Assembly (NCBI RefSeq): GCF_000787855.1 | Contig: NZ_BBPQ01000012.1 | Location: forward strand, 1-64,000 | Direction of reading: 5' to 3' | From: Streptacidiphilus anmyonensis | Lineage (GTDB): Bacteria > Actinomycetota > Actinomycetes > Streptomycetales > Streptomycetaceae | DNA length: 64,000 nt | Part shown: in pieces, positions 1 to 64,000 of the stretch | Layout of the letters: the number at the start of each line of letters is the position of its first letter | Numbering within the stretch: the stretch's first letter is position 1 | Program-made: the position numbers and the translations under genes | The notes under the pieces: generated by a model | The model's input: the letters and a program-made list of their open reading frames with translations, nothing else | Databases searched by the model: none | Told to the model about the DNA's origin: nothing

Positions 1-684
1 GGCGTGGCCGGCACCGGGGGGCCGGAGGCCGTGGACCGTGCCGCGAGCGCGGGAGGCGGGGGAGGCGACCCCGTGCGGGAGGAGCTGTGCGGGGAGGCGA
101 TCAGGCTCGGGCGGCTGCTGGTCGCGTTGATGCCCGACGAGCCCGAGGCGATGGGCCTGCTGGCGCTGATGCTGCTGATCCAGGCGCGGCGCCCCGCGCG
201 CTTCGGGCCGCAGGGCGAGCTCGTGCTGCTCGCCGAGCAGGACCGGAGCCGGTGGGACCCGGGGCTGATCGCCGAGGGCCAGGCGCTGGTGCGCCGTTGC
301 CTGCGGCGCGACCGGCCGGGGCCGTACCAGATCCAGGCCGCGATCAACGCCGTCCACAGCGACGCGCCGACCGCCGGGGCCACCGACTGGGGGCAGATCC
401 TGCGCCTGTACGACCAGCACCTCGCCGTCGCGCCGACGCCGGTGGTGGCCCTGCACCGGGCCGTCGCCCTCGCCCAGGTGGCGGGCCCCGCCGTGGCGCT
501 GGCGGAGGTCGACGGCCTGGCCGCGCAGTTGGACGGCTACCACCTCCTCCACGCGCTCCGCGCGGACCTGCTCACCCGCCTCGACCGTCCGGCCGAGGCC
601 GCGCGGGCCCTGGAACGCGCCCTCGCCCGCACCCGCAACCCCGCCGAACGCGACCGACTGCGAAGCCGTCTGCGAGGGCTCTGA
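1..684 (+). CDS. ECF sigma factor with helical C-terminal extension (ECF42-like), 3' part only
   Basis: This open frame enters from the left edge, so the sigma2/sigma4 domains and the start codon lie outside the window. The visible ~227 residues match the C-terminal extension of ECF42-type sigma factors. That extension has a helix-rich block with EAIRLGRLLVAL and GLLALMLLIQARRPAR, followed by TPR-like helices (VVALHRAVALAQ and YHLLHALRADLLTRL). In that family the extension is needed for sigma activity and the genes usually sit beside YCII/DGPF proteins, which would be upstream here. It ends at a TGA 90 bp before the next sigma gene. The family call is based on the extension alone. Confidence 0.8.
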   Translation, partial: GVAGTGGPEAVDRAASAGGGGGDPVREELCGEAIRLGRLLVALMPDEPEAMGLLALMLLIQARRPARFGPQGELVLLAEQDRSRWDPGLIAEGQALVRRCLRRDRPGPYQIQAAINAVHSDAPTAGATDWGQILRLYDQHLAVAPTPVVALHRAVALAQVAGPAVALAEVDGLAAQLDGYHLLHALRADLLTRLDRPAEAARALERALARTRNPAERDRLRSRLRGL

Positions 685-774
685 TCCGGCGTTCCCCCGT
701 GATCCCGGTCACAGGCCCCCAACGAAGCGGCACAGCTGTTCGTGTGAGTCGGTGAGGGGCTTCGGGAGGGGCAT

Positions 775-1338
775 GTGACCGAGTGGTCGGATCAGCTCGC
801 GCAACTGGTGCGAGCACGCGGCGCGGAGCTGAGCCGGTACGGCTATCTGCTCTGCGGCGACGTGACGGAGGGCGCGGACCTGTTCCAGGAGGCGCTGGTC
901 CGCGTCTTCGCGCGCCCGCGTCGCTCGTGGTCGCTCGGCGACGTCGAGGGCTACGTGCGCCGCACCATGCTCAACGACTTCCTCGACCGGCGCCGCCGCA
1001 GCCGGCGCTTCGCCCGCCTGCTGCCGCGCCTCTCCTCGCCGGAGGTCGCGCCGGACCACAGCGGCGGCGTGGTGCGCCGCCAGGACGTCGTCGAGGCCCT
1101 GGCAACGCTGTCGCCCCGTCAGCGGGCCTGCGTGGTGCTGCGCTACTACGAGGACCTGCCGGTGGCCGGTGTGACCGAGCGCATCGGGCTGAGCCAGGGC
1201 GCGGTCAAGCGGTACCTCAGCGAGGCCCTGGCCCGCATGTCGGCGGTCGTGGACCCGCCGTGGCGGGAGACGGAGAAGGACCCTGACGGGCTGCGGGTCG
1301 GTGCCGGCCGCTCGACGCGAGAGGAGAACGCGCGGTGA
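775..1338 (+). CDS. SigE-family ECF RNA polymerase sigma factor
   Basis: A 187-residue sigma-70 factor of the small SigE-like actinobacterial type. Region 2 is at about residues 15-75 (YGYLLCGDVTEGADLFQEALVR, then a YVRRTMLNDFLDRRRR helix). Region 4 is at about 105-150 (LSPRQRACVVLRYYEDLP followed by the LSQGAVKRYLSEAL HTH). The GTG start at 775 lies just after GGGAGGGGC, a good ribosome site. The stop overlaps the GTG of the next gene by 4 nt, so the two are translationally coupled. It probably directs transcription of its own operon, with the neighbour acting as a membrane-bound regulator; that part is inferred from arrangement only. Confidence 0.9.
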   Translation: MTEWSDQLAQLVRARGAELSRYGYLLCGDVTEGADLFQEALVRVFARPRRSWSLGDVEGYVRRTMLNDFLDRRRRSRRFARLLPRLSSPEVAPDHSGGVVRRQDVVEALATLSPRQRACVVLRYYEDLPVAGVTERIGLSQGAVKRYLSEALARMSAVVDPPWRETEKDPDGLRVGAGRSTREENAR

Positions 1339-2576
1339 TCGGGCAGCAGGCGTCGCACACGCCGGAGACGGACCAGCCGGAGCTCTCCTCCGCCCTCCAC
1401 CACGCGGCCGAGCGGGCCCTCACCCCGCCGGTCGACGTCGGCCACCTCGTCGGCCGCGTCCGCCGCAAGCGCCGGACCCGGGCCGGCGTCGTCGGCGCTC
1501 TGGCCCTCGCCGTCCTGGCCGCGGGCGGCATCGAGGCTCCGCGCCTGCTCGCCGCCAAGCCGGATCCGGCGGACGGCCACCAGCAGAAGCTGACGGTCAA
1601 GGACGTCGACGCGAAGCGCATGATCGCCTCGCTCGAGGGCCTGCTGCCGCGCGGGGCGAAGCTCAGCGGGATCACGGGGAAGGGGCTGAGCAACGCCTCG
1701 ACTCCGGGGGTTCCCGGCACCGGCGCCTACACCGCGAGCGCCGGCCTGGTCTACGACGACGGCCACGGGCCGTCCTGGATCGGCGTCCTGGCGGATCGCT
1801 GGGACGGGCCCGGCAACACCGGCATGCCGCAGCGCTGCGACTCGGACACCCACATCGAGAGCTGCCACAGCATCACCCTGCCGGGCGGTGCGCTGCTGAC
1901 CCAGACGCAGCTGAACCACCTCGACATGAACAACCCCACCCGGGAATGGGACGCGACGTTGGTCTTTCCCTGGGGTGGGGTGGTCGTGGTGCGGGAGGCC
2001 AACCAGCCCGCCCCGCTCCAGGGTTCGCCGACCCGGCACGATCCGCCGCTGACGATGGCCCAGCTGCAGGCGGCCGTGACCGCTCCGGTGTGGCAGCCGA
2101 TCGTCGCGGCGGTGCCCGAGCAGAAGAAGATCACTATGTCGGCGCCCGGGGTGAACACGGTGCTGGCCGCGTCGATCCCGGCGGGCTTCGCGAAGACGCC
2201 CGTGGTCATGGGCCGCGACGTGGTCATGGGCGTCACCACCGTGCTGACGGACGCCCAGGGCAGGGGAAGCGTCTTCGCCGACGCCGAGACGGACGGCGGC
2301 TCGGCGTCGGACGCGCTGACCCGGTTCCGCGGCGAGTACCCGCACGCGGTCAGGCTGCCGGACGGGGACTGGCTCGCCCGTGTGGAGAAGCCGGGCAAGG
2401 GCGGACCCGGAACCACGCAGAACTGGGCGGTGCTGCTGCACGGCGTGCTGCGGGTGCAGATCGTCGCGCTCGACAGCGTGGAGCTGAACGGGCCCCGGAC
2501 CCGGCCGGAGCCGGGGCTGACGCTCGACCAGTGCGCGACGATCGCGCAGAACCCCCAGTGGCGCGACGTTCCCTGA
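1335..2576 (+). CDS. Membrane-anchored protein coupled to SigE-type sigma (putative anti-sigma)
   Basis: A 413-residue protein starting at a GTG inside the end of the sigma gene. It has a basic cytoplasmic N-terminus (RVRRKRRTRAG), one transmembrane segment at about residues 55-72, and a long extracytoplasmic domain with no motif I recognise. The same layout (SigE-type sigma, 4-bp overlap, single-pass protein) occurs twice more in this window, at 21464-20097 and 46906-45902. No zinc-binding HxxxCxxC anti-sigma motif is visible, so an anti-sigma role is inferred from arrangement. The extracellular part could instead be a sensor or cell-surface protein. Confidence 0.75.
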   Translation: MIGQQASHTPETDQPELSSALHHAAERALTPPVDVGHLVGRVRRKRRTRAGVVGALALAVLAAGGIEAPRLLAAKPDPADGHQQKLTVKDVDAKRMIASLEGLLPRGAKLSGITGKGLSNASTPGVPGTGAYTASAGLVYDDGHGPSWIGVLADRWDGPGNTGMPQRCDSDTHIESCHSITLPGGALLTQTQLNHLDMNNPTREWDATLVFPWGGVVVVREANQPAPLQGSPTRHDPPLTMAQLQAAVTAPVWQPIVAAVPEQKKITMSAPGVNTVLAASIPAGFAKTPVVMGRDVVMGVTTVLTDAQGRGSVFADAETDGGSASDALTRFRGEYPHAVRLPDGDWLARVEKPGKGGPGTTQNWAVLLHGVLRVQIVALDSVELNGPRTRPEPGLTLDQCATIAQNPQWRDVP

Positions 2577-2593
2577 CCATCCCCCTACGTCTT

Positions 2594-2624
2594 GGTCGGG
2601 CCCGCGCGGGGGGCGGGCCCGACC
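2594..2624. terminator. Convergent stem-loop terminator
   Basis: A perfect 12-bp GC-rich stem (2594-2605 with 2613-2624) and a 7-nt loop lie between the end of the anti-sigma-like gene (+) and the end of lysA (-). It is placed to stop transcription from both sides. No strong T-run follows, which is usual in this GC range. Confidence 0.75.
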
Positions 2625-2634
2625 AGGGCCTCTC

Positions 2635-3900
2635 TCACCCCGTCGTCTCTTCGAGCGCGAGCAGCTCCGCCACCGTCTGGCGGCGGCGGATCAGGCGGGT
2701 CGACTCGCCGTCGACCAGGACCTCGGGGATGAGCGGACGGGAGTTGTACGTCGAGGACATGCTCGCGCCGTAGGCGCCGGTGTCGTGGAAGACCAGCAGG
2801 TCGCCGACGCGCGGCTGCGGCAGCGGCACCGCGTGCACCTCGCCGCCCGCGCTCTGCGTGAAGACGTCGCCGGACTCGCACAGCGGCCCCGCCAGGACCG
2901 TGTCGCGGACGCCCTCGGTGCGGGGCGCGCCCTCGGGGGAGAGCAGCGTCGCACGGTGGCTGCTGCCGTACATCGCGGGCCGCATCAGGTCGTTGAAGCC
3001 GGCGTCGACGAGGACGAAGTCGTTGCTGCCGACGGACTTGGCCGCCCGCACCTCGCCGACCAGCACCCCGGAGGCGGCGACCAGGAACCGACCCGGCTCG
3101 ATCTCCAGTCTGACCCGGTGGCCGAGTTCGGCCACCAGCTCCTGCCGGGCGGCGTCCCACAGCTCGAAGTAGCGGTCGGTGTCGAGCTCCGGCTCGCCCT
3201 GCGCGTAGGGGACGGAGAGGCCGCCGCCCGCGGAGATCGCCCGGACGTCCTGCCCCGCGAGCCGCACCTGCTTGACCATCGTCTCGCAGACGGCCTCCAG
3301 GTGGCCGTAGTCCACCCCGGAGCCGATGTGCATGTGGAAGCCGACCAGGTCCAGCCCGTGGCGCCGGACGAGCGCGAGGCTCTCGGCGAGGTGCTCGTGC
3401 CAGATGCCGTGCTTGCTGTGCTCGCCGCCGGTGTTGGTCTTGCGGCTGTGGCCGTGTCCGAAGCCGGGGTTGATCCGGATCCACACCTTGTGACCGGGCG
3501 AGGCCGCCCCGATCTGCTCCAGCATCTGCGGCGACCCGGCGTTGACGGGCACGCCCAGCTCGACGACCCGGCGCAGTGTGGCCCGGTCCAGCAGGTCCGC
3601 GGTGAACACCACGGGCTCGTGCGCGCCCGCGACGTCGTACCCGGCTGCCAGGGCCCGCTCGATCTCGCCGAGCGACACGGCGTCCACGAGCACGCCCTCG
3701 GCCCGCATCAGGCGCAGCAGATGGGTGTTGGACGAGGCCTTCTGCGCGTACCGGATGGTGTCGAACCGGCGCAGCCGCGCGATCTGGGCACGGATCGTGC
3801 CCGCGTCGTAGGCCCACAGCGGCGTCCCGTACGTCTCGACGAGCCCGGCGATCCGGCCTCCGTCGAGGGCGCCGGGGAACTGGGCGGGGAGGCGCGTCAC
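2635..3900 (-). CDS. lysA: Diaminopimelate decarboxylase (PLP-dependent, fold III)
   Basis: A 421-residue alanine-racemase-fold decarboxylase that converts meso-diaminopimelate to L-lysine. The Schiff-base lysine is in IRYAQKASSN (about residue 54). Other family marks are the HMHIGSGVDYGH segment, the glycine-rich ISAGGGLSVPY phosphate site, the EPGRF motif and the C-terminal LCESGDVF and GAYGASMSSTYNSRP segments that complete the active site. It starts at GTG 3900 behind AAAGGA. It is shorter than the usual ~460-residue streptomycete LysA, so a paralogue in the threonine cluster is possible, and a related decarboxylase substrate cannot be excluded. The ask-asd operon further right feeds the same pathway. 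Confidence 0.88.
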   Translation of the reverse strand: MTRLPAQFPGALDGGRIAGLVETYGTPLWAYDAGTIRAQIARLRRFDTIRYAQKASSNTHLLRLMRAEGVLVDAVSLGEIERALAAGYDVAGAHEPVVFTADLLDRATLRRVVELGVPVNAGSPQMLEQIGAASPGHKVWIRINPGFGHGHSRKTNTGGEHSKHGIWHEHLAESLALVRRHGLDLVGFHMHIGSGVDYGHLEAVCETMVKQVRLAGQDVRAISAGGGLSVPYAQGEPELDTDRYFELWDAARQELVAELGHRVRLEIEPGRFLVAASGVLVGEVRAAKSVGSNDFVLVDAGFNDLMRPAMYGSSHRATLLSPEGAPRTEGVRDTVLAGPLCESGDVFTQSAGGEVHAVPLPQPRVGDLLVFHDTGAYGASMSSTYNSRPLIPEVLVDGESTRLIRRRQTVAELLALEETTG

Positions 3901-4159
3901 TTCGGGGTCCTTTTCGCGTGGTTCTCGGCCGCTCGCGCGGAGCGCGGATCCCCGACGCTACTGCGCAAAACGGACACCCACGCGCGCCCGCCCTCCGTGC
4001 CCGCGACCCCCGGCGCAGATCCTCCGACGCACCCCTGCCCCGACCGCAAATTCCCCGGCCGCGCCCGCGCCGCGCGCGACAACGGGGGCCGGGATCCCGA
4101 AGAAAGTGAAGTCTCACATGTCGGGACGCGGCCCCCGCCCGGTCATCGCGGTGCGGCGC

Positions 4160-6232
4160 TCACCTGCGGACGGTGAAGTACTGCCAGGAACCGGTCGTCG
4201 CGACGTTGAACTCGCCGCGCGGTGGCGTCCAGCACGCCGCGATCCGGAACATGCCGCCGACGGGCAGGCCGCGCAGCGAGAGGACGTACGCCGCCTTGCC
4301 CAGGTGGGTGGCGACGCAGGCGACGGTGGTCCGCGTGCGCCAGGCACCCGAGACGTACTGCTGGACCTGGACGGTCAGGCAGTTCCCCTCCTTGACCGGA
4401 GTGGTCTGGAGGGCCAGGCGCAGTGCGGCGGTGTGGTGGAACACGGCGTAGGCGGTGGCGCCGTAGCGGGCGGTGGCGTAGCCGCCGCTCAGCGTCTCCC
4501 GCAGGCCGATGCGGACGCCGACCACGGTCGTGGCGCTCGCCGGCGAGTCGACGGCGTCGCCGCCGTAGGCGGCGGTGAAGGTGGTGTCGACGCTGACCTT
4601 GTACGCCGCGGTCAGGTTGCCCTGGGCGTCGACGTCGCCGGAGGCGACCAGCTTGCGCGGGCTGCCGTCGGCGGGCTGGGCGTAGATCGCGACGTTGCGG
4701 CTCGCGTCGGTCGCGCCGAGATGGGCGGTGACGCGGGCGGTGGCGCCCTGGTCGTACGTCACGGCGTCGGTCCGCACGGAGAGCGCCGGAACCACGCCGG
4801 TGGCCTGGACGGTCGCGCTCACGGTGGCGGGTTCGTGCGCCACGTCGCCGGCGAAGGCGGCGGTGTACGTGTAGCTGCCCGCTGCCGGCAGCGTGTCGGT
4901 GAACTGGTACCGCCCGAGGATCGAAGCGGTCTGGGCGGGCAGCGACACCGTCTTGTGGTCCACGGACGAGGTCCGGGTGATCCTGACCGGCGCGCCGGAG
5001 GTGAAGCTGTGCGCCGAGTCCAGCGCGCCGGACACGGTGAAGGACCGGCCGGCCTGGACCGAGGCCGGCGCGCCCAGCCGGGCGGTGGTCGCGGCGTGCG
5101 TCGGATCGCCCTGGATGAGGTGCAGGAGCAGATGGGTGTCGTGGTCCGACTCGGTGAAGGCGTACAAGGTGCCCGCGTCAGGGGACCAGGCCAGCCCGCT
5201 CGGCCGGAGCTGCTCGTCCAGGGGGAGCGTGTACGTGTTGACCGGCTGCCGGTCGTCCTGTGGGTGCACTTCGATCTGGCGGACGTCGTTGTGCGTCCCG
5301 CCGCCGATCGCCGCGGCACCGCCGGGTGCCACGGCCGCGCTGGTCCAGCCGAAGCCGGTGGACGCGACGCCGTACTGCCCGCGGAAGAAGGTGCCGGTGA
5401 GGCCGAAGATGTCCGCGTCGCTGCCGGCGACCACGAACTCGGAGCCGTCCGGGTTCATCGTCAGGTCGGTGGCGCCGTCGAGGGGGTAGCCGCCGGGGCT
5501 CGGCGGCAGCGCGCCCCCGGTGCCCTGCGACACGTCGTACACGTGGACGATGGTCGGCGCCCCGACCCGCCCCGTGCCGCCGACGGCGACGAGCTGGTCG
5601 GGCGCGCCGGGGTTCGCCGCGAGCCCGGGGGCTCCGCCGTACAGCTCCTGCGCGAGCCCGACGGTGGCGGTCGGGGTCGCCGCGCCGGGGTCGACGGCGC
5701 CGATGCCGCCGTCCTGGCCGACCACCTGGTAGCTGAACCAGAGCTTGCCGCCGGTGAAGGCGAGGCTGCTCGGCTGGGTGTTCCTGGGCAGCGGATAGCG
5801 GGCGGTCTCCCGCAGGGTCCGGGTGTCGATGGCCGCGATCGCGCCGTACCAGAGCGGCGTCGCGTCGTTCCAGCTGTCGGCGACGTAGAGGGTGTCGCCG
5901 TCCGGCGAGAGCGTCATGCCGCCGGCGCCGGGCTCCGAGCCGATGGTCCCGACCGTGTGCCCCGCCAGGTCGGTCACCAGGATCTGCGAGACGCCGTCAC
6001 TGATGAAGAGGTGGCCGTGGGCCGCGTCGACGACCTTCCCGGCCAGGCCGGCGATCGGGAGCGTGACCGTGGTGTCGGCTTGCGCTGCCGGAGCGGCCTC
6101 GGTCGTCGCCGCGAACGCGGGGACGACCCCGCCGGCGGAGAGAGCGGCGGCGGAGAGGGCGGCGACGACGGCCGCGGCTCCGAGGACTCGGGCCGCAGCG
6201 CGGCTCCGCCCCGTGGATGTGCGATGGCGCAC
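4160..6232 (-). CDS. Secreted protein with YVTN-type beta-propeller and Ig-like repeats
   Basis: A 690-residue exported protein. A Sec signal peptide covers about residues 1-42 (Arg-rich start, hydrophobic core, cleavage near AFA-ATTEAAP). Residues ~60-370 form repeats such as TLSPDGDTLYVADSWN, typical of YncE/YVTN beta-propellers. Residues ~375-590 hold two or three Ig/FN3-like beta domains (VQAGRSFTVSGAL and YTYTAAFAGD). The tail resembles a small beta domain with two cysteines. No catalytic motif or sortase signal is visible. The role is probably extracellular binding or an envelope function. GTG start at 6232 is preceded by a G-rich ribosome site. Confidence 0.8.
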   Translation of the reverse strand: MRHRTSTGRSRAAARVLGAAAVVAALSAAALSAGGVVPAFAATTEAAPAAQADTTVTLPIAGLAGKVVDAAHGHLFISDGVSQILVTDLAGHTVGTIGSEPGAGGMTLSPDGDTLYVADSWNDATPLWYGAIAAIDTRTLRETARYPLPRNTQPSSLAFTGGKLWFSYQVVGQDGGIGAVDPGAATPTATVGLAQELYGGAPGLAANPGAPDQLVAVGGTGRVGAPTIVHVYDVSQGTGGALPPSPGGYPLDGATDLTMNPDGSEFVVAGSDADIFGLTGTFFRGQYGVASTGFGWTSAAVAPGGAAAIGGGTHNDVRQIEVHPQDDRQPVNTYTLPLDEQLRPSGLAWSPDAGTLYAFTESDHDTHLLLHLIQGDPTHAATTARLGAPASVQAGRSFTVSGALDSAHSFTSGAPVRITRTSSVDHKTVSLPAQTASILGRYQFTDTLPAAGSYTYTAAFAGDVAHEPATVSATVQATGVVPALSVRTDAVTYDQGATARVTAHLGATDASRNVAIYAQPADGSPRKLVASGDVDAQGNLTAAYKVSVDTTFTAAYGGDAVDSPASATTVVGVRIGLRETLSGGYATARYGATAYAVFHHTAALRLALQTTPVKEGNCLTVQVQQYVSGAWRTRTTVACVATHLGKAAYVLSLRGLPVGGMFRIAACWTPPRGEFNVATTGSWQYFTVRR

Positions 6233-6240
6233 GGGTGATT

Positions 6241-6786
6241 CCCCCCTGAAGAAGCGTATGGAACTTCCTCAGGCAGCGTACTGATCTTGAACTTCGAGCA
6301 CAGGAGTTGACGTGCTGTCAGGCCGCGACGACGGGGGCCCCGACCGTGACGGTCGAGGCCCTCCGTTCTTACTGTCGACCGGAAGACCACCCGTCATCGA
6401 GCGCTGTACTTCGCCTGGCTGTCCGCCGTTGACGTTTGCGAGCCCCTGGTCGCTAAGGATGAGCAGCTGATCGAGCCGCCTGTGCCTGCCGGCCTCGATC
6501 GGCTCACCGGACCGCAGCGCGCGCTCGCGGACTTCCTTGGTCGCGGGCTTCCTGGGGCGCAGAAAAACGAGCTCCTCCGTCGGCTGGCACTCGGCAGTGA
6601 GCGTCAGCCGAGCGCGGAGCTCGTCCGGCAGCTGTGTGGCGAGCCCCGAGACGTGACGGTGCCGGGGCACCGCTCGACAGCGCAGCTGCTGGATGCCGAG
6701 CAGGAGCGGGCCGCTGGGCGTCGCTCGCGCCGCGCGTCCGGGCGTTCGCCGACACGCCTGAAGGCGCGGGGTCGGCGGTGCCTAGA
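6241..6786. other. Long intergenic region without a supportable gene
   Basis: About 550 nt between divergently oriented genes. The stretch 6480-6720 has codon-like GC periodicity in one forward frame (peptides such as LTGPQRALADFLGRG and AELVRQLCGEP), but that frame has no family I recognise and runs on through the start of the ATPase gene without a stop. It may be the remnant of a gene. Otherwise it should contain the promoter of the secreted protein (leftward) and of the ATPase (rightward). Confidence 0.4.
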
Positions 6787-6819
6787 AGAGGAGTACAGTT
6801 CTGATAACTGTACTTCTCT
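6787..6819 (+). promoter_or_regulatory. Near-perfect palindrome just before the ATPase start
   Basis: Two 14-nt arms (6787-6800 and 6806-6819) match at 13 of 14 positions, around a 5-nt loop CTGAT. The core is GTACAGTT-N5-AACTGTAC, strikingly AT-rich for this genome. It lies immediately before the ATPase coding region and its left arm contains an AGAGGAG ribosome-site-like sequence. It may be an operator for a dimeric regulator or an RNA hairpin that controls translation. Confidence 0.7.
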
Positions 6820-6822
6820 CAA

Positions 6823-8304
6823 GTGGTGGCCCTGGTGCTCAAGCCAGCAGACATGTTCGACCGGGATCGGGAATGGGCCCAGCTGGTCGGTTTCGTGGAG
6901 GACGAGCGGCGGGGCGCCACCCTGGGCGTCGTCTCAGGTCGGCGCAGGCAAGGGAAGAGTTTTCTGCTGGAGGCGGTCTGCCAGCAGGCAGGGGGGTTCT
7001 ACTTCTCGGCGCAGGAGGCGACGGAGGCGGAATCGCTGGCGTTGATCGGTGCGGCGCTCACGCGTTACCTGGACCCGGTCGCGCCCATCGAGCCAAGAGA
7101 CTGGCCCACGGTGCTCGACACCTTGCTGCGAATCGGCCGGGAACGTTCGGTGCCGGTGGTGATCGACGAGTTCCCGTATCTGGCGCGTACCTCTCCGGCT
7201 CTGCCCTCGATGATCCAGGCGGCCTACGCTCCGCGACGCCCGGAGCGGCAGGAATCTCGCACCAGATTGCTGCTGTGTGGCTCTGCGATGTCCTTCATGG
7301 GGGGACTGCTGTCCGGTGACGCGCCCCTTCGCGGCCGAGCTTCGCTGGATCTCACCGTGCAGACTCTCGACCACCGTGCAGCGGCGCGCTTCTGGGGCAT
7401 CACCGAGCCTCGACTGGCGCTGCTCGTGCACGCGGTGGTCGGGGGCACGCCCGCCTATCGGACGGAGATGATCCGATACGACGCTCCGAGTGATCTCGCC
7501 GACTTCGACGCATGGGTGTCCCGCGCGATTCTCTCGCCGGGCAGTCCGATGTTCCTTGAGGCCCGGTATCTGCTCGCCGAGGAGCCCGATCTGCGCGACG
7601 GGGCTCTCTACCACTCGGTGCTCGCCGCGATCGCAGAGGGAAACACCGGCCGCGGCGGCATTGCCGGGCATGTCGGACGGAAGAGCAATGAGCTCGCCCA
7701 CCCGCTCACGGTGCTGGAGGACGCCGGACTCGTCCTGCGCGAACAGGACGCCTTTCGGGCCAATCGCACCGACTTCCGGATCAACGAGCCACTGCTTGCC
7801 TTCTACCACGCGATCATGCGCCCCTACTGGTCTCAACTCTTGAGGGGAACCGGGGCCGAGCGGATCTGGGAACGCAGTCAGGGGCGGTTCGCCGGAGGCA
7901 TCCTTGGGCCACACTTCGAGAGGGTGTGTCGCGAGTGGACGCTCTACAACTCGGGTGACCGCTTCGGCGACTGGCCTACCCAGGTCACGTCGGGAACGCT
8001 CAACGATCCGGCCAACAAGACCACGTGCCAGGTCGATGTGGCGGTGGTCGGCCACGCCGACGGTGCGCGCCCGCCGCTGTTGGCCATCGGCGAGGCCAAG
8101 TGGAACGAGGTCATGGGGATGGGCCACCTGGAACGTCTGAACCGTATCCGTGACCTGCTCGGAGCAAACGGCAAGTACGACACGTCCGGTACCCGGCTCG
8201 CCTGCTTCTCCGGTGCCGGATTCACCGAGGAGCTCCGCGCGCGGGCAACGCGAGGCGAGGTCGAGCTGATCGGACTCGGCGATCTCTACTCCGATGCGGG
8301 TTGA
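6823..8304 (+). CDS. AAA ATPase with DUF234-type C-terminal domain (ATPase_2 family)
   Basis: Up to 493 residues. The N-terminal ATPase_2 domain has a modified P-loop (SGRRRQGKS, residues ~42-50), a Walker B-like VPVVIDEFPYL (~110) and a sensor-like LLLCGSAMSFM. A winged-helix segment follows (ELAHPLTVLEDAGLVLRE). The C-terminal DUF234 part has CQVDVAVVG and IGEAKWNE, which resemble the D...ExK core of PD-(D/E)XK nucleases. Family starts usually read MF-x-x-RE, which favours ATG 6853 (MFDRDREWAQL, 483 aa) over GTG 6823. Neither start has a separate Shine-Dalgarno site, because the only one sits in the palindrome upstream. Function of the family is poorly known; a nuclease-linked or defence role is possible. 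Confidence 0.85.
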   Translation: MVALVLKPADMFDRDREWAQLVGFVEDERRGATLGVVSGRRRQGKSFLLEAVCQQAGGFYFSAQEATEAESLALIGAALTRYLDPVAPIEPRDWPTVLDTLLRIGRERSVPVVIDEFPYLARTSPALPSMIQAAYAPRRPERQESRTRLLLCGSAMSFMGGLLSGDAPLRGRASLDLTVQTLDHRAAARFWGITEPRLALLVHAVVGGTPAYRTEMIRYDAPSDLADFDAWVSRAILSPGSPMFLEARYLLAEEPDLRDGALYHSVLAAIAEGNTGRGGIAGHVGRKSNELAHPLTVLEDAGLVLREQDAFRANRTDFRINEPLLAFYHAIMRPYWSQLLRGTGAERIWERSQGRFAGGILGPHFERVCREWTLYNSGDRFGDWPTQVTSGTLNDPANKTTCQVDVAVVGHADGARPPLLAIGEAKWNEVMGMGHLERLNRIRDLLGANGKYDTSGTRLACFSGAGFTEELRARATRGEVELIGLGDLYSDAG

Positions 8305-8392
8305 GAGAGGCCGCTGCGGGCTGGGTGGACTGCACGCGGCAAGCATGCCGTTCCGGCATGTTCCGTACCGGGGAGCTGCCGATGAGACGGAA

Positions 8393-8434
8393 AACGCCGA
8401 GGGCCCGTCAGATCACTGACGAGCCCTCGGCGTT
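8393..8434. terminator. Stem-loop terminator of tRNA-Ser(CGA) and the ATPase gene
   Basis: A 19-bp stem with one mismatch (8393-8411 with 8416-8434) and a 4-nt loop. On the minus strand, reading out of the tRNA, it is followed by TTTTCC, a proper intrinsic terminator. On the plus strand it is followed by CTTACT. It lies between convergent genes. Confidence 0.85.
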
Positions 8435-8448
8435 CTTACTGCTCAGAG

Positions 8449-8535
8449 CGGTAGCGGTGGGATTCGAACCCACGGTGGAGTTGCCCCCACACACGCTTTC
8501 GAGGCGTGCTCCTTTGGCCGCTCGGACACGCTACC
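8449..8535 (-). tRNA. tRNA-Ser(CGA)
   Basis: Read on the minus strand, the 7-bp acceptor GGTAGCG pairs with CGCTACC, followed by discriminator G (8449). The anticodon arm is CACGCCTCGAAAGCGTG with anticodon CGA, there is a long class-II variable arm, and the T-loop is GGTTCGAATCC. CCA is not encoded. It reads the UCG codon and lies 62 nt downstream of tadA on the same strand. Confidence 0.95.
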
Positions 8536-8597
8536 GTGGGACAGCCTACCGGACGTCGGCGTGTGCTCCTAAACGCCTTTCGGCGCCGTGAGCGCCG

Positions 8598-9104
8598 TCA
8601 CTCGCCGGGCTCCTCGCGGTGGGTGTCGAAGAAGGCGTGGAGCTGCGCCGTGCACTCGGCCGCGAGGACCTCGGAGACGACCTCCGGGCGGTGGTTGAGG
8701 CGGCGGTCGCGGATGGTGTCCCAGAGGGAGCCGGCGGCGCCGGCCTTCGGGTCGAGGGCGCCGTAGACGACGCGGTCGAGGCGGGAGAGGACGATCGCGC
8801 CCGCACACATCGTGCAGGGCTCCAGGGTGACCACGAGCGTGCAGCCCGACAACCGCCACTCCCCGACGAGGCGCGCCGCCTCGCGGATGGCGAGGACCTC
8901 CGCGTGGGCCGTCGGGTCGCCGACGGCCTCGCGTTCGTTGTGGCCCCGGCCGATGACCGTGCCCTCCGGGGCGAGGACCAGCGCGCCGACGGGGACGTCG
9001 CCCGTCGCCGGGGCCAGCGCGGCCTCGGCGAGGGCGAGGCGCATCGCCGGCTCCCAGCGGGTGCGGACGGGGTCGAGGCGGACCGGGGCGGGCAGACGGG
9101 TCAT
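8598..9104 (-). CDS. tadA: tRNA-specific adenosine deaminase TadA
   Basis: A 168-residue cytidine/deoxycytidylate deaminase-fold enzyme that converts A34 to inosine in tRNA-Arg(ACG). The zinc and proton-shuttle motif HAE (in DPTAHAEVLAIREA) and the second zinc motif PCTMC (in TLEPCTMCAGAIVLSR) are both present, with the TadA-type GALDPKAGAAGSL segment after them. It is preceded by the tadA-associated gene with a 10-nt gap, so the two form an operon that runs on toward tRNA-Ser. Length and motifs are standard. Confidence 0.95.
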   Translation of the reverse strand: MTRLPAPVRLDPVRTRWEPAMRLALAEAALAPATGDVPVGALVLAPEGTVIGRGHNEREAVGDPTAHAEVLAIREAARLVGEWRLSGCTLVVTLEPCTMCAGAIVLSRLDRVVYGALDPKAGAAGSLWDTIRDRRLNHRPEVVSEVLAAECTAQLHAFFDTHREEPGE

Positions 9105-9114
9105 GGGACCAGTC

Positions 9115-9681
9115 TTACCGAACAGCCTCCAGGACCTCGCCGCAGCCCAGCGCCTCCGCGATCTCGCTCAGCGCGTCACCGGGGACGGAGCCCTCGGCGG
9201 CCAGGTCCATCAGCTCCTTGGCGCCGAAACCGAACTCGATCAGCACCCCGGCGTCGCCCAGCGGGCCGGACGGGATGCCCTGCGCCCCGGCGTCGTCCGA
9301 GCCGTCCTCGTCGTCGTCCGCCTCGGCGGCGTCCGTGGCGTCCTCGTCGTCCAGTTCGGCGACGAGGTGATCAAGGTCACCCAGCTCGTCCTCGCCCTCG
9401 CGGCCCAGCAGCTCGTCGGTGAGCACCAGCTCGCCGTAGGAGCTGCGCGAGGCCGCGGCCGCGTCGGAGACGAAGACCCTGGGGTCGTCCTCCCCGTCGA
9501 CGCGGACGACGGCGAACCAGGCGTCCTCCTGTTCGATGAAGACGAGGACGGTCTCCTCGTCCTCTGCGGCCTCGCGCGCCAGGTTGGCCAGGTCGGCGAG
9601 GGTTTCGACGTCGTCGAGATCAGTCTCGCTCACGTCCCACCCGTCCTCGGTGCGAGCGAGCAATGCAGCGAAGTACGCCAC
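9115..9681 (-). CDS. tRNA adenosine deaminase-associated protein
   Basis: A 188-residue acidic protein. I start it at GTG 9681 because GGGAGAG lies just upstream and the conserved opening reads AYFAALLARTEDGWD. The open frame extends much further upstream but loses codon character there. A middle tract rich in Asp and Glu (~residues 105-135) separates two folded parts; the C-terminal part reads VLIEFGFGAKELMDLA. This family is found next to tadA throughout actinobacteria and its function is unknown. The 10-nt gap to tadA indicates co-transcription. Confidence 0.88.
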   Translation of the reverse strand: MAYFAALLARTEDGWDVSETDLDDVETLADLANLAREAAEDEETVLVFIEQEDAWFAVVRVDGEDDPRVFVSDAAAASRSSYGELVLTDELLGREGEDELGDLDHLVAELDDEDATDAAEADDDEDGSDDAGAQGIPSGPLGDAGVLIEFGFGAKELMDLAAEGSVPGDALSEIAEALGCGEVLEAVR

Positions 9682-9830
9682 CAGCGACTCTCCCAGGTCT
9701 TCGGCCGTTGGACCGGTCGGTGCGGTCCAGGGATCCACGTTCGGACGCCCCATCGGCATCGTGACAGAAAGCGGTGCGCTCCGGGGAGTGTTCCGGCGCG
9801 CGTCTTCCCAGGTCGTGTCGAGGAGTTGGC

Positions 9831-9875
9831 GAGATCCACGCGAGATCCACGTGCGGTCCACGTGCGATCCACCGC
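9831..9875. repeat. Short degenerate tandem repeat (GATCCACG unit)
   Basis: Four successive 10-13-nt units of the type GAGATCCACGTGC lie upstream of the tadA-associated gene. They are within the ~240-nt spacer (9682-9919) and could be regulator sites or slippage products. A further cggatc/gatccg pair follows at about 9894-9907. Confidence 0.55.
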
Positions 9876-9919
9876 GAGGAGACGGCCGGGCGACGGATCC
9901 TTGACCGATCCGTGTCCGA

Positions 9920-10150
9920 TCAGAAACGGAACGTGCGCATCCGGGCGGCCTGGCGCAGCCGCAACGCCTTGGTGCGTCTCGGCTGGACCCGTTCCCGCAG
10001 CGCCCGGGCCTCGGCGAGCTCGCGCAGGAAGACGGCGCGGCGGCGACGACGCTCGGCGGGATCCTCGGCGGGTCCGTCGGCGGGGGCCTCCACGGGAGGC
10101 TCCACTCGTTCGTCGACCGCGTGCTTCGCGGTCCGCTTCGACTTCGGCAT
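9920..10150 (-). CDS. Small basic hypothetical protein
   Basis: A 76-residue Lys/Arg-rich protein, with MPKSKRTAKHAVDERVEPP at the start and a C-terminal half made of a basic helix (RRRRRAVFLRELAEARALRE). The ATG at 10150 follows AGGGGTG by 8 nt. The open frame continues far upstream, antisense to upp, but this ATG is the first with a ribosome site. There are no domains I recognise. It lies divergently to upp with 135 nt between starts. Confidence 0.55.
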   Translation of the reverse strand: MPKSKRTAKHAVDERVEPPVEAPADGPAEDPAERRRRRAVFLRELAEARALRERVQPRRTKALRLRQAARMRTFRF

Positions 10151-10285
10151 TCGGCGGTCACCCCTGCGGGTCGCGTGTCCGTTCCCCCAACTCTCTCTCC
10201 CTCCTGCCCAGGCCACCAGTGCGCTGCACGGACGGGTGCTGCGAGGTTGGAGGTTGGACCGGTTTCGCTCGGTTAATGTCGTCCC

Positions 10286-10924
10286 ATGCGGATTCATGTC
10301 CTGGACCACCCCCTGGTCGCCCACAAGCTGACCACCCTGCGTGACGAGCGCACCGACTCCCCCACCTTCCGTCGCCTGACGGACGAGCTGGTGACGCTCC
10401 TGGCCTACGAGGCCACCCGGGACGTGCGGACCGAGCAGGTGGAGATCACCACCCCGGTCGCGGTCACCACGGGCGTCAAGCTCAGCTACCCGCGCCCGCT
10501 GGTGGTGCCGATCCTGCGCGCCGGTCTCGGCATGCTCGACGGCATGACCCGGCTGCTGCCGACCGCCGAGGTCGGCTTCCTCGGCATGGTCCGCAACGAG
10601 CAGACCCTGGAGGCGTCCACCTACGCCACCCGGATGCCGGAGGACCTCTCGGGCCGTCAGGTGTACGTGCTCGACCCGATGCTCGCCACCGGCGGCACGC
10701 TGGTCGCGGCGATCCGCCTGCTGATCGAGCGCGGCGCGGCCGACGTCACCGCGATCTGCCTGCTGGCCGCGCCGGAGGGCGTCGCCGTGCTGGAGAAGGA
10801 GCTGGCCGGGATGCCGGTCACGATCGTCACCGCGGCGGTGGACGACCACCTGAACGAGCACGGCTACATCGTCCCGGGCCTCGGCGACGCGGGCGACCGC
10901 CTCTACGGCACCGCCGGGGACTGA
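10286..10924 (+). CDS. upp: Uracil phosphoribosyltransferase
   Basis: A 212-residue UPRTase that makes UMP from uracil and PRPP (pyrimidine salvage). The PRPP-binding loop is [17 protein letters not shown] (residues ~130-146). The uracil-binding C-terminus includes [13 protein letters not shown] (~193-205). [15 protein letters not shown] is the conserved N-terminal core. Size and all motifs are normal. It is a single-gene unit followed by a tandem repeat and a terminator. Confidence 0.97.
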
Positions 10925-10940
10925 GCCGCGCGCGGCTCCG

Positions 10941-10990
10941 CGAGCAGGCGGCCCGAGCAAGCGGCGCGAGCAGGCGGCGCGCGGGCGGCG
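10941..10990. repeat. 13-nt tandem repeat after upp
   Basis: Three clear 13-nt units of CGAGCAGGCGGCG (starts 10941, 10954, 10967) and a decayed fourth begin 16 nt after the upp stop codon. There is no coding sign. Compare the other short tandem repeats at gene ends in this window. Confidence 0.7.
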
Positions 10991-11003
10991 CGCACAAGCG
11001 AAA

Positions 11004-11047
11004 ACCGCCGGGGACCCGGAGCGTGAGAGCTCGGGGTCCCCGGCGGT
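11004..11047. terminator. Convergent terminator between upp and the LytR_C gene
   Basis: A 17-bp stem with one mismatch (11004-11020 with 11031-11047) and a 10-nt loop. A run of A precedes the left arm, so on the minus strand the hairpin ends in TTTT. Confidence 0.85.
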
Positions 11048-11072
11048 CCGCGTCAGGCCTCGAAGGCGCGCC

Positions 11073-11831
11073 TCAGCAGTGGGCGCCGGCCGAGGGGGAG
11101 GGGTTGACGGCGAGGGACAGCGCCTGCGCCGCCTGCGCCGGGCTCTGCAGGGCGGTGAAGCCGTTGCCGATCACCAGGTCGACGCTGCCGTCGGTACGGG
11201 TGTCGGTGGTCGTGCCGGCGCCGGACACCTCGGAGCCGACGAGCTGCATCGCGGCCTTGCTGGCGTTCGCGCCCATGACCTGGGCGGTGCCGGTGACCTT
11301 GCCCTCCAGCTGGGCGGGGGCGTTGGCGACCTTGCCGATCTTGAAGCCGCGCTGGGCGAGCAGCTTGGCCGTCGCGCCGGCCAGGCCCGCGTGGCTGGTG
11401 GCGTTGTAGACGTTCACCGTGAACGTGGACGGCTGCGGCACGCCGGCCGGGAGCGCCATCAGGCTCGCCGCTGCGGACGCCGCTGCCGACGCCGAGGCGC
11501 TGGGCGCGGCCGAGCCGGACGCGGCCGGACCCGACGCCGACGCCGACGCCGAGGCGTCCGGGTTCGCGGAGGGCTTCGCCGCGTCACCGGCCGCCTTGGC
11601 CGTGGCCGGGCGGACGCAGTGGCCGTCCGCGGCGGCGGTCGGCTTCTTCTTCGAGCCGAAGACGGTCACCAGCTGGACCGTGCCCCAGCCGATCAGAGCC
11701 AGTGCGACGACGGCCCCGATCACCTGGAACACCCGACGTCGTTTCTGGCCCGGGCGGGCGAGGCGGGGATACGCCTTGCCGCTGATGCGGTACTGCTTTC
11801 CCTTGAGGCCGGGGGGAGTCAGCATGCTCAC
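11073..11831 (-). CDS. Membrane-anchored LytR C-terminal-domain protein
   Basis: A 252-residue protein with a basic cytoplasmic start, one transmembrane helix at about residues 35-58 (VIGAVVALALIGWGTVQLV), an Ala/Ser-rich linker (~residues 70-130) and a LytR_C domain (~133-240; TFTVNVYNATSHAGLA, then LLAQRGFKIGKVANA). The domain occurs at the end of LCP cell-wall ligases and as a stand-alone extracytoplasmic module. The catalytic LCP domain is absent. GTG start at 11831 follows a GGGGG ribosome site. An envelope-related role is likely. Confidence 0.88.
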   Translation of the reverse strand: MSMLTPPGLKGKQYRISGKAYPRLARPGQKRRRVFQVIGAVVALALIGWGTVQLVTVFGSKKKPTAAADGHCVRPATAKAAGDAAKPSANPDASASASASGPAASGSAAPSASASAAASAAASLMALPAGVPQPSTFTVNVYNATSHAGLAGATAKLLAQRGFKIGKVANAPAQLEGKVTGTAQVMGANASKAAMQLVGSEVSGAGTTTDTRTDGSVDLVIGNGFTALQSPAQAAQALSLAVNPSPSAGAHC

Positions 11832-11997
11832 CGCGGGTTGCCCCCTTGTGCGCTGGGCGGCCGTGACCAGGGCGCAGGCAGTACGGGGTCGTACCGCGCC
11901 GAAGGTCGGCCGTGGTTCGGGTGTCGTTGCTCACAGTAGCCCCGACGACCAGCTGCGCGCCCGCCCAGGCGTACTAACGGATGATCAGTGAACCCGT

Positions 11998-12294
11998 TCA
12001 GTCCAGTTCGAGCACCCGCGCGTGCAGCACCTGGCGCTGCTGGAGCGCGGCGCGGACCGCGCGGTGCAGGCCGTCCTCGAGGTAGAGATCGCCGTGCCAC
12101 TTCACCACGTGGGCGAAGAGGTCCCCGTAGAAGGTCGAGTCCTCGGCGAGCAGGGTCTCCAGATCGAGCTGGCCCTTCGTCGTCACGAGCTGATCGAGGC
12201 GGACCGGGCGCGGAGCGACGTCCGCCCACTCACGGGTGCTGACCCGGCCGTGGTCGGGATACGGCCGCCCGTTTCCGATGCGCTTGAAGATCAC
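11998..12294 (-). CDS. Conserved actinobacterial protein of unknown function
   Basis: A 98-residue protein. The segment VRLDQLVTTKGQLDLETLL followed by GDLYLEDGLHRAVRAAL recalls the ParB/sulfiredoxin-type D-G-x-H-R-x-x-A pattern. I recall close relatives in other streptomycetes at the same position beside the LytR_C gene, sometimes labelled as a toxin-antitoxin component, but nothing here supports a toxin partner. The start overlaps the stop of the small exported peptide gene upstream, suggesting coupling. Confidence 0.75.
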   Translation of the reverse strand: MIFKRIGNGRPYPDHGRVSTREWADVAPRPVRLDQLVTTKGQLDLETLLAEDSTFYGDLFAHVVKWHGDLYLEDGLHRAVRAALQQRQVLHARVLELD

Positions 12295-12506
12295 ACGGAG
12301 AGCCTACCGTGTATGGCTGAGCGCCGCGCCGATCCGGCGCAGGGAAGCGCGCGGTCCGCCGACTGGACCGCCGTTGGTATAGACCTTCCGGCGGGCGGCT
12401 GCGCCGCATGCGCCGAGCTCGGCAGGAAGGCCGTGCCGAACGTGAAGCCGGCGGTGAGGACGACCGCGGCGGCGGTCAGGGCGCGGGTCCGGGTGCTGGG
12501 CTCCAT
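12291..12506 (-). CDS. Small putative exported protein
   Basis: A 71-residue peptide with a convincing signal sequence: a charged start (MEPSTRTR), a hydrophobic core (ALTAAAVVLTAGFTFGTAFL) and an AHA-AQ cleavage site near residue 34. ATG 12506 follows GGGGGAG by about 9 nt. The mature part (~36 aa) has one cysteine and no known motif. Its stop overlaps the next start (4 nt). It may be a minor secreted factor, or a leader-like ORF for the following gene. Confidence 0.5.
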   Translation of the reverse strand: MEPSTRTRALTAAAVVLTAGFTFGTAFLPSSAHAAQPPAGRSIPTAVQSADRALPCAGSARRSAIHGRLSV

Positions 12507-12644
12507 GCAACCAGACTCCCCCGCCCACCTATGGATTCCGTGATCGGCCGGTCACAGCTTCGCTACCGCGCGACCGCGGGCTCCACTCGGGGTGAGAGAT
12601 GTTCCTCTTCCGAGTATGTCGGTGGCAGAGGTAAACTCGAACAC

Positions 12645-14042
12645 GTGACCCTCAGCGACGCCCCGATACCCCGCGGCTGGGATCTCCTCACCACGGAGCG
12701 CCCGCGGCCCGACGCGATCCGCAGGCGCAGCTGGGCGTGGCGGCTCGCCGTGGCGACGGTGTGCTTCGGGGCGTTCATGGGTCAGCTCGACGCCAGCATC
12801 GTCACCCTCACCTACCAGGCCCTCGGCAGGGGCTTCCATGCCTCCCCGGCCGCCGTCGAGTGGGTCTCGCTCGCCTACCTGCTGACGCTGGTCGCGCTGC
12901 TCGTGCCGGTCGGCCGGTTCTCCGACGCGCACGGGCGCAAGCTCATGTACCTCTACGGCTTCGGCGTCTTCACCGTGGCCTCCGCCGCCTGCGGGCTCGC
13001 GCCCGGACTCGCCGTCCTGGTGGTGTTCCGCGTGGTGCAGGCCCTGGGAGCGGCCCTGATGCAGGCGAACAGCGTGGCGTTGGTGACGACCTCCGCCCCG
13101 CCGGGGCGGATGCGCACCGCGCTCGGGATGCAGGCGGCGGGGCAGGCCGTCGGCCTCGCGCTCGGACCGACCGTCGGCGGTGCGATCGTCGCGACGCTCG
13201 GATGGCGCTGGGTCTTCCTGGTCAACGTCCCGGTCGGCGTGCTCTCGCTCGTGGCCGGGCACTACCTGCTGCCCCGGACGCGGGGACGCCGCGCCGGCAC
13301 CCGCGTGGACGGGCTCGGCGTGGCGCTGCTGGCGCTGACCACGACCGGCCTGCTGCTCGCGCTCTCGGTCGTCTCGGGCCTCGGCTGGCCGCTGTGGACC
13401 GCCGCCGCACTGGCCGTCGCCTCCCTCTCGGCCGGGCGGGCGTTGATGCGCCGCCAGGCGAGGGTGTCACAGCCGCTGCTCGATCCGAGGCTGCTGCGCT
13501 CCCACGGGCGGGGACTGCTCGCGGGCATGAGCGGCTACCTGGTGCTGTTCGGTCCGCTGGTGCTGGTGCCGGTGGTCCTGACCCGCCAGGGCGTCGGGCT
13601 GGTGACGGCGGGCCTGGTGCTGACGGCCCTCCCGCTCGGCTTCGCGCTCGCCGCGACGACGGCCGACCGGGTGCTGCCGCCCTCCCTCTCCGACCGTGCG
13701 CGGGCGCGGTCCGGCTCGCTGCTCTGTCTGCTCGCGTTGGGCCTGATGCTGGTCGTTCCGCTGAACACGACGGCACTGCCGATCGTTCTCGGTCTGTTGG
13801 GTTGCGGTTTGGGCGTTTTCACCCCGGCCAACAACACGATGGTCATGCGTGCATTCCCGACGGAATCCGCCGGAACCGGGGGCGGGATGGTCAATATGGG
13901 ACGCGGTCTGGGTACTGCGCTCGGCGTCGCCGCGGTGACGCTCATTCTTCAGCTCGGATCGGGCATAACGGGCGAACGTGCAGCTGTCGCAGGGCTGCTG
14001 GCCTGCGCATTGCTGATGGTCCCGCTTCGCGACGGTTCGTGA
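12645..14042 (+). CDS. MFS efflux transporter (EmrB/QacA-type)
   Basis: A 465-residue major-facilitator protein with 12-14 membrane helices. Motif A reads GRFSDAHGRKLMYLYG, motif C-like segment GQAVGLALGPTVGGAI, and the first helix carries GQLDASIVTLTYQAL, the D-x-S-I-V pattern of drug:H+ antiporters. I start at GTG 12645 (TLSDAPIPRGWDLL), the first start beyond the non-coding-looking upstream frame, with AGAGG about 14 nt upstream. The last ~250 nt are less GC-biased than the rest. Substrate unknown. Confidence 0.88.
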   Translation: MTLSDAPIPRGWDLLTTERPRPDAIRRRSWAWRLAVATVCFGAFMGQLDASIVTLTYQALGRGFHASPAAVEWVSLAYLLTLVALLVPVGRFSDAHGRKLMYLYGFGVFTVASAACGLAPGLAVLVVFRVVQALGAALMQANSVALVTTSAPPGRMRTALGMQAAGQAVGLALGPTVGGAIVATLGWRWVFLVNVPVGVLSLVAGHYLLPRTRGRRAGTRVDGLGVALLALTTTGLLLALSVVSGLGWPLWTAAALAVASLSAGRALMRRQARVSQPLLDPRLLRSHGRGLLAGMSGYLVLFGPLVLVPVVLTRQGVGLVTAGLVLTALPLGFALAATTADRVLPPSLSDRARARSGSLLCLLALGLMLVVPLNTTALPIVLGLLGCGLGVFTPANNTMVMRAFPTESAGTGGGMVNMGRGLGTALGVAAVTLILQLGSGITGERAAVAGLLACALLMVPLRDGS

Positions 14043-14143
14043 AGCTTCGTTGTCATAACTTTTTTTCTATGAGTGGGCTCCCCCCTGTTACGCGAACTGA
14101 TCACACCTGATAGAAAGACTCCCTATTTCACTGTTGGGGGAGT

Positions 14144-14169
14144 AGTCGGACCGCTTCTGCGGTCCGACT
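14144..14169. promoter_or_regulatory. Perfect 11-bp hairpin in the sedolisin leader
   Basis: AGTCGGACCGC-TTCT-GCGGTCCGACT, 60 nt before the sedolisin start and about 100 nt after the MFS gene. No T-run follows. It could end MFS transcripts or be a stabilising 5'-leader stem of the protease mRNA. The surrounding 14043-14227 is unusually AT-rich (ACTTTTTTTC) and probably holds the protease promoter. Confidence 0.6.
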
Positions 14170-14227
14170 TCGACGTCGCCGTCCCTCCTCGGCTGACGCG
14201 ACGTCACCACGTCATAGGAGATCCAGC

Positions 14228-17161
14228 ATGGCCAAGAAGGCCGGACGGGTCGCGCTCATATCCGCAGGCATCGCCGCGGCTCTGTGTGTCACGAGCCCGA
14301 TCGCCTCGGCCGCTCCGCTCGTGGGAGGGTCCGGCGTCAGCGCCGACACCACCCCGAAGCGCATCGGCTCCACACCTCACATACCCGTCGGCGCCCACAA
14401 GACCGGCACGACGGCTGCCTCCACCGAGCTGCACCTCAGCGTCAGCCTGAAGCCGCGTGACCCCGCGGCCCTGGAAGCCTTCATCAAGGCGACCACGACC
14501 CCGGGCAACCCGCAGTACCACCACTACCTGGCGACTGGACAGTTCGCCAAGGTATTCGGTCCGACCCAGCAGACCATCGACGCCGTCAAGGCCGCGCTCC
14601 GCCAGCAGGGCCTCACCCCGGGCGGGGTCACCTCTGACGGTCTCTCCATCCCGGTGACGGCGACCGCCGCGCAGGCGGCCAAGGCGTTCAACACCGGCTT
14701 CCAGAACCTGACGCTCGCCAACGGCAAGAGGGGCTTCGTCGCCACCGCCGCCCCGACCATGCCGGCCGACGTGGCCGGACAGGTGACGTCGGTCGTCGGT
14801 CTGAACGACGTCAGTACGTACACCTCGCACGTCAAGCCGGGCGGTCGCACGGTCTCGGCCGCCGGCGGCTCTGCCGGGGTGTCGTCGCGCACGGCCGTCG
14901 CGCCGCACGCGAGCAGCCCCGCCATCTGCTCCAACTGGCAGACCGCGCTGAACAACGCGGGCTGGAAGGACACCCAGAACTACTACAGTCCGGGTTCCCT
15001 CGCGTCGGCGTACGGCATGCCGCACAGTTACTCGACCGGTTCCGGTCAGACGATCGCCGTCTTCGAGCTCGAGAACGTCGACCACGCCAGCCTGAACCAG
15101 TACCAGTCGTGCGTCGGCACGCACACGCCGATCGCCTACACGTCCGTGGACGGCGGCCCGACGATCACGCCGGACAACGACCACTACGGCTTCGAGTCGC
15201 TGCTCGACATCGAGGACCTGATCTCCCTGGTCCCGAGCGCCACGATCCACGACTACATGGGCCCGGACGCGCAGAACGCGACCGACCAGCAGGTCCTGGA
15301 CACCTACCGCCGCATCGTCACCGACAACTCGGCCCAGGTCATCTCGACCAGCTGGGGTCTGTGCGAGACGGTGCTGAACTCCGCCGACCCGGCGCAGTTC
15401 GCGGCGGAGAACACGATCTTCCAGGAGGCCGCGGCCCAGGGCCAGAGCGTGGTGGCCGCGTCGGGCGACTCCGGTTCGAGCGACTGCTACCGCGCTGGCG
15501 TCAACAGCGACACCTCGCTCTCGGTCGACGACCCCGCCTCCCAGCCCTACGTCACCGGCGTGGGCGGAACGCACATGACCGGCGCCGGAACCTCCGCCAA
15601 GGAGACCGTCTGGAACAACGGCGCCAGCGGTGGCGCGGGCGGCGGCGGTCTGTCCAAGGTCTGGCCGGCGCAGCCGTTCCAGACCGGCTTCACCTCGGCC
15701 GGGGGCCGCACGGTTCCGGACGTTTCGGCCCTGGCTGACCCGAACACCGGTTACCTGCTGCTGTTCACCGACCGCACCCCGGGCGACCAGTACTACAACC
15801 AGGAGATCGCCGCTCCCGCGGGCGGCACCTCCGGTGCGGCGCCCACCTGGGCGGCGGCGATCGCGCAGGCGAACGCGGCCAGCCCCTGCCTGGTCGGCCG
15901 GGCCGGCTACCTGAACCCGCTGCTGTACAAGGCCGCGAGCACCGGCTACAGCTCCGCGTTCCGTGACATCGTCAGCGGTGACAACGACATCGCCGACGCG
16001 ACCCACACCTACTCCGCCACCACCGGCTACGACGAGGCCTCCGGCCTCGGCTCGCCGAAGGTCGGCGCGCTGGGCGGGGCCCTGTGCCAGGGCCAGAACA
16101 GCAGCACCTTCCACCAGCTGGCCAGCCCGACCCGTGTCGTGTCGGTCCAGAAGATGACCGCCGGTCAGACCATCACGGCCAACGTCGACGGCGTCGGCTC
16201 GATCCCGACCAGCGGCGTCTCCGCCGTGGTCGCGAACATCACCGTCACCGGCACCGGTGGCACCGGCTGGACCACCGGCTACCCGGCCGGCACCGCCCGT
16301 CCGGGCGTGGTGACCGCGCAGTGGACCGGCGGCTCTGTGGCCCGCAAGACCACCGCGACCATCCCGGTTTCGCCGAACGGCAAGTTCAGCTACTACTCGA
16401 GCCAGTCGGGCACCTTCTCCATCGACATCCTCGGGTACTACACCAAGGACGCGACGGGCCTGGGCTACAACCCGGTCTCGCCGGCCCGTCTGCTGGACAC
16501 CCGTTACGCGGTCGGCGTCAAGACCAAGACCCCGATCGTCAACAGCACCGTCAACTTCCCGGTCGGCGGCAAGGACGGCATCCCGGCCGACGCCACCGCC
16601 GTGGTGCTGAACGTCTCCACGCTGTACGGCGTCGGCGGCGGCAGCCTCACCGCGTACGCGGGCGGCACCGCCAAGCCGGGTCTGTCCCAGATGTACTGGG
16701 ACTCCTCCGTGCCGATCCGCACCAACCTGCTGGTCGTCCCGGTCGGCACGGACGGGACCGTCAACATCGCGGTCTCCGGCCAGACGCACGTCCTCGCGGA
16801 CGTCTTCGGCTACTACTACGGCACCGGCAAGCAGTTCTCCCCGCTGGGCCAGACCCGTCTGGCCAGTGGCGCGCTCGCGGCCAAGACGCTGAAGGTCTAC
16901 CAGGTCGCCGGCGTCAACGGCATCCCGAGCGGCGTCAAGGCCGTCGCGCTGACCATCAGCGCCAGCGGCAACCCCGGCGGCGGCTACATCGAGGCCTGGG
17001 ACGACCAGGGCACCCGCGTCGACACCTCCGCCACCCTGTGGCAGGGCGGTCAGCAGATGTCCAACCAGGTCATCGTCCCGGTCGGCGCCGACGGCAAGAT
17101 CGACCTCTACCTCAGCACCGCGGCGACCGTCAGCCTCGACGTCAACGGCTACTTCAAGTAA
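14228..17161 (+). CDS. Secreted sedolisin (S53 serine-carboxyl peptidase) with C-terminal beta domains
   Basis: A 977-residue pre-pro-protease. A signal peptide spans ~1-28 (ending ASAAP). The pro-kumamolisin domain follows (~55-200, LHLSVSLKPRDPAALEAF, NPQYHHYL). In the S53 catalytic domain (~235-620) the Glu/Asp pair is E323 and D327 in FESLLDIEDL, the oxyanion Asp lies in AASGDSGSSD, and the nucleophile Ser535 is in GGTSGAAPTWAA. After it come about three ~115-residue repeats with NPVSPARLLDTR and DILGYYTK/DVFGYYYG endings, known as extracellular beta modules in actinobacteria. The enzyme should act at acidic pH outside the cell. The ATG follows AGGAG. Confidence 0.93.
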   Translation: MAKKAGRVALISAGIAAALCVTSPIASAAPLVGGSGVSADTTPKRIGSTPHIPVGAHKTGTTAASTELHLSVSLKPRDPAALEAFIKATTTPGNPQYHHYLATGQFAKVFGPTQQTIDAVKAALRQQGLTPGGVTSDGLSIPVTATAAQAAKAFNTGFQNLTLANGKRGFVATAAPTMPADVAGQVTSVVGLNDVSTYTSHVKPGGRTVSAAGGSAGVSSRTAVAPHASSPAICSNWQTALNNAGWKDTQNYYSPGSLASAYGMPHSYSTGSGQTIAVFELENVDHASLNQYQSCVGTHTPIAYTSVDGGPTITPDNDHYGFESLLDIEDLISLVPSATIHDYMGPDAQNATDQQVLDTYRRIVTDNSAQVISTSWGLCETVLNSADPAQFAAENTIFQEAAAQGQSVVAASGDSGSSDCYRAGVNSDTSLSVDDPASQPYVTGVGGTHMTGAGTSAKETVWNNGASGGAGGGGLSKVWPAQPFQTGFTSAGGRTVPDVSALADPNTGYLLLFTDRTPGDQYYNQEIAAPAGGTSGAAPTWAAAIAQANAASPCLVGRAGYLNPLLYKAASTGYSSAFRDIVSGDNDIADATHTYSATTGYDEASGLGSPKVGALGGALCQGQNSSTFHQLASPTRVVSVQKMTAGQTITANVDGVGSIPTSGVSAVVANITVTGTGGTGWTTGYPAGTARPGVVTAQWTGGSVARKTTATIPVSPNGKFSYYSSQSGTFSIDILGYYTKDATGLGYNPVSPARLLDTRYAVGVKTKTPIVNSTVNFPVGGKDGIPADATAVVLNVSTLYGVGGGSLTAYAGGTAKPGLSQMYWDSSVPIRTNLLVVPVGTDGTVNIAVSGQTHVLADVFGYYYGTGKQFSPLGQTRLASGALAAKTLKVYQVAGVNGIPSGVKAVALTISASGNPGGGYIEAWDDQGTRVDTSATLWQGGQQMSNQVIVPVGADGKIDLYLSTAATVSLDVNGYFK

Positions 17162-17204
17162 GCCTGCTGACGCGCGAGCGGAGTCGTAAGGACTGAGCGC
17201 ACCA

Positions 17205-17249
17205 CGAACCGCCCCGCCGCCCGGAACCTCCGGGCGGCGGGGCGGTTCG
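17205..17249 (+). terminator. Strong terminator after sedolisin
   Basis: A perfect 20-bp GC-rich stem (17205-17224 with 17230-17249), 5-nt loop, followed by CTGTTTCCCTC. It lies 44 nt after the protease stop. Confidence 0.9.
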
Positions 17250-17343
17250 CTGTTTCCCTCTCCTCCCCTCTCGTCCCGGCTCTTCCCGTCTCCTTGCGTC
17301 CCCGTCTGCCGTGGTGTCCGTGGTGTGGCGGATGATGGTCCCC

Positions 17344-19215
17344 ATGACCAGCCAGCCAAGCGAGACGACGCAGCAGCAGACGGAGACCATGAGCGCCGTC
17401 TTCGACGCCCTCCCGGCCTGGGAGCGGCGCTTCCGTGCGGCCCGGGTGAGCCTCCCCGAGTGGGCCGACGACGCGCCGGACCGCTCCCTGTTCGTCTCCA
17501 ACGCGACCGGCACCTACGAGATCTACGCCTGGAACCGCGCGGACGGCACGCAGCGACGGGTCACCGACCGGCCCAACGGCACCACGGAGGGGACGCTCAC
17601 CCCCGACGGCGAGTGGATCTGGTGGTTCGACGACACCGACGGCGACGAGTTCGGCGTCTGGCGCCGCCAGCCCTTCGTCGGGCCGGCCGCAGTCCCGTCC
17701 GCGGGCTCGCCCGACCCGGAGGCCGTCCCCGGCCTCGCGCCCTCCTACCCCGCGGGGCTCGCGCTCGGACGCCACGGCGAGGCCGTCGTCGGCCGGTCCA
17801 CCGACGAGGACGGCTCCACGCTGCACCTGATCCGCCCCGGCTCCGGCGAGCCGTTGGAGATCTACCGCCACCGCGAGTCCGCCGGCGTCGGCGACCTCTC
17901 CCACGACGGCTCCCTGATCGCCGTCGACCACACCGAGCACGGCGACGCCATGCACAGCGCCCTGCGCGTGCTGCGGGTCGACGGCCATGTCGTGTCCACC
18001 GTCGCCGAACTCGACGACGCGACCGGACGCGAGGAGCCGCTGGGCCTCTCCTGCCTCGGCTTCGCGCCGCTGCCCGGCGACGCCCGGATGCTCGTCGCGC
18101 ACCAGCGGCGCGGCCGCTGGGAACCGCTGATCTGGGACACCACGACGGGGGACGAGCACGAGATCGTCCTGGACCTGCCCGGTGACGTGACCGCCGAGTG
18201 GTATCCGGACGCCACCGCGCTGCTCATCGAGCACAGCTTCCGCGCGCGCAGCGAGCTCTACCGCTACGAGCTCGTGGGCGGCGCGCTGACCCGGCTCGAC
18301 ACTCCGACCGGCACCGTCTCCGGCGCGACCGCGCGCCCCGACGGCACGGTCGAGTTCCTGTGGTCGTCGGCCGAGCAGCCGCCGGTCGTGCGGTCCACGT
18401 CCGGGGCCGTGGTGCTGGCGGCGCCGGGTCCGCAGGCGCCGCCGTCCGTCCCCGTCGAGGACGTGTGGGTCGAGGGCCCCGGCGGCGTCGTGCACGCCCT
18501 GGTGCAGCGACCCGCCGACGCGGGCGACGGACCGCTGCCCTGCGTCTTCGAGATCCACGGCGGGCCGACCTGGCACGACTCCGACTCCTTCGCGGCCGGC
18601 CCCGCGGCCTGGGTCGACCACGGCTTCGCCGTCGTCCGGGTCAACTACCGCGGCTCGACCGGCTACGGGCGCGCCTGGACGGACGCGCTGCGGCACCGCG
18701 TCGGCCTGATCGAGCTCGAGGACATCGCCGCGGTCCGGGAGTGGGCGGTCGCGAGCGGCCTCGCCGATCCCAAGCGCATCGTGCTGGCCGGCGGATCCTG
18801 GGGCGGCTACCTGACCCTGCTGGGGCTCGGCACCCAGCCGGACGCGTGGGCGCTGGGCCTGGCCGCCGTCCCGGTCGCGGACTACGTGACGGCCTACCAC
18901 GACGAGATGGAGGCCCTGAAGGCGATGGACCGCACCCTCGTCGGCGGCACCCCGGAGGAGGTCCCGGACCGCTACGCGGCGTCCTCACCGCTGACGTACG
19001 TGGAGTCGCTCAACGCGCCCGTCTACATCAGCGCGGGCGTGAACGACCCGCGCTGCCCGATCCGGCAGATCGAGAACTACGTCGGCCGGCTGGAAGGACT
19101 GGGCAAGGCGCACGAGGTGTACCGGTACGACGCCGGACACGGCTCGCTGGTGGTCGAGGAGCGGATCAAGCAGCTGCGCCTCGAACTGGACTTCGTCGCC
19201 CGGAACCTGCGCTGA
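17344..19215 (+). CDS. S9-family serine peptidase (acylaminoacyl-/dipeptidyl-peptidase type)
   Basis: A 623-residue cytoplasmic enzyme with an N-terminal beta-propeller (~40-355; WNRADGTQRRVTDRPNG, DLSHDGSLIAVDHTEHGD) and a C-terminal alpha/beta-hydrolase. The nucleophile Ser485 is in GGSWGGY, the acid is in SAGVNDPRCPIRQ, and the His is in YDAGHGSLV. HGGPTWHDSDSF supplies the oxyanion region. It likely removes residues from short peptides. I use ATG 17344; earlier in-frame starts (GTG 17311) lack a clear ribosome site. Confidence 0.92.
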   Translation: MTSQPSETTQQQTETMSAVFDALPAWERRFRAARVSLPEWADDAPDRSLFVSNATGTYEIYAWNRADGTQRRVTDRPNGTTEGTLTPDGEWIWWFDDTDGDEFGVWRRQPFVGPAAVPSAGSPDPEAVPGLAPSYPAGLALGRHGEAVVGRSTDEDGSTLHLIRPGSGEPLEIYRHRESAGVGDLSHDGSLIAVDHTEHGDAMHSALRVLRVDGHVVSTVAELDDATGREEPLGLSCLGFAPLPGDARMLVAHQRRGRWEPLIWDTTTGDEHEIVLDLPGDVTAEWYPDATALLIEHSFRARSELYRYELVGGALTRLDTPTGTVSGATARPDGTVEFLWSSAEQPPVVRSTSGAVVLAAPGPQAPPSVPVEDVWVEGPGGVVHALVQRPADAGDGPLPCVFEIHGGPTWHDSDSFAAGPAAWVDHGFAVVRVNYRGSTGYGRAWTDALRHRVGLIELEDIAAVREWAVASGLADPKRIVLAGGSWGGYLTLLGLGTQPDAWALGLAAVPVADYVTAYHDEMEALKAMDRTLVGGTPEEVPDRYAASSPLTYVESLNAPVYISAGVNDPRCPIRQIENYVGRLEGLGKAHEVYRYDAGHGSLVVEERIKQLRLELDFVARNLR

Positions 19216-19251
19216 CCTGCGCTGACCCGGGCTGACCTGGGCTGACCCGCG
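19206..19251. repeat. 10-nt tandem repeat spanning the S9 peptidase stop codon
   Basis: 4.6 copies of a 10-nt unit (CCTGCGCTGA, then CCCGGGCTGA-type variants). The first copy contains the TGA stop of the peptidase gene, so each later copy brings an additional TGA. Confidence 0.8.
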
Positions 19252-19269
19252 CCGGGGACCCGCCCGGCG

Positions 19270-20076
19270 TCAGGCGGTCTCGAGACCCAGCGCCTTGTCG
19301 CGCTGGGTCTCGATCTCCCTGCGGACGAACCGGAACCACATGAAGACCACGAAGCCCGCGAAGACGAACCACTGCCCGACGTAGCCGAGGTTCTGGATCG
19401 CCTGCAGGCTGAAGCCTCCGCCCGAGGAGTCCGCGGCCGACGCGGCGGAGTAGGGCACTGCGGTGAGCCCGGCCGTGCCGGCGGCGCCGGGGTCGAGCGA
19501 GGCGTAGCCGTTCCAGACGGTGTAGGGGAGGGCGTTGACCATGGTGACCGGGGAGATCATGCCCAGCTGCCCGGCCGGGAGGGTGCCGGAGGAGATCGCG
19601 TTCGGAGTGTCGGGCGTCTCCGCCGCGCGCAGGCGGCCGGTCACCGAGACCTCGCCGGACGGCGGAGCGGGCGCCGCGGACGGTGTACCCGGCAGCCACC
19701 CGCGCACGACCGCGAGGTAGGCGCCGCTGCCGTCGAGCCGCATCGGGGTGACGATCAGCGAGCCGTCCTTGCCGCTCTGGCCGTCCAGCGGGCGCTGCGG
19801 CACCAGCAACTGGTGCGCCGCGTCGTAGGTACCGGAGAAGGAGACGCGGCGGCCGTCGTCGTTGTTGATGCCGTCCTTGTCCGCGCCGGTGATCAGCCGG
19901 GACAGCGCCGTCGGCGCCGCGTCCGTGGAGGCGGTCGCGGCCTGCTGCTTCTGGGCGTGGCTGTGCAGCTCGAAGCGGCTCAGCTGCCACATCCCCAGCA
20001 TGATGCAGACCGGTACGGCGACCAGCGCCAGCAGGTGCAGAGCCAGCCAGCGCGGGGTCAGAAGGGTCCGGTACAC
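19270..20076 (-). CDS. SURF1-family cytochrome oxidase assembly protein
   Basis: A 268-residue membrane protein with two transmembrane helices near the ends (~10-30 LALHLLALVAVPVCIMLGMWQL and ~235-255 WFVFAGFVVFMWFRF). The large extracytoplasmic loop bears SURF1 marks: RRVSFSGTYDAAHQLLVPQR, VVRGWLPG and YASLDPG. SURF1 helps insert heme a into the aa3 oxidase. GTG 20076 is chosen because the N-terminus then matches the family (YRTLLTPRWLALHLL). Confidence 0.9.
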   Translation of the reverse strand: MYRTLLTPRWLALHLLALVAVPVCIMLGMWQLSRFELHSHAQKQQAATASTDAAPTALSRLITGADKDGINNDDGRRVSFSGTYDAAHQLLVPQRPLDGQSGKDGSLIVTPMRLDGSGAYLAVVRGWLPGTPSAAPAPPSGEVSVTGRLRAAETPDTPNAISSGTLPAGQLGMISPVTMVNALPYTVWNGYASLDPGAAGTAGLTAVPYSAASAADSSGGGFSLQAIQNLGYVGQWFVFAGFVVFMWFRFVRREIETQRDKALGLETA

Positions 20077-20096
20077 CCCACCACGGTAACCAAGGA

Positions 20097-21464
20097 CTAG
20101 TGCGGCGCGGGCAGCGGGTCCGTCCGGTAGATGGTGCCGGCGCAGGCGCCCTGCAAGGTCGTGGTCGCGGCGGCGTTGCCTCCGGAGGCCGGCACGCTGG
20201 CCACTTGCACGCTCGGGGCGTTCGGGGACGCGGATCCGCCCGTGCCACCGGATCCGCCCCCGCTCCCGGGCGTGCCGGGAGACGACGTCGGACTGCCGGC
20301 CGCTCCGCCCGAGGAGCCGTCCGCGGCTGCGGGGGCGCCGCCGCCGCTCGTGCTGCCACCGGTGCCCGAGGAGGAGGCGCCCGGCGTGGCCGTGGTCGGG
20401 CTGGCGTCGCCCGTCGGGCCGACCGAGCTGCCGCTCGCGCAGGCGGCGGGCACGAAGGCGAAGTCGACGACGTAGGTCTGCCCCGGACCGAGCTCGACCG
20501 GCGGATGCGACGGGTCGGGGGCGGGCAGGGCGACGGCCGGGTCTCCCGAGGTGTGCGGGGCCACGGCGAACCGGGACGTCTGCGTGCCGACCGGGGACAG
20601 CACGTCGATCGCGCCCGAGCTGCTGATCTTGCAGGGGTGGGACGAGACGTTGCTGATCGCGAACGAGCCGTAGACGATGCCCGAGGCGTCCGCCGGGGCG
20701 ACACCCGCCGCGCCCTTGCCGAGTTGGCCGCGGCTGCACTCGGCGAGCGAGGCCGAGGCCGTGGCACGGGTCTCGCTGGCGATGCTGGTCACGCCGCCGG
20801 ACGGCAGCGGAACCAGGACCGTCCCCGGCCGGTGGCTGTGCGTGGCGTTGGCGGCGCCGTCCGCCGCTCCGCCGGGGAAGGCGGGGCCGGGCGCCGTCCC
20901 GCCGAAACCGTCGCCGGTGGCGGACGGGTGGGCGCCCGGCAGCAGTTGCCCCGCCGGGCCCGTGTCGGCGCTGGTCGACCCGTCCGGGCCGAGCGAGTGC
21001 AGGGCGGTCAGGCCGAACAGCGCCAGCGAGGCGGCGACGGCCGCGCCGCCGTAGGCGCGACGGCGCAAGGTGCGGCGTTGCGGCACGGCGCGCCGCAACC
21101 GGTTCAGCGAGTCGGGCGCGGGGCGCACCTCGCCGACCGCCTGGTGGAGGCGTTCGCGCAGCGCGGCGCCGAGCGGGTCCGCGTCCTCGTCGTCGGCGGC
21201 GGTGTGGGAGGTGAAGGTCGCTCCCACGAGGCCGCCGACGTGCGTGGACCCCTGGACGGGGATCATGCCCGGCGTGGGCGTGGGCGTGGGCGTGGGCGTG
21301 GGCGTGGGCGTGGGCGTCGGCGCGGCGGCCCTCGGTGGGTCCAGCCAGAGCGGCGGCGTGAGCGGCGGTTCGACGGGAAGCGGCGGCGTCGCGGCAGCCT
21401 CGGAACCGGTACCCGATCCCGGCCGCACCACGCGCAGGTAGCGCGAGCGCCGCTCCGCGCTCAC
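20097..21464 (-). CDS. Single-pass membrane protein coupled to SigE-type sigma, with Thr-Pro repeat
   Basis: A 455-residue protein whose start overlaps the end of the upstream sigma gene by 4 nt. It has a cytoplasmic N-terminus carrying a (TP)n tract (~50-66), a charged helix (ALRERLHQAVGEV), one transmembrane helix (~140-158) and a long Gly/Ser/Pro-rich exterior. Within the exterior a domain with CKISSSGAIDVLSP and GQTYVVDFAFVPAAC contains four cysteines and looks like an Ig-like fold. The (TP)n tract is encoded by a hexanucleotide repeat. Probable sigma-linked regulator or surface protein, by arrangement only. Confidence 0.7.
   Translation of the reverse strand: MSAERRSRYLRVVRPGSGTGSEAAATPPLPVEPPLTPPLWLDPPRAAAPTPTPTPTPTPTPTPTPGMIPVQGSTHVGGLVGATFTSHTAADDEDADPLGAALRERLHQAVGEVRPAPDSLNRLRRAVPQRRTLRRRAYGGAAVAASLALFGLTALHSLGPDGSTSADTGPAGQLLPGAHPSATGDGFGGTAPGPAFPGGAADGAANATHSHRPGTVLVPLPSGGVTSIASETRATASASLAECSRGQLGKGAAGVAPADASGIVYGSFAISNVSSHPCKISSSGAIDVLSPVGTQTSRFAVAPHTSGDPAVALPAPDPSHPPVELGPGQTYVVDFAFVPAACASGSSVGPTGDASPTTATPGASSSGTGGSTSGGGAPAAADGSSGGAAGSPTSSPGTPGSGGGSGGTGGSASPNAPSVQVASVPASGGNAAATTTLQGACAGTIYRTDPLPAPH
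21272..21320. repeat. Hexanucleotide microsatellite (GTGGGC)n
   Basis: About eight consecutive 6-nt units on the plus strand encode the Thr-Pro tract of the minus-strand membrane protein. Unit number changes would keep frame, so length variation in the linker is expected between strains. Confidence 0.85.
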
Positions 21465-22324
21465 CGCTGCCTCCCCTCTGCCTGCGACTCGCCTCGCGAG
21501 TCCGTCCGCGCTGGTCTCCGTGCTTCGCCGAACCGTGGCCCGCCGATCCGTGGCCTGCTGATCCGCGGCTCACCGGCTCGTGCGTTCCTGCGTGGCTCCG
21601 ACGCGGCGGCCCCCGCGACCGTTCCACCCGACGTCCCGGAGCCCGCTGTCGAGGAACCCGAGGCACCGGAGGATCCGGACGGCAACGTGTCGCCGCCGTC
21701 CATCGTGAGTCGTAGCGCCGCCAGGCCGCGCGAGCCGTACGCCTTGACCGAGCCTACGGAAATGCCCAGGGCATCCGCGACTTGAGCCTCCGTCATATCG
21801 GAGAAGTAGCGCAGCACCAGCACCTCGCGCTGGCGGCGCTGCAGGCCGCGCAGGGCCACGATCAGCTCGTCGCGCTCCAGCGCGTCGTACGCGCCCTCCT
21901 CGGCGCTGGCCGCGTCCGGCATCGGCTTCTGCAGCAGCCGCAGGCCGATGATCCGGCGGCGCAGCGTCGAGCGGGAGAGGTTCACCACCGTCTGGCGCAG
22001 ATAGGCCAGCGTCTTGTCGGGGTCGCGCAGCCGTCGGCGCGCGGAGTGGACGCGGATGAACGCCTCCTGCACCACGTCCTCGCAGGAGGCGGTGTCGTCC
22101 AGCAGCAGCGCGGCCAGGCGCAGCAGGGAGGAGTAGTGGGCCTGGTAGGTCTCGGTGAGCTGGTCGACGCTCGCGCCCACGGCGATCGTCGGCGCGGTGT
22201 GGCCGGCGTGACCGGCATGGCCCGCATGGCCCGCGTGAGGGGCCTGGGCGGCGGTCTGGCCCGCGCTCGCATGGGTCGACGCGTGGGGACGTGAGGCGTC
22301 CGCCGCGGTGAAGGGCGCTGTCAT
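21461..22324 (-). CDS. SigE-family ECF RNA polymerase sigma factor
   Basis: A 287-residue sigma factor. Region 2 (~55-120: LTETYQAHYSSLLRLAALLL, then YLRQTVVNLSRSTLRRR) and region 4 (~150-205: LQRRQREVLVLRYFSDMTEAQ, then SVGSVKAYGSRGL) are complete. It has an unusual His-Ala-Gly repeat near the N-terminus (HAGHAGHAGHAGH) and a long disordered tail rich in Ser, Gly and Arg (~215-287). ATG 22324 is favoured because it opens the typical MTAPF-like start; the ribosome site is weak. A sigma gene at this position beside asd-ask is also what I recall from other streptomycetes. Confidence 0.88.
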   Translation of the reverse strand: MTAPFTAADASRPHASTHASAGQTAAQAPHAGHAGHAGHAGHTAPTIAVGASVDQLTETYQAHYSSLLRLAALLLDDTASCEDVVQEAFIRVHSARRRLRDPDKTLAYLRQTVVNLSRSTLRRRIIGLRLLQKPMPDAASAEEGAYDALERDELIVALRGLQRRQREVLVLRYFSDMTEAQVADALGISVGSVKAYGSRGLAALRLTMDGGDTLPSGSSGASGSSTAGSGTSGGTVAGAAASEPRRNARAGEPRISRPRIGGPRFGEARRPARTDSRGESQAEGRQR

Positions 22325-22562
22325 GACAAGCACCGAGCTTGGTGGCACGCCAGTTGGACGCATGACCCGCCGCGAGGGTTGTACGTCACCTGACCCCTCC
22401 GTGACACCGTATCGAGGGGCACTACGGTACGGGCCCGCCCAGCGGCACGGAAGCCGAATCCGGCGTCTGCACCAACTCCCCCTAAACCTCTTCCTGATCC
22501 GTTCCGGAGAGCTTAACCGTCCGTGTGCCGGCCCGTGCCTTGCCACCGGGCCGGCGGGGGCT

Positions 22563-23726
22563 TCAGGCGTGCGCGGGGTCCTCGGCGGCGACCAGTTCGG
22601 CGATCTGCACGCAGTTCAGCGCCGCTCCCTTGCGCAGGTTGTCCCCGCACAGGAACAGCTCCAGACCGTTCGGCTCGTCGAGCGAGCGCCGCACCCGGCC
22701 GACCCAGGTCGGATCGGAGCCCACCACGTCCGCGGGCGTCGGGTACTCGCCCTTGTCCGGGTCGTCGTAGACGACGACGCCGGCCGAGGAGTCGAGGATC
22801 TCGCGGACCCGGTGCACGTCCGGCTCACGCTCGAAGACCGCGTGGACGGTCAGCGAGTGTCCGCTGACGACCGGCACGCGCAGGCAGGTCGCCGAGATCG
22901 GCAGCTCGGGCAGGCCCAGGATCTTGCGGGTCTCGTTGCGCAGGCCCAGCTCCTCGCTCGACCAGCCCTCCTCGGCGGCGTCACCGGCCCAGGGCAGCAG
23001 GTTGTAGGCGAGCGGCGCCTCGAACGGGTCGTCGTCCTGCTCCGACACGGCCCGGCGCAGGTCTCCGGTGCGGGTGCCGACCGTCGGGTCGCCCGCGACC
23101 TCGGCGGTCTGCCGGCGCAGCGTGTCGACGCCGATCCGGCCGCGGCCGGAGGCGGCCAGCGCGGCCGTGACCACCAGTCGGCTCAGCCCGAACTCGGCGT
23201 GCAGCGCGGCCAGCGCGACCGTCAGGACCAGCGTCGCGCAGCGCGGCGCGGCGACGATCCCGATCCGGCGCATCCGCGCGGCCGAGGGATTGATCTCCGG
23301 GACCACCAGCGGCACGTCCGGATGGAGCCGGAACGCGGCGGACCCGTCCACCGCGACCGCGCCCGCCGCGACGGCGAGCGGCGCCCAGTGCTCCACCACG
23401 TCCTCGGGGGCCTCGAAGAGCGCGATGTCGACGCCCTCGAAGCACCCCGGCTCCAGGGCGCGGACGGGCTCGGCCCGGCCCAGGACCGGCACCTCGGTGC
23501 CGATGCCCTCGGGCCCGGCGAAGAGCCGGACCTCGCCCCACATGTCCGCGCGGGTGGCGAGCAGCTCCACCAGCACCCGTCCCACCGCTCCGGTGGCGCC
23601 GATGACGGCCAGGGTCGGCCGTCGCGCCGACTTGGCGGCTCCGGCCGTCCCGGTGGCGCCCGTGGCGCCGTTGGTGCCGGTGGTTCCGACGGTCCTGGCG
23701 GGGTGCTCGCCCCCCGGAACGGTCAT
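22563..23726 (-). CDS. asd: Aspartate-semialdehyde dehydrogenase, divergent form
   Basis: A 387-residue enzyme for step two of the aspartate pathway. The NADP-binding start is [17 protein letters not shown] (after a ~37-residue low-complexity extension). [20 protein letters not shown] and the C-terminal [19 protein letters not shown] are family hallmarks. The catalytic cysteine is present, but its motif reads APRCAT where the family has NPNCST, so the usual Asn before Cys is Arg. Its start overlaps the ask stop (4 nt). It may be a specialised paralogue; a second canonical asd elsewhere is common in this group. Confidence 0.88.
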
Positions 23727-24244
23727 CGGCCGGTGCCGCCGTAGACGATGGCCTCGTCAGTCTCGCTGTCCAGGCCGAACGCGGTGTGCACGGCCTGCAC
23801 CGCGGCGTTGACGTCCTCGGAGCGGGTCACGACGGAGATGCGGATCTCGGAGGTGGAGATCAGCTCGATGTTGACGCCCGCGGCCGACAGCGCCTCGAAG
23901 AACGTGGCGGTGACGCCCGGGTGCGAACGCATGCCCGCGCCGACCAGCGAGATCTTGCCGATCGCGTCGTCGTAGCGCAGCGCCTCGAAGCCGATCGACT
24001 CCTGGACCTTCTCCAGCGCGTCGATGGCCTTGCGGCCCTCGGTCTTGGGTGCGGTGAAGGAGATGTCGGTGCGACCGGTGGTCGCGGCGGAGACGTTCTG
24101 GACCACCATGTCGATGTTGATCTCGGCGTCCGCCACGGCACGGAAGATGCGCGCGGCCTCGCCCGGCTTGTCGGGGACGCCGACGACCGTGACCTTCGCC
24201 TCGGAGGTGTCGTGGGCCACACCGGAGATGATGGCCTGCTCCAT
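23723..24244 (-). CDS. ask: Aspartokinase beta subunit from an internal start (probable)
   Basis: In frame inside ask, ATG 24244 opens [17 protein letters not shown], the same place where LysC-beta begins in Corynebacterium and relatives. An AAGGGGGCGAG ribosome site lies just upstream on the minus strand. The product (173 aa) would contain only the ACT regulatory domains and assemble with the full-length subunit. This is inferred from family knowledge plus the visible ribosome site. Confidence 0.6.
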
Positions 24245-25009
24245 GTCGATCTCGCCCCCTTCGGGCTTGGTCAGCGGCTTGTTGGAGACCCAGGTACCGG
24301 TCAGCCCGGAGAAGGACGAACGGACGTGGATCGGGATGTCGTACCGCCGCGCGTACTCGACACAGCGGGCCAGCAGCACCTTGGAACCGGAGGACGCCAG
24401 CTCCAGCATGTCGTCGAAGGCGATCCAGTCGATCTTCTTTGCCTTCTTCACCACGCGCGGGTCGGCGGTGAAGACGCCGTCCACGTCGGTGTAGATCTCG
24501 CAGACCTCGGCCTTCAGCGCCGCCGCGAGCGCGACGGCGGTGGTGTCCGAGCCGCCGCGACCGAGGGTGGTGATGTCCTTGGTGTCCTGCGAGACGCCCT
24601 GGAACCCGGCGACGATGCCGATGTTGCCCTTGTCGAGCGCGGCACGGATGCGACCCGGCGTCACATCGATGATGCGGGCCTTGTTGTGGACGGCGTCAGT
24701 GATCACACCCGCCTGGCTGCCCGTGAAGGACTGTGCCTCGTGGCCCAGGTTTTTGATCGCCATCGCCAGCAGGGCCATGGAGATCCGCTCTCCGGCGGTC
24801 AGCAGCATGTCGAGCTCGCGGCCCGCCGGGAAGGGCGACACCTGCTCCGCGAGATCGATGAGCTCGTCCGTCGTGTCACCCATGGCGGACACCACGACGA
24901 CGACCTCATGGCCGGCCTTCTTGGTGTCGACGATCCGTCGGGCGACCCGCTTGATGCCTTCGGCATCCGCTACGGATGAGCCGCCGTACTTCTGCACGAC
25001 AAGGCCCAC
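23723..25009 (-). CDS. ask: Aspartokinase (alpha subunit; catalytic plus two ACT domains)
   Basis: A 428-residue aspartate kinase, first step toward Lys, Thr and Met. The kinase domain opens with [18 protein letters not shown] and includes [36 protein letters not shown] and [15 protein letters not shown]. Two ACT domains (~265-420) supply feedback control. An internal start at 24244 with its own ribosome site would give the regulatory beta subunit, as in actinobacterial aspartokinases. It forms an operon with asd. Confidence 0.95.
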
Positions 25010-25477
25010 GTGCGCTCCTCGACTCTGGTGGTCCTGGCCTTCGGAGGTGGGTGTCCGGCAGGCCTGTGGTCGCTGGCCAGTCTAGCGATCGGCCTTGTCC
25101 CGGCGGGTGGCGTCCGAAGGCCGAGACGGGAGTATCAGTATTCGATCATCGGCCGTCCGGGCCCGGATGGGAGGTGGACGGAAGATTTGCCGGGCGGGGG
25201 TGGACTCGCGTCCGGATTTCCCGGCAGCGCGGGCAGACGCGTCTCTGCTGTGGCCTTCACCACATTCCGGCTTCTGGGCTTCGAGCCTCGGCGCTGCCGC
25301 ACGGCGCAGCCGCGGACACGGCGCAGTCGACCCGACCCCGGCCGGGAGCGGGCGGCCCGTGGGGCTGCTCGGTGCCGACCGGGGTCGATGCCGTGTGAGG
25401 TCACAGCTGTGAGGTCACAGCGGTGGGCGCGGCCCGGACCCAGCTCGGCCCGGACCCGACCCGGCCCGAACTCGGAC
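25010..25477. other. Long intergenic region upstream of ask
   Basis: About 470 nt between the ask start and the DUF5063 gene end, with no supportable gene. It contains the ask-asd promoter region, a pair of tandem dyad motifs near 25393-25420 and the beginning of a 12-nt tandem repeat. I saw no clear intrinsic terminator or known riboswitch fold. Confidence 0.5.
25394..25419. promoter_or_regulatory. Tandem TGTGA-GG-TCACA dyads
   Basis: Two identical 12-nt dyads, 25394-25405 and 25408-25419, with 14-nt periodicity (TGTGAGGTCACAGC repeated). Each has perfect 5-bp half-sites TGTGA/TCACA separated by only 2 nt. The halves equal those of CRP boxes but with too short a spacer for CRP. They could be a regulator site for ask or a slippage duplication. 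Confidence 0.5.
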
Positions 25478-25525
25478 CCCTGCCCAGACCCTTGCCCGGA
25501 TCCCTGCCCGGATCCCTGCTCAGAT
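25478..25525. repeat. 12-nt tandem repeat across the DUF5063 stop codon
   Basis: Four consecutive 12-nt units (consensus CCCTGCCCGGAT). The minus-strand stop codon of the DUF5063 gene (25520-25522) falls in the fourth unit. Confidence 0.8.
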
Positions 25526-26224
25526 CCCCAGCTCGGAGGCGAGCTCGGCGGCCATCAGGTCGCCGGCCTGCTGCTCCAGCTGCTCGTCGGTCAGCCCGTC
25601 GTGGTCGGTGTCGGTGCCGTCGACGGGCGCGGAGATCGGGCTGTCCATCCGGACGTGCGCCACCAGCGACTGCAGCGCGCGCAGCACGCTCGTCGCCGTG
25701 GAGCCCCAGGTGGCGAGGTAGGAGTACTGCCACCACCACAGCGCCTCGGAGATCCGGCCCTCGCGGTAGTGGGCCATGCCGTGGCGCAGCTCGGTGACCA
25801 CCTCGGCCAGGTCGTCCGAGATCCGGCAGGGCAGCGGCTTGTCCGGCGGCCCGTACGGGTCGAAGACCTCGTGGTAGACGTCGATCGGCGCCAGCAGCTC
25901 GGCCAGCTGGCGGCGCAGCTCGTCCTCGTCCGCGTCGGGGCCGGTGTCGGCCTCGTAGCGGTCGTCGGGCACGACGTCCTCGATGGCGCCCAGGCGGCCG
26001 CCGGTCAGCAGCAGCTGGGAGACCTCCAGCAGCAGCAGGCTGACCGCGCTGCCCGGCTCGTCGCCCTTGGCGATCTCCGGCAGGGAGAGCAGGAAGCTCT
26101 GCACCGAGTCCGCGATCTGCACGGCGAACTCGTCCGGCGTGCCGTCGCCGTGCACACCGATCTGAGGCTGCCCGCTCACCGGGATGTCTACGGTGCGTGT
26201 GCGCGTGTCGGACGTGTCAGACAT
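25520..26224 (-). CDS. DUF5063 family protein
   Basis: A 234-residue, acidic, mainly helical protein with a conserved core ([20 protein letters not shown] and [22 protein letters not shown]). This family is typically found downstream of recR in streptomycetes. Its start overlaps the recR end by 8 nt, so the genes are coupled. Function is unknown; the location hints at, but does not prove, a link to recombination or replication genes. Confidence 0.85.
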
Positions 26225-26816
26225 CGAGAAGTCGTCTCCCTTCGAAGGCCCGGCCGAGGGTGACCTCGTCGGCGTACTCCAGGTCTCCCCCGACGGGCAG
26301 GCCGCTGGCCAGGCGGGTGACCTTCAGGCCCATCGGCTTGAGCAGCCGGGCCAGGTAGGTGGCGGTGGCCTCGCCCTCGAGGTTCGGGTCGGTGGCGAGG
26401 ATCAGCTCGGTGACCGTGCCGTCCGCCAGCCGCTGCATCAGCTCGCGGATCCGCAGGTCGTCCGGGCCGACGCCCTCGATCGGGCTGATCGCCCCGCCGA
26501 GCACGTGGTAGCGGCCGCGGAACTCGCGGGTGCGCTCGACCGCGACCACGTCCTTCGGCTCCTCGACGACGCAGATCAGGCTCGGGTCGCGGCGCGGATC
26601 CTGGCAGACCCGGCACAGGTCCGCCTCGGAGACGTTGCCGCAGACGGTGCAGAACCGCACCTTCTCCTTGACCTCCGTCAGGGCGTGCGCGAGCCGGCGC
26701 ACGTCCGTCGGATCGGCCTGAAGGATGTGGAAGGCGATCCGCTGCGCGCTCTTGGGCCCGACGCCGGGCAGCCTGCCCAACTCGTCGATGAGGTCCTGGA
26801 CCACGCCCTCGTACAC
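26217..26816 (-). CDS. recR: Recombination mediator protein RecR
   Basis: A 199-residue standard-length RecR. HhH region [22 protein letters not shown]4 zinc finger [16 protein letters not shown] (residues ~57-72), and Toprim domain with [15 protein letters not shown] and the acidic [13 protein letters not shown] motif. It works with RecO to load RecA at gaps. It follows ybaB in the conserved dnaX-ybaB-recR order, here separated by a 239-nt spacer. Confidence 0.97.
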
Positions 26817-26971
26817 GCTGCGTTACCTGTCTCTCTGGTGCTCGTCGGTCGGTTTCTACCTTTTCGCGCCCATCATCCTCCGGACGGGCGCGCTGTCACA
26901 GCTCCCCGACACACCCACTTACGCGCGGGGAGCCGTCTGGGTTCCGCGGAAGGCCGATCCGCACGGGACGC

Positions 26972-27061
26972 GGAACAGCCGGATCAGCGGGAACAGCGGG
27001 ATCAGCTGGAACGTCCGGAACAGCTGGAACGTCCGGAACAGCCGGAACAGCTGGATCAGAA
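26972..27061. repeat. 9-nt tandem repeat (10 units) between recR and ybaB
   Basis: Ten consecutive 9-nt units with consensus GGAACAGCC (variants GGATCAGCG, GGAACGTCC). The last unit contains the minus-strand ybaB stop codon (27056-27058), so the array lies in the ybaB-recR intercistronic mRNA. The conserved operon normally has a short gap here. Confidence 0.85.
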
Positions 27062-27397
27062 CGGCAGGCCGGGGATGCCGCCCCCGCCACCCAGCCCCTG
27101 GGCCAGTGGGCCGAGGCGCTCGGCCGCCATCCGCTGCGCGCCCGCCGTGGCGTCCCGGACCGCGGCGAGGACCAGGTCGGCCAGGGTCTCGGTGTCCTCC
27201 GGGTCGACCACCTTGGGGTCGATCACGAGCGCGCGCAGCTCACCTGCGCCGGTGACGGTGGCCTTGACCAGGCCGCCGCCGGAGCTGCCCTCGACCTCGG
27301 CGGCGGCGAGCTCCGCCTGCGCCTGGGCGAGCTGCTGCTGCATCTGCTGTGCCTGCTGGAGCAGGGCCTGCATATCGGGCTGGCCGCCGGGGAACAT
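27056..27397 (-). CDS. YbaB/EbfC nucleoid-associated protein
   Basis: A 113-residue protein. I place the start at ATG 27397 ([19 protein letters not shown]) because AGGAG lies 6 nt upstream; a longer frame to 27436 exists but lacks a site. The N-terminal glutamine-rich helix and the [18 protein letters not shown] core are typical of YbaB. It binds DNA as a dimer and lies between dnaX and recR, the near-universal arrangement. Confidence 0.93.
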
Positions 27398-27562
27398 GGG
27401 CGCTCCTGTCCTGCGTGTCGTGGTGACTGTCGTCATGACGTGCCGGAGCGGGACCGCTCCAGGGTTGAGCCTACGGGTTGGGCGTGTCGGATCGCCGTCA
27501 GTTCACATGCGGGTACAGCCTTCTGAACCTCGGCGACGGCACGGTGACGGCTGAGCGACGGC

Positions 27563-29782
27563 TCAGCGATCGTGCTGGGTCTCCTCGATCACGGTGGCGC
27601 CGAGCTCGCGGATGATCAGGTCGTGGCCGGAGACGGAGGTGGTGTCCTGCTCAGGGATGTCCTCCTCCGGGTCGAAGGGGGGCGGCGGCATGTCGTCGTC
27701 GTCCGGGTCGTCCGGATAGCCGCCGGGAGCACCGAGGGAACTGGCGGAGTTGGAGGCGCTGGAGGCACTGGGTGTCCCGAGCGCGCTCGAGCCGCTCGGA
27801 CCACTCGGCCCGCCGGAGTGGCGCGCGGGCGCGGCAGGGCTCGGGACCGGCGTGGGCGCGGGCGGCGCGCTGGGCGCGTTCTGCGCCGGGGGCTGGAACG
27901 GCGCAGGCGCGGGTGCCTGCTGACGCGGTGGCATCGCGGACGCGCCGCCACCGCCGTAGCCGCTCCCGCCGGAGGCACCGCCGAAGCCGCCACCTGACCC
28001 GGCCCCGGACCGCTGCGGCGCGGAACCGGTGGGCCCGATCAGACACTCGACCTTCCACGAGACGCCGACGGCGTCCTGCAGCGCCTGCCGCAGGATCTCG
28101 TCGTGCCCGCCGTTGACGAACCCGTCACGGGTCCCGGCGTGCTCGAACGAGACCTGGAGCGCGCCGCCGTCGAAGCCGGCGACCTGTGCCTGCTGCAGCA
28201 GCATCCAGGTGACCCGTCGGCGGCCCTTCACCGCGTCCAGCACCTGCGGCCAGAACTGGCGCACCTGTGCCGCGCTGATGCCTCCGGCATCCCCGGACGC
28301 GGGGGCCGCGGTCGGGGCGGCGGCCTGCGGTGCGGGGGCGGGGGCCGATGCGGGTGCGGGTGCGGGTGCGGAGTCCGGGGCGGACGCGGGGCTCGGAGCC
28401 CCGAAGCTGGGCGACACCGGCCAAGCGCCGGGAGCCCGCCCACCAGCGCCGACAGGCGGCGGCGAGACCACGGGCTGCGCGCTGACCGGCTGCGGAGCGG
28501 CAGGAGCCGCAGCCGCGGTCGACACCTGGACGACGGGCGCGTCAGCCTGGACATGCGGGACGCTCGCGGCGGACGCCATGGGACCCACGGCCGCCGCGCC
28601 CGTGGCGGCCATCGGCCCGCCGACGGCCGGACGCCGCTCCAGCTTCTCCAGACGGGCCTGCCACGAGGTCTCGTCCGCGAACGCGGCCGGAAGCATCACG
28701 CGGGCGCAGATCAACTCGAGCTGCAGCCGGGGCGAGGTGGCCCCGCGCATCTCGGTCAGCCCGGTGTTGACGATATCCGCGGCACGGCTGAGCTCGGCGG
28801 AGCCGAAGCGCCGCGCCTGCTCCTCCATCACGGCGACCCGGTCGGCCGGCGCGTCGATCAGCCCCTTCTCGCCCGCGTCCGGCACGGCGGCGAGGATCAC
28901 CAGATCCCGCAGCCGCTCCAGCAGGTCGGCGACGAAACGACGCGGATCGTGACCGCCCTCGATCACTCGGTCGACGATCCCGAAGACCGTCGCCCCGTCG
29001 TGCGCGGCGAAGGCGTCGACGATCTCGTCCAGCAGCGCGGCGTCGGTGTACCCGAGCAGCGCGGTGGCCATGGCGTACGTCACGCCGCCCGCGTCCGCCC
29101 CGGCGAGCAGCTGGTCCATCACGGACATCGAGTCACGCACGGACCCGGCGCCGGCGCGGACGACCAGGGGAAAGACGGAGTCCTCGACCTGGATGCTCTC
29201 CCGGCCGCAGACGTCGGTCAGATAGTCGCGCAGCACGCCCGGCGGCACGAGCCGGAAGGGGTAGTGGTGCGTGCGGGAGCGGATCGTCCCGATGACCTTC
29301 TCGGGCTCCGTCGTGGCGAAGATGAACTTCAGATGCTCCGGCGGCTCCTCGACGACCTTCAGCAGGGCGTTGAAGCCGGCCGTCGAGACCATGTGGGCCT
29401 CGTCGATGATGTAGATCTTGTACCGGCTGGAGGCGGGCGCGAAGAACGCCTTCTCCCGCAGGTCACGCGTGTCGTCGACACCACCGTGCGAAGCGGCGTC
29501 GATCTCGATCACGTCGATCGACCCGGGGCCGCCACGGGCCAGGTCCTGACACGAACGGCACTCGCCGCAGGGCGTCGGAGTGGGACCTTGCTCACAGTTC
29601 AGACACCGGGCGAGGATGCGCGCGCTCGTCGTCTTGCCGCACCCGCGCGGCCCACTGAACAGGTACGCGTGGTTGACCCGGTTGTTCCGCAGGGCCTGCT
29701 GCAGCGGTCCGGTCACGTGCTCCTGCCCGATGACCTCGGCGAAGGTCTCGGGTCGGTACCGGCGATAGAGAGCGAGCGACAC
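27563..29782 (-). CDS. dnaX: DNA polymerase III subunits gamma and tau
   Basis: A 739-residue clamp-loader ATPase from GTG 29782 (SLALYRRYRPETFAEVIGQ). Walker A GPRGCGKTTSA, four-cysteine zinc module (C-x8-C-x2-C-x2-C around CLNCEQGPTPTPCGECRSC), Walker B IYIIDEAHM, SRC-like SRTHHYPFRL. Domain III ends at ~375. A long Pro/Ala/Ser-rich linker (~380-500) leads to a tau domain (~500-600, VRQFWPQVLDAVKGRRRVTW) and an acidic tail. I saw no slippery heptamer for a gamma frameshift. SRP RNA lies just upstream. Confidence 0.96.
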   Translation of the reverse strand: MSLALYRRYRPETFAEVIGQEHVTGPLQQALRNNRVNHAYLFSGPRGCGKTTSARILARCLNCEQGPTPTPCGECRSCQDLARGGPGSIDVIEIDAASHGGVDDTRDLREKAFFAPASSRYKIYIIDEAHMVSTAGFNALLKVVEEPPEHLKFIFATTEPEKVIGTIRSRTHHYPFRLVPPGVLRDYLTDVCGRESIQVEDSVFPLVVRAGAGSVRDSMSVMDQLLAGADAGGVTYAMATALLGYTDAALLDEIVDAFAAHDGATVFGIVDRVIEGGHDPRRFVADLLERLRDLVILAAVPDAGEKGLIDAPADRVAVMEEQARRFGSAELSRAADIVNTGLTEMRGATSPRLQLELICARVMLPAAFADETSWQARLEKLERRPAVGGPMAATGAAAVGPMASAASVPHVQADAPVVQVSTAAAAPAAPQPVSAQPVVSPPPVGAGGRAPGAWPVSPSFGAPSPASAPDSAPAPAPASAPAPAPQAAAPTAAPASGDAGGISAAQVRQFWPQVLDAVKGRRRVTWMLLQQAQVAGFDGGALQVSFEHAGTRDGFVNGGHDEILRQALQDAVGVSWKVECLIGPTGSAPQRSGAGSGGGFGGASGGSGYGGGGASAMPPRQQAPAPAPFQPPAQNAPSAPPAPTPVPSPAAPARHSGGPSGPSGSSALGTPSASSASNSASSLGAPGGYPDDPDDDDMPPPPFDPEEDIPEQDTTSVSGHDLIIRELGATVIEETQHDR

Positions 29783-29827
29783 GTCTTCGACCCTAACGGT
29801 CTCCACCGACAAATCGGTGCCCTACAA

Positions 29828-29924
29828 CGCAAGGACCCCCCGTGCACCCGCCAGAGCTCACCTACCCTTGCTGCCTTCCGGCCCTGGGGGGTTCAGCGAG
29901 ATAGCGCCACACGAGGGGCTAGGC
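29828..29924 (-). ncRNA. ffs: Signal recognition particle RNA (small bacterial 4.5S type)
   Basis: On the minus strand the sequence contains the hallmark apical loop GGCCGGAAGGCAGCAAGG (around 29865-29885) flanked by pairing strands. Terminal strands CCCCTCGTGTG (29908-29918) and TGCACGGGGGG (29835-29845) pair over 11 bp with wobbles. It binds Ffh for co-translational targeting. Location upstream of dnaX is the usual one in actinobacteria. Exact ends are estimated from pairing. Confidence 0.88.
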
Positions 29925-30032
29925 CCAACAGTACCGGATCCCGGCCCCTGTCATCACCGCCCCACCCTCTCCCCTCCCACCTGCGTCGACCGTGTGCACG
30001 AGCACCCCCAAACATCTAGTAAGCTCTCCCAC

Positions 30033-30117
30033 GGAGGATTCGCCTAGAGGCCTAGGGCGCACGCTTGGAAAGCGTGTTGGGGGCAACCCCTCACGAGTTC
30101 GAATCTCGTATCCTCCG
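30033..30117 (+). tRNA. tRNA-Ser(GGA), integration target of the mobile element
   Basis: Acceptor GGAGGAT pairs with ATCCTCC, discriminator G at 30117. The anticodon arm CACGCTTGGAAAGCGTG gives GGA, with a long variable arm (GTTGGGGGCAACCCC) and T-arm GAGTTCGAATCTC. CA follows, giving GCA at the end. Its 3' 53 nt are part of the 55-bp att repeat, so the gene stays intact after integration. Confidence 0.96.
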
Positions 30118-30119
30118 CA
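30065..30119. repeat. att site, left copy (within tRNA-Ser)
   Basis: 55-bp direct repeat identical to 44151-44205. It starts in the anticodon loop (TTGGAAAGCG) and ends at TCCTCCGCA just after the tRNA. Confidence 0.95.
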
Positions 30120-30135
30120 CCGCCTGAACAGGCAA

Positions 30136-30172
30136 AAGAAGGACCCCACCGCTCTGCGGTGGGGTCCTTCTT
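30136..30172 (+). terminator. Terminator after tRNA-Ser / int
   Basis: A perfect 16-bp stem (30136-30151 with 30157-30172) with loop CTCTG and a TT-rich right flank. On the plus strand it ends the tRNA transcript; on the minus strand it lies 9 nt beyond the int stop. A diverged copy of this whole stretch occurs near 45650-45740. Confidence 0.88.
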
Positions 30173-30180
30173 GGTTCTAC

Positions 30181-31461
30181 TCAACCCTCGTTGTTCTGGT
30201 CTTTGTCCACAGAGGCCGTTTCGGGCGGACCCCAGATGGCTTCGGCGATCTTCCGGGCCACGTCCTTGAGCATCGCGTCCGGCACGTGGAGGTACCTCGC
30301 CCGCATCCGCGCGGAAGTTCCGGCTTCCCATCCCATGATCTGGTCGATGACGCGATCAGGGATGCCGAGCAGCATCAGCACCGTGGCGGCCGTGTGCCGG
30401 GCATCGTGCAGCCGGCCGTCCCGGACCTTCGCGTCTTCGAGCAGACGCTTCCAGTCGTGGTAGTCCGTGTTCGGACTCAGCGGACCGCCGAGCGGCTTGG
30501 TGAACACATAGTCCGACTCCGTCCACAGGTCGCCAGCCGCGCCCCGCTCGCGCGCTTGCTCCTCCGCGTGAGAGCGGAGCATCGCAACGAGTGGGCCCGG
30601 AAGGGGGACCGCGCGCCGCCCGGCTCGGGACTTGGTGTTCTTGGTCTCCCGCCGAACCTGCACGCGCTCCGGGCAGTAGCCAGCCTTCCGCTCGCACGGC
30701 GAGGCTTCTCCGCAGCCGTGCTCGTACCTCGGGCGCAAGCGGTTCCGGCGCAGCTTCAAGTACTCGTTGTCCAGGTCGACGTCAGACCAGCGGAGTCCCA
30801 ACGTCTCGCCCTGCCGCAGCCCCAGCGCCAGTGCCAGCATCCAACGTGCACTGTTCCGCCGCTTGTTGACTTGGAGCAGCAGGCGTTGGACCTCTTCCAC
30901 GGAGTAGGGCTCGACTTCCGTCTCCTCCTCTTCCATCCGCGGAGGCTTCGCCAGGGCGGCGGCGTTCTTGCCCGCGTGGCCGCGTCGCACCGCTTCCCCG
31001 AGTGCGGTGCGGATGGTGCGGTGAGCCTGGTGCGCTGTGGCGGCCTTACTGCCGCTGCTCTGCATGCGGCGGTACAGGCTTTCCAGGTGCTCGGGCTCCA
31101 GGCGGTCGATGCGGTGCTTGCCGACGCTGGGCACGAGGTGGACGCGAACCGCGACTTCGTAGCCGTCGTAGGTGTTCTCGCTTACAACCGGTTTGGCGAT
31201 GTCCTCAACCCAGTGCAGGAGCCACTTCTCGACCGTCCACGGCTTGCCCGGTTGGCGGGCCGAACCCTCGTCCCGCTGCTTCTCCAGCCGCCGGACCTCT
31301 TCGACCAGCTCTTTCCGCGTCGGGCGGGTCAGGTGCCGGCGGTAAGGCGTCCCGTCGTCCTTGTACCCCATGGGCACTCGGGCGTGCCAACGGCCGTCCT
31401 GCCCCAGGTAGATGGCGGATTCGCCGTTGGCGCGGCGTGTGCGCTTCTTCTCCTCTGCCAC
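30181..31461 (-). CDS. int: Tyrosine-recombinase integrase of the AICE
   Basis: A 426-residue integrase from GTG 31461, chosen for its AGGAG site 8 nt upstream; the frame extends to a TTG overlapping xis, without a site. It has an arm-binding N-terminus (GESAIYLGQDGRWHARV), core-binding domain (~75-190), and catalytic domain with Arg in LGLRQGETLGLRW, Lys in ETKNTKSRAGRR, HDARH box, Trp in MGWEAG at the usual second His position, and nucleophile Tyr in RARYLHV. A Cys-rich insert (HGCGEASPCERKAGYCPE) sits between Arg and Lys. It should recombine the tRNA-Ser att sites. Confidence 0.94.
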   Translation of the reverse strand: MAEEKKRTRRANGESAIYLGQDGRWHARVPMGYKDDGTPYRRHLTRPTRKELVEEVRRLEKQRDEGSARQPGKPWTVEKWLLHWVEDIAKPVVSENTYDGYEVAVRVHLVPSVGKHRIDRLEPEHLESLYRRMQSSGSKAATAHQAHRTIRTALGEAVRRGHAGKNAAALAKPPRMEEEETEVEPYSVEEVQRLLLQVNKRRNSARWMLALALGLRQGETLGLRWSDVDLDNEYLKLRRNRLRPRYEHGCGEASPCERKAGYCPERVQVRRETKNTKSRAGRRAVPLPGPLVAMLRSHAEEQARERGAAGDLWTESDYVFTKPLGGPLSPNTDYHDWKRLLEDAKVRDGRLHDARHTAATVLMLLGIPDRVIDQIMGWEAGTSARMRARYLHVPDAMLKDVARKIAEAIWGPPETASVDKDQNNEG

Positions 31462-31541
31462 AGGCAGGCTCCTGATTCTTGGTGTCGGATACGAAGCGGG
31501 GGCGGCGGATCGGTCTGCGCGGGACCGCCGCCCCGGCGACG

Positions 31542-31763
31542 TCAAGCGGCGCGGCTGGCGGTGCGGAGGCGGGCGACGTACGCAGCCGGCGCGTCGGAGG
31601 GAACGCGGCGGAGGCGGCCGACGGGAACGGACTCCAGCTCCCCGGAGCGAATGAGCGCGTAGCAGGTGGTCCGGCCGATTCGGAGGCGGCGGGCGGCCTC
31701 TTCGACGGTCAGGAGAACCAGTGTTGAGTCCTCGACAGCGGGTGCGGGCATAGCGGCGGTCAC
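31542..31763 (-). CDS. xis: Excisionase (MerR-like HTH)
   Basis: A 73-residue DNA-binding protein with the excisionase-type helix-turn-helix LLTVEEAARRLRIGRTTCYALIRSGELES, whose first helix and RIGRTTCY recognition helix are typical. GTG 31763 follows AAGGAG by 8 nt. It precedes int as in pSAM2 and directs excisive recombination. Confidence 0.9.
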   Translation of the reverse strand: MTAAMPAPAVEDSTLVLLTVEEAARRLRIGRTTCYALIRSGELESVPVGRLRRVPSDAPAAYVARLRTASRAA

Positions 31764-31826
31764 TGCGACTTCTCCTTGATGGCGGGGGCGCGAGCGAGTT
31801 GGGTGTGTGTCCTAGGTGCGGATTTC

Positions 31827-32043
31827 TGCGTCATTGCGTCATCAGCGTCATCCGCGCCTCTGACCTGGGGCTTTGGGTGTCGCAGCGGTTCGGGCCTGCG
31901 TCATCGGTGCGTCACCGGCTGCGTCACCGTGACGCGGCCGGGTGACGCAGGTGACGCAGGATGACGCAGAGCCAGCCGTCTGCGTCACCCCCTTTGCCGC
32001 AGGTCAGGGGCCGTTTTTCGGCCCGGGTGACGCAGGTGACGCA
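31827..32043. repeat. Iteron-like array, 13 copies of TGACGC/GCGTCA
   Basis: Core GTGACGCA (or its complement TGCGTCAC/T) occurs at 31827, 31835, 31845, 31897, 31908, 31920, 31929, 31942, 31951, 31961, 31981, 32027 and 32036. Left copies point one way and most right copies the other, with 8-13-nt spacing inside clusters. It fills the 460-nt gap between the replication ATPase end and xis. It could be the replication origin or an operator controlling xis-int. Confidence 0.85.
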
Positions 32044-32152
32044 GCGTCTTCCCTCTTAGGAAAAAAGAGAGGGTGTTTGTAGGTAGTTAGGTGCGCCTCA
32101 GAGCGAAAGGAGGGAGCCGCTGCGCGGCGCGTCCTTCGGGCGGCGTTCCGCC

Positions 32153-32203
32153 GAACAGCAAGAGGAGCACCCGGGCGGGGCGGTGGTGCTCCTCTTGCTG
32201 TTC
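32153..32203 (-). terminator. 19-bp stem-loop after the replication ATPase gene
   Basis: Perfect 19-bp stem (32153-32171 with 32185-32203) and 13-nt loop, 22 nt beyond the stop codon at 32225 on the minus strand. No T-run follows; the stem is long enough to act alone. It separates the transfer/replication operon from the array and xis-int. Confidence 0.8.
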
Positions 32204-32224
32204 AGGGGTGAGCGCGAGCGCGGG

Positions 32225-33700
32225 TCAGAGGATTCGCTGTTGTTCGGGTGGGGGTGTGGGGCCCGGGCGGGTCATTTCGAGGTAGCGCCCCTCTTTTGTC
32301 CGGCCCGCCTCGATGAGTACCTGACGGGCCGCCAGGGTGGGTTGGAGGCGCTTGAGGCGGTCGGAGAGGACTTTGCCGGTGGTCGGCCAGCCCTTCGGCA
32401 GCGCCCGCAGCTCGTCTCCGCTGTAGACGCGGCCCAGGCAGGCCAGCCACTCGGTCGAGGTCATGCGCTGCGCGGTGCCCGGGGCGATGGTCTCGGCATG
32501 CGTGAGGACGGTCTGCGCGAGCAGATCGCCCTCGATCACGTCGTCGTTCAGGTCGTCCAGGCTGGCCCGATACGCGGCGAGCGAACCGAGGCCGGTCGCC
32601 GCGTCGAGCTGCGCGCACAGGTGCGCGAAGTCCGCCATCCGCAGATCGGTCGGGGTCTCCGCCTCCATCGCCCGGACCTGCACCGTGAGGTCGAGCAGCG
32701 ACCCGAGAACGACGGGCAGCGCCTCCGCGTACTCCGCCCACAGCTCGGCCTCGGTGCGCCGGACGGCGGGCCGCTCCAGGCGTAGCGGCAGGAGGCGTTC
32801 GGCGAGGTCGGGCCGGATCACACCGACGTCGATGCCCGTCAGGAGCATGGGGCGGCGGTAGCCGACGCGGAAGACGTCCCCGTCGGTGAACAGGGCGCGT
32901 TTGACGTTTTCGGCTCCGGTGACGATGCAGCACATGGCGTCGGACAGGTCGGGGGTCATGTGGGAGAGGTTGTCCAGGGCTGTGATCCATCCGGCCGCCA
33001 CGGCGGCCAGCAGGTTTTCCTCGTCCTTCGGTGCGCGGCGCAGGTCACCGCTCATGCCCTCGATGATCCGCAGGAGCATCCGGCCGGCGGTGGATTTGCC
33101 CGCGCCCTGGGGGCCGGTGAGGAAGGGGGCGGGGACGGGCACGGACGGTCCGAGGCAGCCGATGAGCCAGGCCAGGGCCAGGCTTTCGGTCGCGGCGTTC
33201 GCGAAGTTGCACAGCCGGAACAGCAGGTCGATGCCCTTCCCGTCGGTGTCCCGGGTGGGCAGGGGCAGTTCGCCGGTGAGCTGGGTGCGCCGCCAGCACA
33301 CCTCCTTGGGGTCGGGGGTGCGGATGTCCCAGCCGGTCGGGTGGATGCGGACGGACTGGCCGTCGGTGCGCCCGAGGTCGAGCCAGGTGGCCCCGTCGAA
33401 TCCGGGGGCGACGCGGATGTGGACGGGCTGCACCGCCTCGGACAGCGCGAGTGCTTCGATCAGGTCCAGCGCCTCTTTGAGGGCGGTTCCGTTGAACACG
33501 CCGCGTCCGTCCTTGAACAGGCCGACCATGAGTTCCTGGCGGTGGCTGCCGGTGGTGCCCTGGGAGCGGATCGGGCGGGCCACGGGGTGGCCCTTCCGTT
33601 GGGCGTACACCGTGCCGTCGGCGGTGCGGAAGTACCGGAAGTGCTCTTGGGCGTAGTCGGCGATGACCTCGCGCGCGGGAGTCTTGTCGTCTTCGGACAT
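32225..33700 (-). CDS. AICE replication ATPase/helicase-like protein
   Basis: A 491-residue protein from ATG 33700, two bases after the stop of the prim-pol gene. Walker A GPQGAGKSTAG (~205), acidic ITALDNLSHM at the Walker B position (~255), and a C-terminal domain with a winged-helix-like end (MTSTEWLACLGRVYSGDELRALPKGWPTTG). The N-terminus (YAQEHFRYFRTADGTVYAQ) resembles those of plasmid replication ATPases acting with a prim-pol partner. It probably unwinds the element origin. Equivalent of the RepSA region by position, not by visible HUH motifs. Confidence 0.8.
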   Translation of the reverse strand: MSEDDKTPAREVIADYAQEHFRYFRTADGTVYAQRKGHPVARPIRSQGTTGSHRQELMVGLFKDGRGVFNGTALKEALDLIEALALSEAVQPVHIRVAPGFDGATWLDLGRTDGQSVRIHPTGWDIRTPDPKEVCWRRTQLTGELPLPTRDTDGKGIDLLFRLCNFANAATESLALAWLIGCLGPSVPVPAPFLTGPQGAGKSTAGRMLLRIIEGMSGDLRRAPKDEENLLAAVAAGWITALDNLSHMTPDLSDAMCCIVTGAENVKRALFTDGDVFRVGYRRPMLLTGIDVGVIRPDLAERLLPLRLERPAVRRTEAELWAEYAEALPVVLGSLLDLTVQVRAMEAETPTDLRMADFAHLCAQLDAATGLGSLAAYRASLDDLNDDVIEGDLLAQTVLTHAETIAPGTAQRMTSTEWLACLGRVYSGDELRALPKGWPTTGKVLSDRLKRLQPTLAARQVLIEAGRTKEGRYLEMTRPGPTPPPEQQRIL

Positions 33701-33702
33701 GG

Positions 33703-34542
33703 TTACAGTCCCAACGTGGTGCGGGCGTTGGTCCAGGCGTCGGTGCAGTGCCGGGCGGTTTCGCCCTTGGCAGCCGCGGCGGTGAACAGCCGCGCGGTGT
33801 GCGCTTCGGTGAGGCAGCCGCACCGGCCGTGCGTGGACAGCACCGCGAGGAACGTCCGGTACACGGTGGCGTGCACCGCACTGGACGCCTCGGTGATGCG
33901 CTGCTCGGCCATGGCAATGCCACGCTCGAGGTAGGTGGGCGTGCGGTGGGGGCACTCCCCGCCGCCAGCACCCACCGACACGGCGATGGCCTGCGAGCCC
34001 CGGGGGGCCGTGGCGGGCTCCTTCACGGCCAGACTCAGCACCGCCGCCGGCAGTGGGGTCATGGCACCGGTTCCCGGACCGAGCCACCGTGCGTAGGACA
34101 TCAGCGACTTGATGTCCACGCCGTCCCGCACGCCGTTGCGGGAGCGCATCACGCCCCGGTACAGCCAGTGCTCGCCACGCGTCGTGGCCACGGTCCGGGT
34201 GGCCGGCAGGGTGTCCCTGGCCCACGCGACCGCGTCGGCGTTGTCGAGGTCCACCACGGTCAGCCCCCCGCCGCCCGGGTGGTAGGCCACCGCTGCCGCC
34301 TGGCGCCACGCCATCGTCCACGTGGCTGCGTTGATGGTCTGGGGGCTGGTAGTGGCGGCGGCCCATCCGTGACAGGGCAGGAGGCAGGTGCAGACGCCGG
34401 GGGTCTTCATGTTCGGGCGGCCCCCGCAGGCGTTTTCGGTGCATGCCGGGCAGTTCCCGAAAGGCAACTTCCCTTCGCGCAGCGGCAACACGGGCAGACC
34501 GGACGAAGCGAGTCGGAGGGCCAGGCGCAGGTGCTCACTCAC
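33703..34542 (-). CDS. Bifunctional primase/polymerase-type (prim-pol) replication protein
   Basis: A 279-residue protein from GTG 34542 with AGGAGG 7 nt upstream, overlapping the methyltransferase stop. LALRLASSGLPVLPLREGKLP and the Cys-rich CPACTENACGGRPNMKTPGVC insert are typical of the actinobacterial prim-pol N-terminus. GGGLTVVDLDNADAV holds the catalytic Asp pair, with WLYRGV and GVDIKSLMSYARWLGPG following. It should synthesise primers for the element's replication together with the adjacent ATPase. Confidence 0.85.
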   Translation of the reverse strand: MSEHLRLALRLASSGLPVLPLREGKLPFGNCPACTENACGGRPNMKTPGVCTCLLPCHGWAAATTSPQTINAATWTMAWRQAAAVAYHPGGGGLTVVDLDNADAVAWARDTLPATRTVATTRGEHWLYRGVMRSRNGVRDGVDIKSLMSYARWLGPGTGAMTPLPAAVLSLAVKEPATAPRGSQAIAVSVGAGGGECPHRTPTYLERGIAMAEQRITEASSAVHATVYRTFLAVLSTHGRCGCLTEAHTARLFTAAAAKGETARHCTDAWTNARTTLGL

Positions 34543-35267
34543 GCCGCCACCTCCTGCGCCGTCCGTGCGAGGAAGGCACGGCCGATGAACTCGGTATACG
34601 CAGGTGGGATGGCCTCGGTCAGTTCCTCGCGCATCGCCGTCCACGTGATGCCCATCGCCGCTTGCAGCTCCGCGACGGAGGGCTTCCCTCCGCCGTTCCC
34701 GTAGGCGGCCACATACGGCCCGTCGTAAAAGCGTCCATGGCGGTAGCCACGGACACGGCCCCGGTGCGGGACGTGCGCCGGCCGTTCGATCGCCCAGCCG
34801 CCCAGCTCGAAGTTGCGGTGACGGATGACTCCAAGACCGAACATCTCGCCGCACAGGGTGAGGTCTTTGCGGATGTCCGCCCGGCCGTTGGGCTGCTCGA
34901 TCACGTACGGCAGGCCCGTGAGTTCGAGGAGATCCCGGGTGGGGGCGACCAGGTCCACATGGGTGCCGCCCCAGCCCTGCGAGGCGTTCGTGCCCACGGT
35001 CAGCGTGCATTTGCCCTGGCAAGGCGGGGAGGCGTGCACAAACGCGTACTCGTAGATCTCCCCGGTGGTGATCAGGCTGGCGAGGTATTCGAGAGCGTCC
35101 CCCCGGTGGTAAGGGAAGGGGTAGCGGGGACGGTCGGCGATGTCGCAGCCGTCCACGGCGAATCCCGCCCGAGCGAGACCGGTACCAGCGCCCCCGGCGC
35201 AGGAATACAGGTCCAGTGCACGGGGCCGCGTGGCGCGCTCTCGCCTGATGTCGGTGGGTTGCGTCAT
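34539..35267 (-). CDS. Small C5-cytosine DNA methyltransferase
   Basis: A 242-residue SAM-dependent enzyme. Motif I DLYSCAGGAGTGLARAGF, motif IV PPCQ loop in ASPPCQGKCTL with the catalytic Cys, motif VI-like YVIEQPNGR, and motif VIII-like RHRNFELGG. It is shorter than restriction-type Dcm enzymes and no restriction gene is next to it. Placement inside the replication operon suggests a role in marking or protecting element DNA, for example from host methyl-sensitive restriction. Confidence 0.85.
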   Translation of the reverse strand: MTQPTDIRRERATRPRALDLYSCAGGAGTGLARAGFAVDGCDIADRPRYPFPYHRGDALEYLASLITTGEIYEYAFVHASPPCQGKCTLTVGTNASQGWGGTHVDLVAPTRDLLELTGLPYVIEQPNGRADIRKDLTLCGEMFGLGVIRHRNFELGGWAIERPAHVPHRGRVRGYRHGRFYDGPYVAAYGNGGGKPSVAELQAAMGITWTAMREELTEAIPPAYTEFIGRAFLARTAQEVAA

Positions 35268-35306
35268 GCTGGATCTCTCCAGTTCGGTGTAGGCGTGCTG
35301 GATTGG

Positions 35307-35341
35307 CGGCGGCCCCGGTTCTTGGCGGAAGGGGGCCGCCG
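35307..35341. terminator. Stem-loop between translocase and methyltransferase genes
   Basis: A 10-bp GC stem (35307-35316 with 35332-35341), 15-nt loop. On the plus strand TTGTCGTTT follows. On the minus strand it is inside the operon spacer and may attenuate rather than stop transcription. Confidence 0.5.
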
Positions 35342-35375
35342 TTGTCGTTTCGTGGGGTCGGTTAGGCGGGAGAGC

Positions 35376-37292
35376 TCACGCCGCCTCACGGCCGGGCAGG
35401 AGCAGGCCGTCGTCGCCCCTGCGGAGAGCGCCGGCGGACGTCAAGGCCTTGATCTCGCGCGAAACGGTGCCCTTGTTGATTCCGGTCCGGTCGGTGATGT
35501 CCCGCAGGGTGCGAGCGCCGTCATGCACGGCCCGCAGCACCCGGTCACGATTCGACTCCGCACCAGGCGTTGCGGGCGCGGACGGGACGGCGTCCGCCGG
35601 GGGGATCGAGTCCTTGACCAGGCGCAGCGTGGTCACGGTCGGGCTGGCGGTCTCGCGGTGCCAGACGGGCCGGTCGGGGAGGGCGATGACGTCGGCAGGC
35701 GAGAACGCGCGGGTGTTGATCGGGTGCGGCTTGGCCTTGGGGCCCCAGCGGAGCATCGCGACGCCCGGCATAGGCAGCTCGTGGGCGTGCCAGCCCTTCT
35801 CCGTGGCGTCCTCGCCGAACACGTTCCGGGCCTCGGCCGACGTCGCCAGCGCGAGCGCGGCCCGGTAGGTGATCTGTGCGCTGATCTGTGCGTCGATACC
35901 GCCGTTGGCCTCGTCCATCGTCGGCTTCTGCGTTGCCCACAGCAGGATGATCTCGGCGGCGCGCCCCATCCGGGCCAGGGTCCGGAAGTTCCGCATGATG
36001 CGGGACCAGTCCGGGTCGCCCGGATCGTCTTTGGAGCCCTTCTGGCGAGGTGTCTTGGCCATGGCCTTGACCTCCGCGCCCTCGTCCACGAACACCGTGA
36101 TCCGGGGCCGCTCCGCGCTGATCTCGATCGTGTCCCGGCCGCGCGGGACCAGCGCCAGGCGCTCGTGCATCTCGGCAACCAGCTCGTCCGAGACATCGAG
36201 CACGTCGCCCAGCTCGATCGCGGTGCGGGCGCGATGCTGCCAGTTGATCGCCTCCACCCGCTTCGGGTCGATGACGACCAGGCGGTGGTCCTCGGTCTCC
36301 GATGCCTCCGCGAGCAGGGCCCGCGTGGACCAGGATTTGCCCGCGCCGGAGGTACCGGCGATCAGCATGCGGCGGCCCAGCGGGACCATGACCGGCTCGC
36401 CCGTGATCGTGTCCACGCCCCACGGGGCTCCCGGGGTCCAGCCGGACAGGTCGATGCCGTCCGCCGCGCTGCGGGTCCGCAGCGTGATCGCGGCGCGGTC
36501 GCCATGGCTCCCGGTCTTGATCTCTATGCGCAGGTCGGTCCGGGCACCGAGTAGCGCCCGGATCTCGTCCTCCTTCGCTCGGAACGTCTTCGGTGTCCAG
36601 CGACCGTCCAGCCGCACGTGCGAGACCAGGCCTGCAGGGGTGAGCTTTGCGGGCGTGGGCACGGTGCCGGACAAGCCGCGGGCATCGGCGTTCTGAACCC
36701 AGAACGACGGGTCCAGCCGTGAGGCCAGGCGGCGCTCTTCCGCCGACAGTCCGTCATCGAGCCGCACCGACGGCTGGCGTCGCCCGAGCCACAGCCCTGC
36801 GATGTTCAGGCCGATCAGCCCGGCGGATACGGACGCCGGCCACAGCACGAGCGTGTGTGTGGCCTCTGACGTCAGCCATGAAGCGAGCCCGCTCGGCACC
36901 GCATGCGCGGCGTGCGTCTGCAACGCGCGCGCCGCGAGAGTGGCGGGGTAGCTCCTCCGTGCCGCCTTCAGCACGGACCGTGCCTGACTGTGGTACTGCC
37001 GTGCGGCTTTGTCCGCTGTGCGGGCGGCTCGACGGGTTGCGGACAGTGGATTGTTGGACGCCTGGCGGGCCGCGCGGCGCTGATTGCGTGCCATGGCTGC
37101 GGTGGAGCGGGCGGAGTTGTGCTCCCGCTGCGCCCTCATCAGCGCCTTGAGGTTGTCCGGGGTGCGCAACTGTGTCCGGCGCTCAGCCTCCCTGTCCCAG
37201 CGGGCGGCGAACGGCGCGCACATCGGCGCGACTGCGTCCAGTGCCGTGTTGGTCGTCGTGGCCGTGGTCGACCATGCTTGTTTCCAGTCCAC
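35376..37292 (-). CDS. FtsK/SpoIIIE-type conjugal DNA translocase (TraB/TraSA-like)
   Basis: A 638-residue membrane ATPase from GTG 37292 (TGGAGG upstream). Basic helical N-terminus (~30-120), transmembrane segment ~150-175 (VLWPASVSAGLIGLNIAGLWL), translocase domain with Walker A AGTSGAGKSWST (~340) and Walker B ITVFVDEGAEV (~430), LLWATQKPT following. A C-terminal winged helix (~580-630; RDITDRTGINKGTVSREIKAL) would recognise clt/TRS repeats. Such proteins move double-stranded DNA between mycelia as the sole essential transfer factor. Confidence 0.92.
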   Translation of the reverse strand: MDWKQAWSTTATTTNTALDAVAPMCAPFAARWDREAERRTQLRTPDNLKALMRAQREHNSARSTAAMARNQRRAARQASNNPLSATRRAARTADKAARQYHSQARSVLKAARRSYPATLAARALQTHAAHAVPSGLASWLTSEATHTLVLWPASVSAGLIGLNIAGLWLGRRQPSVRLDDGLSAEERRLASRLDPSFWVQNADARGLSGTVPTPAKLTPAGLVSHVRLDGRWTPKTFRAKEDEIRALLGARTDLRIEIKTGSHGDRAAITLRTRSAADGIDLSGWTPGAPWGVDTITGEPVMVPLGRRMLIAGTSGAGKSWSTRALLAEASETEDHRLVVIDPKRVEAINWQHRARTAIELGDVLDVSDELVAEMHERLALVPRGRDTIEISAERPRITVFVDEGAEVKAMAKTPRQKGSKDDPGDPDWSRIMRNFRTLARMGRAAEIILLWATQKPTMDEANGGIDAQISAQITYRAALALATSAEARNVFGEDATEKGWHAHELPMPGVAMLRWGPKAKPHPINTRAFSPADVIALPDRPVWHRETASPTVTTLRLVKDSIPPADAVPSAPATPGAESNRDRVLRAVHDGARTLRDITDRTGINKGTVSREIKALTSAGALRRGDDGLLLPGREAA

Positions 37293-37496
37293 GAAAGGTC
37301 CTCCAAGACCGTGGATAGGGGCCGGTGCGCCGTTGCGTGGCGTCACCGGCCCGCCCGTTTTGCGTGGTTGGCGGTGCCGGTTGCGTCGACAACGCCGGTT
37401 GAGCCCCGCAACCCGCCTGCGACCTGCGGAGTTGCAGAGTTGCGCCGTTCCAGGGAGAGGGGCCCTACGCGCACGCGCGCATAGGACGCCGGAAAA

Positions 37497-37524
37497 TGCC
37501 CTCACCCGGGTCTCTGTGAGGGCA
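37497..37524 (-). terminator. Intrinsic terminator between Spd gene and translocase gene
   Basis: A 9-bp stem (TGCCCTCAC with GTGAGGGCA), 10-nt loop, followed on the minus strand by TTTTCC. It lies in the 338-nt spacer 37293-37630, which otherwise shows no gene. Confidence 0.75.
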
Positions 37525-37630
37525 GGAGCGGCCGTTCGCGACCCTGGGGGTCTCGACCCACACGGAAGGGGTGTCGGACGCTCAGCGGGCCGCCTACGCC
37601 TTCGGCTTCCTGGGGAGGCGGCCGAAGGGG

Positions 37631-38002
37631 TCAACGGCCCTTGCGTCCAAGCCTCTTGGCGGCGGCCTTGCCGTCACTACCGCCCACCGAGCGGACGATC
37701 GTGACGACGCCCCAGGCCATGACGGCGGCCAGGAAGGCGAGCACCGCGAGGTCGGCGGCCATCGCAGTCAGCACGCCGACCAGCAACGGGCCGAAGTAGA
37801 CCCCGGCGGCCACCGCGCCAGCTCCGACGCCGGAACCGAGCGCGATGCGCTGCACGGTGCGGTCCGGCGGGGCGTGGTGGATGTGCTGAATCACCGTCGG
37901 CTGCGGTGCCACCGACCGGACAGGGGCAGGGTTGTCGTCGTAGACGTACCGGCCGTCCGGGAGGCGGACGACGCCGGGCACGGGCAGATTGTCGGAGTCC
38001 AC
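37631..38002 (-). CDS. Spd-type mobile element spread protein (SpdD-like)
   Basis: A 123-residue membrane protein from GTG 38002 behind GGGAGGT. A hydrophilic start (VVRLPDGRYVYDDNP), the QHIHHAPPDRTVQRIALG motif common in pSAM2-type Spd proteins, then two hydrophobic helices (~55-75, ~78-103) and a basic tail. It is thought to assist intramycelial plasmid spread. Confidence 0.85.
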   Translation of the reverse strand: MDSDNLPVPGVVRLPDGRYVYDDNPAPVRSVAPQPTVIQHIHHAPPDRTVQRIALGSGVGAGAVAAGVYFGPLLVGVLTAMAADLAVLAFLAAVMAWGVVTIVRSVGGSDGKAAAKRLGRKGR

Positions 38003-38017
38003 CGGGGACCTCCCAGA

Positions 38018-38359
38018 TCAGTCGGAGTCGGCGCAGGGCACGCACGCACCGAGCGCGGCCGGGATGACATAACCGGCATCGAGTCGGCAGGAAGGGCAGA
38101 CCCGCCGGGCACGATTGGCCCTGGCGAGCGCGGCCCGACGCCCCGGCGTCATCGGCCGTACGGGCATGGCTGCGTCGATGCGGTAGAGGTAGGCAACCAG
38201 CGGGCCTCGCCGACGGCGGGGACGCTGGAGTTCGGCTGCCACGTCCTGACCACCCGGACGCAGTCCCATCGCACGGAGTTGTCGGCGGGTGGCCAGTCCG
38301 TCAGGAGCGAGTCGCCACCGGTAGACAGGCAAGGTGCCGCCTGCCAGCGCGGTGCTCAT
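38018..38359 (-). CDS. RRQRL-motif zinc-binding small protein
   Basis: A 113-residue basic protein with the ATRRQLRAMGLRPGGQDVAAEL block and a C-terminal CPSC...CVPC pair that should bind one zinc. The family is common in transfer regions of actinomycete plasmids and integrative elements; function unknown. Its ATG overlaps the stop of the DUF2637 gene by one base (TGATG). Confidence 0.82.
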   Translation of the reverse strand: MSTALAGGTLPVYRWRLAPDGLATRRQLRAMGLRPGGQDVAAELQRPRRRRGPLVAYLYRIDAAMPVRPMTPGRRAALARANRARRVCPSCRLDAGYVIPAALGACVPCADSD

Positions 38360-39369
38360 CAGTGGCCCAAGCTGACGAGGTCAACCGGCACGGTGCGGGC
38401 AGGCTCGCGGAGTTCGGCATACCGGGCCGAGACCCAGCCCACCGACCAGCCACACAGCTCGGCTGCCGTCCGGACCGACAGGCCCTCGGCACGGGCAGCG
38501 GCCACGATGGCGCGGGCGTCGTCCTCGGGCAGCTTCTCCGTGGCAGGCCCGGCGGACAGCAGCGCGGCGCGTTCACGAGCGGCCCGCTCCTCCCGCTCCG
38601 CCTCCGCCCGGCGCTCACGTTCGGCACGCTCGCGCTGCTCCCGCTCGGCGCGTTCTGCGGCCTCGCGATCACGGCGTTCACGCTCCTTCTCGCGCCGTTC
38701 ACGCTCCTGCTCGCGGCGCTCCCGCTCGGCCCTCTCGCTTTGCTCCCGGGCTTCCTCGCGCTCGCGTTCCTCACGCTGCCTGGCGGCCTCTCGCTCAGCC
38801 TGTTCACGGGCCATGCGGGCTTCGTGCTCGCGCTGTTCACGCGCCAGTGCAGCGGCGTGCTCACGTTCCTCGCGGGCCCGTCGTGCAGCGTCGTCCCGCC
38901 GCTCGATCGCGGCCCGCTCGCGGGCTTCCCGCTCGGCTTGCTGCTTCACCTCCAGCGCCAGCACGGCGGCGGTGATGGCCCGGCGGTAGGCGAGCCCAGT
39001 CTCCGCCGTGACGATCAGCAGCAGCGGCGCGACCGCGTGCACAGCCACGCCCACCAGGTCGTTCCTCAGCGCGGAGTCAGCGACGTTGAGGGCAAGCGTC
39101 ATGCAGCCGGTCATCCACCGAAGCGCGATGGGCCACCGTCCGCCGTTCCCCCCGAGCCGGGCGACCACCGCGTCCAAACGGACCACGATGACCACGGCCG
39201 CATCGACCACGAGGGGAAGAATCGGTGCCGTCCACGCCCACCGGCCCGGGGTGTGAGCGGCAGCGAGCGGCGTGACGGTGAGGATCGAATACAACATCGC
39301 GCCCGCCACGATGAGCCACGTGCCGGCCGACAACGCACGCTCGGCCGAACGGACCTGAACGGCGTTCAC
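38359..39369 (-). CDS. DUF2637 membrane protein with long charged coiled coil (SpdB2-like)
   Basis: A 336-residue protein from GTG 39369. Four predicted membrane helices in residues ~10-130 (ALSAGTWLIVAGAMLYSIL and HAVAPLLLIVTAETGLAYRR). Then an extreme Arg/Glu/Ala-rich helix ~150-275 composed of REE/RER repeats, a very long coiled coil. The C-terminal HTH-like end is AEGLSVRTAAELCGWSVGWV. The N-terminal part matches DUF2637 proteins from conjugative plasmids, thought to aid spread. Confidence 0.85.
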   Translation of the reverse strand: MNAVQVRSAERALSAGTWLIVAGAMLYSILTVTPLAAAHTPGRWAWTAPILPLVVDAAVVIVVRLDAVVARLGGNGGRWPIALRWMTGCMTLALNVADSALRNDLVGVAVHAVAPLLLIVTAETGLAYRRAITAAVLALEVKQQAEREARERAAIERRDDAARRAREEREHAAALAREQREHEARMAREQAEREAARQREEREREEAREQSERAERERREQERERREKERERRDREAAERAEREQRERAERERRAEAEREERAARERAALLSAGPATEKLPEDDARAIVAAARAEGLSVRTAAELCGWSVGWVSARYAELREPARTVPVDLVSLGH

Positions 39370-39421
39370 GCGCCCACCCCCGATAGGAAGCAGGCCCGGA
39401 TCCGCGCGGTCTTCTGCCCGC

Positions 39422-39679
39422 TCACGCCACACCGCCCCGCTGACCGTTCGCCGCCTGGCTCACCAGCGCGGTGAACAGGCGGCGGCGGGCCCGGCGGATG
39501 CGCCGGTTGTCCAACTCCGTGGGAGTGCGGTCGAGCGTGATGATCTGCACGTCCAGCAGGTCGACGTCCGCGAGGATCGCGGGCATCTCCCGCTCGATCG
39601 CGTCGAGCTCGGCGTTCGTCGGCTCCATGAAGTCGGCGAACGCGGTAACAGCGTCCTGAACAGTGACGATGTAGTCCAT
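39422..39679 (-). CDS. DUF6284-like small protein of AICEs
   Basis: An 85-residue protein with the AFADFMEPTNAELDAIEREM block, then DVQIITLDRTPTELDNRRIRRARRR. I recall this family as common at the head of AICE transfer operons. Function unknown. It is the first gene of the leftward operon here. Confidence 0.78.
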   Translation of the reverse strand: MDYIVTVQDAVTAFADFMEPTNAELDAIEREMPAILADVDLLDVQIITLDRTPTELDNRRIRRARRRLFTALVSQAANGQRGGVA

Positions 39680-39715
39680 TGGGTCGTGTTCCTTTCACGT
39701 GGAACGGCCCGAACA

Positions 39716-39745
39716 GCGCCCCCGGAGTAGCCGCTCCGGGGGCGC
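39716..39745. terminator. 11-bp stem-loop upstream of the transfer operon
   Basis: Perfect GC-rich stem (39716-39726 with 39735-39745), 8-nt loop, followed by GCTTGTTG. It may stop leftward transcripts entering the operon or lie in its leader. Confidence 0.6.
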
Positions 39746-40118
39746 GCTTGTTGAAGTCGGATCTTCCGGCTCCCCTCAGCCCCGCCCGTGCGAGACGGGC
39801 GGAGGAGGCAACCGGCCGTCGCCAACGCGACGGAAGTTGAGTTGCGCTGTTCCTCATGCGGAGATCCGCATTGCCGCCTACTTGGTCGAGGAGAGGCGGC
39901 GCGATCCCCCATGTAGTTGTCAAGGTGCGAGCGCATCCCTGGCCCTGCGAACAGGACTTCCGGGCGCATCGGTGCAGCTCAGAGCAGCCCAAAGAAGGCC
40001 CCTCTGTGTCGCTCCCGCTTCTCTCGGCGGCGACACACTCAACATAGACAACCTGCCTAAGCAGGTCAAGAGACTTGGGTTACTCGCGCCTGTTGGGCAT
40101 GTCCCCTAGCATGTAGGC
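39746..40118. promoter_or_regulatory. Divergent control region of the AICE, with operator-like dyad at 40051-40066
   Basis: No supportable gene in ~370 nt between the leftward transfer operon and the rightward regulator gene. The dyad ACCTGC-CTAA-GCAGGT (40051-40066, perfect 6-bp arms) lies about 50 nt before the GntR start. In pSAM2 the GntR-type KorSA represses this divergent region, so the dyad is a natural operator candidate. That link is inference. Confidence 0.55.
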
Positions 40119-40967
40119 ATGACTCTCGACCTGGATGACCCGCGTCCGCCGTATCAGCAGGTCAGCACGCTGATTCGCGCAGCGATCCTCACCAAGAAGC
40201 CCGGTTTCGAGGCTGGCGAGAAGCTGCCTTCCGGTCCGCAGTTGGCCAAGCACTATGGCGTGGCGCGCGGCACCATCGACCGGGCCCTGGAGCTGCTCCG
40301 GAGCGAGGGCCTCATCGTCACGCGGCAGGGAAGCGGCTCGTTCGTGCGGGAACGCACTGAGCGGCCCGTCGGGCTCCGTCCGCACCTGGAGGCCGCTTTT
40401 TCGCAGCCGCAGGTGACGATCGACTTCGCAGGCTTCTCGAGCGAGACCCTGCACGGTGCCATGCAGGAGCCCTTGGACAAGATCCGGTCCGGTCGACTCG
40501 CGCCTGAGTCCATCGCTGTCCGACTTCTGCTGCCGGACACCTCGCAGCCCATGGCAGTCCCGGTGCTGGTGGACGGCCTCAAGGATGAACCGGCGCTACG
40601 CGACCGGGTCCGCCAGATCGCATCGACTAACGCCGGAGGGATTGCCCATTCGGTCGAGGTGCTGGCTGAACTCGGTTTGGTTCAGTCCGCAACAGTGCAG
40701 GTCAAGGTGCATCGGGGGGCAAGCCTCTTCAAGCTCTACATCCTGAACAGCTCCGAAGCGTTCTTCGGCTTCTATCCGCTGCGAGAGCGCACCTTGTCCG
40801 TCGGGGGCGACGCCCACACCTTCTACGACGTGACGGGGAAGGACACGACGTTGTTCCACCACTCCGCAGGTCCGGACGACGCCTCGCTGGGGTCGCAGTA
40901 CGTCCAGCAGTCTCAGGCGTGGTTCAACAGCGTGTGGTCCACCATCGCGTATGAGCGCCAGCCGTGA
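40119..40967 (+). CDS. GntR-family regulator of the AICE (KorSA-like)
   Basis: A 282-residue protein with an N-terminal GntR winged helix (~10-80; PPYQQVSTLIRAAIL, LPSGPQLAKHYGVARGTIDRA, TRQGSGSFVRER). The C-terminal ~190 residues lack obvious UTRA motifs and do not match a family I know. Its stop overlaps the HAD hydrolase start by 4 nt. Most likely controls replication and transfer of the element. Confidence 0.88.
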   Translation: MTLDLDDPRPPYQQVSTLIRAAILTKKPGFEAGEKLPSGPQLAKHYGVARGTIDRALELLRSEGLIVTRQGSGSFVRERTERPVGLRPHLEAAFSQPQVTIDFAGFSSETLHGAMQEPLDKIRSGRLAPESIAVRLLLPDTSQPMAVPVLVDGLKDEPALRDRVRQIASTNAGGIAHSVEVLAELGLVQSATVQVKVHRGASLFKLYILNSSEAFFGFYPLRERTLSVGGDAHTFYDVTGKDTTLFHHSAGPDDASLGSQYVQQSQAWFNSVWSTIAYERQP

Positions 40968-41650
40968 CAGGAGCTTCCCCGTCTCTCTCGGACCTGCTTC
41001 GGCGTGCGCGTCATATCCTGCTCGACTTCGACGGCCCGGTGTGCTCGGTGTTCGCCGGGCTGCCGGCCGCCGAGATCGCTGAACGTGTGCGTGGGCAGCT
41101 GCTCGCCCAGGGCGAGCAGCTGCCCACGCAGTGGTCCACCGAGAAAGATCCCCTTGCGCTGCTCCGGTACGTCGCCGATACGCGGTCCGACCTCGTGCCG
41201 GGTGTAGATGCGGCCCTGACTGCGCTTGAGATTGAAGCGGTGGGCCTAAGTCAGCCCACCCCGGGCAGTCGTGAGCTGCTGCTCGCCTGTGCCGATTCCG
41301 GGCGTTCCGTTTCTATGGTTAGCAACAACTCCGGGGCGGCAATCACGGCGTTTCTTGCAGCTCAGGGCCTCAACGGCTATGTGGCTGGTGTCTTTGGGCG
41401 GGTGCCCGGCGACCCATCGTCCATGAAGCCGAGTCCGCGGCTACTCCTTGAAGCGATGGAGGCCGAGGCCACCAAACCGGAGCAGTGCATCTTCATCGGT
41501 GATGCGGCGCGCGACGTGGAGGCAGGCGAGGCGGCCGGGGTGGCAACGATCGGCTACGCCAACAAGCCAGGGAAGGACGTTCGACTGGCCGACTCGGGTG
41601 CGGCTGCCGTCGTGTACTCCATGCGGACGATCGCGGACGCCGTCACCTAG
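40964..41650 (+). CDS. HAD-superfamily hydrolase
   Basis: A 228-residue HAD phosphatase-like protein. Motif I LLDFDGPV (nucleophile Asp), motif II VSNNSG, motif III KPSPRLL, motif IV IFIGDAARDVEAG. Cap domain ~40-90. GTG start in a 4-nt overlap with the regulator gene. HAD or NUDIX genes often accompany the GntR regulator in these elements. Substrate unknown. Confidence 0.9.
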   Translation: MTGASPSLSDLLRRARHILLDFDGPVCSVFAGLPAAEIAERVRGQLLAQGEQLPTQWSTEKDPLALLRYVADTRSDLVPGVDAALTALEIEAVGLSQPTPGSRELLLACADSGRSVSMVSNNSGAAITAFLAAQGLNGYVAGVFGRVPGDPSSMKPSPRLLLEAMEAEATKPEQCIFIGDAARDVEAGEAAGVATIGYANKPGKDVRLADSGAAAVVYSMRTIADAVT

Positions 41651-41727
41651 ATTCCGGACCTGCTTGCAGCCTGAATCTTCGGGCTGCTCCTCTTGGTGCG
41701 TGAGCCCGAGGCTGCTGGAATCACGCA

Positions 41728-42318
41728 TTACGTCACGAAGTACTGAACCACTCGCCAAACTCCGGTGTTCGGATTTACCCCCGGTGGCTCTTGCTGTCCA
41801 TCCCGCTTCTTGGCCCGTTGGATCGCCAATTCCACGTTGCTCGAGTAGTCGGAAAAGCGGAGACTGTCCTTATCGTAGCCCTGCAGATGCTTCTTCAGCT
41901 TGCCGACGGTGGCCTTGTAGTTTTCTAGGTGGGAGTTAATCTCGCAAAAATGGAGAAGCAGCCAATACTCAAAGCACGGGTTTGAAATGGCGAGTTGGAT
42001 GCCTTTTTCCCTCGCGAGTGCAATGGCCGACTTCACGTCAAACTCGTCGACGTCAAATACTGCCCAGTATTCATCGAAGGCGTCTGGATCGGCACTGCGT
42101 ATATCCGCGGCCTTCTTTACGACGTGGAGTGGGGAGCGCTCGTCGATGCAAATCTTGATCGAAATATTCGAGCGCCGGCGATCCGTGCGGAGGGCGTTGA
42201 GATAGTCTTTTTCTGTCCGCGCTCCCCCGCAGACAATCAGCAGCCGCTTATTAAGGCTTCTTTCGCGCACTTCGCGGCGACGCCGATGACTACCGCCGCG
42301 ATCCCCACTACGCGTCAA
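41728..42318 (-). CDS. RloB-like protein (putative Toprim-type effector)
   Basis: A 196-residue protein starting at TTG 42318, 2 nt after the ATPase stop with GGAG upstream. KRLLIVCGGARTEKDYLNAL matches the opening of RloB, where Glu sits in a Toprim-like site. YWAVFDVDEFD gives the D-x-D pair, followed by GIQLAISNPCFEYWLLLHF, the most conserved RloB segment. RloB proteins pair with an AAA ATPase, and lactococcal AbiL appears related. Codon use is less GC-rich than the neighbours, which suggests recent acquisition. Confidence 0.88.
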   Translation of the reverse strand: MTRSGDRGGSHRRRREVRERSLNKRLLIVCGGARTEKDYLNALRTDRRRSNISIKICIDERSPLHVVKKAADIRSADPDAFDEYWAVFDVDEFDVKSAIALAREKGIQLAISNPCFEYWLLLHFCEINSHLENYKATVGKLKKHLQGYDKDSLRFSDYSSNVELAIQRAKKRDGQQEPPGVNPNTGVWRVVQYFVT

Positions 42319-42320
42319 TT

Positions 42321-43664
42321 CTACGCTCCAACATCTGTGCGGACGTCTGACCCTGACGCAGGATCATCGGCGACTCCGTCAAAGTTATCGGCGATGAATG
42401 GAATGGCCCCTACTGCCCCACCCAGGTAGCGCTTTTCCCAATTCAGTCCGGCCCGCGGTCGGAAGTCGGTGAGGGGAAAGAGCTCAGTTGCTCCGGTTTC
42501 GCTGTTCTTCTCGGTGAACCAAATCTCATCACGCTTCAGGAGCTCTTCACCCCCCGGACGACCCATGAGGGACGCATCATGGGTCGTGAAAATGAGCTGT
42601 GCCCCGTGCCCGTTGGTTTCGCTGTGCTGGAATAGCCGGATCATCTGTGCCAGGAGCAAAGGATGCAGGCTGGTGTCCAGCTCATCAACGACAAGCGTCC
42701 ATCCCTTGCTCAGGGCTTGGGTCACCACTCCAGCAATATCGAACCAGGTTTGGGTTCCGCGTGACTCATCGTCTATCGTAAAGTCCCTGGCTCGATCTCC
42801 AAGGTGCTGGAATCGAATCGTGGTTCGCTGGTGCAGATTTTCGAGAACCGCCTGCTCCAGATTTGATGCCAACTTGCCATTGAACTTAATCCTGGCAATC
42901 CCGTCCCGCTCCTCGACTGCAAAGGATCCAGGAGCAAGACTGTCGTCCGAGACCTCTTCAAACTGCCATTTTAGGTTGCTAACCGTGGCCCGGTTGATTC
43001 CGAAGTCGGCAGCCTTGAGGAGGGTTTCGATTGAATTCCGAGTCTCTGGATCAACCAAGAGTTCGCGGGTCATTGCGCGACGCGACTGGCGGCTTTTATC
43101 GTCGTCATCGGCAAACCAGACTGAGTCTCTGAACCATTCAGTGATGATTTTAGCGTCTGGCGCATCAGCCCTGGATGCATTGGTGATAAAAAGCTCTTTT
43201 GCGCCTGTGATTTCCGAAAGCAGGCCAGCCTTGGCCGAGCCGAAGGTTGGGCCGAAGTAGTACCCATCCTTTGAGCGCTCGAAAAGGATTCGCTTCTTCT
43301 TCTTGGGGAAGGAGAATAGCCACTCTTCGGCGATCCCGTCCATGTCAATGGAGAAGCCATATGAGTAGGGTGTGCCACCGATTAGCAGGTCAACCGAGAA
43401 TCGTGATGGCTTTGTTCGCGATTCATGGTCCAACAGGAAGGGGGCCCAGTACATGTTTCCGGCCTGGTCACGATCAGCCTGACCGGTAATCGCGTCATGG
43501 ATGAAGCGAATGCCGCGAAGCACATTCGACTTTCCCGAAGCATTGGCTCCATAAAGAGCGGCGACAGACTGGGCGTCAGCCTCAGACTGGTAAACCGGGC
43601 GCAGATCTAGGGTCTGATCACCCTGAAGGGATCGAAAATTCGAAATCGTGACACTGAGTAGCAT
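42321..43664 (-). CDS. AAA ATPase (RloA/AbiLi-like, OLD/ABC-type)
   Basis: A 447-residue ATPase. MLLSVTISNFRSLQGDQTL opening, Walker A YGANASGKSNVLRGI (~38-50), Walker B TLVVDELDTSLHP (~325), and a His switch in LIFTTHDASLM. A helical insert with WFADDDDKSRQSRR separates the halves. Paired with RloB it forms a two-gene system of the RloAB/AbiL type, likely an abortive-infection defence. GC content is clearly below the surrounding AICE. Confidence 0.9.
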   Translation of the reverse strand: MLLSVTISNFRSLQGDQTLDLRPVYQSEADAQSVAALYGANASGKSNVLRGIRFIHDAITGQADRDQAGNMYWAPFLLDHESRTKPSRFSVDLLIGGTPYSYGFSIDMDGIAEEWLFSFPKKKKRILFERSKDGYYFGPTFGSAKAGLLSEITGAKELFITNASRADAPDAKIITEWFRDSVWFADDDDKSRQSRRAMTRELLVDPETRNSIETLLKAADFGINRATVSNLKWQFEEVSDDSLAPGSFAVEERDGIARIKFNGKLASNLEQAVLENLHQRTTIRFQHLGDRARDFTIDDESRGTQTWFDIAGVVTQALSKGWTLVVDELDTSLHPLLLAQMIRLFQHSETNGHGAQLIFTTHDASLMGRPGGEELLKRDEIWFTEKNSETGATELFPLTDFRPRAGLNWEKRYLGGAVGAIPFIADNFDGVADDPASGSDVRTDVGA

Positions 43665-44150
43665 TGTTCCCCATCTCGCTCAGCTTCACGTCCTTGTGAA
43701 CAAGTGAACTGCATGAACTGGCTTCTGGCCCAGCGTAGATGCATGGCTAGGACTCGTAAAGGGATCACCACTGGGAGTAGCCCGAACGAGACCTCATGTC
43801 GAACGATCCCCGAGGTGGTATCCCGTCCCGGCGGGCGTCCAGGACGGCTGCCGCCTGGCCGTGCAGGGATGGCAGCGGCGCTGGGCGCCGTACGGAGTTG
43901 CTGGATCCTCGGGTCGGCTGCACGATCCAGACAGGTTCGCTGGACGCCTCGGGTGCGTGCTGCCGTACTCGGATGGCCTCACCCAGGTACAGCGGCCGTC
44001 GTGCCCAGCCAGCAGGGCCAAGCCTGAGTGATGCGTTGTCCTGCTCTTTGTCCAGTGCGCTGACGAGCGCTGGCGTTCAACGGAGTACGCCCACCGCGTC
44101 CTACATGAACGTGAACCCCCACGGACGGCCTTGCACGGTCCGGCGGACAG
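43665..44150. other. Region between defence cargo and att repeat, no supportable gene
   Basis: About 490 nt. The minus strand between 43800 and 44100 contains codon-like pieces interrupted by stops, so a decayed gene is possible, but I recognise no family. The promoter of the ATPase/RloB operon should lie near 43665-43760, where the sequence is AT-richer. Confidence 0.4.
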
Positions 44151-44205
44151 TTGGAAAGCGTGTTGGGGGCAACCCCTCACGAGTTCGAATCTCGTATCCT
44201 CCGCA
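44151..44205. repeat. att site, right copy
   Basis: 55 bp identical to 30065-30119, the 3' part of tRNA-Ser(GGA). No 5' tRNA half precedes it, so this is the element-chromosome junction, not a second tRNA gene. Confidence 0.95.
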
Positions 44206-44208
44206 GGT

Positions 44209-44244
44209 AGAAGGCCCGCACTGGGAAACCGGTGCGGGCCTTCT
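44209..44244. terminator. Original terminator of tRNA-Ser, displaced by the element
   Basis: Perfect 13-bp stem (44209-44221 with 44232-44244) just after the right att copy. Before integration it would have followed tRNA-Ser(GGA) directly. Confidence 0.8.
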
Positions 44245-44297
44245 GCGTTCCCCGGTCCGGTGCGGGCCGACGGGCGCGTCTTCGGCGAGTGCACAGG

Positions 44298-44702
44298 TCA
44301 GACAGAGATGATCTCGACGCCCTGCTCCAAGCCCTTGAAGTCCCCGGCGTTGCGGGTGAAGAGCGGGAGCCCGTGCGCGGAGGCGGTGGCAGCGATCAAC
44401 AGATCCATGCGACGGGGGCGGGGGTTTCGATTCGCCTTGACGGTGAGTGCGACCAGCGTTCCGAACCGGCGGGCGGCTTCCCGGTCGAAAGGGATGGCCG
44501 CGAATTCCGCCTCGACGTCGGCCAGGCGTTGCGCGCGCGCCATCATCTCCGCCGGGTCCCTGGTCATCGCCACGCCCTGAGTCAGCTCCGCCAGGACGAT
44601 CGAGGAGACGGCCGCTTCCACGGGGAGAAGCCCCGAATCGATCAGCGGCAGATCGATGACGACGCACGTGTCCAGCAGTCCGCGTGGCCGCCTCCCGGTC
44701 AT
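44298..44702 (-). CDS. VapC-type PIN-domain toxin
   Basis: A 134-residue ribonuclease-like protein from ATG 44702, overlapping the antitoxin stop by 4 nt. The acidic PIN residues appear in order: LLDTCVVIDL (Asp), VLAELTQGV (Glu), RRMDLLIAATA (Asp), TRNAGDFKGLE (Asp). Full length for VapC. It should cut RNA when free of its antitoxin. Confidence 0.92.
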   Translation of the reverse strand: MTGRRPRGLLDTCVVIDLPLIDSGLLPVEAAVSSIVLAELTQGVAMTRDPAEMMARAQRLADVEAEFAAIPFDREAARRFGTLVALTVKANRNPRPRRMDLLIAATASAHGLPLFTRNAGDFKGLEQGVEIISV

Positions 44703-44974
44703 GCGCGATCCCACGGGTTGCCGTCGTCGACGCGGTCCTCGGAACCGAAGAACGCGTCTCCCTCGGCTTGCATCTGAGCGGCGTCGATCTGAGGTGCGTG
44801 TCGCCACTTCCGCTGCAGTTCGTCGACCGGGACGAAACGTCGCCTGTTTCCAAGTGGGCGAACTTCGGCGATTTCAGTGCCGTTTCGGGTGATGTGGTAG
44901 GTCTCACCGGCTTCGACATCATCGAGCACAGCCTTGGAGCGTGCGGCGAGCTCCCGCTGGGTGATGGTCTTCAT
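44699..44974 (-). CDS. Phd/YefM-family antitoxin (VapB-type partner)
   Basis: A 91-residue protein. KTITQRELAARSKAVLDDVE followed by YHITRNGTEIAEVRPL is the Phd/YefM DNA-binding fold. The C-terminal ~35 residues (RFVPVDELQRKW) should wrap the toxin. ATG 44974 is followed by the expected start of the family. Coupled to the toxin gene. Confidence 0.92.
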   Translation of the reverse strand: MKTITQRELAARSKAVLDDVEAGETYHITRNGTEIAEVRPLGNRRRFVPVDELQRKWRHAPQIDAAQMQAEGDAFFGSEDRVDDGNPWDRA

Positions 44975-44986
44975 GGAACCAGCGTA

Positions 44987-45009
44987 TAGCGCTGTAATGC
45001 ATTGCGCTA
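44987..45009. promoter_or_regulatory. Dyad upstream of the toxin-antitoxin pair
   Basis: TAGCGC-N11-GCGCTA with an inner AATGCATT palindrome, 12 nt before the antitoxin start on the minus strand. Phd/YefM proteins usually repress their own operon at such dyads. Confidence 0.6.
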
Positions 45010-45145
45010 CGGAGTGATGGTTTCGCGACACGGAGTGCCGCCGATGACCATCCCGCTCCGCCGATCCTGGGCTGCACCGATTGCCTCCCGGAGGCCGCGC
45101 ATTCGCGGATCTTGGTGGCGGCGTCGGTCGGCATCCGGGTGGTGA

Positions 45146-45652
45146 GGTGTCGGCTCCGCCGCCCTCGTTCAGAGCGAGGACTTCCAGCGGGGCCTGACCC
45201 CGTCCGGTGCGACCGTCGCACTGACTGGACGTCAGGGGTTGTCCGCATGCTCGGGCGAGGAGACGATGCACGACCTGACCAAGGGCAAGGCCACTGCTTA
45301 CGCATCAGTGACCTGGACCTTCGACACGGACGGTCTTCTGATCGAGTCGGCCGCGAGCGCTCCTGCCGGCAGCGCGGCGGCCACCTGGGAGAAGCAGCTT
45401 GTCGCGCTCGTCCAGGAGTGCCAGGACGAGCCTGTCGGCCACTGGCACTACGGCGCGGCCCACACACTGACCCTCACCGGCGGCACCGGGCGCTGGTACC
45501 CGTCCTACAACGGCGACGGCAGCGCCACCGGCGGCGTCGCGGTCCTGCGCAGCGGCACCAGGGTCGCCATCGTCGAGCTCACCGGCCGGCCCACCGACGA
45601 CCCGGCCTACGTCAAGGGCATCGCCACCGCGGCACTGAACCGCCTCGCCTGA
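45146..45652 (+). pseudogene. 5'-truncated extracytoplasmic sensor-type domain
   Basis: About 168 codons open after a TGA at 45143, with no good start (first TTG at 45239). The peptide (SEDFQRGLTPSGATVALTG, SACSGEETMHDL, CQDEPVGHWHYG) looks like the exported C-terminal half of an actinobacterial lipoprotein or sensor domain, with two Cys that could pair. No signal peptide or membrane segment remains. It ends at the TGA within a sequence that resembles the tRNA-Ser downstream flank. Most likely a leftover from a deletion. Confidence 0.65.
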
Positions 45653-45660
45653 ACAGGCAG

Positions 45661-45697
45661 AAGAAGGGCTCCATCGCTGCCCGGTGGAGCCCTTCTT
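45661..45697. terminator. 13-bp stem-loop terminator
   Basis: Perfect stem (45661-45673 with 45685-45697), 11-nt loop, followed by CGTTTCGC. Diverged copy of the terminator beside the AICE integrase (30136-30172). Confidence 0.8.
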
Positions 45698-45742
45698 CGT
45701 TTCGCTCAACCTTCGTCGGTCCACAGATGGCGGGTGTGATCC
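45697..45742 (-). pseudogene. Remnant of a second integrase 3' end
   Basis: Following the terminator copy, the plus strand reads CTCAACCTTCGTCGGTCC and then ACAGATGGC. This mirrors the end of int at 30178-30240 (CTCAACCCTCGTTG ... GTCCACAG ... CAGATGGC) with an internal deletion. On the minus strand it would be the last dozen codons of an AICE-type integrase. Assignment rests on nucleotide resemblance only. Confidence 0.5.
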
Positions 45743-45901
45743 CCCTCCGCGCCGAGCCGCCGAGCCGCCGGGCCGGAGAGCCGTGCTCCGCCCGGCGGTC
45801 GCATCAAAGCGGGTACCGCCACGACGTCCACCTCGTCCGAGCGGGTGTGTGCGCGAAGCGGCACGCCCGGCCCGAGGAGGGACCGGGCGTGCCGTGTGTG
45901 G

Positions 45902-46906
45902 TCAGCGCAGCACGTCGGTGGTCCAGTCCCGGCGGTTGGCGTCGAGCAGGGTGATGCTGTGGAGGGCCATGAACTGCTTCAGCCACGCCGCGTCATCGGC
46001 GTTCGGCTTGGTCCCGTACCGGAGGAAGCCGAGGGAGCTGCAGGCCTTGAGTCCTCCCTGGGTCCTGCAGTTCAGGTGCTTGACGCTGTTGACGGTGTCG
46101 ACGAACTTCTCCGTGCCGATGACCAGGTCGGCGGCGTAGTCCCCCTTCCTGAACTCGGCGTTCATCCACCACGTGGCACCGCCGTCCGTCGTGTTCGTCG
46201 TCATGGAGGTCACGCTGAACCCGGGCCCGGTGTCCGACAGGTAGAAGGGCAGCGGGAGGGGTTCCTGCCGGGCGTCGTAGGCGGCGGCCGTGTGCAGCAT
46301 GTTCTGCTTCAGGTCGGTTCCCGGCAGCGAGCTGCCGTTCAGGTACATCCAGTGCCCGTCGGCAGACTGCCACCACAGCATGACGTCCCATCCGTTCAGC
46401 CGCGGACCGCTCGCCAGCCAGTAGGCCCGACGTCCGTTCACGGTCGTGACCGCGTAGGCGTTCTTTCCGAGAGCCAGGCTGGGTTCGGGGGTGACCGTGA
46501 GCCAGGTGGTGCGCCGCCCGCTGTGGGGGTCGGTGATGTAGGCCCCGGACTCCTCGGTCACCTGCCCGTTGGACTGGTTGCGCTGCCAGGAGGTCTCGTT
46601 GAAGCCCGGGGGCAGCCAGCCGAATCCGGCCGGAGCGGTGAGCGGAGCATGCGGCGTGTGGGGCGGAGCGACGTTCGGGGCTGCGGTGGTTCCCGTCAGG
46701 CCGCCTGCCAGTAGGGCGACGGCTGCGGCCGCCGCCACCAGTCCGCTCACCGTGGCCCCCGCGGTCACGCGGCGACGACGAAGGCGCCTCCGGCCGTCGC
46801 GGATGGCGCGGGTGATGTCGATTGCGCTCAAGGGGGCTGGGACGTCAGGCAGTTGCGCGAGTTCCCAGGCCAGCCGCTCGTCGTCGTGGATCTGGTCGGC
46901 GGTCAT
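45902..46906 (-). CDS. Single-pass membrane protein coupled to SigE-type sigma (putative anti-sigma)
   Basis: A 334-residue protein from ATG 46906, overlapping the sigma gene by 4 nt. Cytoplasmic ~45 residues (RAIRDGRRRLRRRRV at the end), membrane helix ~48-70 (VSGLVAAAAAVALLAGGL), exterior of ~260 residues rich in Trp with CRTQGGLKACSS. No zinc anti-sigma motif. Same layout as the two other sigma pairs in the window. Confidence 0.78.
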   Translation of the reverse strand: MTADQIHDDERLAWELAQLPDVPAPLSAIDITRAIRDGRRRLRRRRVTAGATVSGLVAAAAAVALLAGGLTGTTAAPNVAPPHTPHAPLTAPAGFGWLPPGFNETSWQRNQSNGQVTEESGAYITDPHSGRRTTWLTVTPEPSLALGKNAYAVTTVNGRRAYWLASGPRLNGWDVMLWWQSADGHWMYLNGSSLPGTDLKQNMLHTAAAYDARQEPLPLPFYLSDTGPGFSVTSMTTNTTDGGATWWMNAEFRKGDYAADLVIGTEKFVDTVNSVKHLNCRTQGGLKACSSLGFLRYGTKPNADDAAWLKQFMALHSITLLDANRRDWTTDVLR

Positions 46907-47418
46907 TGGTCGGCACCTCCCGTGTTCAGGGCCGGCGTGCGGGGTCCGAGCAGGCGGCGCAGCGCCTCCAGGCCGCGCGCGGTCTGGCTCTTGACGGTGC
47001 CGACGGAACAGTTGAGTGCCTCTGCGGTCTGCTCCACGGTGAGGTCCTCGTAGAACCGCAGCACCACGGTCGCCCGCTGGCGCGGCGGCACCGCGGCCAG
47101 CGCCTGCCGCAGGTCCAGGCGGGCCTCGACGTCGACCCGGGGTACCGCCCAGTCCTCGTCCTTGTGCATCAACCGCCACCGCCTGGATGAGCGTTGCTCC
47201 TTGAGGAAGGCGTTGACCAGCATGGTCCGGAGATAGCCGTCCGGATTGTGCATTCTGCTCACCCGAGGCCAATGGGTGTAGAGCCTCGTGATCGTCGTCT
47301 GGGTGAGGTCGTCCGCGTGATGCCAGTCGCCGCACAGCGCGAAGGCGACCTGCCGGAGCCATGCGAGCCTGGCGCCGACGTACGCGGTGAACTCCTCGTC
47401 CCGGTCATGTCCTGCCAC
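46903..47418 (-). CDS. SigE-family ECF RNA polymerase sigma factor
   Basis: A 171-residue sigma factor. Region 2 FTAYVGARLAWLRQVAFALCGDWHHADDL-type sequence (~10-40) and YLRTMLVNAFLKEQR; region 4 VPPRQRATVVLRFYEDLTVEQ and NCSVGTVKSQTARGL. GTG start at 47418. Third SigE-type factor in this window. Confidence 0.9.
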   Translation of the reverse strand: MAGHDRDEEFTAYVGARLAWLRQVAFALCGDWHHADDLTQTTITRLYTHWPRVSRMHNPDGYLRTMLVNAFLKEQRSSRRWRLMHKDEDWAVPRVDVEARLDLRQALAAVPPRQRATVVLRFYEDLTVEQTAEALNCSVGTVKSQTARGLEALRRLLGPRTPALNTGGADQ

Positions 47419-47593
47419 TCGGCCTCCTTTCCGCTTCCCTAATCCACGACGGGGCGGAAGGGTTGCACGCCGCAGGACAGTAAACCGGCGGTCGCCGCCT
47501 CGGCTTGAGCCAGGCGGCGCACGGGGATGGTGACCATGCTGCTGCGTGGCTTCAGGCCGGGAGCTGTCGGTGCCCGCCGCTACGTTTCGTGCC

Positions 47594-48130
47594 GTGTCGA
47601 ACTCCTACACCGTGTTGTGGACCAACGATCTGTGCCGCGAGCTGATACGCGGCGGCTTCGCCGGGCAACGTCCGACCGTGCTGTTCGGTGGTCCCCACCA
47701 GTCCCGCCCGAGCTTTCGGCGTGCTGGCGTGGCAGCTGGTGATCGGGTGTTCGCCGTGCGTGCGTGGCGGGCCGCGCTCTACCCGGTCTGCGCGATGGAG
47801 GTCCGGCAGATCGTCGACTACGACCGAGCCGGCGCCGAGCTGGCAGACGAGGACTACCCCAGGCTGACCCACTGGCGGCCATTGAAGAGCGGGTGCATCT
47901 CGGAAGTCGTGATCGGCGCGCCCGGCACTCCGATCCGGTTCGACGCGCCGTTGCCAGGCGACTGCCTGGAGCAGCTCACTTTCAGGTCGCGGCGCGGCGA
48001 ACGGAAGCTCAAGTACGTCGAGGACGGACGGCTCCTGCGGGCTCTGAGCCTGCAGGGCATCTACCGGCTCGCTCCGGACTCGGCGGACATCCTCGCCCGA
48101 CACCTCACCGATCAGGCGGCGGAAGCATGA
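47594..48130 (+). CDS. Hypothetical protein upstream of a SUKH protein
   Basis: A 178-residue protein from GTG 47594 (SNSYTVLWTNDLCREL). Beta-rich with VFAVRAWRAALYPVCAMEVRQIV and TPIRFDAPLPGDCLEQLTF; no family recognised. It overlaps the next gene by 4 nt, so the two are co-translated. With a SUKH protein as partner, a role in a toxin-immunity setting is possible but not shown. Confidence 0.7.
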   Translation: MSNSYTVLWTNDLCRELIRGGFAGQRPTVLFGGPHQSRPSFRRAGVAAGDRVFAVRAWRAALYPVCAMEVRQIVDYDRAGAELADEDYPRLTHWRPLKSGCISEVVIGAPGTPIRFDAPLPGDCLEQLTFRSRRGERKLKYVEDGRLLRALSLQGIYRLAPDSADILARHLTDQAAEA

Positions 48131-48669
48131 GCGACTTTTCGGACCTGGTGCGGCGAGTCCGCGAATGCGCAGTCGAGCAGGCGGAGTCCTTGCCGGACTG
48201 CGTCACGGACCTGGACATCGCGGCCGCCGAGGGTGAGCTCGGATTCGCTCTGCCGATGATTCTGGGTCTTTTGTACCGGCAGGTGGCCAACGGGGGCTTC
48301 GGCCCGGAGTACACCCTGCTGCCCCTCATCGGACAGGGACGGACGGCCGTGTCGGAGTACGGACCCCTCCGCGGGGCCGCCTCCGACTACTGGCCGCAGG
48401 GAGTGCTGCCCATCCTGGACTGGGGCTGCGGCATGTATGCCGCTGTGGACTGCCTCGATCCTGCCGCGCCCGTCTTGCTGTTCGAGCCGAACGCCGGCTC
48501 GGACGACTGGGCCGACGCATGGTTTCTTGACTCGCCGTCCCTGGCAGCGTGGCTGACCGCCTGGCTGGAAGGGACCGGCTGGTGGGAGGAGGAGGTCATG
48601 ATGGCCGAGGACGCGCAGGAACCCATGCCCTGGCCCGATGCCTCACGGCGGCTCGCGGCGGACCGCTGA
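48127..48669 (+). CDS. SMI1/KNR4 (SUKH) family protein
   Basis: A 180-residue protein with the SUKH core: AAAEGELGFALPMILGLLY (helix plus Leu-Pro turn), QVANGGFGPEYTLLPLIG, VLPILDWGCGMYAAVDC, VLLFEP and the acidic WADAWFLDSPSLAAWLTAWL end. SUKH proteins are commonly immunity proteins against polymorphic toxins. No toxin is visible here. Confidence 0.9.
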   Translation: MSDFSDLVRRVRECAVEQAESLPDCVTDLDIAAAEGELGFALPMILGLLYRQVANGGFGPEYTLLPLIGQGRTAVSEYGPLRGAASDYWPQGVLPILDWGCGMYAAVDCLDPAAPVLLFEPNAGSDDWADAWFLDSPSLAAWLTAWLEGTGWWEEEVMMAEDAQEPMPWPDASRRLAADR

Positions 48670-48864
48670 GCGAGGTACGGCGCGTCGACCGGCAAGATCG
48701 AGAGAGGATGCCGAGACCTCTGGCGGCGCCGGCCGAGCCCCGGCTCATGTGTCGCGCCGCAGGTCAGGGAGGTAGCGAATCCGCCTGGACCCCCGGACGA
48801 ACGGACTGGGAACCTGTGCGGGCCTTCGGCTCACTGGTCTCGTCTGTGGCTGTCCCGGGTCAAC

Positions 48865-49065
48865 GTGGCGGAGTTGGGCAAGGAGCAGGCACGGCAGGCA
48901 CGTCGGATCCTCGCGCATGCGGGACTGCACGGGCACGAGTACGCGATCGACGCCATGCCGGCGGTCGTGGCGCTGCAGCAGAGGGGGCAAGTGACGGCGT
49001 TCACCTCTGACACTGATGACTTGGAGAAGCTGGTACCGAGTCACATCGTCGTCAAGAAGGTCTGA
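48865..49065 (+). pseudogene. PIN-domain C-terminal remnant
   Basis: 66 codons from GTG 48865 with RILAHAGLHGHEYAIDAMPAV and VTAFTSDTDDLEKLV, the last two acidic motifs of a PIN nuclease. The first two acidic motifs are missing; the frame is open for ~45 codons upstream but without PIN similarity. Likely decayed vapC. Confidence 0.6.
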
Positions 49066-49118
49066 AGCGCCGCCCGGCCGTCGGTAGAGACGGCCAGGGG
49101 CCACCTGGCCGGTGAGTC

Positions 49119-49854
49119 GTGGCGTCGTTGACCAACATCGCCCGGCACGCCTCGCATGCGCGTACCGCGAGCATCGAGGTTGGGCTCGTCGGTATGTGCG
49201 AACGGGTGGAGGCACTCGGCGGCTCACTGGGTGCGGGGACCGGAGCCGCGCGGCGGCTGGCACGTGTCGGCCCGCATTCCCTTCTCCGCCGGGGAGGCCG
49301 GGGGACGATCAGGGTCCGGCTGGCGGACGACCAGGCGATGAGCCGCAGCGGGCTGCGGCTCATCCTGGAGGACCAGGACGACATCATGGTTGCCGGGGAG
49401 GCCGCGGAAGGCGCCGAAGCCGTGGAGTTGGACCGCCGGCTGCGGCCGGACGTCTGCCTCGTCCACATCCGGTTGCCCCGCCCGGACGGCATCGAGGTGA
49501 CCCGCGCCCTGGCCGGGCCAGGCGTTCTTGACCCGTTGCGCGTGGTCATCGTCACCACCTTCGACCTCGACGAGTACGTCTACGACGGCCGCGCGCAGGG
49601 GCTGTCGGCTTCGTCTTCACCATCACACTGCGGCTACGGCGGGCCTGGCCCCGACGCGCGCCGCGACCCTGTCGGGGCCCGCGCAGCCGCTCTCGCTGCG
49701 GGAGTTGGAGGTCGTCCAGGCGATTGCCCGCGGCCGGAGCCGGCTCGAGGGTTCCTTCGCGCCCAGGAGCGGACCGGGGCTCCGCTCTGGTTGCCGGGCG
49801 CACCTGGTCCAGGGGGTTGAGATGTCCTCCGGCCGCATCACGATCCTGGGCTGA
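49119..49854 (+). pseudogene. Broken two-component system (kinase end fused to frameshifted NarL-type regulator)
   Basis: First ~50 codons match the end of a NarL-type histidine kinase (TNIARHASHARTASIEV jumping to GMCERVEALGGSLGAGTG, so the ATP-binding core is deleted). Then a response-regulator receiver (VRLADDQAMSRSGLRLILE, PDVCLVHIRLPRPDGIEVTR, VVIVTTFDLDEYVYD) in which the phospho-Asp position of the DLRMP motif reads HIRLP. Near 49605 the frame shifts to another frame carrying LSLRELEVVQAIARGRS of the LuxR HTH, then decays. Confidence 0.75.
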
Positions 49855-50048
49855 TGCCGGTCGACCGCCGCGCCGGTCGACGGTTGGCGATCCGGGCCGA
49901 GCTGGACGCTTTATGTCATGGCCGGTCTTGTCCAGCCTGCAGATCTTTTCTCTCCCCGCGGCCTGCGGAAGTATTCATGTTGTCGGAGCCGCGAGGAACG
50001 AAAGAACTCGGAAAGCGGCGATGCCAACGAGGGTCATCGAGGAGAGCC

Positions 50049-50231
50049 ATGAATCGGCAGTACGTGAGCAAGAGCACTTCGGTCGTCTTGATGCTGGCGA
50101 TCTGCGCGACTTTCCTCGGTGTCATTCTTGCGCAAGCTTGGACCGGCGGCCAAGGGGCCGTCGGAAACCGAGCCTTCGCCGTGTCGGCCAGCCAGCCGGT
50201 CACGCCTTCCGACCTCACCTGGGGAAACTGA
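50049..50231 (+). CDS. Small membrane-anchored or exported peptide at the head of the RiPP-like cluster
   Basis: 60 residues, ATG 50049 with GAGGAGAG just upstream. Short basic start (MNRQYVSKS), one hydrophobic helix (~11-30, TSVVLMLAICATFLGVILAQ), then a polar tail ending TPSDLTWGN. It lies 31 nt before the first precursor-like peptide. No relation to the two paralogous peptides is visible. It might be a separate precursor, a sensor/immunity peptide or a chaperone of the export step; I cannot decide. Confidence 0.65.
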   Translation: MNRQYVSKSTSVVLMLAICATFLGVILAQAWTGGQGAVGNRAFAVSASQPVTPSDLTWGN

Positions 50232-50262
50232 GGCGACGATAAGTCGCGAAGGGGTCAGCTAA

Positions 50263-50418
50263 ATGGAGAAGAACAGCCTTCCCGAGATCGGCCCTGCTGT
50301 CGAGAACTCAGTGGGAGACGCCGGCGGCGCCGAAATCTCGTTCGCGATGTGGGAGGTGTTCGAGCCGACGATCGAGGAGAGCATCCTCGCGAGCGGCCAC
50401 CACATCGCCGGGATCTGA
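50263..50418 (+). CDS. Putative RiPP precursor peptide 1
   Basis: 51 residues, too short for routine gene finding. ATG 50263 follows AAGGGG by ~9 nt. Acidic N-terminal half (MEKNSLPEIGPAVENS) and a C-terminal block FEPTIEESILASGHHIAGI. That block is nearly identical to the end of the next peptide, while the N-termini differ. No cysteine is present. By analogy with RiPPs the C-terminal part would carry the modified core. No product is known to me. Confidence 0.75.
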   Translation: MEKNSLPEIGPAVENSVGDAGGAEISFAMWEVFEPTIEESILASGHHIAGI

Positions 50419-50446
50419 CGGGACTCCGGAATCCGCATCAAGTCTT

Positions 50447-50468
50447 CCCCCGGCGAACCGACCGGGGG
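50447..50468 (+). promoter_or_regulatory. 7-bp hairpin between the two precursor genes
   Basis: CCCCCGG (50447-50453) pairs with CCGGGGG (50462-50468), followed by ACTCACGAAAAA. It could stabilise the 3' end of the first precursor transcript or limit read-through. Confidence 0.45.
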
Positions 50469-50495
50469 ACTCACGAAAAACCACAGGAGGAAATG

Positions 50496-50642
50496 ATGGG
50501 CGAGAACCTGACCAACGTGAACGGCGACGTCGAGGCCGTCGAGGAGACCGTCTCCGAGCCGTTCACGGTCGGCGACAGCTTCGAGCCGACCGTCGAGGAG
50601 AGCATCCTCGCCAGCGGCCTGCACATCCAGGGCGGCTGGTAA
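50496..50642 (+). CDS. Putative RiPP precursor peptide 2
   Basis: 48 residues. ATG 50496 is preferred over the adjacent in-frame ATG 50493 because AGGAGG ends 5 nt before it. Acidic leader-like part (GENLTNVNGDVEAVEETVSE) followed by FEPTVEESILASGLHIQGGW. Compared with peptide 1 the block differs at I/V, H/L, A/Q and the terminal I versus GW. It lies 113 nt before the first kinase gene, separated by two hairpins. Confidence 0.78.
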   Translation: MGENLTNVNGDVEAVEETVSEPFTVGDSFEPTVEESILASGLHIQGGW

Positions 50643-50652
50643 CCAACGACTG

Positions 50653-50732
50653 ACGGGCTTCGCCCGTCGCCGTTCCTTCGGAGCGCGACCCGCGGCCACA
50701 GGGATGTACCCGGTCGGCCGCGGGTCGCCTCC
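50653..50732 (+). terminator. Double stem-loop between precursor genes and modification operon
   Basis: First GACGGGC-TTC-GCCCGTC (50653-50669), then a 13-bp perfect stem (50686-50698 with 50716-50728), extended by GGAG/CTCC across a 1-nt bulge. Such elements often let precursor mRNA greatly exceed the mRNA for the enzymes. No T-run is present, so partial termination or transcript stabilisation is more likely than full stop. Confidence 0.75.
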
Positions 50733-50755
50733 GTTCGTATCCGAAGGGCAGAACT

Positions 50756-51631
50756 ATGTCCAGGCACATCGTCCGACTCGATTTCTGGGGCGTCGGCGTT
50801 CGGGTCGATCTCCCCACAGCGGTGGATCAGGAGCATTTCAGCTTCCAGTTCAGAAACCACCTCGTCGAGGAACCCGCTGAAGGGCCAGATCAGCAGAGCG
50901 CTCAGGATCTGACCGTCGTCTTCCGATCGGACGGGGACGTCCCTTGGTGTCGAGCGGTGCTCGATCCGGGGATTCGAAAGGATATCTGGATCAAGACGGG
51001 CGGCGGAGAGGCCCAGCTCTATGATTCATGGCTGAGGGGCTCCTCGCGACCCTCTCCCCTCCCCCCGCTCGGTTTTCCTCCGCTGGCCGGAGAATTCCGG
51101 GCGGTGCACGCCGCGTGCGCTCTTCCCGCCGACGGTGGTCCGGGGATCGTGGTGACGGGTGAGAGCGGAGCGGGAAAGAGCTCGATCCTGCTCTACCTGC
51201 TCGAATCCGGACACCTTTACGGAGGAGACGACCTGGTGCCGGTATCGCGCTCCGGGATCCGACCCTATCTCCGGACCATGAATATCCGCACCGCTACATT
51301 GCGCAGCCTGCCCGCCGGCCTTCAGGAGAGGATCCGAGAGCACGGCCGACCGATGGAGACGCCTTCGGGGGTGACCTATCTGGTCCAGCCCGCCGATCTC
51401 GGTTACCCCTCGGCCGCTGCGGAGGTCGTGACGGAGGTGCATCGGGTCCATCTGACGGCCGCCGACGCGTTCTCGGCGGAGGTCCAGGCGGACGGTCGTC
51501 TCGCGATCGGGTGGGACGCCCCGCGCCATCGGGCCGAGGCGATGAGCGCGGTGGGACAGTACGTTCGATCGGCGAAGCCGTTCCGATTCGCGCCTGACGG
51601 GATCAGCGCGAAGGCAGCGGTCGCCGCATGA
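50756..51631 (+). CDS. HPr kinase-like (HprK-related) protein 1
   Basis: 291 residues. An N-terminal domain (~1-110, RLDFWGVGVRVDL) and a kinase domain with P-loop GESGAGKS (~135-142), followed by the HprK-type acidic motif YGGDDLVPV (~155). The family uses a Walker-A fold to phosphorylate serine; relatives in lasso-peptide clusters phosphorylate the peptide. No HPr or PTS gene is nearby. It overlaps the second kinase gene by 4 nt. Likely substrate is the Ser in the EESILASG block (inference). Confidence 0.82.
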   Translation: MSRHIVRLDFWGVGVRVDLPTAVDQEHFSFQFRNHLVEEPAEGPDQQSAQDLTVVFRSDGDVPWCRAVLDPGIRKDIWIKTGGGEAQLYDSWLRGSSRPSPLPPLGFPPLAGEFRAVHAACALPADGGPGIVVTGESGAGKSSILLYLLESGHLYGGDDLVPVSRSGIRPYLRTMNIRTATLRSLPAGLQERIREHGRPMETPSGVTYLVQPADLGYPSAAAEVVTEVHRVHLTAADAFSAEVQADGRLAIGWDAPRHRAEAMSAVGQYVRSAKPFRFAPDGISAKAAVAA

Positions 51632-52473
51632 GCACACAGCGCCTGGACTTCGATTTCTTTGGCATCTCCACCGTGCTGGAGCTCGATGAGGAGGACGTCG
51701 CCACAGCCTCCTGGTTCTTTCGCCGACACCTGCTGGCGCAACCCCTCCCCGCCCACAAGATGCCGAAGGTGCGGGTGGCGTGCGGCCGCGGGTTCTTCGA
51801 GTCGCTGCTCGCGCACTCCACCGACGAGAAGTCGATGAGGCTGACAGACAGTCAGGGCACCCGCGAACTCACGTTCACCTCGTGGTCGCACGCTCCGAGC
51901 TTCATGCCGCCCTTCGCCAGCCACGAGTTCCTGGACCGCTACGCGATCATGCACGGTGCCGCTCTGGCAACGCCTGAGGGCCGTGGCCTGGTGCTGGTGG
52001 GGCGCAACTACATCGGCAAGACCGCACTGACGTTGGAGTTGCTCAAGCGCGGCTTCCACCTCGTCAGCGACAGCTGCGTCGTCATCGACTACGGGAGCCC
52101 GGTGGGGCCGCGACTACGTCGTTACGAGACGCCCTTCGGATTCCGACGCAACACCTTGCGGCGGTGGAAGCAGCAACTGGCAGGGGTGGAGCGGCGAAGC
52201 CAGATCTCGGAAGTGACCGGCGAGGTCGTCCTCGCGCACGCGCACGACGTCCTGCCGGACCTGAAGACCGCAGACCGGGTTCCGCTCGATCTGATGGTGT
52301 CCCTGACCGCGGAGGACGCGGACGAGGCGCCCTCGCAGGTGTTGCGTGTCTATCCGGAAGCTGCGGGACCTCGCGTGATGGAGACGGTCAATCTGGCGCG
52401 TCGCCACCGTCTGGGCGGGGTCGACCAGATGAAGGTCCGGGACTCGGCGGACAGGATCACGCAGCTGCTCTGA
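51628..52473 (+). CDS. HPr kinase-like (HprK-related) protein 2, divergent P-loop
   Basis: 281 residues, a distant paralogue of the preceding protein: RLDFDFFGISTVLEL resembles its start. P-loop GRNYIGKTALTLELL (~125-139) keeps GxxxxGKT, but the acidic motif reads HLVSDSCVVID instead of GDD, so one of the two acidic residues is lacking. It may be a regulatory or substrate-binding partner rather than an active kinase. Coupled by a 4-nt overlap. Confidence 0.78.
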   Translation: MSTQRLDFDFFGISTVLELDEEDVATASWFFRRHLLAQPLPAHKMPKVRVACGRGFFESLLAHSTDEKSMRLTDSQGTRELTFTSWSHAPSFMPPFASHEFLDRYAIMHGAALATPEGRGLVLVGRNYIGKTALTLELLKRGFHLVSDSCVVIDYGSPVGPRLRRYETPFGFRRNTLRRWKQQLAGVERRSQISEVTGEVVLAHAHDVLPDLKTADRVPLDLMVSLTAEDADEAPSQVLRVYPEAAGPRVMETVNLARRHRLGGVDQMKVRDSADRITQLL

Positions 52474-52524
52474 CGATGCCCCGGCTCCGTGCGATCGCCC
52501 GAGAGCCGGCCCGATGTAGGACAG

Positions 52525-53826
52525 ATGAGAGAGACGACAGTGCAGATTCTCGAGGCAGGTCAGCGCCGGGCGCTGAGGGTAAGGGACTTCCGACGACTGT
52601 GGGCCGGTGCTTCGGTCAGTCTGCTGGGCACGCAGGTGACTGTGCTCGCCCTGCCCACCGTGTTCGTGTTGTCCATCCATGGCGGACCGTTGGAGGTCTC
52701 GCTGGTCAATGCGATCCAGTACGCCGCCATGCTGCTGGGGCTCGGCTGGGCGGGCCGTGTGGCGGACCGGTTGGACCCGAGGACCATCATGGTCGGCTGT
52801 GACTCGGTCCGAGCCACTGCCCTGGTGGCCATCCTCGTGATGAGCACGCTCGCCCGGCCCCAGGGCTGGGCGGTCCTGCTGGTGGCTGCGGTCATCGGCG
52901 CCGCCAGTGCGTTCAACGACACCGCGGTGGCTGTTGTGGTCCCTCGGGCACTCGTCGCGGACCTGCGCATCTACGGCAACACGCTCTATGCCCAGAGCCA
53001 GTACGTGGCCTTCTCCCTGGGGCCGCCCCTCGCCGGCCTGTTGGTCGGTCTGTTCGGGGGAGGCCGTGCGGTCGCCATCGACGCGGGCAGCTACGTCGTT
53101 TCCGCCTTCTTCGCCAGCCGACTCAGCCGTGCGGTGACCGGGGGCGAGGGACGGAGCAACTCCGCGCCCGCGGGCTCGTCCCGGGCTTCGGCCGCCCGCA
53201 TGGTGTGGGGGACGAAGGCGCTGCGGAGCGTCGCCCTGGCGTCGGCCACGGGCAACCTCGGCCACCAGATGGTGCAGGGCGTCTACCTGCTGTTCCTCTA
53301 CCGGTCCTACGGACTGTCCCCGGAGCTGGTGGGTCTGGGGTTCGGCGTCGGCGGGGTGGCCGGGATCTTCGGAGCGCGCTCAGCTGGTCCGCTCGCCCGG
53401 CGACTGGGCAACGGTTGGGCGCTCATGCTCGCGACGGTGTCGGGCGGCGGATCGTGGTTGCTGCTGTTCGTTCCGGGCGTCCCTCACGTCGTGGTGGTCG
53501 GCCTGGCAGCGACTCTGATCAGCTTCTGCATGCCGCTCTTCGGCGTCGTGCAGGCCACCCTGCGACAGGCGGTCACGCCGGCGGAGCGGCAGGGAGCGGC
53601 AGCCGCGGGGGTCGGCTTCATCAGCCTGTGCACCGTGCCGGTCGGATTCCTCCTCGGTGGGTTGCTCGCGCAGGGCGCGGGACTCACCACCACCCTGATC
53701 ACCGGGGCGGGCGTGGCGATGCTCTCGGGTCTGTGGTGTCTGCCGCTCGTCCGCGAATCCTCGACGACGACGCCGAAGACGCACGGGGTGTCCGACCTGC
53801 CCGTGCCGGCGCCGGCGATCGACTGA
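52525..53826 (+). CDS. MFS transporter (putative peptide exporter)
   Basis: 433 residues, about 12 membrane helices. FRRLWAGASVSLLGTQVTVLALP opening and AGRVADRLDPRTIMVGCDSV (motif A-like) are typical of the MFS_3/enterobactin-exporter group. It lies between the second kinase and the radical SAM gene, 51 nt and 34 nt from them. An export or self-protection role fits its place. Confidence 0.88.
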   Translation: MRETTVQILEAGQRRALRVRDFRRLWAGASVSLLGTQVTVLALPTVFVLSIHGGPLEVSLVNAIQYAAMLLGLGWAGRVADRLDPRTIMVGCDSVRATALVAILVMSTLARPQGWAVLLVAAVIGAASAFNDTAVAVVVPRALVADLRIYGNTLYAQSQYVAFSLGPPLAGLLVGLFGGGRAVAIDAGSYVVSAFFASRLSRAVTGGEGRSNSAPAGSSRASAARMVWGTKALRSVALASATGNLGHQMVQGVYLLFLYRSYGLSPELVGLGFGVGGVAGIFGARSAGPLARRLGNGWALMLATVSGGGSWLLLFVPGVPHVVVVGLAATLISFCMPLFGVVQATLRQAVTPAERQGAAAAGVGFISLCTVPVGFLLGGLLAQGAGLTTTLITGAGVAMLSGLWCLPLVRESSTTTPKTHGVSDLPVPAPAID

Positions 53827-53860
53827 AGACACCGCAGAGCCAGCCCCAGGAGCCTCAACC

Positions 53861-55723
53861 ATGTCCAAGCAGATATTCGAACTGACTCCGGTCCGGCGCT
53901 CCGGAAAAGGCCGGACAAGCCCTCTACAGCTCGCCTTCCACCGGGTCGCGGTCGTCTCCTTGCCGTTCTACACGCAGTACACGGCCTGTCTGCCGGCCAT
54001 GCTGCTGCGGGAGATCACCAAGGCTCACGGCGCCGAGGCCGACCTGTTCGCGGGCCACATCGAGTTCGCGCTCGAGTTCATCCGCAGCCAGCGTGATCAC
54101 GACGTCTACAAGGACCTGACGCACGAGGCGTCCTTCGCCGACCTCTGTCTGCTGCCCCTGCTCCGCGGGTGGGACGAGACGGACATGCGTGCCGGTCTGG
54201 ACGCCTACGCCGACCGGATCTCCGCGCCGGACCGGGAGTTCAGGGACCGTCTCGGCGCGGCCTTCGACTCGTATCTGGACGCGCTCGTGGAGCGACTGCA
54301 CGGATACGACGTCATCGCGTTGACGGCGACCCACTTTCAGCTCGTCCCGTCCCTTCTGCTGGCCGAGCGGCTCAAGTCACGCTACGGATCGACCGGCCCG
54401 AAGGTCGTGCTGGGCGGGTACCTGGCGTCGATCGAGAACGCGCGACTTCTTCTGGAACAACACCAGGACGTCGACGTCATCGTCTACGGGGAGGGCGAGG
54501 ACGTCTGGCCGCGGGTCATGCGGGCGCTGGAGCAGGGCCGACGGAAGGTGGTGCGGGGTTCCGCAGCGTCGTTCAGGAACTTCTTCCCCAAGCACGACGA
54601 CCTCCTGCGTCAGGTGGCTCGCGTGCCGTGGCTGAAGGGGCGCTTCGCCGCGACCCTGGAGATCAGCCGCGGCTGCTACTGGGACAAGTGCGACTTCTGC
54701 AACTTCAACGCGGCCTACGACGCGGTCTTCAAGGCGCATGCCGCCGAGCGCACCCTCGCGGAGATGGACCGTCTGGAGCGGGAGTTCGGGCAACGCAAGT
54801 TCCAGTTCACCGACACCGCGATCCCACGTACCCTCACCCGGCATCTCATCCAGCAGGACCTCCGTCGGGATTGGGACGTCTTCCTCGAGATCCGCCCGGA
54901 CTTCGACTACTACGAGTACGAGGCGCTGCAACGACTGGGGACGATCCGCGTCCAGATCGGCATCGAGTCCATCGTCGAGAGCCACCTGGACAGGATGAAC
55001 AAGAACTCCACGGTCGGCGACAACGTCCGCGCGCTGCTCATCTGCCAGCAGTTGGACATCGCGCCGACCTGGGGACTGCTGATCAACCATCCGAACGAGA
55101 CCGTCGAGGAGCTCGACGCGACCCTTGAGCGGATGCGCGCCTGGCGCCATCTTCCCCCACCGAAGTACGCGAGCTTCTGCGAGCTGCGCGTCGGAAGCGC
55201 CCTGGACCAGCAGCGTGACGAGATCCTCTCGGCTCCCGTGTATCCCTGCCCGGCCTACGCGCTGTTGCTTCCGCTTCGGCCGGAGTGCGCCGACTTCGTG
55301 CCGGTGGAGTCCTCCGACCAGCCGGCGGATCCGGAACGCGTATCGAGGCTGAAGCTGATCCAGCGCGAGATCGACGCCTGGCAGGCGGACTACGACGCCG
55401 GATCACGCTTGCTCGGGAGGCTGACGGAGAGCGGCCTGGTCGAGATCTCGGACCGCCGTCGCCCGGGACACGAGCAGATCGACCTGCTGAACGAGCACGC
55501 GAGCGCTGTCATTCGCACGATGGCCAACGGTGCTCTGACCGTCGAGGAGATCACCGCGCTGGTCTCCTGCTCCACGAGTGCGGCGCAGCAGCTCTGCTCG
55601 GAGCTGGTGGACGCCGGATACGCCTTCTGGTCGGTTCAGCGGCGCTCGGCCCGACCGGTCCTGGAGGGCCTCGTCGGGGGGTTGATCGCCGCAGCCGCGC
55701 CGCTCCCGGAAAGGGTGTCCTGA
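53861..55723 (+). CDS. B12-binding-type radical SAM enzyme of the RiPP-like cluster
   Basis: 620 residues from ATG 53861 (AGGAG 8 nt upstream). N-terminal cobalamin-binding-like Rossmann domain (~140-235, KVVLGGYLASIENARLL, VDVIVYGEGED). Radical SAM core from ~265 with SRGCYWDKCDFCNF: cysteines 272, 277 and 280, i.e. CX4CX2C. Later QIGIESIVESHLDRMNK and LLINHPNETVEEL are SAM-barrel strands. A C-terminal winged-helix-like segment (~545-605, GALTVEEITALVSCSTSAAQQL) could bind the precursor. Likely C-methylation or another radical change of the peptide. Confidence 0.85.
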   Translation: MSKQIFELTPVRRSGKGRTSPLQLAFHRVAVVSLPFYTQYTACLPAMLLREITKAHGAEADLFAGHIEFALEFIRSQRDHDVYKDLTHEASFADLCLLPLLRGWDETDMRAGLDAYADRISAPDREFRDRLGAAFDSYLDALVERLHGYDVIALTATHFQLVPSLLLAERLKSRYGSTGPKVVLGGYLASIENARLLLEQHQDVDVIVYGEGEDVWPRVMRALEQGRRKVVRGSAASFRNFFPKHDDLLRQVARVPWLKGRFAATLEISRGCYWDKCDFCNFNAAYDAVFKAHAAERTLAEMDRLEREFGQRKFQFTDTAIPRTLTRHLIQQDLRRDWDVFLEIRPDFDYYEYEALQRLGTIRVQIGIESIVESHLDRMNKNSTVGDNVRALLICQQLDIAPTWGLLINHPNETVEELDATLERMRAWRHLPPPKYASFCELRVGSALDQQRDEILSAPVYPCPAYALLLPLRPECADFVPVESSDQPADPERVSRLKLIQREIDAWQADYDAGSRLLGRLTESGLVEISDRRRPGHEQIDLLNEHASAVIRTMANGALTVEEITALVSCSTSAAQQLCSELVDAGYAFWSVQRRSARPVLEGLVGGLIAAAAPLPERVS

Positions 55724-57645
55724 TGTCCGCACTCTCAGCTGCGCCCGCGGGGGTTCAGGAGCTGCTGGAAGCGCTGGCGGCGAACCGGGAGCTGCCCGGT
55801 GACGGCATCTCGGTCTCGTGCGACCGACTGGCCTATCTGGAGCGGGCGGCCGGGGCGCAGCTTCCCGATCTGATGCTGCAGAGCCTTTCCGACGGCGAGA
55901 GCCGACGCTGGCCGCCGGGTGCGCACCTGCCTGCCGGTGCCAGACTCGGTAAGCCGACTCTGTCACCTCAGGGTCGCTATGTCGCTTTCCCGGTGACCCT
56001 CGACGGCAACGAGACCGGGGAACTGCGTGTGCTGGACCTTTCCACCGAGAGGCTGCTGGACGGCGCGCTGCCCGAAGTCCGCCATCCCGCGGTGGTCTGG
56101 GCGGGCGACGAGCGAAGCCTCTGGTGCACGCGGAGCGCGTCTCCTCACGGGGTGCCTGATCAGGTGGTGCGGTACCGGCTCGCCGGCGGCGAGGGAGGAG
56201 GAGAGGCCGGAGCCGTCGAGGAGGTCTTCCGCATCCAGGCCGGGGAAGGCGTCGTCTCGCAGGTGAGCCTCTCGGACGACCAGCGCCATCTCGCGATCCA
56301 CGTCACGGTCATGCCACGGGGGACCGATCTCTACGTCGTCGACACCGCGACCCACGCGGTCGTCAGCTCACTGGTCGGCGGACGTGGGCAACTTCGTGCG
56401 CATCTCGCCGGCGGGTACGTCTGGGCCACCAGCAATCGCGCGCATCCCGCCGGGGAGCTTCTGCGCCTGCGGCTCGACGACTCGCGCGCACCCGCTTGGG
56501 AGACGGTCTTCCGGCCGGACAGCGCGAGTGCCCGTCTGGTGGCCATGGCTGCCGGACCGAGGTCCCTCTTCGTTCACTACCGCGATACACGGCAGGGAGA
56601 TCTGCTGGCCGAGGTGGACCTGGACAACGGACGCGTTTCACCGTTGGACTCCCCCGACGGAGTGGTCGCGGACCTGGTGGCCGTCCCCGACGCGAATCTC
56701 CTGGCGTACTCCGAGTTCACCGCCGACTTCGCCGACGGAGGCAGCTACGCCGTCGCCTCGTCACAGCCCAGCGGCGCCAGGCGCGTCCTGGTGCACAACC
56801 GCCTGCCGCACACGGTCCGGCTCAGGACGGACAGCTACGTCAGCGCGGACGGCGGCGCACGGCGCTTGTTCGTCGTGGAGGAGCAGGGAAGGGATCCGGA
56901 CCGTGCTGGACCGGTCTTCGTCACCGCCTTTCCCGGTCTGCCCACACTTGCGACGAGCCCGCTGTACCGGTGGCTGATTCCGGTGCTCTGCGCCCGTGGA
57001 GTGCGCGTCGTGCTCCCCGTGATCGCCGGCCCGCTGTCGCCCCGGACGAGGTCCGCCCGCAGACCGATCGAGGATTTGGAGCTGGCCTGCCGGGAGCTGG
57101 TGGACAGGGGCTGGGTCGGCCCGGAAGGCATGGTCGCCGACGGCTGGAGCGAGGGGGGTCTCTACGTCGCCATGGCCATGAGCCGCAGCCCCGAGCTCTT
57201 CGCGGGGGTGGTTCTGCGCAACGCGCTGTTGGATCTCACCGTCACGGATCCAGGCCCGGTCGGCAAGGCCCGCTCGGCCCTCTACGGGCAGCCGGACAAC
57301 CCGGGTGAACTCCCATGGCTCGAATCCCACTCGCCCATCCACCGGATCAGGCCGGGTCTCGCGTATCCGCCTGTCCTGGCAGCGGTGAACTCGCGTGACA
57401 TGCGGGTGTCGCCCGACCAGTCCCGACGCTTCGTCGAGGCCCTGCACGACCGGGCGGCACCGCCGGCCTACGGTCGCCATCAACTCATCGAGTCACCCGG
57501 TGGACACTTCGGCGCGGTCACCAAGTCGGATCAGATCGCCGAGGTCGCCGCACTGTCGGCGTTCGTCCTGGGGTGCTTCTCCACGCCCCAGGGCTCCAGG
57601 ATCTCTGACTTCCACAAGCCCGGAAAGGATCGCACGCATGAGTGA
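55723..57645 (+). CDS. Prolyl-oligopeptidase-like S9 peptidase of the cluster
   Basis: 640 residues, start overlapping the radical SAM stop by one base (TGATG). N-terminal beta-propeller ~75-400 (TLSPQGRYVAFPVTLDGNE, QVSLSDDQRHLAIHV). Hydrolase domain with Ser476 in GWSEGG, Asp559 in NSRDMRVSPDQS, His595 in SPGGHFGA. The oxyanion area (AFPGLPTLATSPLYRW) differs from digestive S9 enzymes. Both precursor peptides contain Pro at FEP-T, a natural POP cleavage site, which would release a 16- or 17-residue core (inference). Confidence 0.87.
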   Translation: MSALSAAPAGVQELLEALAANRELPGDGISVSCDRLAYLERAAGAQLPDLMLQSLSDGESRRWPPGAHLPAGARLGKPTLSPQGRYVAFPVTLDGNETGELRVLDLSTERLLDGALPEVRHPAVVWAGDERSLWCTRSASPHGVPDQVVRYRLAGGEGGGEAGAVEEVFRIQAGEGVVSQVSLSDDQRHLAIHVTVMPRGTDLYVVDTATHAVVSSLVGGRGQLRAHLAGGYVWATSNRAHPAGELLRLRLDDSRAPAWETVFRPDSASARLVAMAAGPRSLFVHYRDTRQGDLLAEVDLDNGRVSPLDSPDGVVADLVAVPDANLLAYSEFTADFADGGSYAVASSQPSGARRVLVHNRLPHTVRLRTDSYVSADGGARRLFVVEEQGRDPDRAGPVFVTAFPGLPTLATSPLYRWLIPVLCARGVRVVLPVIAGPLSPRTRSARRPIEDLELACRELVDRGWVGPEGMVADGWSEGGLYVAMAMSRSPELFAGVVLRNALLDLTVTDPGPVGKARSALYGQPDNPGELPWLESHSPIHRIRPGLAYPPVLAAVNSRDMRVSPDQSRRFVEALHDRAAPPAYGRHQLIESPGGHFGAVTKSDQIAEVAALSAFVLGCFSTPQGSRISDFHKPGKDRTHE

Positions 57646-58309
57646 AACGCCCACCATGCTCAGGCCCAGGGACTGGGCTCGCGTCATGGCCGACTTCGAG
57701 GCCGCCGGACCACGGCCCGTGCTGGTCATCGACGACCTGTTCTCGGTGGCCGGCCTGAAGCTTCTGCACGACGAGTTGTCCGACGACACACCGTGGGAGG
57801 AGTTCGCCACCTCTCGTCGGCGGAACAGGCCGCAGAGCCCTGGCCTGATCAGGGCCGGTGCCGAGCTGAGCGAGGCTCTCCACCCCATGCTCGGCGCGAT
57901 GAAGATCATCAGCCACTGGGTGATCGCCGCCGGCCGAGGCACAGGAATTCGGATGCATGCCGACAACTCCACCTACAGCATGAACATCTGGCTGAGCCCA
58001 GGCCCCCCGCGCCCGACTGCAGCCACCGACGGGATGCTCTTCTACGACGTGCTCCGGCCCGAGCGGATGCCCTATTCGAGGTTCTCCTCCCACGACGCGT
58101 GCGAGGAATTCGTCCGTGAACAGAACGGGATCGTCGCGCATCGCATCCCCTACCGGTGCAACCGGGCGGTGCTCTTCGACGCCCGCGTGATGCACCGCAG
58201 CGAACCGGTCTCGTTCCCGGGCGAAGCCGTCAGCGACAGCCGGATCAACCTCACCTACTCCTGGGACCACCTGGACTGGGCCCGTGCCCGCACGGAGATG
58301 TCGGCCTGA
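57638..58309 (+). CDS. 2-oxoglutarate/Fe(II)-type oxygenase
   Basis: 223 residues from ATG 57638, overlapping the peptidase end by 8 nt. The iron triad can be read as H and D in IRMHADNSTYSMNIWLSP and H in VLFDARVMHRSEPVSF, with Arg shortly after in SRINLTYSWD as the 2OG anchor. The fold matches small prolyl-hydroxylase-like enzymes. Acts presumably on the cluster peptide. Confidence 0.78.
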   Translation: MSETPTMLRPRDWARVMADFEAAGPRPVLVIDDLFSVAGLKLLHDELSDDTPWEEFATSRRRNRPQSPGLIRAGAELSEALHPMLGAMKIISHWVIAAGRGTGIRMHADNSTYSMNIWLSPGPPRPTAATDGMLFYDVLRPERMPYSRFSSHDACEEFVREQNGIVAHRIPYRCNRAVLFDARVMHRSEPVSFPGEAVSDSRINLTYSWDHLDWARARTEMSA

Positions 58310-58327
58310 GCCGGAAGGAGAACGTAC

Positions 58328-59344
58328 GTGTTGACCGATAGCGGGACCCCGGGGTGTCCGGCCGCCGCCGTGAGGTTGCCGGCCACGACGGACGCGGCCC
58401 GGCTCGTCGAAGAGCTTCAGCTGCTCACTGCCGAACGCTGGCGCCAGCAGCGCGTGTTCGGAGCGTCTCTCAGCAGCAGTCCGACGGACGCGGACTGGCG
58501 GATCCTCCCTCTCCGCAGCCCCGATGGCAGTCTGGAGCGGACGGATCCCGGCGGGCCCGGGACCGATGACTTCGCCGACACCACCTGGATGGCCCGGGTC
58601 CCGTATATGCGCTCTCTGGTCCGGGCGATTCCTGTGCCCGTCCGGGCGGTGCGACTGATGGCGTTGGGCCCGGCCGCGGCCAGTCCGACGCACAGCGACC
58701 TCAAGTACGGTCCCCGATGGGGGCTGGCCCGCATCCATATTCCCGTCGTCACCAATCCTGGCGCCCTTCTGGACATCCAGGGAAACGAGTACTGTTGGCA
58801 ACCTGGTGAAATCTGGTTCGGGGATTTCAGTCGGCCGCACCACATCCGGAACAGTGGACCGGAGACCAGGGTTCACATGGTGGTGGACTGCGTCGTGGCG
58901 CCCGAACTGACCCGCTACTTCCCGCCCGCATGGCAGGCCTACCTCGGTTCCGAGGACGTACTGAACAGCCGGCCCGAACAGCCGAGGCTCCGGCCGGGCG
59001 GCGGCGAACAGGTACGGCACCGCTTTCACGTGCCGACCCGGTTCCTGGACTGGCGTGAGCCGGCCGAGATGTCAATCGACACAGCCCGGCCCCAGACGCT
59101 CGTGAGCGTGGTCGAGCGGCGTGAATCGGTGCAGCTGGTCCTGCCCGACCAACGAAAGTTCGGCCTGATTCACGTCGCCGACCGGGAATTCCGATTCGCG
59201 GGATGGACGCAGGAACGCACCATCGTCCTGCCCGGACCCGACGTGAGCGCTGACTCCGTGGTGCTGCGAGCCAGGACGGGTCGCCTCCTGTACGAGGTTT
59301 CGGTCACGGCGGGATTCGACCGCAGCCCGATTCCGGTCGCCTAG
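58328..59344 (+). CDS. Aspartyl/asparaginyl beta-hydroxylase-like oxygenase
   Basis: 338 residues from GTG 58328 with AAGGAG 7 nt upstream. The jelly-roll core ~115-190 carries PTHSDLKYGPRWGLARIHIPV (His first ligand, Arg for 2OG), WQPGEIWFGDF, HHIRNSG (second His) and RVHMVVDC. The C-terminal ~120 residues have no recognised motif. In this family the substrate is often an Asp, Asn or His side chain; the conserved His-Ile in the peptides is a possible target (inference). Confidence 0.82.
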   Translation: MLTDSGTPGCPAAAVRLPATTDAARLVEELQLLTAERWRQQRVFGASLSSSPTDADWRILPLRSPDGSLERTDPGGPGTDDFADTTWMARVPYMRSLVRAIPVPVRAVRLMALGPAAASPTHSDLKYGPRWGLARIHIPVVTNPGALLDIQGNEYCWQPGEIWFGDFSRPHHIRNSGPETRVHMVVDCVVAPELTRYFPPAWQAYLGSEDVLNSRPEQPRLRPGGGEQVRHRFHVPTRFLDWREPAEMSIDTARPQTLVSVVERRESVQLVLPDQRKFGLIHVADREFRFAGWTQERTIVLPGPDVSADSVVLRARTGRLLYEVSVTAGFDRSPIPVA

Positions 59345-60339
59345 GAGACGGACGCGCGCGTGAACCAGCCTCTTTCCGTCGCGTTGCAACCGGCCTCGAA
59401 CCGGCTCTTCGCATCGAGAGCTTCCATCAGCTTGGCCACGGTCCTGCGGGTCGTGCGCGGTGACACCCCGAGCCTGTTGGCGATGGCTTCGTCGGTCAGG
59501 CCGGCGCGCATGAGCCGTAGGGTCCCCAACTCCTGTGTCGACAGGCCATGTTCATCACGCTTGCCCTGGTCGAGCAGGGTGGAACCGGTGTCCCAGACGA
59601 GCTCGAACAGGGCGGTGAGCGCCGCTATGGTTCCCCTGCCGCGGACGATGAGCGCCCCGTCCGCGGCAGCGGCGGGGTTCGCGGGAAGGACGGCGAGCCG
59701 ACCGTCCACGATGATCATCCGCAGCGGGAGCACGGGCACGGTGCGCACCTCCGCACCCTGCTCGCAGAGCCAGTGGACGTGGTCCACGGTCGGCGGGTCG
59801 TTGCGGATGCTGTCCAGATACACCGTGCGGACGGTGACGCCTCGCTCGAAGAGGTCGGCGTTGGGCTGCCGACTCGCGTGCAGATCCTCGGGGGTGTGTG
59901 CGCCACCGGGAGCGAAGGTCATGACCTGCTCGCGTGCCTCCGTGCCGATTTCGGCCAGGCGTGCACGAATCTCGGAGATTCCGACGACCTCCTCGGCGGC
60001 AAGGGCGCCGTCCTCGAGGTCGAGTTCGGCGCACTGGGCCGCGAGAAGCGCCGCTGCGGCACGGGATGCTTCAAGACGCTGTTGCTGGGCTGCCAACTCG
60101 GCCTGCTGCTTGGCTATGAGAGCATCGAGGCCGACGCTGGCGCGTACGGCTCGGAAGCCCGACGGAGTAGCCGAGTTCCGCACCAGTGCGAGAGTGCTGA
60201 GATGGCCCAGAACGTCCTTAAGACCGGGCTCCCCGAGGCCGATTCTGGCCGCGAGCTCGGGCAGCGTCTCTTTCGGGTGCACCAGCATTTCCCGATAGAC
60301 GCGTTCCGACGTCGCGTCGAGTCCCAATAGTTCGAGCAA
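59341..60339 (-). CDS. TrmB/LuxR-type transcriptional regulator
   Basis: 332 residues from TTG 60339, chosen because GGGGGA lies 5 nt upstream; the frame could extend to TTG 60378 without a site. N-terminal winged helix (TSERVYREMLVHPKETLPEL), coiled coil ~75-110, a PLD-like effector domain (YLDSIRNDPPTVDHVHWLCE, MIIVDGRLAVLP), and a C-terminal LuxR HTH (TQELGTLRLMRAGLTDEAIA, VSPRTTRRTVAKLMEAL). Same class as many actinomycete cluster regulators. Convergent with the oxygenase gene, 4-nt overlap. Confidence 0.88.
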   Translation of the reverse strand: MLELLGLDATSERVYREMLVHPKETLPELAARIGLGEPGLKDVLGHLSTLALVRNSATPSGFRAVRASVGLDALIAKQQAELAAQQQRLEASRAAAALLAAQCAELDLEDGALAAEEVVGISEIRARLAEIGTEAREQVMTFAPGGAHTPEDLHASRQPNADLFERGVTVRTVYLDSIRNDPPTVDHVHWLCEQGAEVRTVPVLPLRMIIVDGRLAVLPANPAAAADGALIVRGRGTIAALTALFELVWDTGSTLLDQGKRDEHGLSTQELGTLRLMRAGLTDEAIANRLGVSPRTTRRTVAKLMEALDAKSRFEAGCNATERGWFTRASVS

Positions 60340-60378
60340 GCCGATCCCCCGGTGTCGGTCGTCCTGGCAACTGGGCAA

Positions 60379-60399
60379 CTAGACCGCAATATACTCTAG
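60379..60399. promoter_or_regulatory. Dyad in the divergent promoter region
   Basis: CTAGA-N11-TCTAG with an internal AATATACT resembling a -10 box, upstream of the regulator start. A second perfect palindrome GGCAATTGCC lies at 60427-60436. The ~140-nt region serves the regulator (left) and the small acidic protein gene (right). Confidence 0.5.
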
Positions 60400-60483
60400 C
60401 GCACCTGGCAGAGGCTGGGCGAGCATGGCAATTGCCCGCTTTGCGCCCTTGGTGCAAGAATGCATCCGGATGGTTGATGAGTC

Positions 60484-60834
60484 GTGTTCCTTATCCATGC
60501 TGAACTTCATTCTGCATCAGCCGACCTGGCTTCGGCCGAGCGAATGGCACGTGATCTCGTGGGGGCGAGTGGCGCATCTGCGTCCATTGAACATGTCCAT
60601 TTGCACCCCTTCGTGGACGGTCGCCACGTCCTGGGGATATTCGTGAGCTCGGACTCCCTCGCCACTGCGGAAGCCGCCGCTCAGCGGGCATGCCGCCGTC
60701 TCCTGACCGGCTCATCCGCGTTCGAAGGCCTGCGGCTCGGCCGCTGCGAGGCTGTCATCGTGCCGGAGTACTACGCGCAGTTGACGACCTTGGACGCCGA
60801 GGCGGCCGGTCGGGAAGGGGACGAGGCGATGTGA
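60484..60834 (+). CDS. Small conserved-looking protein of unknown function
   Basis: 116 residues from GTG 60484. The pattern FLIHAELHSASADLASAERM, then EHVHLHPFVDGRHVLGIFVSSDSLATAE and RRLLTGSSAF, recalls small alpha/beta proteins common beside actinomycete peptide clusters. It ends VIVPEYYAQLTTLDAEAA. The ribosome site is weak. No known catalytic motif. May belong to the peptide cluster because it lies divergent to its regulator. Confidence 0.65.
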   Translation: MFLIHAELHSASADLASAERMARDLVGASGASASIEHVHLHPFVDGRHVLGIFVSSDSLATAEAAAQRACRRLLTGSSAFEGLRLGRCEAVIVPEYYAQLTTLDAEAAGREGDEAM

Positions 60835-60885
60835 GTCACCCGGGCCTCCGGGTGGGACCGGGTCTGTTTCTCGAACAATTCATCC

Positions 60886-62721
60886 ATGGGGTGGCCGGGG
60901 TCGGCACTCCGAGGCTCCGCCCACACACGATTCCCAGAGAACCTTTACGGACGGGCGTCCGCTCCGCGGCTCGTCCGGAGTGATACTACTGACGAGTCAT
61001 GCTGCTACGGGGGCGGAGGACGGTATGAGACGAGCGGTGACGCACGTCCGGCGGCGGGAAGACCGGACGGGTTCGGGGACGCACTGTGGCGCTTACGAGC
61101 GGACGCCGGGCTGACGCAGCAGCAGTTGGCCGAGGTGTCGGGGGTGAGCGTTCGCAGCATCAACCACCTGGAGCACGGTCGGCGACGCCCGTATCCGCGT
61201 ACGGCGTGCCTCCTGGCCGACGGCCTGGGCCTGGTCGGGCGGCGGCGGACAGAGCTGGTCGATGCGGCACGGGGTCGGCCGGTCGGCGACGAGCGGCGGC
61301 GGTCGGCGACGGCGAGAGCGGCCAGGCCGGCGGCCGGGTGGGACGACCGTGTGGTGCCGCGCCAACTGACGACAGCGGTAAGGGGATTCGCCGGGCGCGC
61401 CCGCGAACTCGCGGTGCTGGATCGGCTGGCCTCAGACCTCGGGGACGGTGGTCCCGCGGTCGGCGTCGACGATGTCGCGGACGCTGCACGGTCCGTGGGA
61501 ACGGCGGCCATCGGCGTCATCAGCGGCATGCCGGGTGTGGGGAAGACGGCGTTGGTTCTCCACTGGGCGCACCGCGTGGCCGGGCGGTTCCCGGACGGGC
61601 AGCTCTACCTCGACCTGCGCGGCTTCAGTCACGACTCCGCGCCGATGGCGCCGGGTGAGGCGATCGACGGGTTGTTGGCGGCGCTCGGTGTCAGCGCGGA
61701 CCGGCTGCCGGAGGACGTCGCGGCCCGGGCGGCCGTCTACCGCAGCGCGGTGGCGAACCGGCGGATGCTGATCGTGCTGGACAACGCGTCGGACGCGCAG
61801 CAGGTCCGACCGCTGCTTCCCGGAGGGTCGCGCACCATGGTCGTCGTGACCAGCCGGGACCGGCTGGCCAGTCTGCTCGCCGTCGAGGGCGCGCGGCCGA
61901 TCGGCCTCGATGTGCTGGACATCGGCGACGCCCGTGCCCTGCTGACCGACCGGATCGGCCGCGAGCGGGCGGCCGCCGAGCCGGACGCGGTGGGCGAGTT
62001 GGTCGAGCAGTGCGCCCGTCTGCCCCTGGCGCTGGCCGTGGTCGCGGCCGTCGTCCAGACCTGTCCGGCGCGCAGCCTGGCCCGGGCGGCGGAGGAACTG
62101 CGGGCGGACGGACGTCGGTTGGCGGCGTTGAGTGTCGGGGACGCGGCCGCCGACGTCCGGGCGGTGTTCTCCTGGTCCTACCGGCGGTTGGACCCGGCGG
62201 CGGCACGGGTGTTCCGACTGCTCGGCATCGCCCCGGGGCCGTCTGTCGACCGACCGACGGCCGTGGCGCTGACCGGTCTCACGCCCCACGGGCTCGAGGC
62301 CGTGGTGGCCCGGCTGTCGCAGGCGCATCTGGTGGAGCAGGACGATCGGGGGTCTCTGCTCCTGAACGACCTGCTGCGCGAGTACGCCACGGAGTTGGCC
62401 GCTCTCCACGGGGAGGGCGGGGGCGAGGGCGAGGGAGGAGTCGGGCGTTCCGGGGAGCAGAGGCGGGCGCCTGCGACGAGGCGGGCGCTCGCACCCGAGT
62501 GGCCCCTCTACCGTCCGAGCGGTGAACGCGATCGGGGTGGCCGGGCCGTCGTAGACGACAGCCCGGGCCACCCCTCCGCCCGACCGGCGGTCAGGTCCCC
62601 CTCCTCACCGCCGGTGACGAGCCGCGTCTGCGTCGCCGCTCCGCGGCTGCGATCCGGGACGGGACCGGCGGGCTCGGCGGGCCTGGCAGGCGTGCCAGGC
62701 GTCAGAAGCGGCCCGCGTTGA
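60886..62721 (+). CDS. XRE-HTH/NB-ARC regulator with disturbed ends
   Basis: Frame of 611 codons. Real similarity starts at ~residue 62: XRE HTH (WRLRADAGLTQQQLAEVSGV, SINHLEHGRRRPYP), then NB-ARC with P-loop ISGMPGVGKTALVL, MLIVLDNASDAQQVRPLLPG, TSRDRLASLL and CARLPLALAVV. The N-terminal ~60 residues look non-genic, while ATG 61025 has a strong GGAGG site but lies in another frame, suggesting a small indel. After EYATELAALHGEG (~residue 505) the frame becomes low-complexity and lacks the usual TPR part. May be a decayed gene. Confidence 0.7.
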   Translation: MGWPGSALRGSAHTRFPENLYGRASAPRLVRSDTTDESCCYGGGGRYETSGDARPAAGRPDGFGDALWRLRADAGLTQQQLAEVSGVSVRSINHLEHGRRRPYPRTACLLADGLGLVGRRRTELVDAARGRPVGDERRRSATARAARPAAGWDDRVVPRQLTTAVRGFAGRARELAVLDRLASDLGDGGPAVGVDDVADAARSVGTAAIGVISGMPGVGKTALVLHWAHRVAGRFPDGQLYLDLRGFSHDSAPMAPGEAIDGLLAALGVSADRLPEDVAARAAVYRSAVANRRMLIVLDNASDAQQVRPLLPGGSRTMVVVTSRDRLASLLAVEGARPIGLDVLDIGDARALLTDRIGRERAAAEPDAVGELVEQCARLPLALAVVAAVVQTCPARSLARAAEELRADGRRLAALSVGDAAADVRAVFSWSYRRLDPAAARVFRLLGIAPGPSVDRPTAVALTGLTPHGLEAVVARLSQAHLVEQDDRGSLLLNDLLREYATELAALHGEGGGEGEGGVGRSGEQRRAPATRRALAPEWPLYRPSGERDRGGRAVVDDSPGHPSARPAVRSPSSPPVTSRVCVAAPRLRSGTGPAGSAGLAGVPGVRSGPR

Positions 62722-63490
62722 GGGCCGTCTGCAGACCCTTGGTGGTCTGCGGGCCCCACTGCCCGTCCTGCGGGACGCCGACGTGCGCCTGGAGGGCCCG
62801 GACGGTGATCGGGCCGACGTCGCCGTCGACGGCGACGTGGAGGTGGGCCTGAAGGGCCCTCTTGCTCTGCGGGCCGAAGTCGCCGTCGGTCGCGACCCCG
62901 AGCACCCACTGGAGCGCCTTGGTGCTCTGCGGCCCGAAGCTGCCGTCCACCGCGAGCGGGCAGAACGGGTTGCCGTGGGAGCCGGGCGGCGGCGGGGGAG
63001 GCGTGCTGCCGGCGTCCGGCAGTCGCAGGTAGGTGAGCGGCTGGCCGGCGTGCGACTTCGACTCCACCTCCAGCGAGACCTTGATCGGGTCGGCCTCCTG
63101 GCCGTGGGACACGCACATGGCGCCCAGCCCGTTGGCGGCGCTCTCGATCAGGACGACCACGTGCGTGCCGGTGTCGGCGCCGAAGACCACCAGGTCGCCG
63201 GGCAGGGTGTCGGCGGCGGTGATGTGCTGGCAGTGCTGCAGCATCGTGCCGGTGTAGCCCTGGCCGTTGAACCCGGATCCGTTCGGGTCGCCGGCCCCGC
63301 TCCACTTCGCCATCAGGGTGGCGAAGCCCGAGCAGTCGGTGGTGAAGGGCAGCGTGCCCTTCGGGATGTTGATGGGCATCGGGCGGGTCTCGGCGTAGTG
63401 GATCTGCGCCTGGTTCTGGACCCCCCAGAGGCAGTTGTCGACCATCTCCTGCCGGACCTGCGAGCTGGCGGCCTGAGCGGCTTCAGTCAT
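62702..63490 (-). CDS. NlpC/P60- or CHAP-like protein with three peptidoglycan-binding repeats
   Basis: 262 residues from ATG 63490 with AGGGGAG 8 nt upstream. Catalytic-type Cys in FTTDCSGFATLMAKW and His in GTHVVVLIE. Then a proline linker (STPPPPPPGSHG) and three PG-binding_1 repeats (VDGSFGPQSTKALQ, TDGDFGPQSKRALQ, DGQWGPQTTKGLQ). No signal peptide is visible, so it may be phage-derived, released by another route, or act after lysis. It overlaps the NB-ARC gene end by 20 nt on the opposite strand. Confidence 0.85.
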   Translation of the reverse strand: MTEAAQAASSQVRQEMVDNCLWGVQNQAQIHYAETRPMPINIPKGTLPFTTDCSGFATLMAKWSGAGDPNGSGFNGQGYTGTMLQHCQHITAADTLPGDLVVFGADTGTHVVVLIESAANGLGAMCVSHGQEADPIKVSLEVESKSHAGQPLTYLRLPDAGSTPPPPPPGSHGNPFCPLAVDGSFGPQSTKALQWVLGVATDGDFGPQSKRALQAHLHVAVDGDVGPITVRALQAHVGVPQDGQWGPQTTKGLQTALNAGRF

Positions 63491-63510
63491 GCGAGTGCTC
63501 CCCTGTTCTC

Positions 63511-63532
63511 CGCACGGCGGCGACGCCGTGCG
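63511..63532 (-). promoter_or_regulatory. 9-bp hairpin in the leader of the PG-binding gene
   Basis: CGCACGGCG-GCGA-CGCCGTGCG, ~20 nt before the start codon region. The rest of 63491-63717 shows no gene. Confidence 0.5.
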
Positions 63533-63717
63533 AGGCACCTGTTACCCCTCGACCATCCCGTGCGCCGGGGGCCGGCGCCACGTCGTTCCCTGACGTCTGG
63601 CCTGACGTCTTGGACGGCAGGCGGCAGGCGGCCGGCGGCAGGAGGTGGGTGGGGGCCGCAGCCCGGTGCGAGGGGCAGAGGGGAGAGCGCAGGGGGCAGG
63701 GGCCGCGGGGCGGCGGC

Positions 63718-64000
63718 TCAGCCCTCCGTGTCGCCGGGTCGGCTGGCGAGGACGCGGACGAGCAGCTCGGTGAGGGTGGAGCGCTCGTCGGGGCTGAGGG
63801 CGGCGAACCACTGCTGTTCGCGGCGCGTCTGGTCCGCGAACGCCTCCTGGACGGCCTGCTCCCCCTTGGGGGTGAGCGCGGCGGCGACGGCGCGGCGGTC
63901 GTCGGGGACCGGGCGGCGCTCGACGAGGCCGTCGCGTTCGAGGGTGTTGACGGCGTTGGTGACCGCGGCGCGGGACATCGCCGAGATCTCGGCGAGCCGG
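63718..64000 (-). CDS. MarR-family regulator, 5' part outside the window
   Basis: 94 visible codons enter from the right edge. The winged helix is clear: RLAEISAMSRAAVTNAVNTLE as HTH, then RDGLVERRPVPDDRRAVAAAL as the wing with the D-D-R-R signature, and a final dimer helix (ERSTLTELLVRVLA). Effector unknown. Confidence 0.9.
   Translation of the reverse strand, partial: RLAEISAMSRAAVTNAVNTLERDGLVERRPVPDDRRAVAAALTPKGEQAVQEAFADQTRREQQWFAALSPDERSTLTELLVRVLASRPGDTEG

Follow-up and report, generated by a model that had tools for sequence, protein, structure and literature searches.

Small precursor peptides and a pair of HprK-like proteins in a putative RiPP-type cluster of Streptacidiphilus anmyonensis and its relatives

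The 64,000-nucleotide stretch of Streptacidiphilus anmyonensis DNA analysed here (contig NZ_BBPQ01000012.1, positions 1 to 64,000; hereafter the window) contains two very short genes, P1 and P2, that most likely encode two precursor peptides of one RiPP-type cluster. Combined with the heteropair of HprK-like proteins encoded downstream of them (K1 and K2), this precursor family appears to represent an undescribed form of RiPP cluster. The cluster type is rare, occurs in Streptomyces-like soil bacteria, and is recognizable by a 13-position motif (PTxEExIxASGxH) together with the K1/K2 pair; its precursor genes comprise only 39-51 codons, some of them below the usual gene-calling length, which hides this rare cluster type. 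The original prediction had linked a RiPP-like peptide pair to HprK-like genes and had proposed a search for the motif peptide in their vicinity. Such a peptide is found beside or within the HprK-like gene clusters of all six distinct relatives, and the proposed link is thereby upheld.

Two paralogous putative precursor genes

Both ORFs are present where they had been placed, with P1 at 50263-50418 (+ strand; 51 aa) and P2 at 50496-50642 (+ strand), including the end of P2 at 50642. Each has homologues, and P2 is additionally marked by its start context. The invariant columns of the precursor alignment define the predicted recognition blocks, which are FEPTIEESILASG in P1 (50359-50397, + strand) and FEPTVEESILASG in P2 (50580-50618, + strand). 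P2 may start at ATG 50493 (49 aa) or at ATG 50496 (48 aa), of which the latter has the better spacing from a strong upstream AGGAGG. Good ribosome sites had been described for both genes; this holds for P2, and the site of P1 is fair, consisting of a modest purine run (aaggggtc).

The proposed paralogy of the two peptides, with a conserved C-terminus, is confirmed by homologous blocks in both a genome search and a shuffle test. P2 alone as the query retrieved P1 from their own 9.39-Mb genome (E 3.9e-4, 64% identity over 25 aa), and the best ungapped 17-residue BLOSUM62 score between P1 and P2 was 70, whereas 500 shuffled versions of P2 averaged 18.4 and never exceeded 47. The other small ORFs of the window (361 collected, those overlapping P1 or P2 excluded) scored no higher than 28 in the same comparison, and a six-frame scan of the 64 kb for the motif expression gave two occurrences only, those in the P1 and P2 ORFs. 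Since homologues exist in other genomes, a chance origin of the likeness is very unlikely. Codon differences among five sister precursors (10 pairs, one identical) are nearly all at third positions and nearly all synonymous, with 0-5 synonymous and 0-1 non-synonymous differences per pair over the last 33 codons, a pattern that speaks for translation under selection.

Distribution among related genomes

The relatives' loci were retrieved via K1, and information on the peptides played no part in those searches. As a single query against 297 genomes of the same family (its own included), K1 matched three other genomes at 32-37% identity. A K1 profile built from the own genome and these three relatives was then scanned against GTDB species genomes and yielded five named loci (Streptomyces achromogenes NRRL B-2120, S. 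eurythermus JCM 4206, S. acidipaludis PLK6-54, Streptomyces sp. HB132, and Kitasatospora sp. MAA4), two of which, judged by their contigs, coincide with two of the three earlier relatives (S. acidipaludis, L012 = L009; Kitasatospora, L014 = L007), making six distinct relatives in all. In the five Streptomyces-type relatives the motif ORF is flanked on either side by a B12 radical SAM gene, and in Kitasatospora it lies just before K1 (L007, 9451-9567). Used as plain tblastn queries (E 1e-3), P1 and P2 matched the precursors of the five Streptomyces-type relatives out of the six; the Kitasatospora precursor gave no match at this threshold and was identified by motif and position.

Surveys of 394 Streptomycetaceae genomes with the K1 profile and with a precursor profile matched five genomes each, four of them common to both. 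The extra precursor-profile match (G335; E 0.04, inside a 755-aa frame) is probably due to chance, and the extra genome picked out by the K1 profile (G167; E 2.5e-12) encodes a K2-like protein that is degenerate, its P-loop being lost, with no motif peptide detected in that genome. Because the profiles were built from loci that they then find, the informative part of these surveys is the absence of matches elsewhere rather than their presence. A small precursor gene is, as in RiPP clusters, co-conserved with modifying enzymes (6/6 relatives; the 394-genome surveys).

Among 14 genomes of the own genus, the peptide was found only in the window's own genome; two further genus-level searches, in Kitasatospora (1 of 70 genomes) and in the genus to which G048 belongs (1 of 35), added no new peptide-bearing genome; and no relative was found in the viral contigs and plasmids searched. 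A class-wide search of 394 genomes with the K1 profile at E 1e-10 returned the own genome only. Phylum-wide, a K1 search of 286 genomes at E 1e-5 matched 12 others, mostly with matches confined to the P-loop region; in the one of these that was inspected (G395, locus L051) the HprK-like gene lies beside a glycosyltransferase-like gene, and no motif peptide was seen among the small + strand ORFs listed nearby.

A conserved block followed by variable tails

The precursor alignment comprises seven rows, two from the window and five from relatives (L011 was omitted, being identical to L010). Besides Met1, every specified position of PTxEExIxASGxH (all but those marked x) is invariant over all seven. 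The tails that follow ASG vary, with HHIAGI in P1, LHIQGGW in P2, LHKQFVVD in five genomes, and GHTQGTCMSYGATAICF in Kitasatospora (6, 7, 8, and 17 residues, respectively). From the window alone, the peptides had been taken to show the opposite of the usual RiPP pattern, with a varying N-terminal part and a conserved C-terminus; the alignment of orthologues does not bear this out and instead reveals a conserved block and, behind it, a tail of variable sequence and length, which corresponds to the classical order of leader and then core. The sequence pattern is thus that of a RiPP precursor (a conserved recognition region and a variable core), in which the putative recognition block directly abuts an unusually short core and the N-terminus has diverged. 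The Kitasatospora precursor has only 11 residues (MHREVVVPTY plus I) before the invariant Pro if its GTG start is right, and no ATG lies upstream of that start in the same frame.

Neither P1 nor P2 nor any of the five Streptomyces-type cores has a Ser or Thr after ASG, so that three of the four core types lack a hydroxyl residue of this kind and, with it, the classical target of a kinase in the core. The Kitasatospora core contains two Cys and several hydroxyl residues, and the chemistry there may differ. The ASG sequence is loosely similar to the consensus of double-glycine leaders, but no C39 peptidase was noted among the scanned genes.

The HprK-like pair

K1 (50756-51631, + strand; PF07475 E 1.3e-5) is an HprK-like P-loop protein with paired Asp residues (GDD) and a predicted PEPCK/HprK fold, and K2 (51628-52473, + strand; PF07475 E 9.5e-7) is a second HprK-like protein in which the P-loop is kept and the second Asp is replaced (SDS). 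Both fall below curated HprK cut-offs, K1 with 25.2 of the 33.3 bits demanded for PF07475 and 26.4 of the 240 for TIGR00679, and K2 likewise under the Pfam and NCBIfam values. A profile of K1 compared with PDB entries matched HprK/P at E 1.6e-5, with the HprK Asp pair aligned to the DD of K1. The structural model of K1 (pLDDT 83.5) had HprK/P as its best Foldseek matches (E 5.7e-5), although the TM-scores of the top match are modest (query 0.29, target 0.47) and its rmsd is 8.2. Comparison by VIA gave Z 11.8 over 123 residues at 2.5 A for HprK/P and Z 13.8 over 244 residues at 3.8 A for PEPCK. The fold comparison covered PDB chains only, and families outside the result list may match as well. 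The K2 model is poor (pLDDT 66.3).

The paired Asp is kept in K1 of 7/7 clusters, and in all seven K2 keeps the GKT of the P-loop with D-S or D-Q in place of the pair. K1 has the P-loop, paired Asp, and predicted HprK/PEPCK fold that mark the HprK-like kinase superfamily; K2 lacks the paired Asp. In tblastn from the window, K1 and K2 were recovered in all six relatives at 29-34% and 31-36% identity, respectively. Among the modifying enzymes compared, these two are the only ones near the precursor in all seven clusters, and for this reason the pair probably binds or reads the conserved block, an assignment that follows from gene co-occurrence. In clusters that have a radical SAM enzyme, the block might be read by that enzyme instead.

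Accompanying genes

Gene order in the window is P1, P2, a set of predicted RNA hairpins, K1, K2, MFS transporter, radical SAM enzyme, S9 peptidase, a weakly supported 2OG-type oxygenase, an Asp/Asn hydroxylase-like protein, and, on the opposite strand, a regulator. The MFS protein (52489-53826, + strand; PF07690 E 9e-28) is a probable exporter. The B12-binding radical SAM enzyme (53861-55723, + strand) resembles C-methyltransferases, with TIGR03975 as its best family (E 9.6e-54). Compared with these RiPP C-methyltransferases, it aligns nearly full length (profile positions 1-595 of 606), yet its score of 182.9 lies under the curated cut-off of 281.85 bits. The S9 prolyl-oligopeptidase-like protein (55723-57645, + strand; PF00326 E 1.7e-19, PF02897 E 4e-16) is a candidate leader peptidase. 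It is followed by a possible 2OG-Fe(II) oxygenase (57638-58309, + strand), for which PF13640 gave only E 0.22 and an HxD with a distal H was noted by eye, by an aspartyl/asparaginyl beta-hydroxylase-like oxygenase (58328-59344, + strand; PF05118 E 1.8e-13), and by a TrmB/LuxR-like protein (59341-60378, - strand; PF00196 E 2.1e-6, PF01978 E 0.0015) that may regulate the cluster.

The Streptomyces-type order, taken from S. achromogenes, is PhyH-like oxygenase, radical SAM, precursor, radical SAM, K1, K2, ABC genes, S9, and DUF6445. The Kitasatospora order is precursor, K1, K2, ABC ATPase, and luciferase-like oxidoreductase (the last two at 11283-13070 of L007), and no TIGR03975 match was found in that genome at E 1e-20. 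By tblastn from the window, the radical SAM enzyme (39-41% identity) and the S9 peptidase (28-32%, C-terminal half) were matched in the five Streptomyces-type loci only, and no match to the MFS protein or to either oxygenase was obtained in the six relatives.

A proposed pathway and its alternatives

The reading favored here, with moderate confidence for the pathway as a whole, is that RiPP precursors are bound at the block by K1/K2 and modified by a kinase reaction, followed by tailoring of the core, removal of the leader, and export. The block [FY]xPTxEExIxASG would be the part recognized, acting as a minimal leader that borders the core and to which K1/K2 would bind; the divergent N-terminus would be mostly a spacer, and the cores would be the residues past ASG (HHIAGI and LHIQGGW). 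K1, with its paired Asp kept, would be the active ATP-dependent kinase, and K2, which no longer has the second Asp, would be its partner or a subunit with a regulatory role. HprK-like enzymes are reported to phosphorylate a precursor Ser in paeninodin-type lasso peptides and in linear polyphosphorylated peptides (LPP), and phosphorylation of the peptide is therefore the default reading. With no Ser or Thr past ASG, the target would lie within the block (Ser of ASG or Thr of PT) or be a hydroxyl that an oxygenase supplies, or else the reaction differs; the invariant Ser of ASG or an oxygenase-installed hydroxyl is the most likely choice. The radical SAM enzyme would C-methylate the core, the oxygenases would hydroxylate it (with the invariant His as the obvious candidate), the S9 peptidase would remove the leader at a site presumed here, and the MFS protein would export the product.

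A cut by the S9 enzyme after ASG would leave the block outside the product, whereas a cut after the invariant Pro (FEP|T) would place it inside, giving T[I/V]EESILASGxH... with S-G-x-H modified within. The latter is rather unlikely. It would account for the coincidence of an invariant Pro with a prolyl-oligopeptidase-like S9 protein in the window and in the five Streptomyces-type clusters, as well as for invariant Ser and His side chains that are unusual in a mere recognition helix. However, Kitasatospora keeps the Pro and no S9 gene was noticed nearby, S9 enzymes have other specificities too (that of the window is weakly similar to oligopeptidase B), and the core-like variation sits in the tails and not in the block. 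If the invariant S-G-x-H does stay in the product, the earlier suggestion that the conserved block is both recognition site and core would be partly right.

The role of the kinases can also be read differently. K1/K2 might phosphorylate the Ser of ASG as a switch that marks or blocks the cleavage site and so controls maturation, leaving modification of the core to the radical SAM enzyme and the oxygenases. The invariance of this Ser while three of four core types lack Ser/Thr fits such a switch, which is nonetheless decidedly improbable given that the Kitasatospora precursor adjoins only K1/K2 as candidate modifiers, plus a luciferase-like oxidoreductase; it is this arrangement that makes K1/K2 seem class-defining there. 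Least credible, and very improbable, is the notion that P1 and P2 stay unprocessed and regulate K1/K2, either as small signals or as tags for protein interaction: a short, strongly conserved C-terminal block would suit that role, but the RiPP-type radical SAM enzyme, peptidase and transporter, and the variable tails of 6 to 17 residues, would not. A bolder reading, also decidedly improbable, is that K1/K2 form an obligate kinase/pseudo-kinase pair founding a RiPP class of its own, which would read the precursor with no PqqD-type recognition domain and carry out a reaction on S-G-x-H that would be new for HprK relatives (e.g., a histidinoalanine bridge through Ser phosphorylation, elimination and His addition, or direct phosphorylation of His).

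Comparison with known systems

HprK-like kinases are already known in lasso peptides and in LPP. In LPP of Bacillota, no macrolactam cyclase takes part and an HprK-like kinase modifies the ribosomal precursor; this kinase is accompanied by a discrete RRE, by a peptidase of the signal-peptidase-like type and by an NTP transferase, the leader motif is YxxPxVLxHQxIxFETxxS, and the expressed example has a 45-residue core (PMC13381572). LPP and the window cluster have in common HprK-like proteins and a conserved recognition motif before a variable C-terminus. The window cluster differs from LPP in its two kinase-like proteins, in the block PTxEExIxASGxH at the core's edge, and in the additional radical SAM, S9, and oxygenase-like genes. 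Compared by eye, the LPP motif is absent from the aligned precursors, and general domain scans of 10 window and 9 relative ORFs revealed no discrete RRE gene, signal-peptidase-like peptidase, or NTP transferase.

In paeninodin-type lasso peptides, the HprK-like tailoring kinase PadeK phosphorylates the C-terminal Ser of the precursor before maturation (PMC9266682). Such a terminal Ser is lacking in P1, P2, and the Streptomyces-type precursors, whose last residue is Ile, Trp, or Asp. A lasso peptide was considered because of paeninodin; neither an asparagine-synthase-like cyclase nor a B2 peptidase was seen in the scanned ORFs (10 in the window, 9 in relatives). With HprK/P and PEPCK, K1 shares the P-loop, paired Asp, and predicted fold, its N-terminal part resembling PEPCK; in contrast to HprK/P systems, no HPr-like substrate is encoded among the scanned genes and K2 lacks the second Asp. 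In the open-licence literature, searched by titles and the beginnings of abstracts, no paper on this precursor family was found.

Should K1/K2 suffice to modify the Kitasatospora precursor, the result would be a minimal two-protein peptide-modifying system with its tag directly beside the core, which would be handy for engineering. It would also help to decide if kinases of the HprK-like type can be class-defining for RiPPs of Actinomycetota, in the way that they are for LPP in Bacillota.

Expression signals and neighbouring DNA

Strong RNA hairpins are predicted between P2 and K1 (50652-50733, + strand; fold z-score -5.5, 0 of 200 shuffles), and the gap between P1 and P2 folds no better than its shuffles (z -0.70). 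The stretch after the precursor was folded for L008, L010, L013, and L014 (L009 and L011 were left out): in L010 and L013 the precursor is closely followed by a stem of 16-17 bp (z -3.65 and -4.68), L008 is weaker (z -1.56), and the 37-nt stretch in Kitasatospora (L014) has no strong hairpin (z -0.74). Since the window hairpins have no T-run and an intrinsic-terminator scan lists none there, an attenuator role is at most likely; the predicted structures possibly act as an attenuator that favors precursor over enzyme. Within 49700-50800, no sigma-70 promoter-like site was found, and the sole terminator-like site (49891-49906) was no better than shuffles.

Directly upstream of P1, a 60-aa peptide is encoded at 50050-50231 (+ strand) that contains a signal/TM-like segment and ends in TPSDLTWGN. 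It has no convincing homologue, the matches in 3 of 100 other genomes (E 0.003-0.01) lying within long frames, and it may be a secreted signal that works together with the regulator. By eye, a comparable small ORF ending in NLNWDFAPAHNANLNWD lies near a regulator in the G167 locus (L024). The regulators of the two loci (59341-60378, - strand, in the window; 11270-12259 in L024) are 44% identical (E 2e-79), and both RiPP-like clusters carry HprK-like genes; in L024 the K2-like gene (9687-10298, - strand), with its decayed P-loop (GSPHSDREG), adjoins apparent thiazole/oxazole-type RiPP genes, as judged by eye. Elsewhere in the window, inspection by eye revealed an apparent decayed NarL-type response regulator at ~49300-49850 (+ strand), whose receiver and DNA-binding part (SLRELEVVQAIARG) lie in different frames, and PIN-domain toxin-like and Phd/VapB-like antitoxin ORFs at 44298-45271 (- strand) that are probably a VapBC-type pair.
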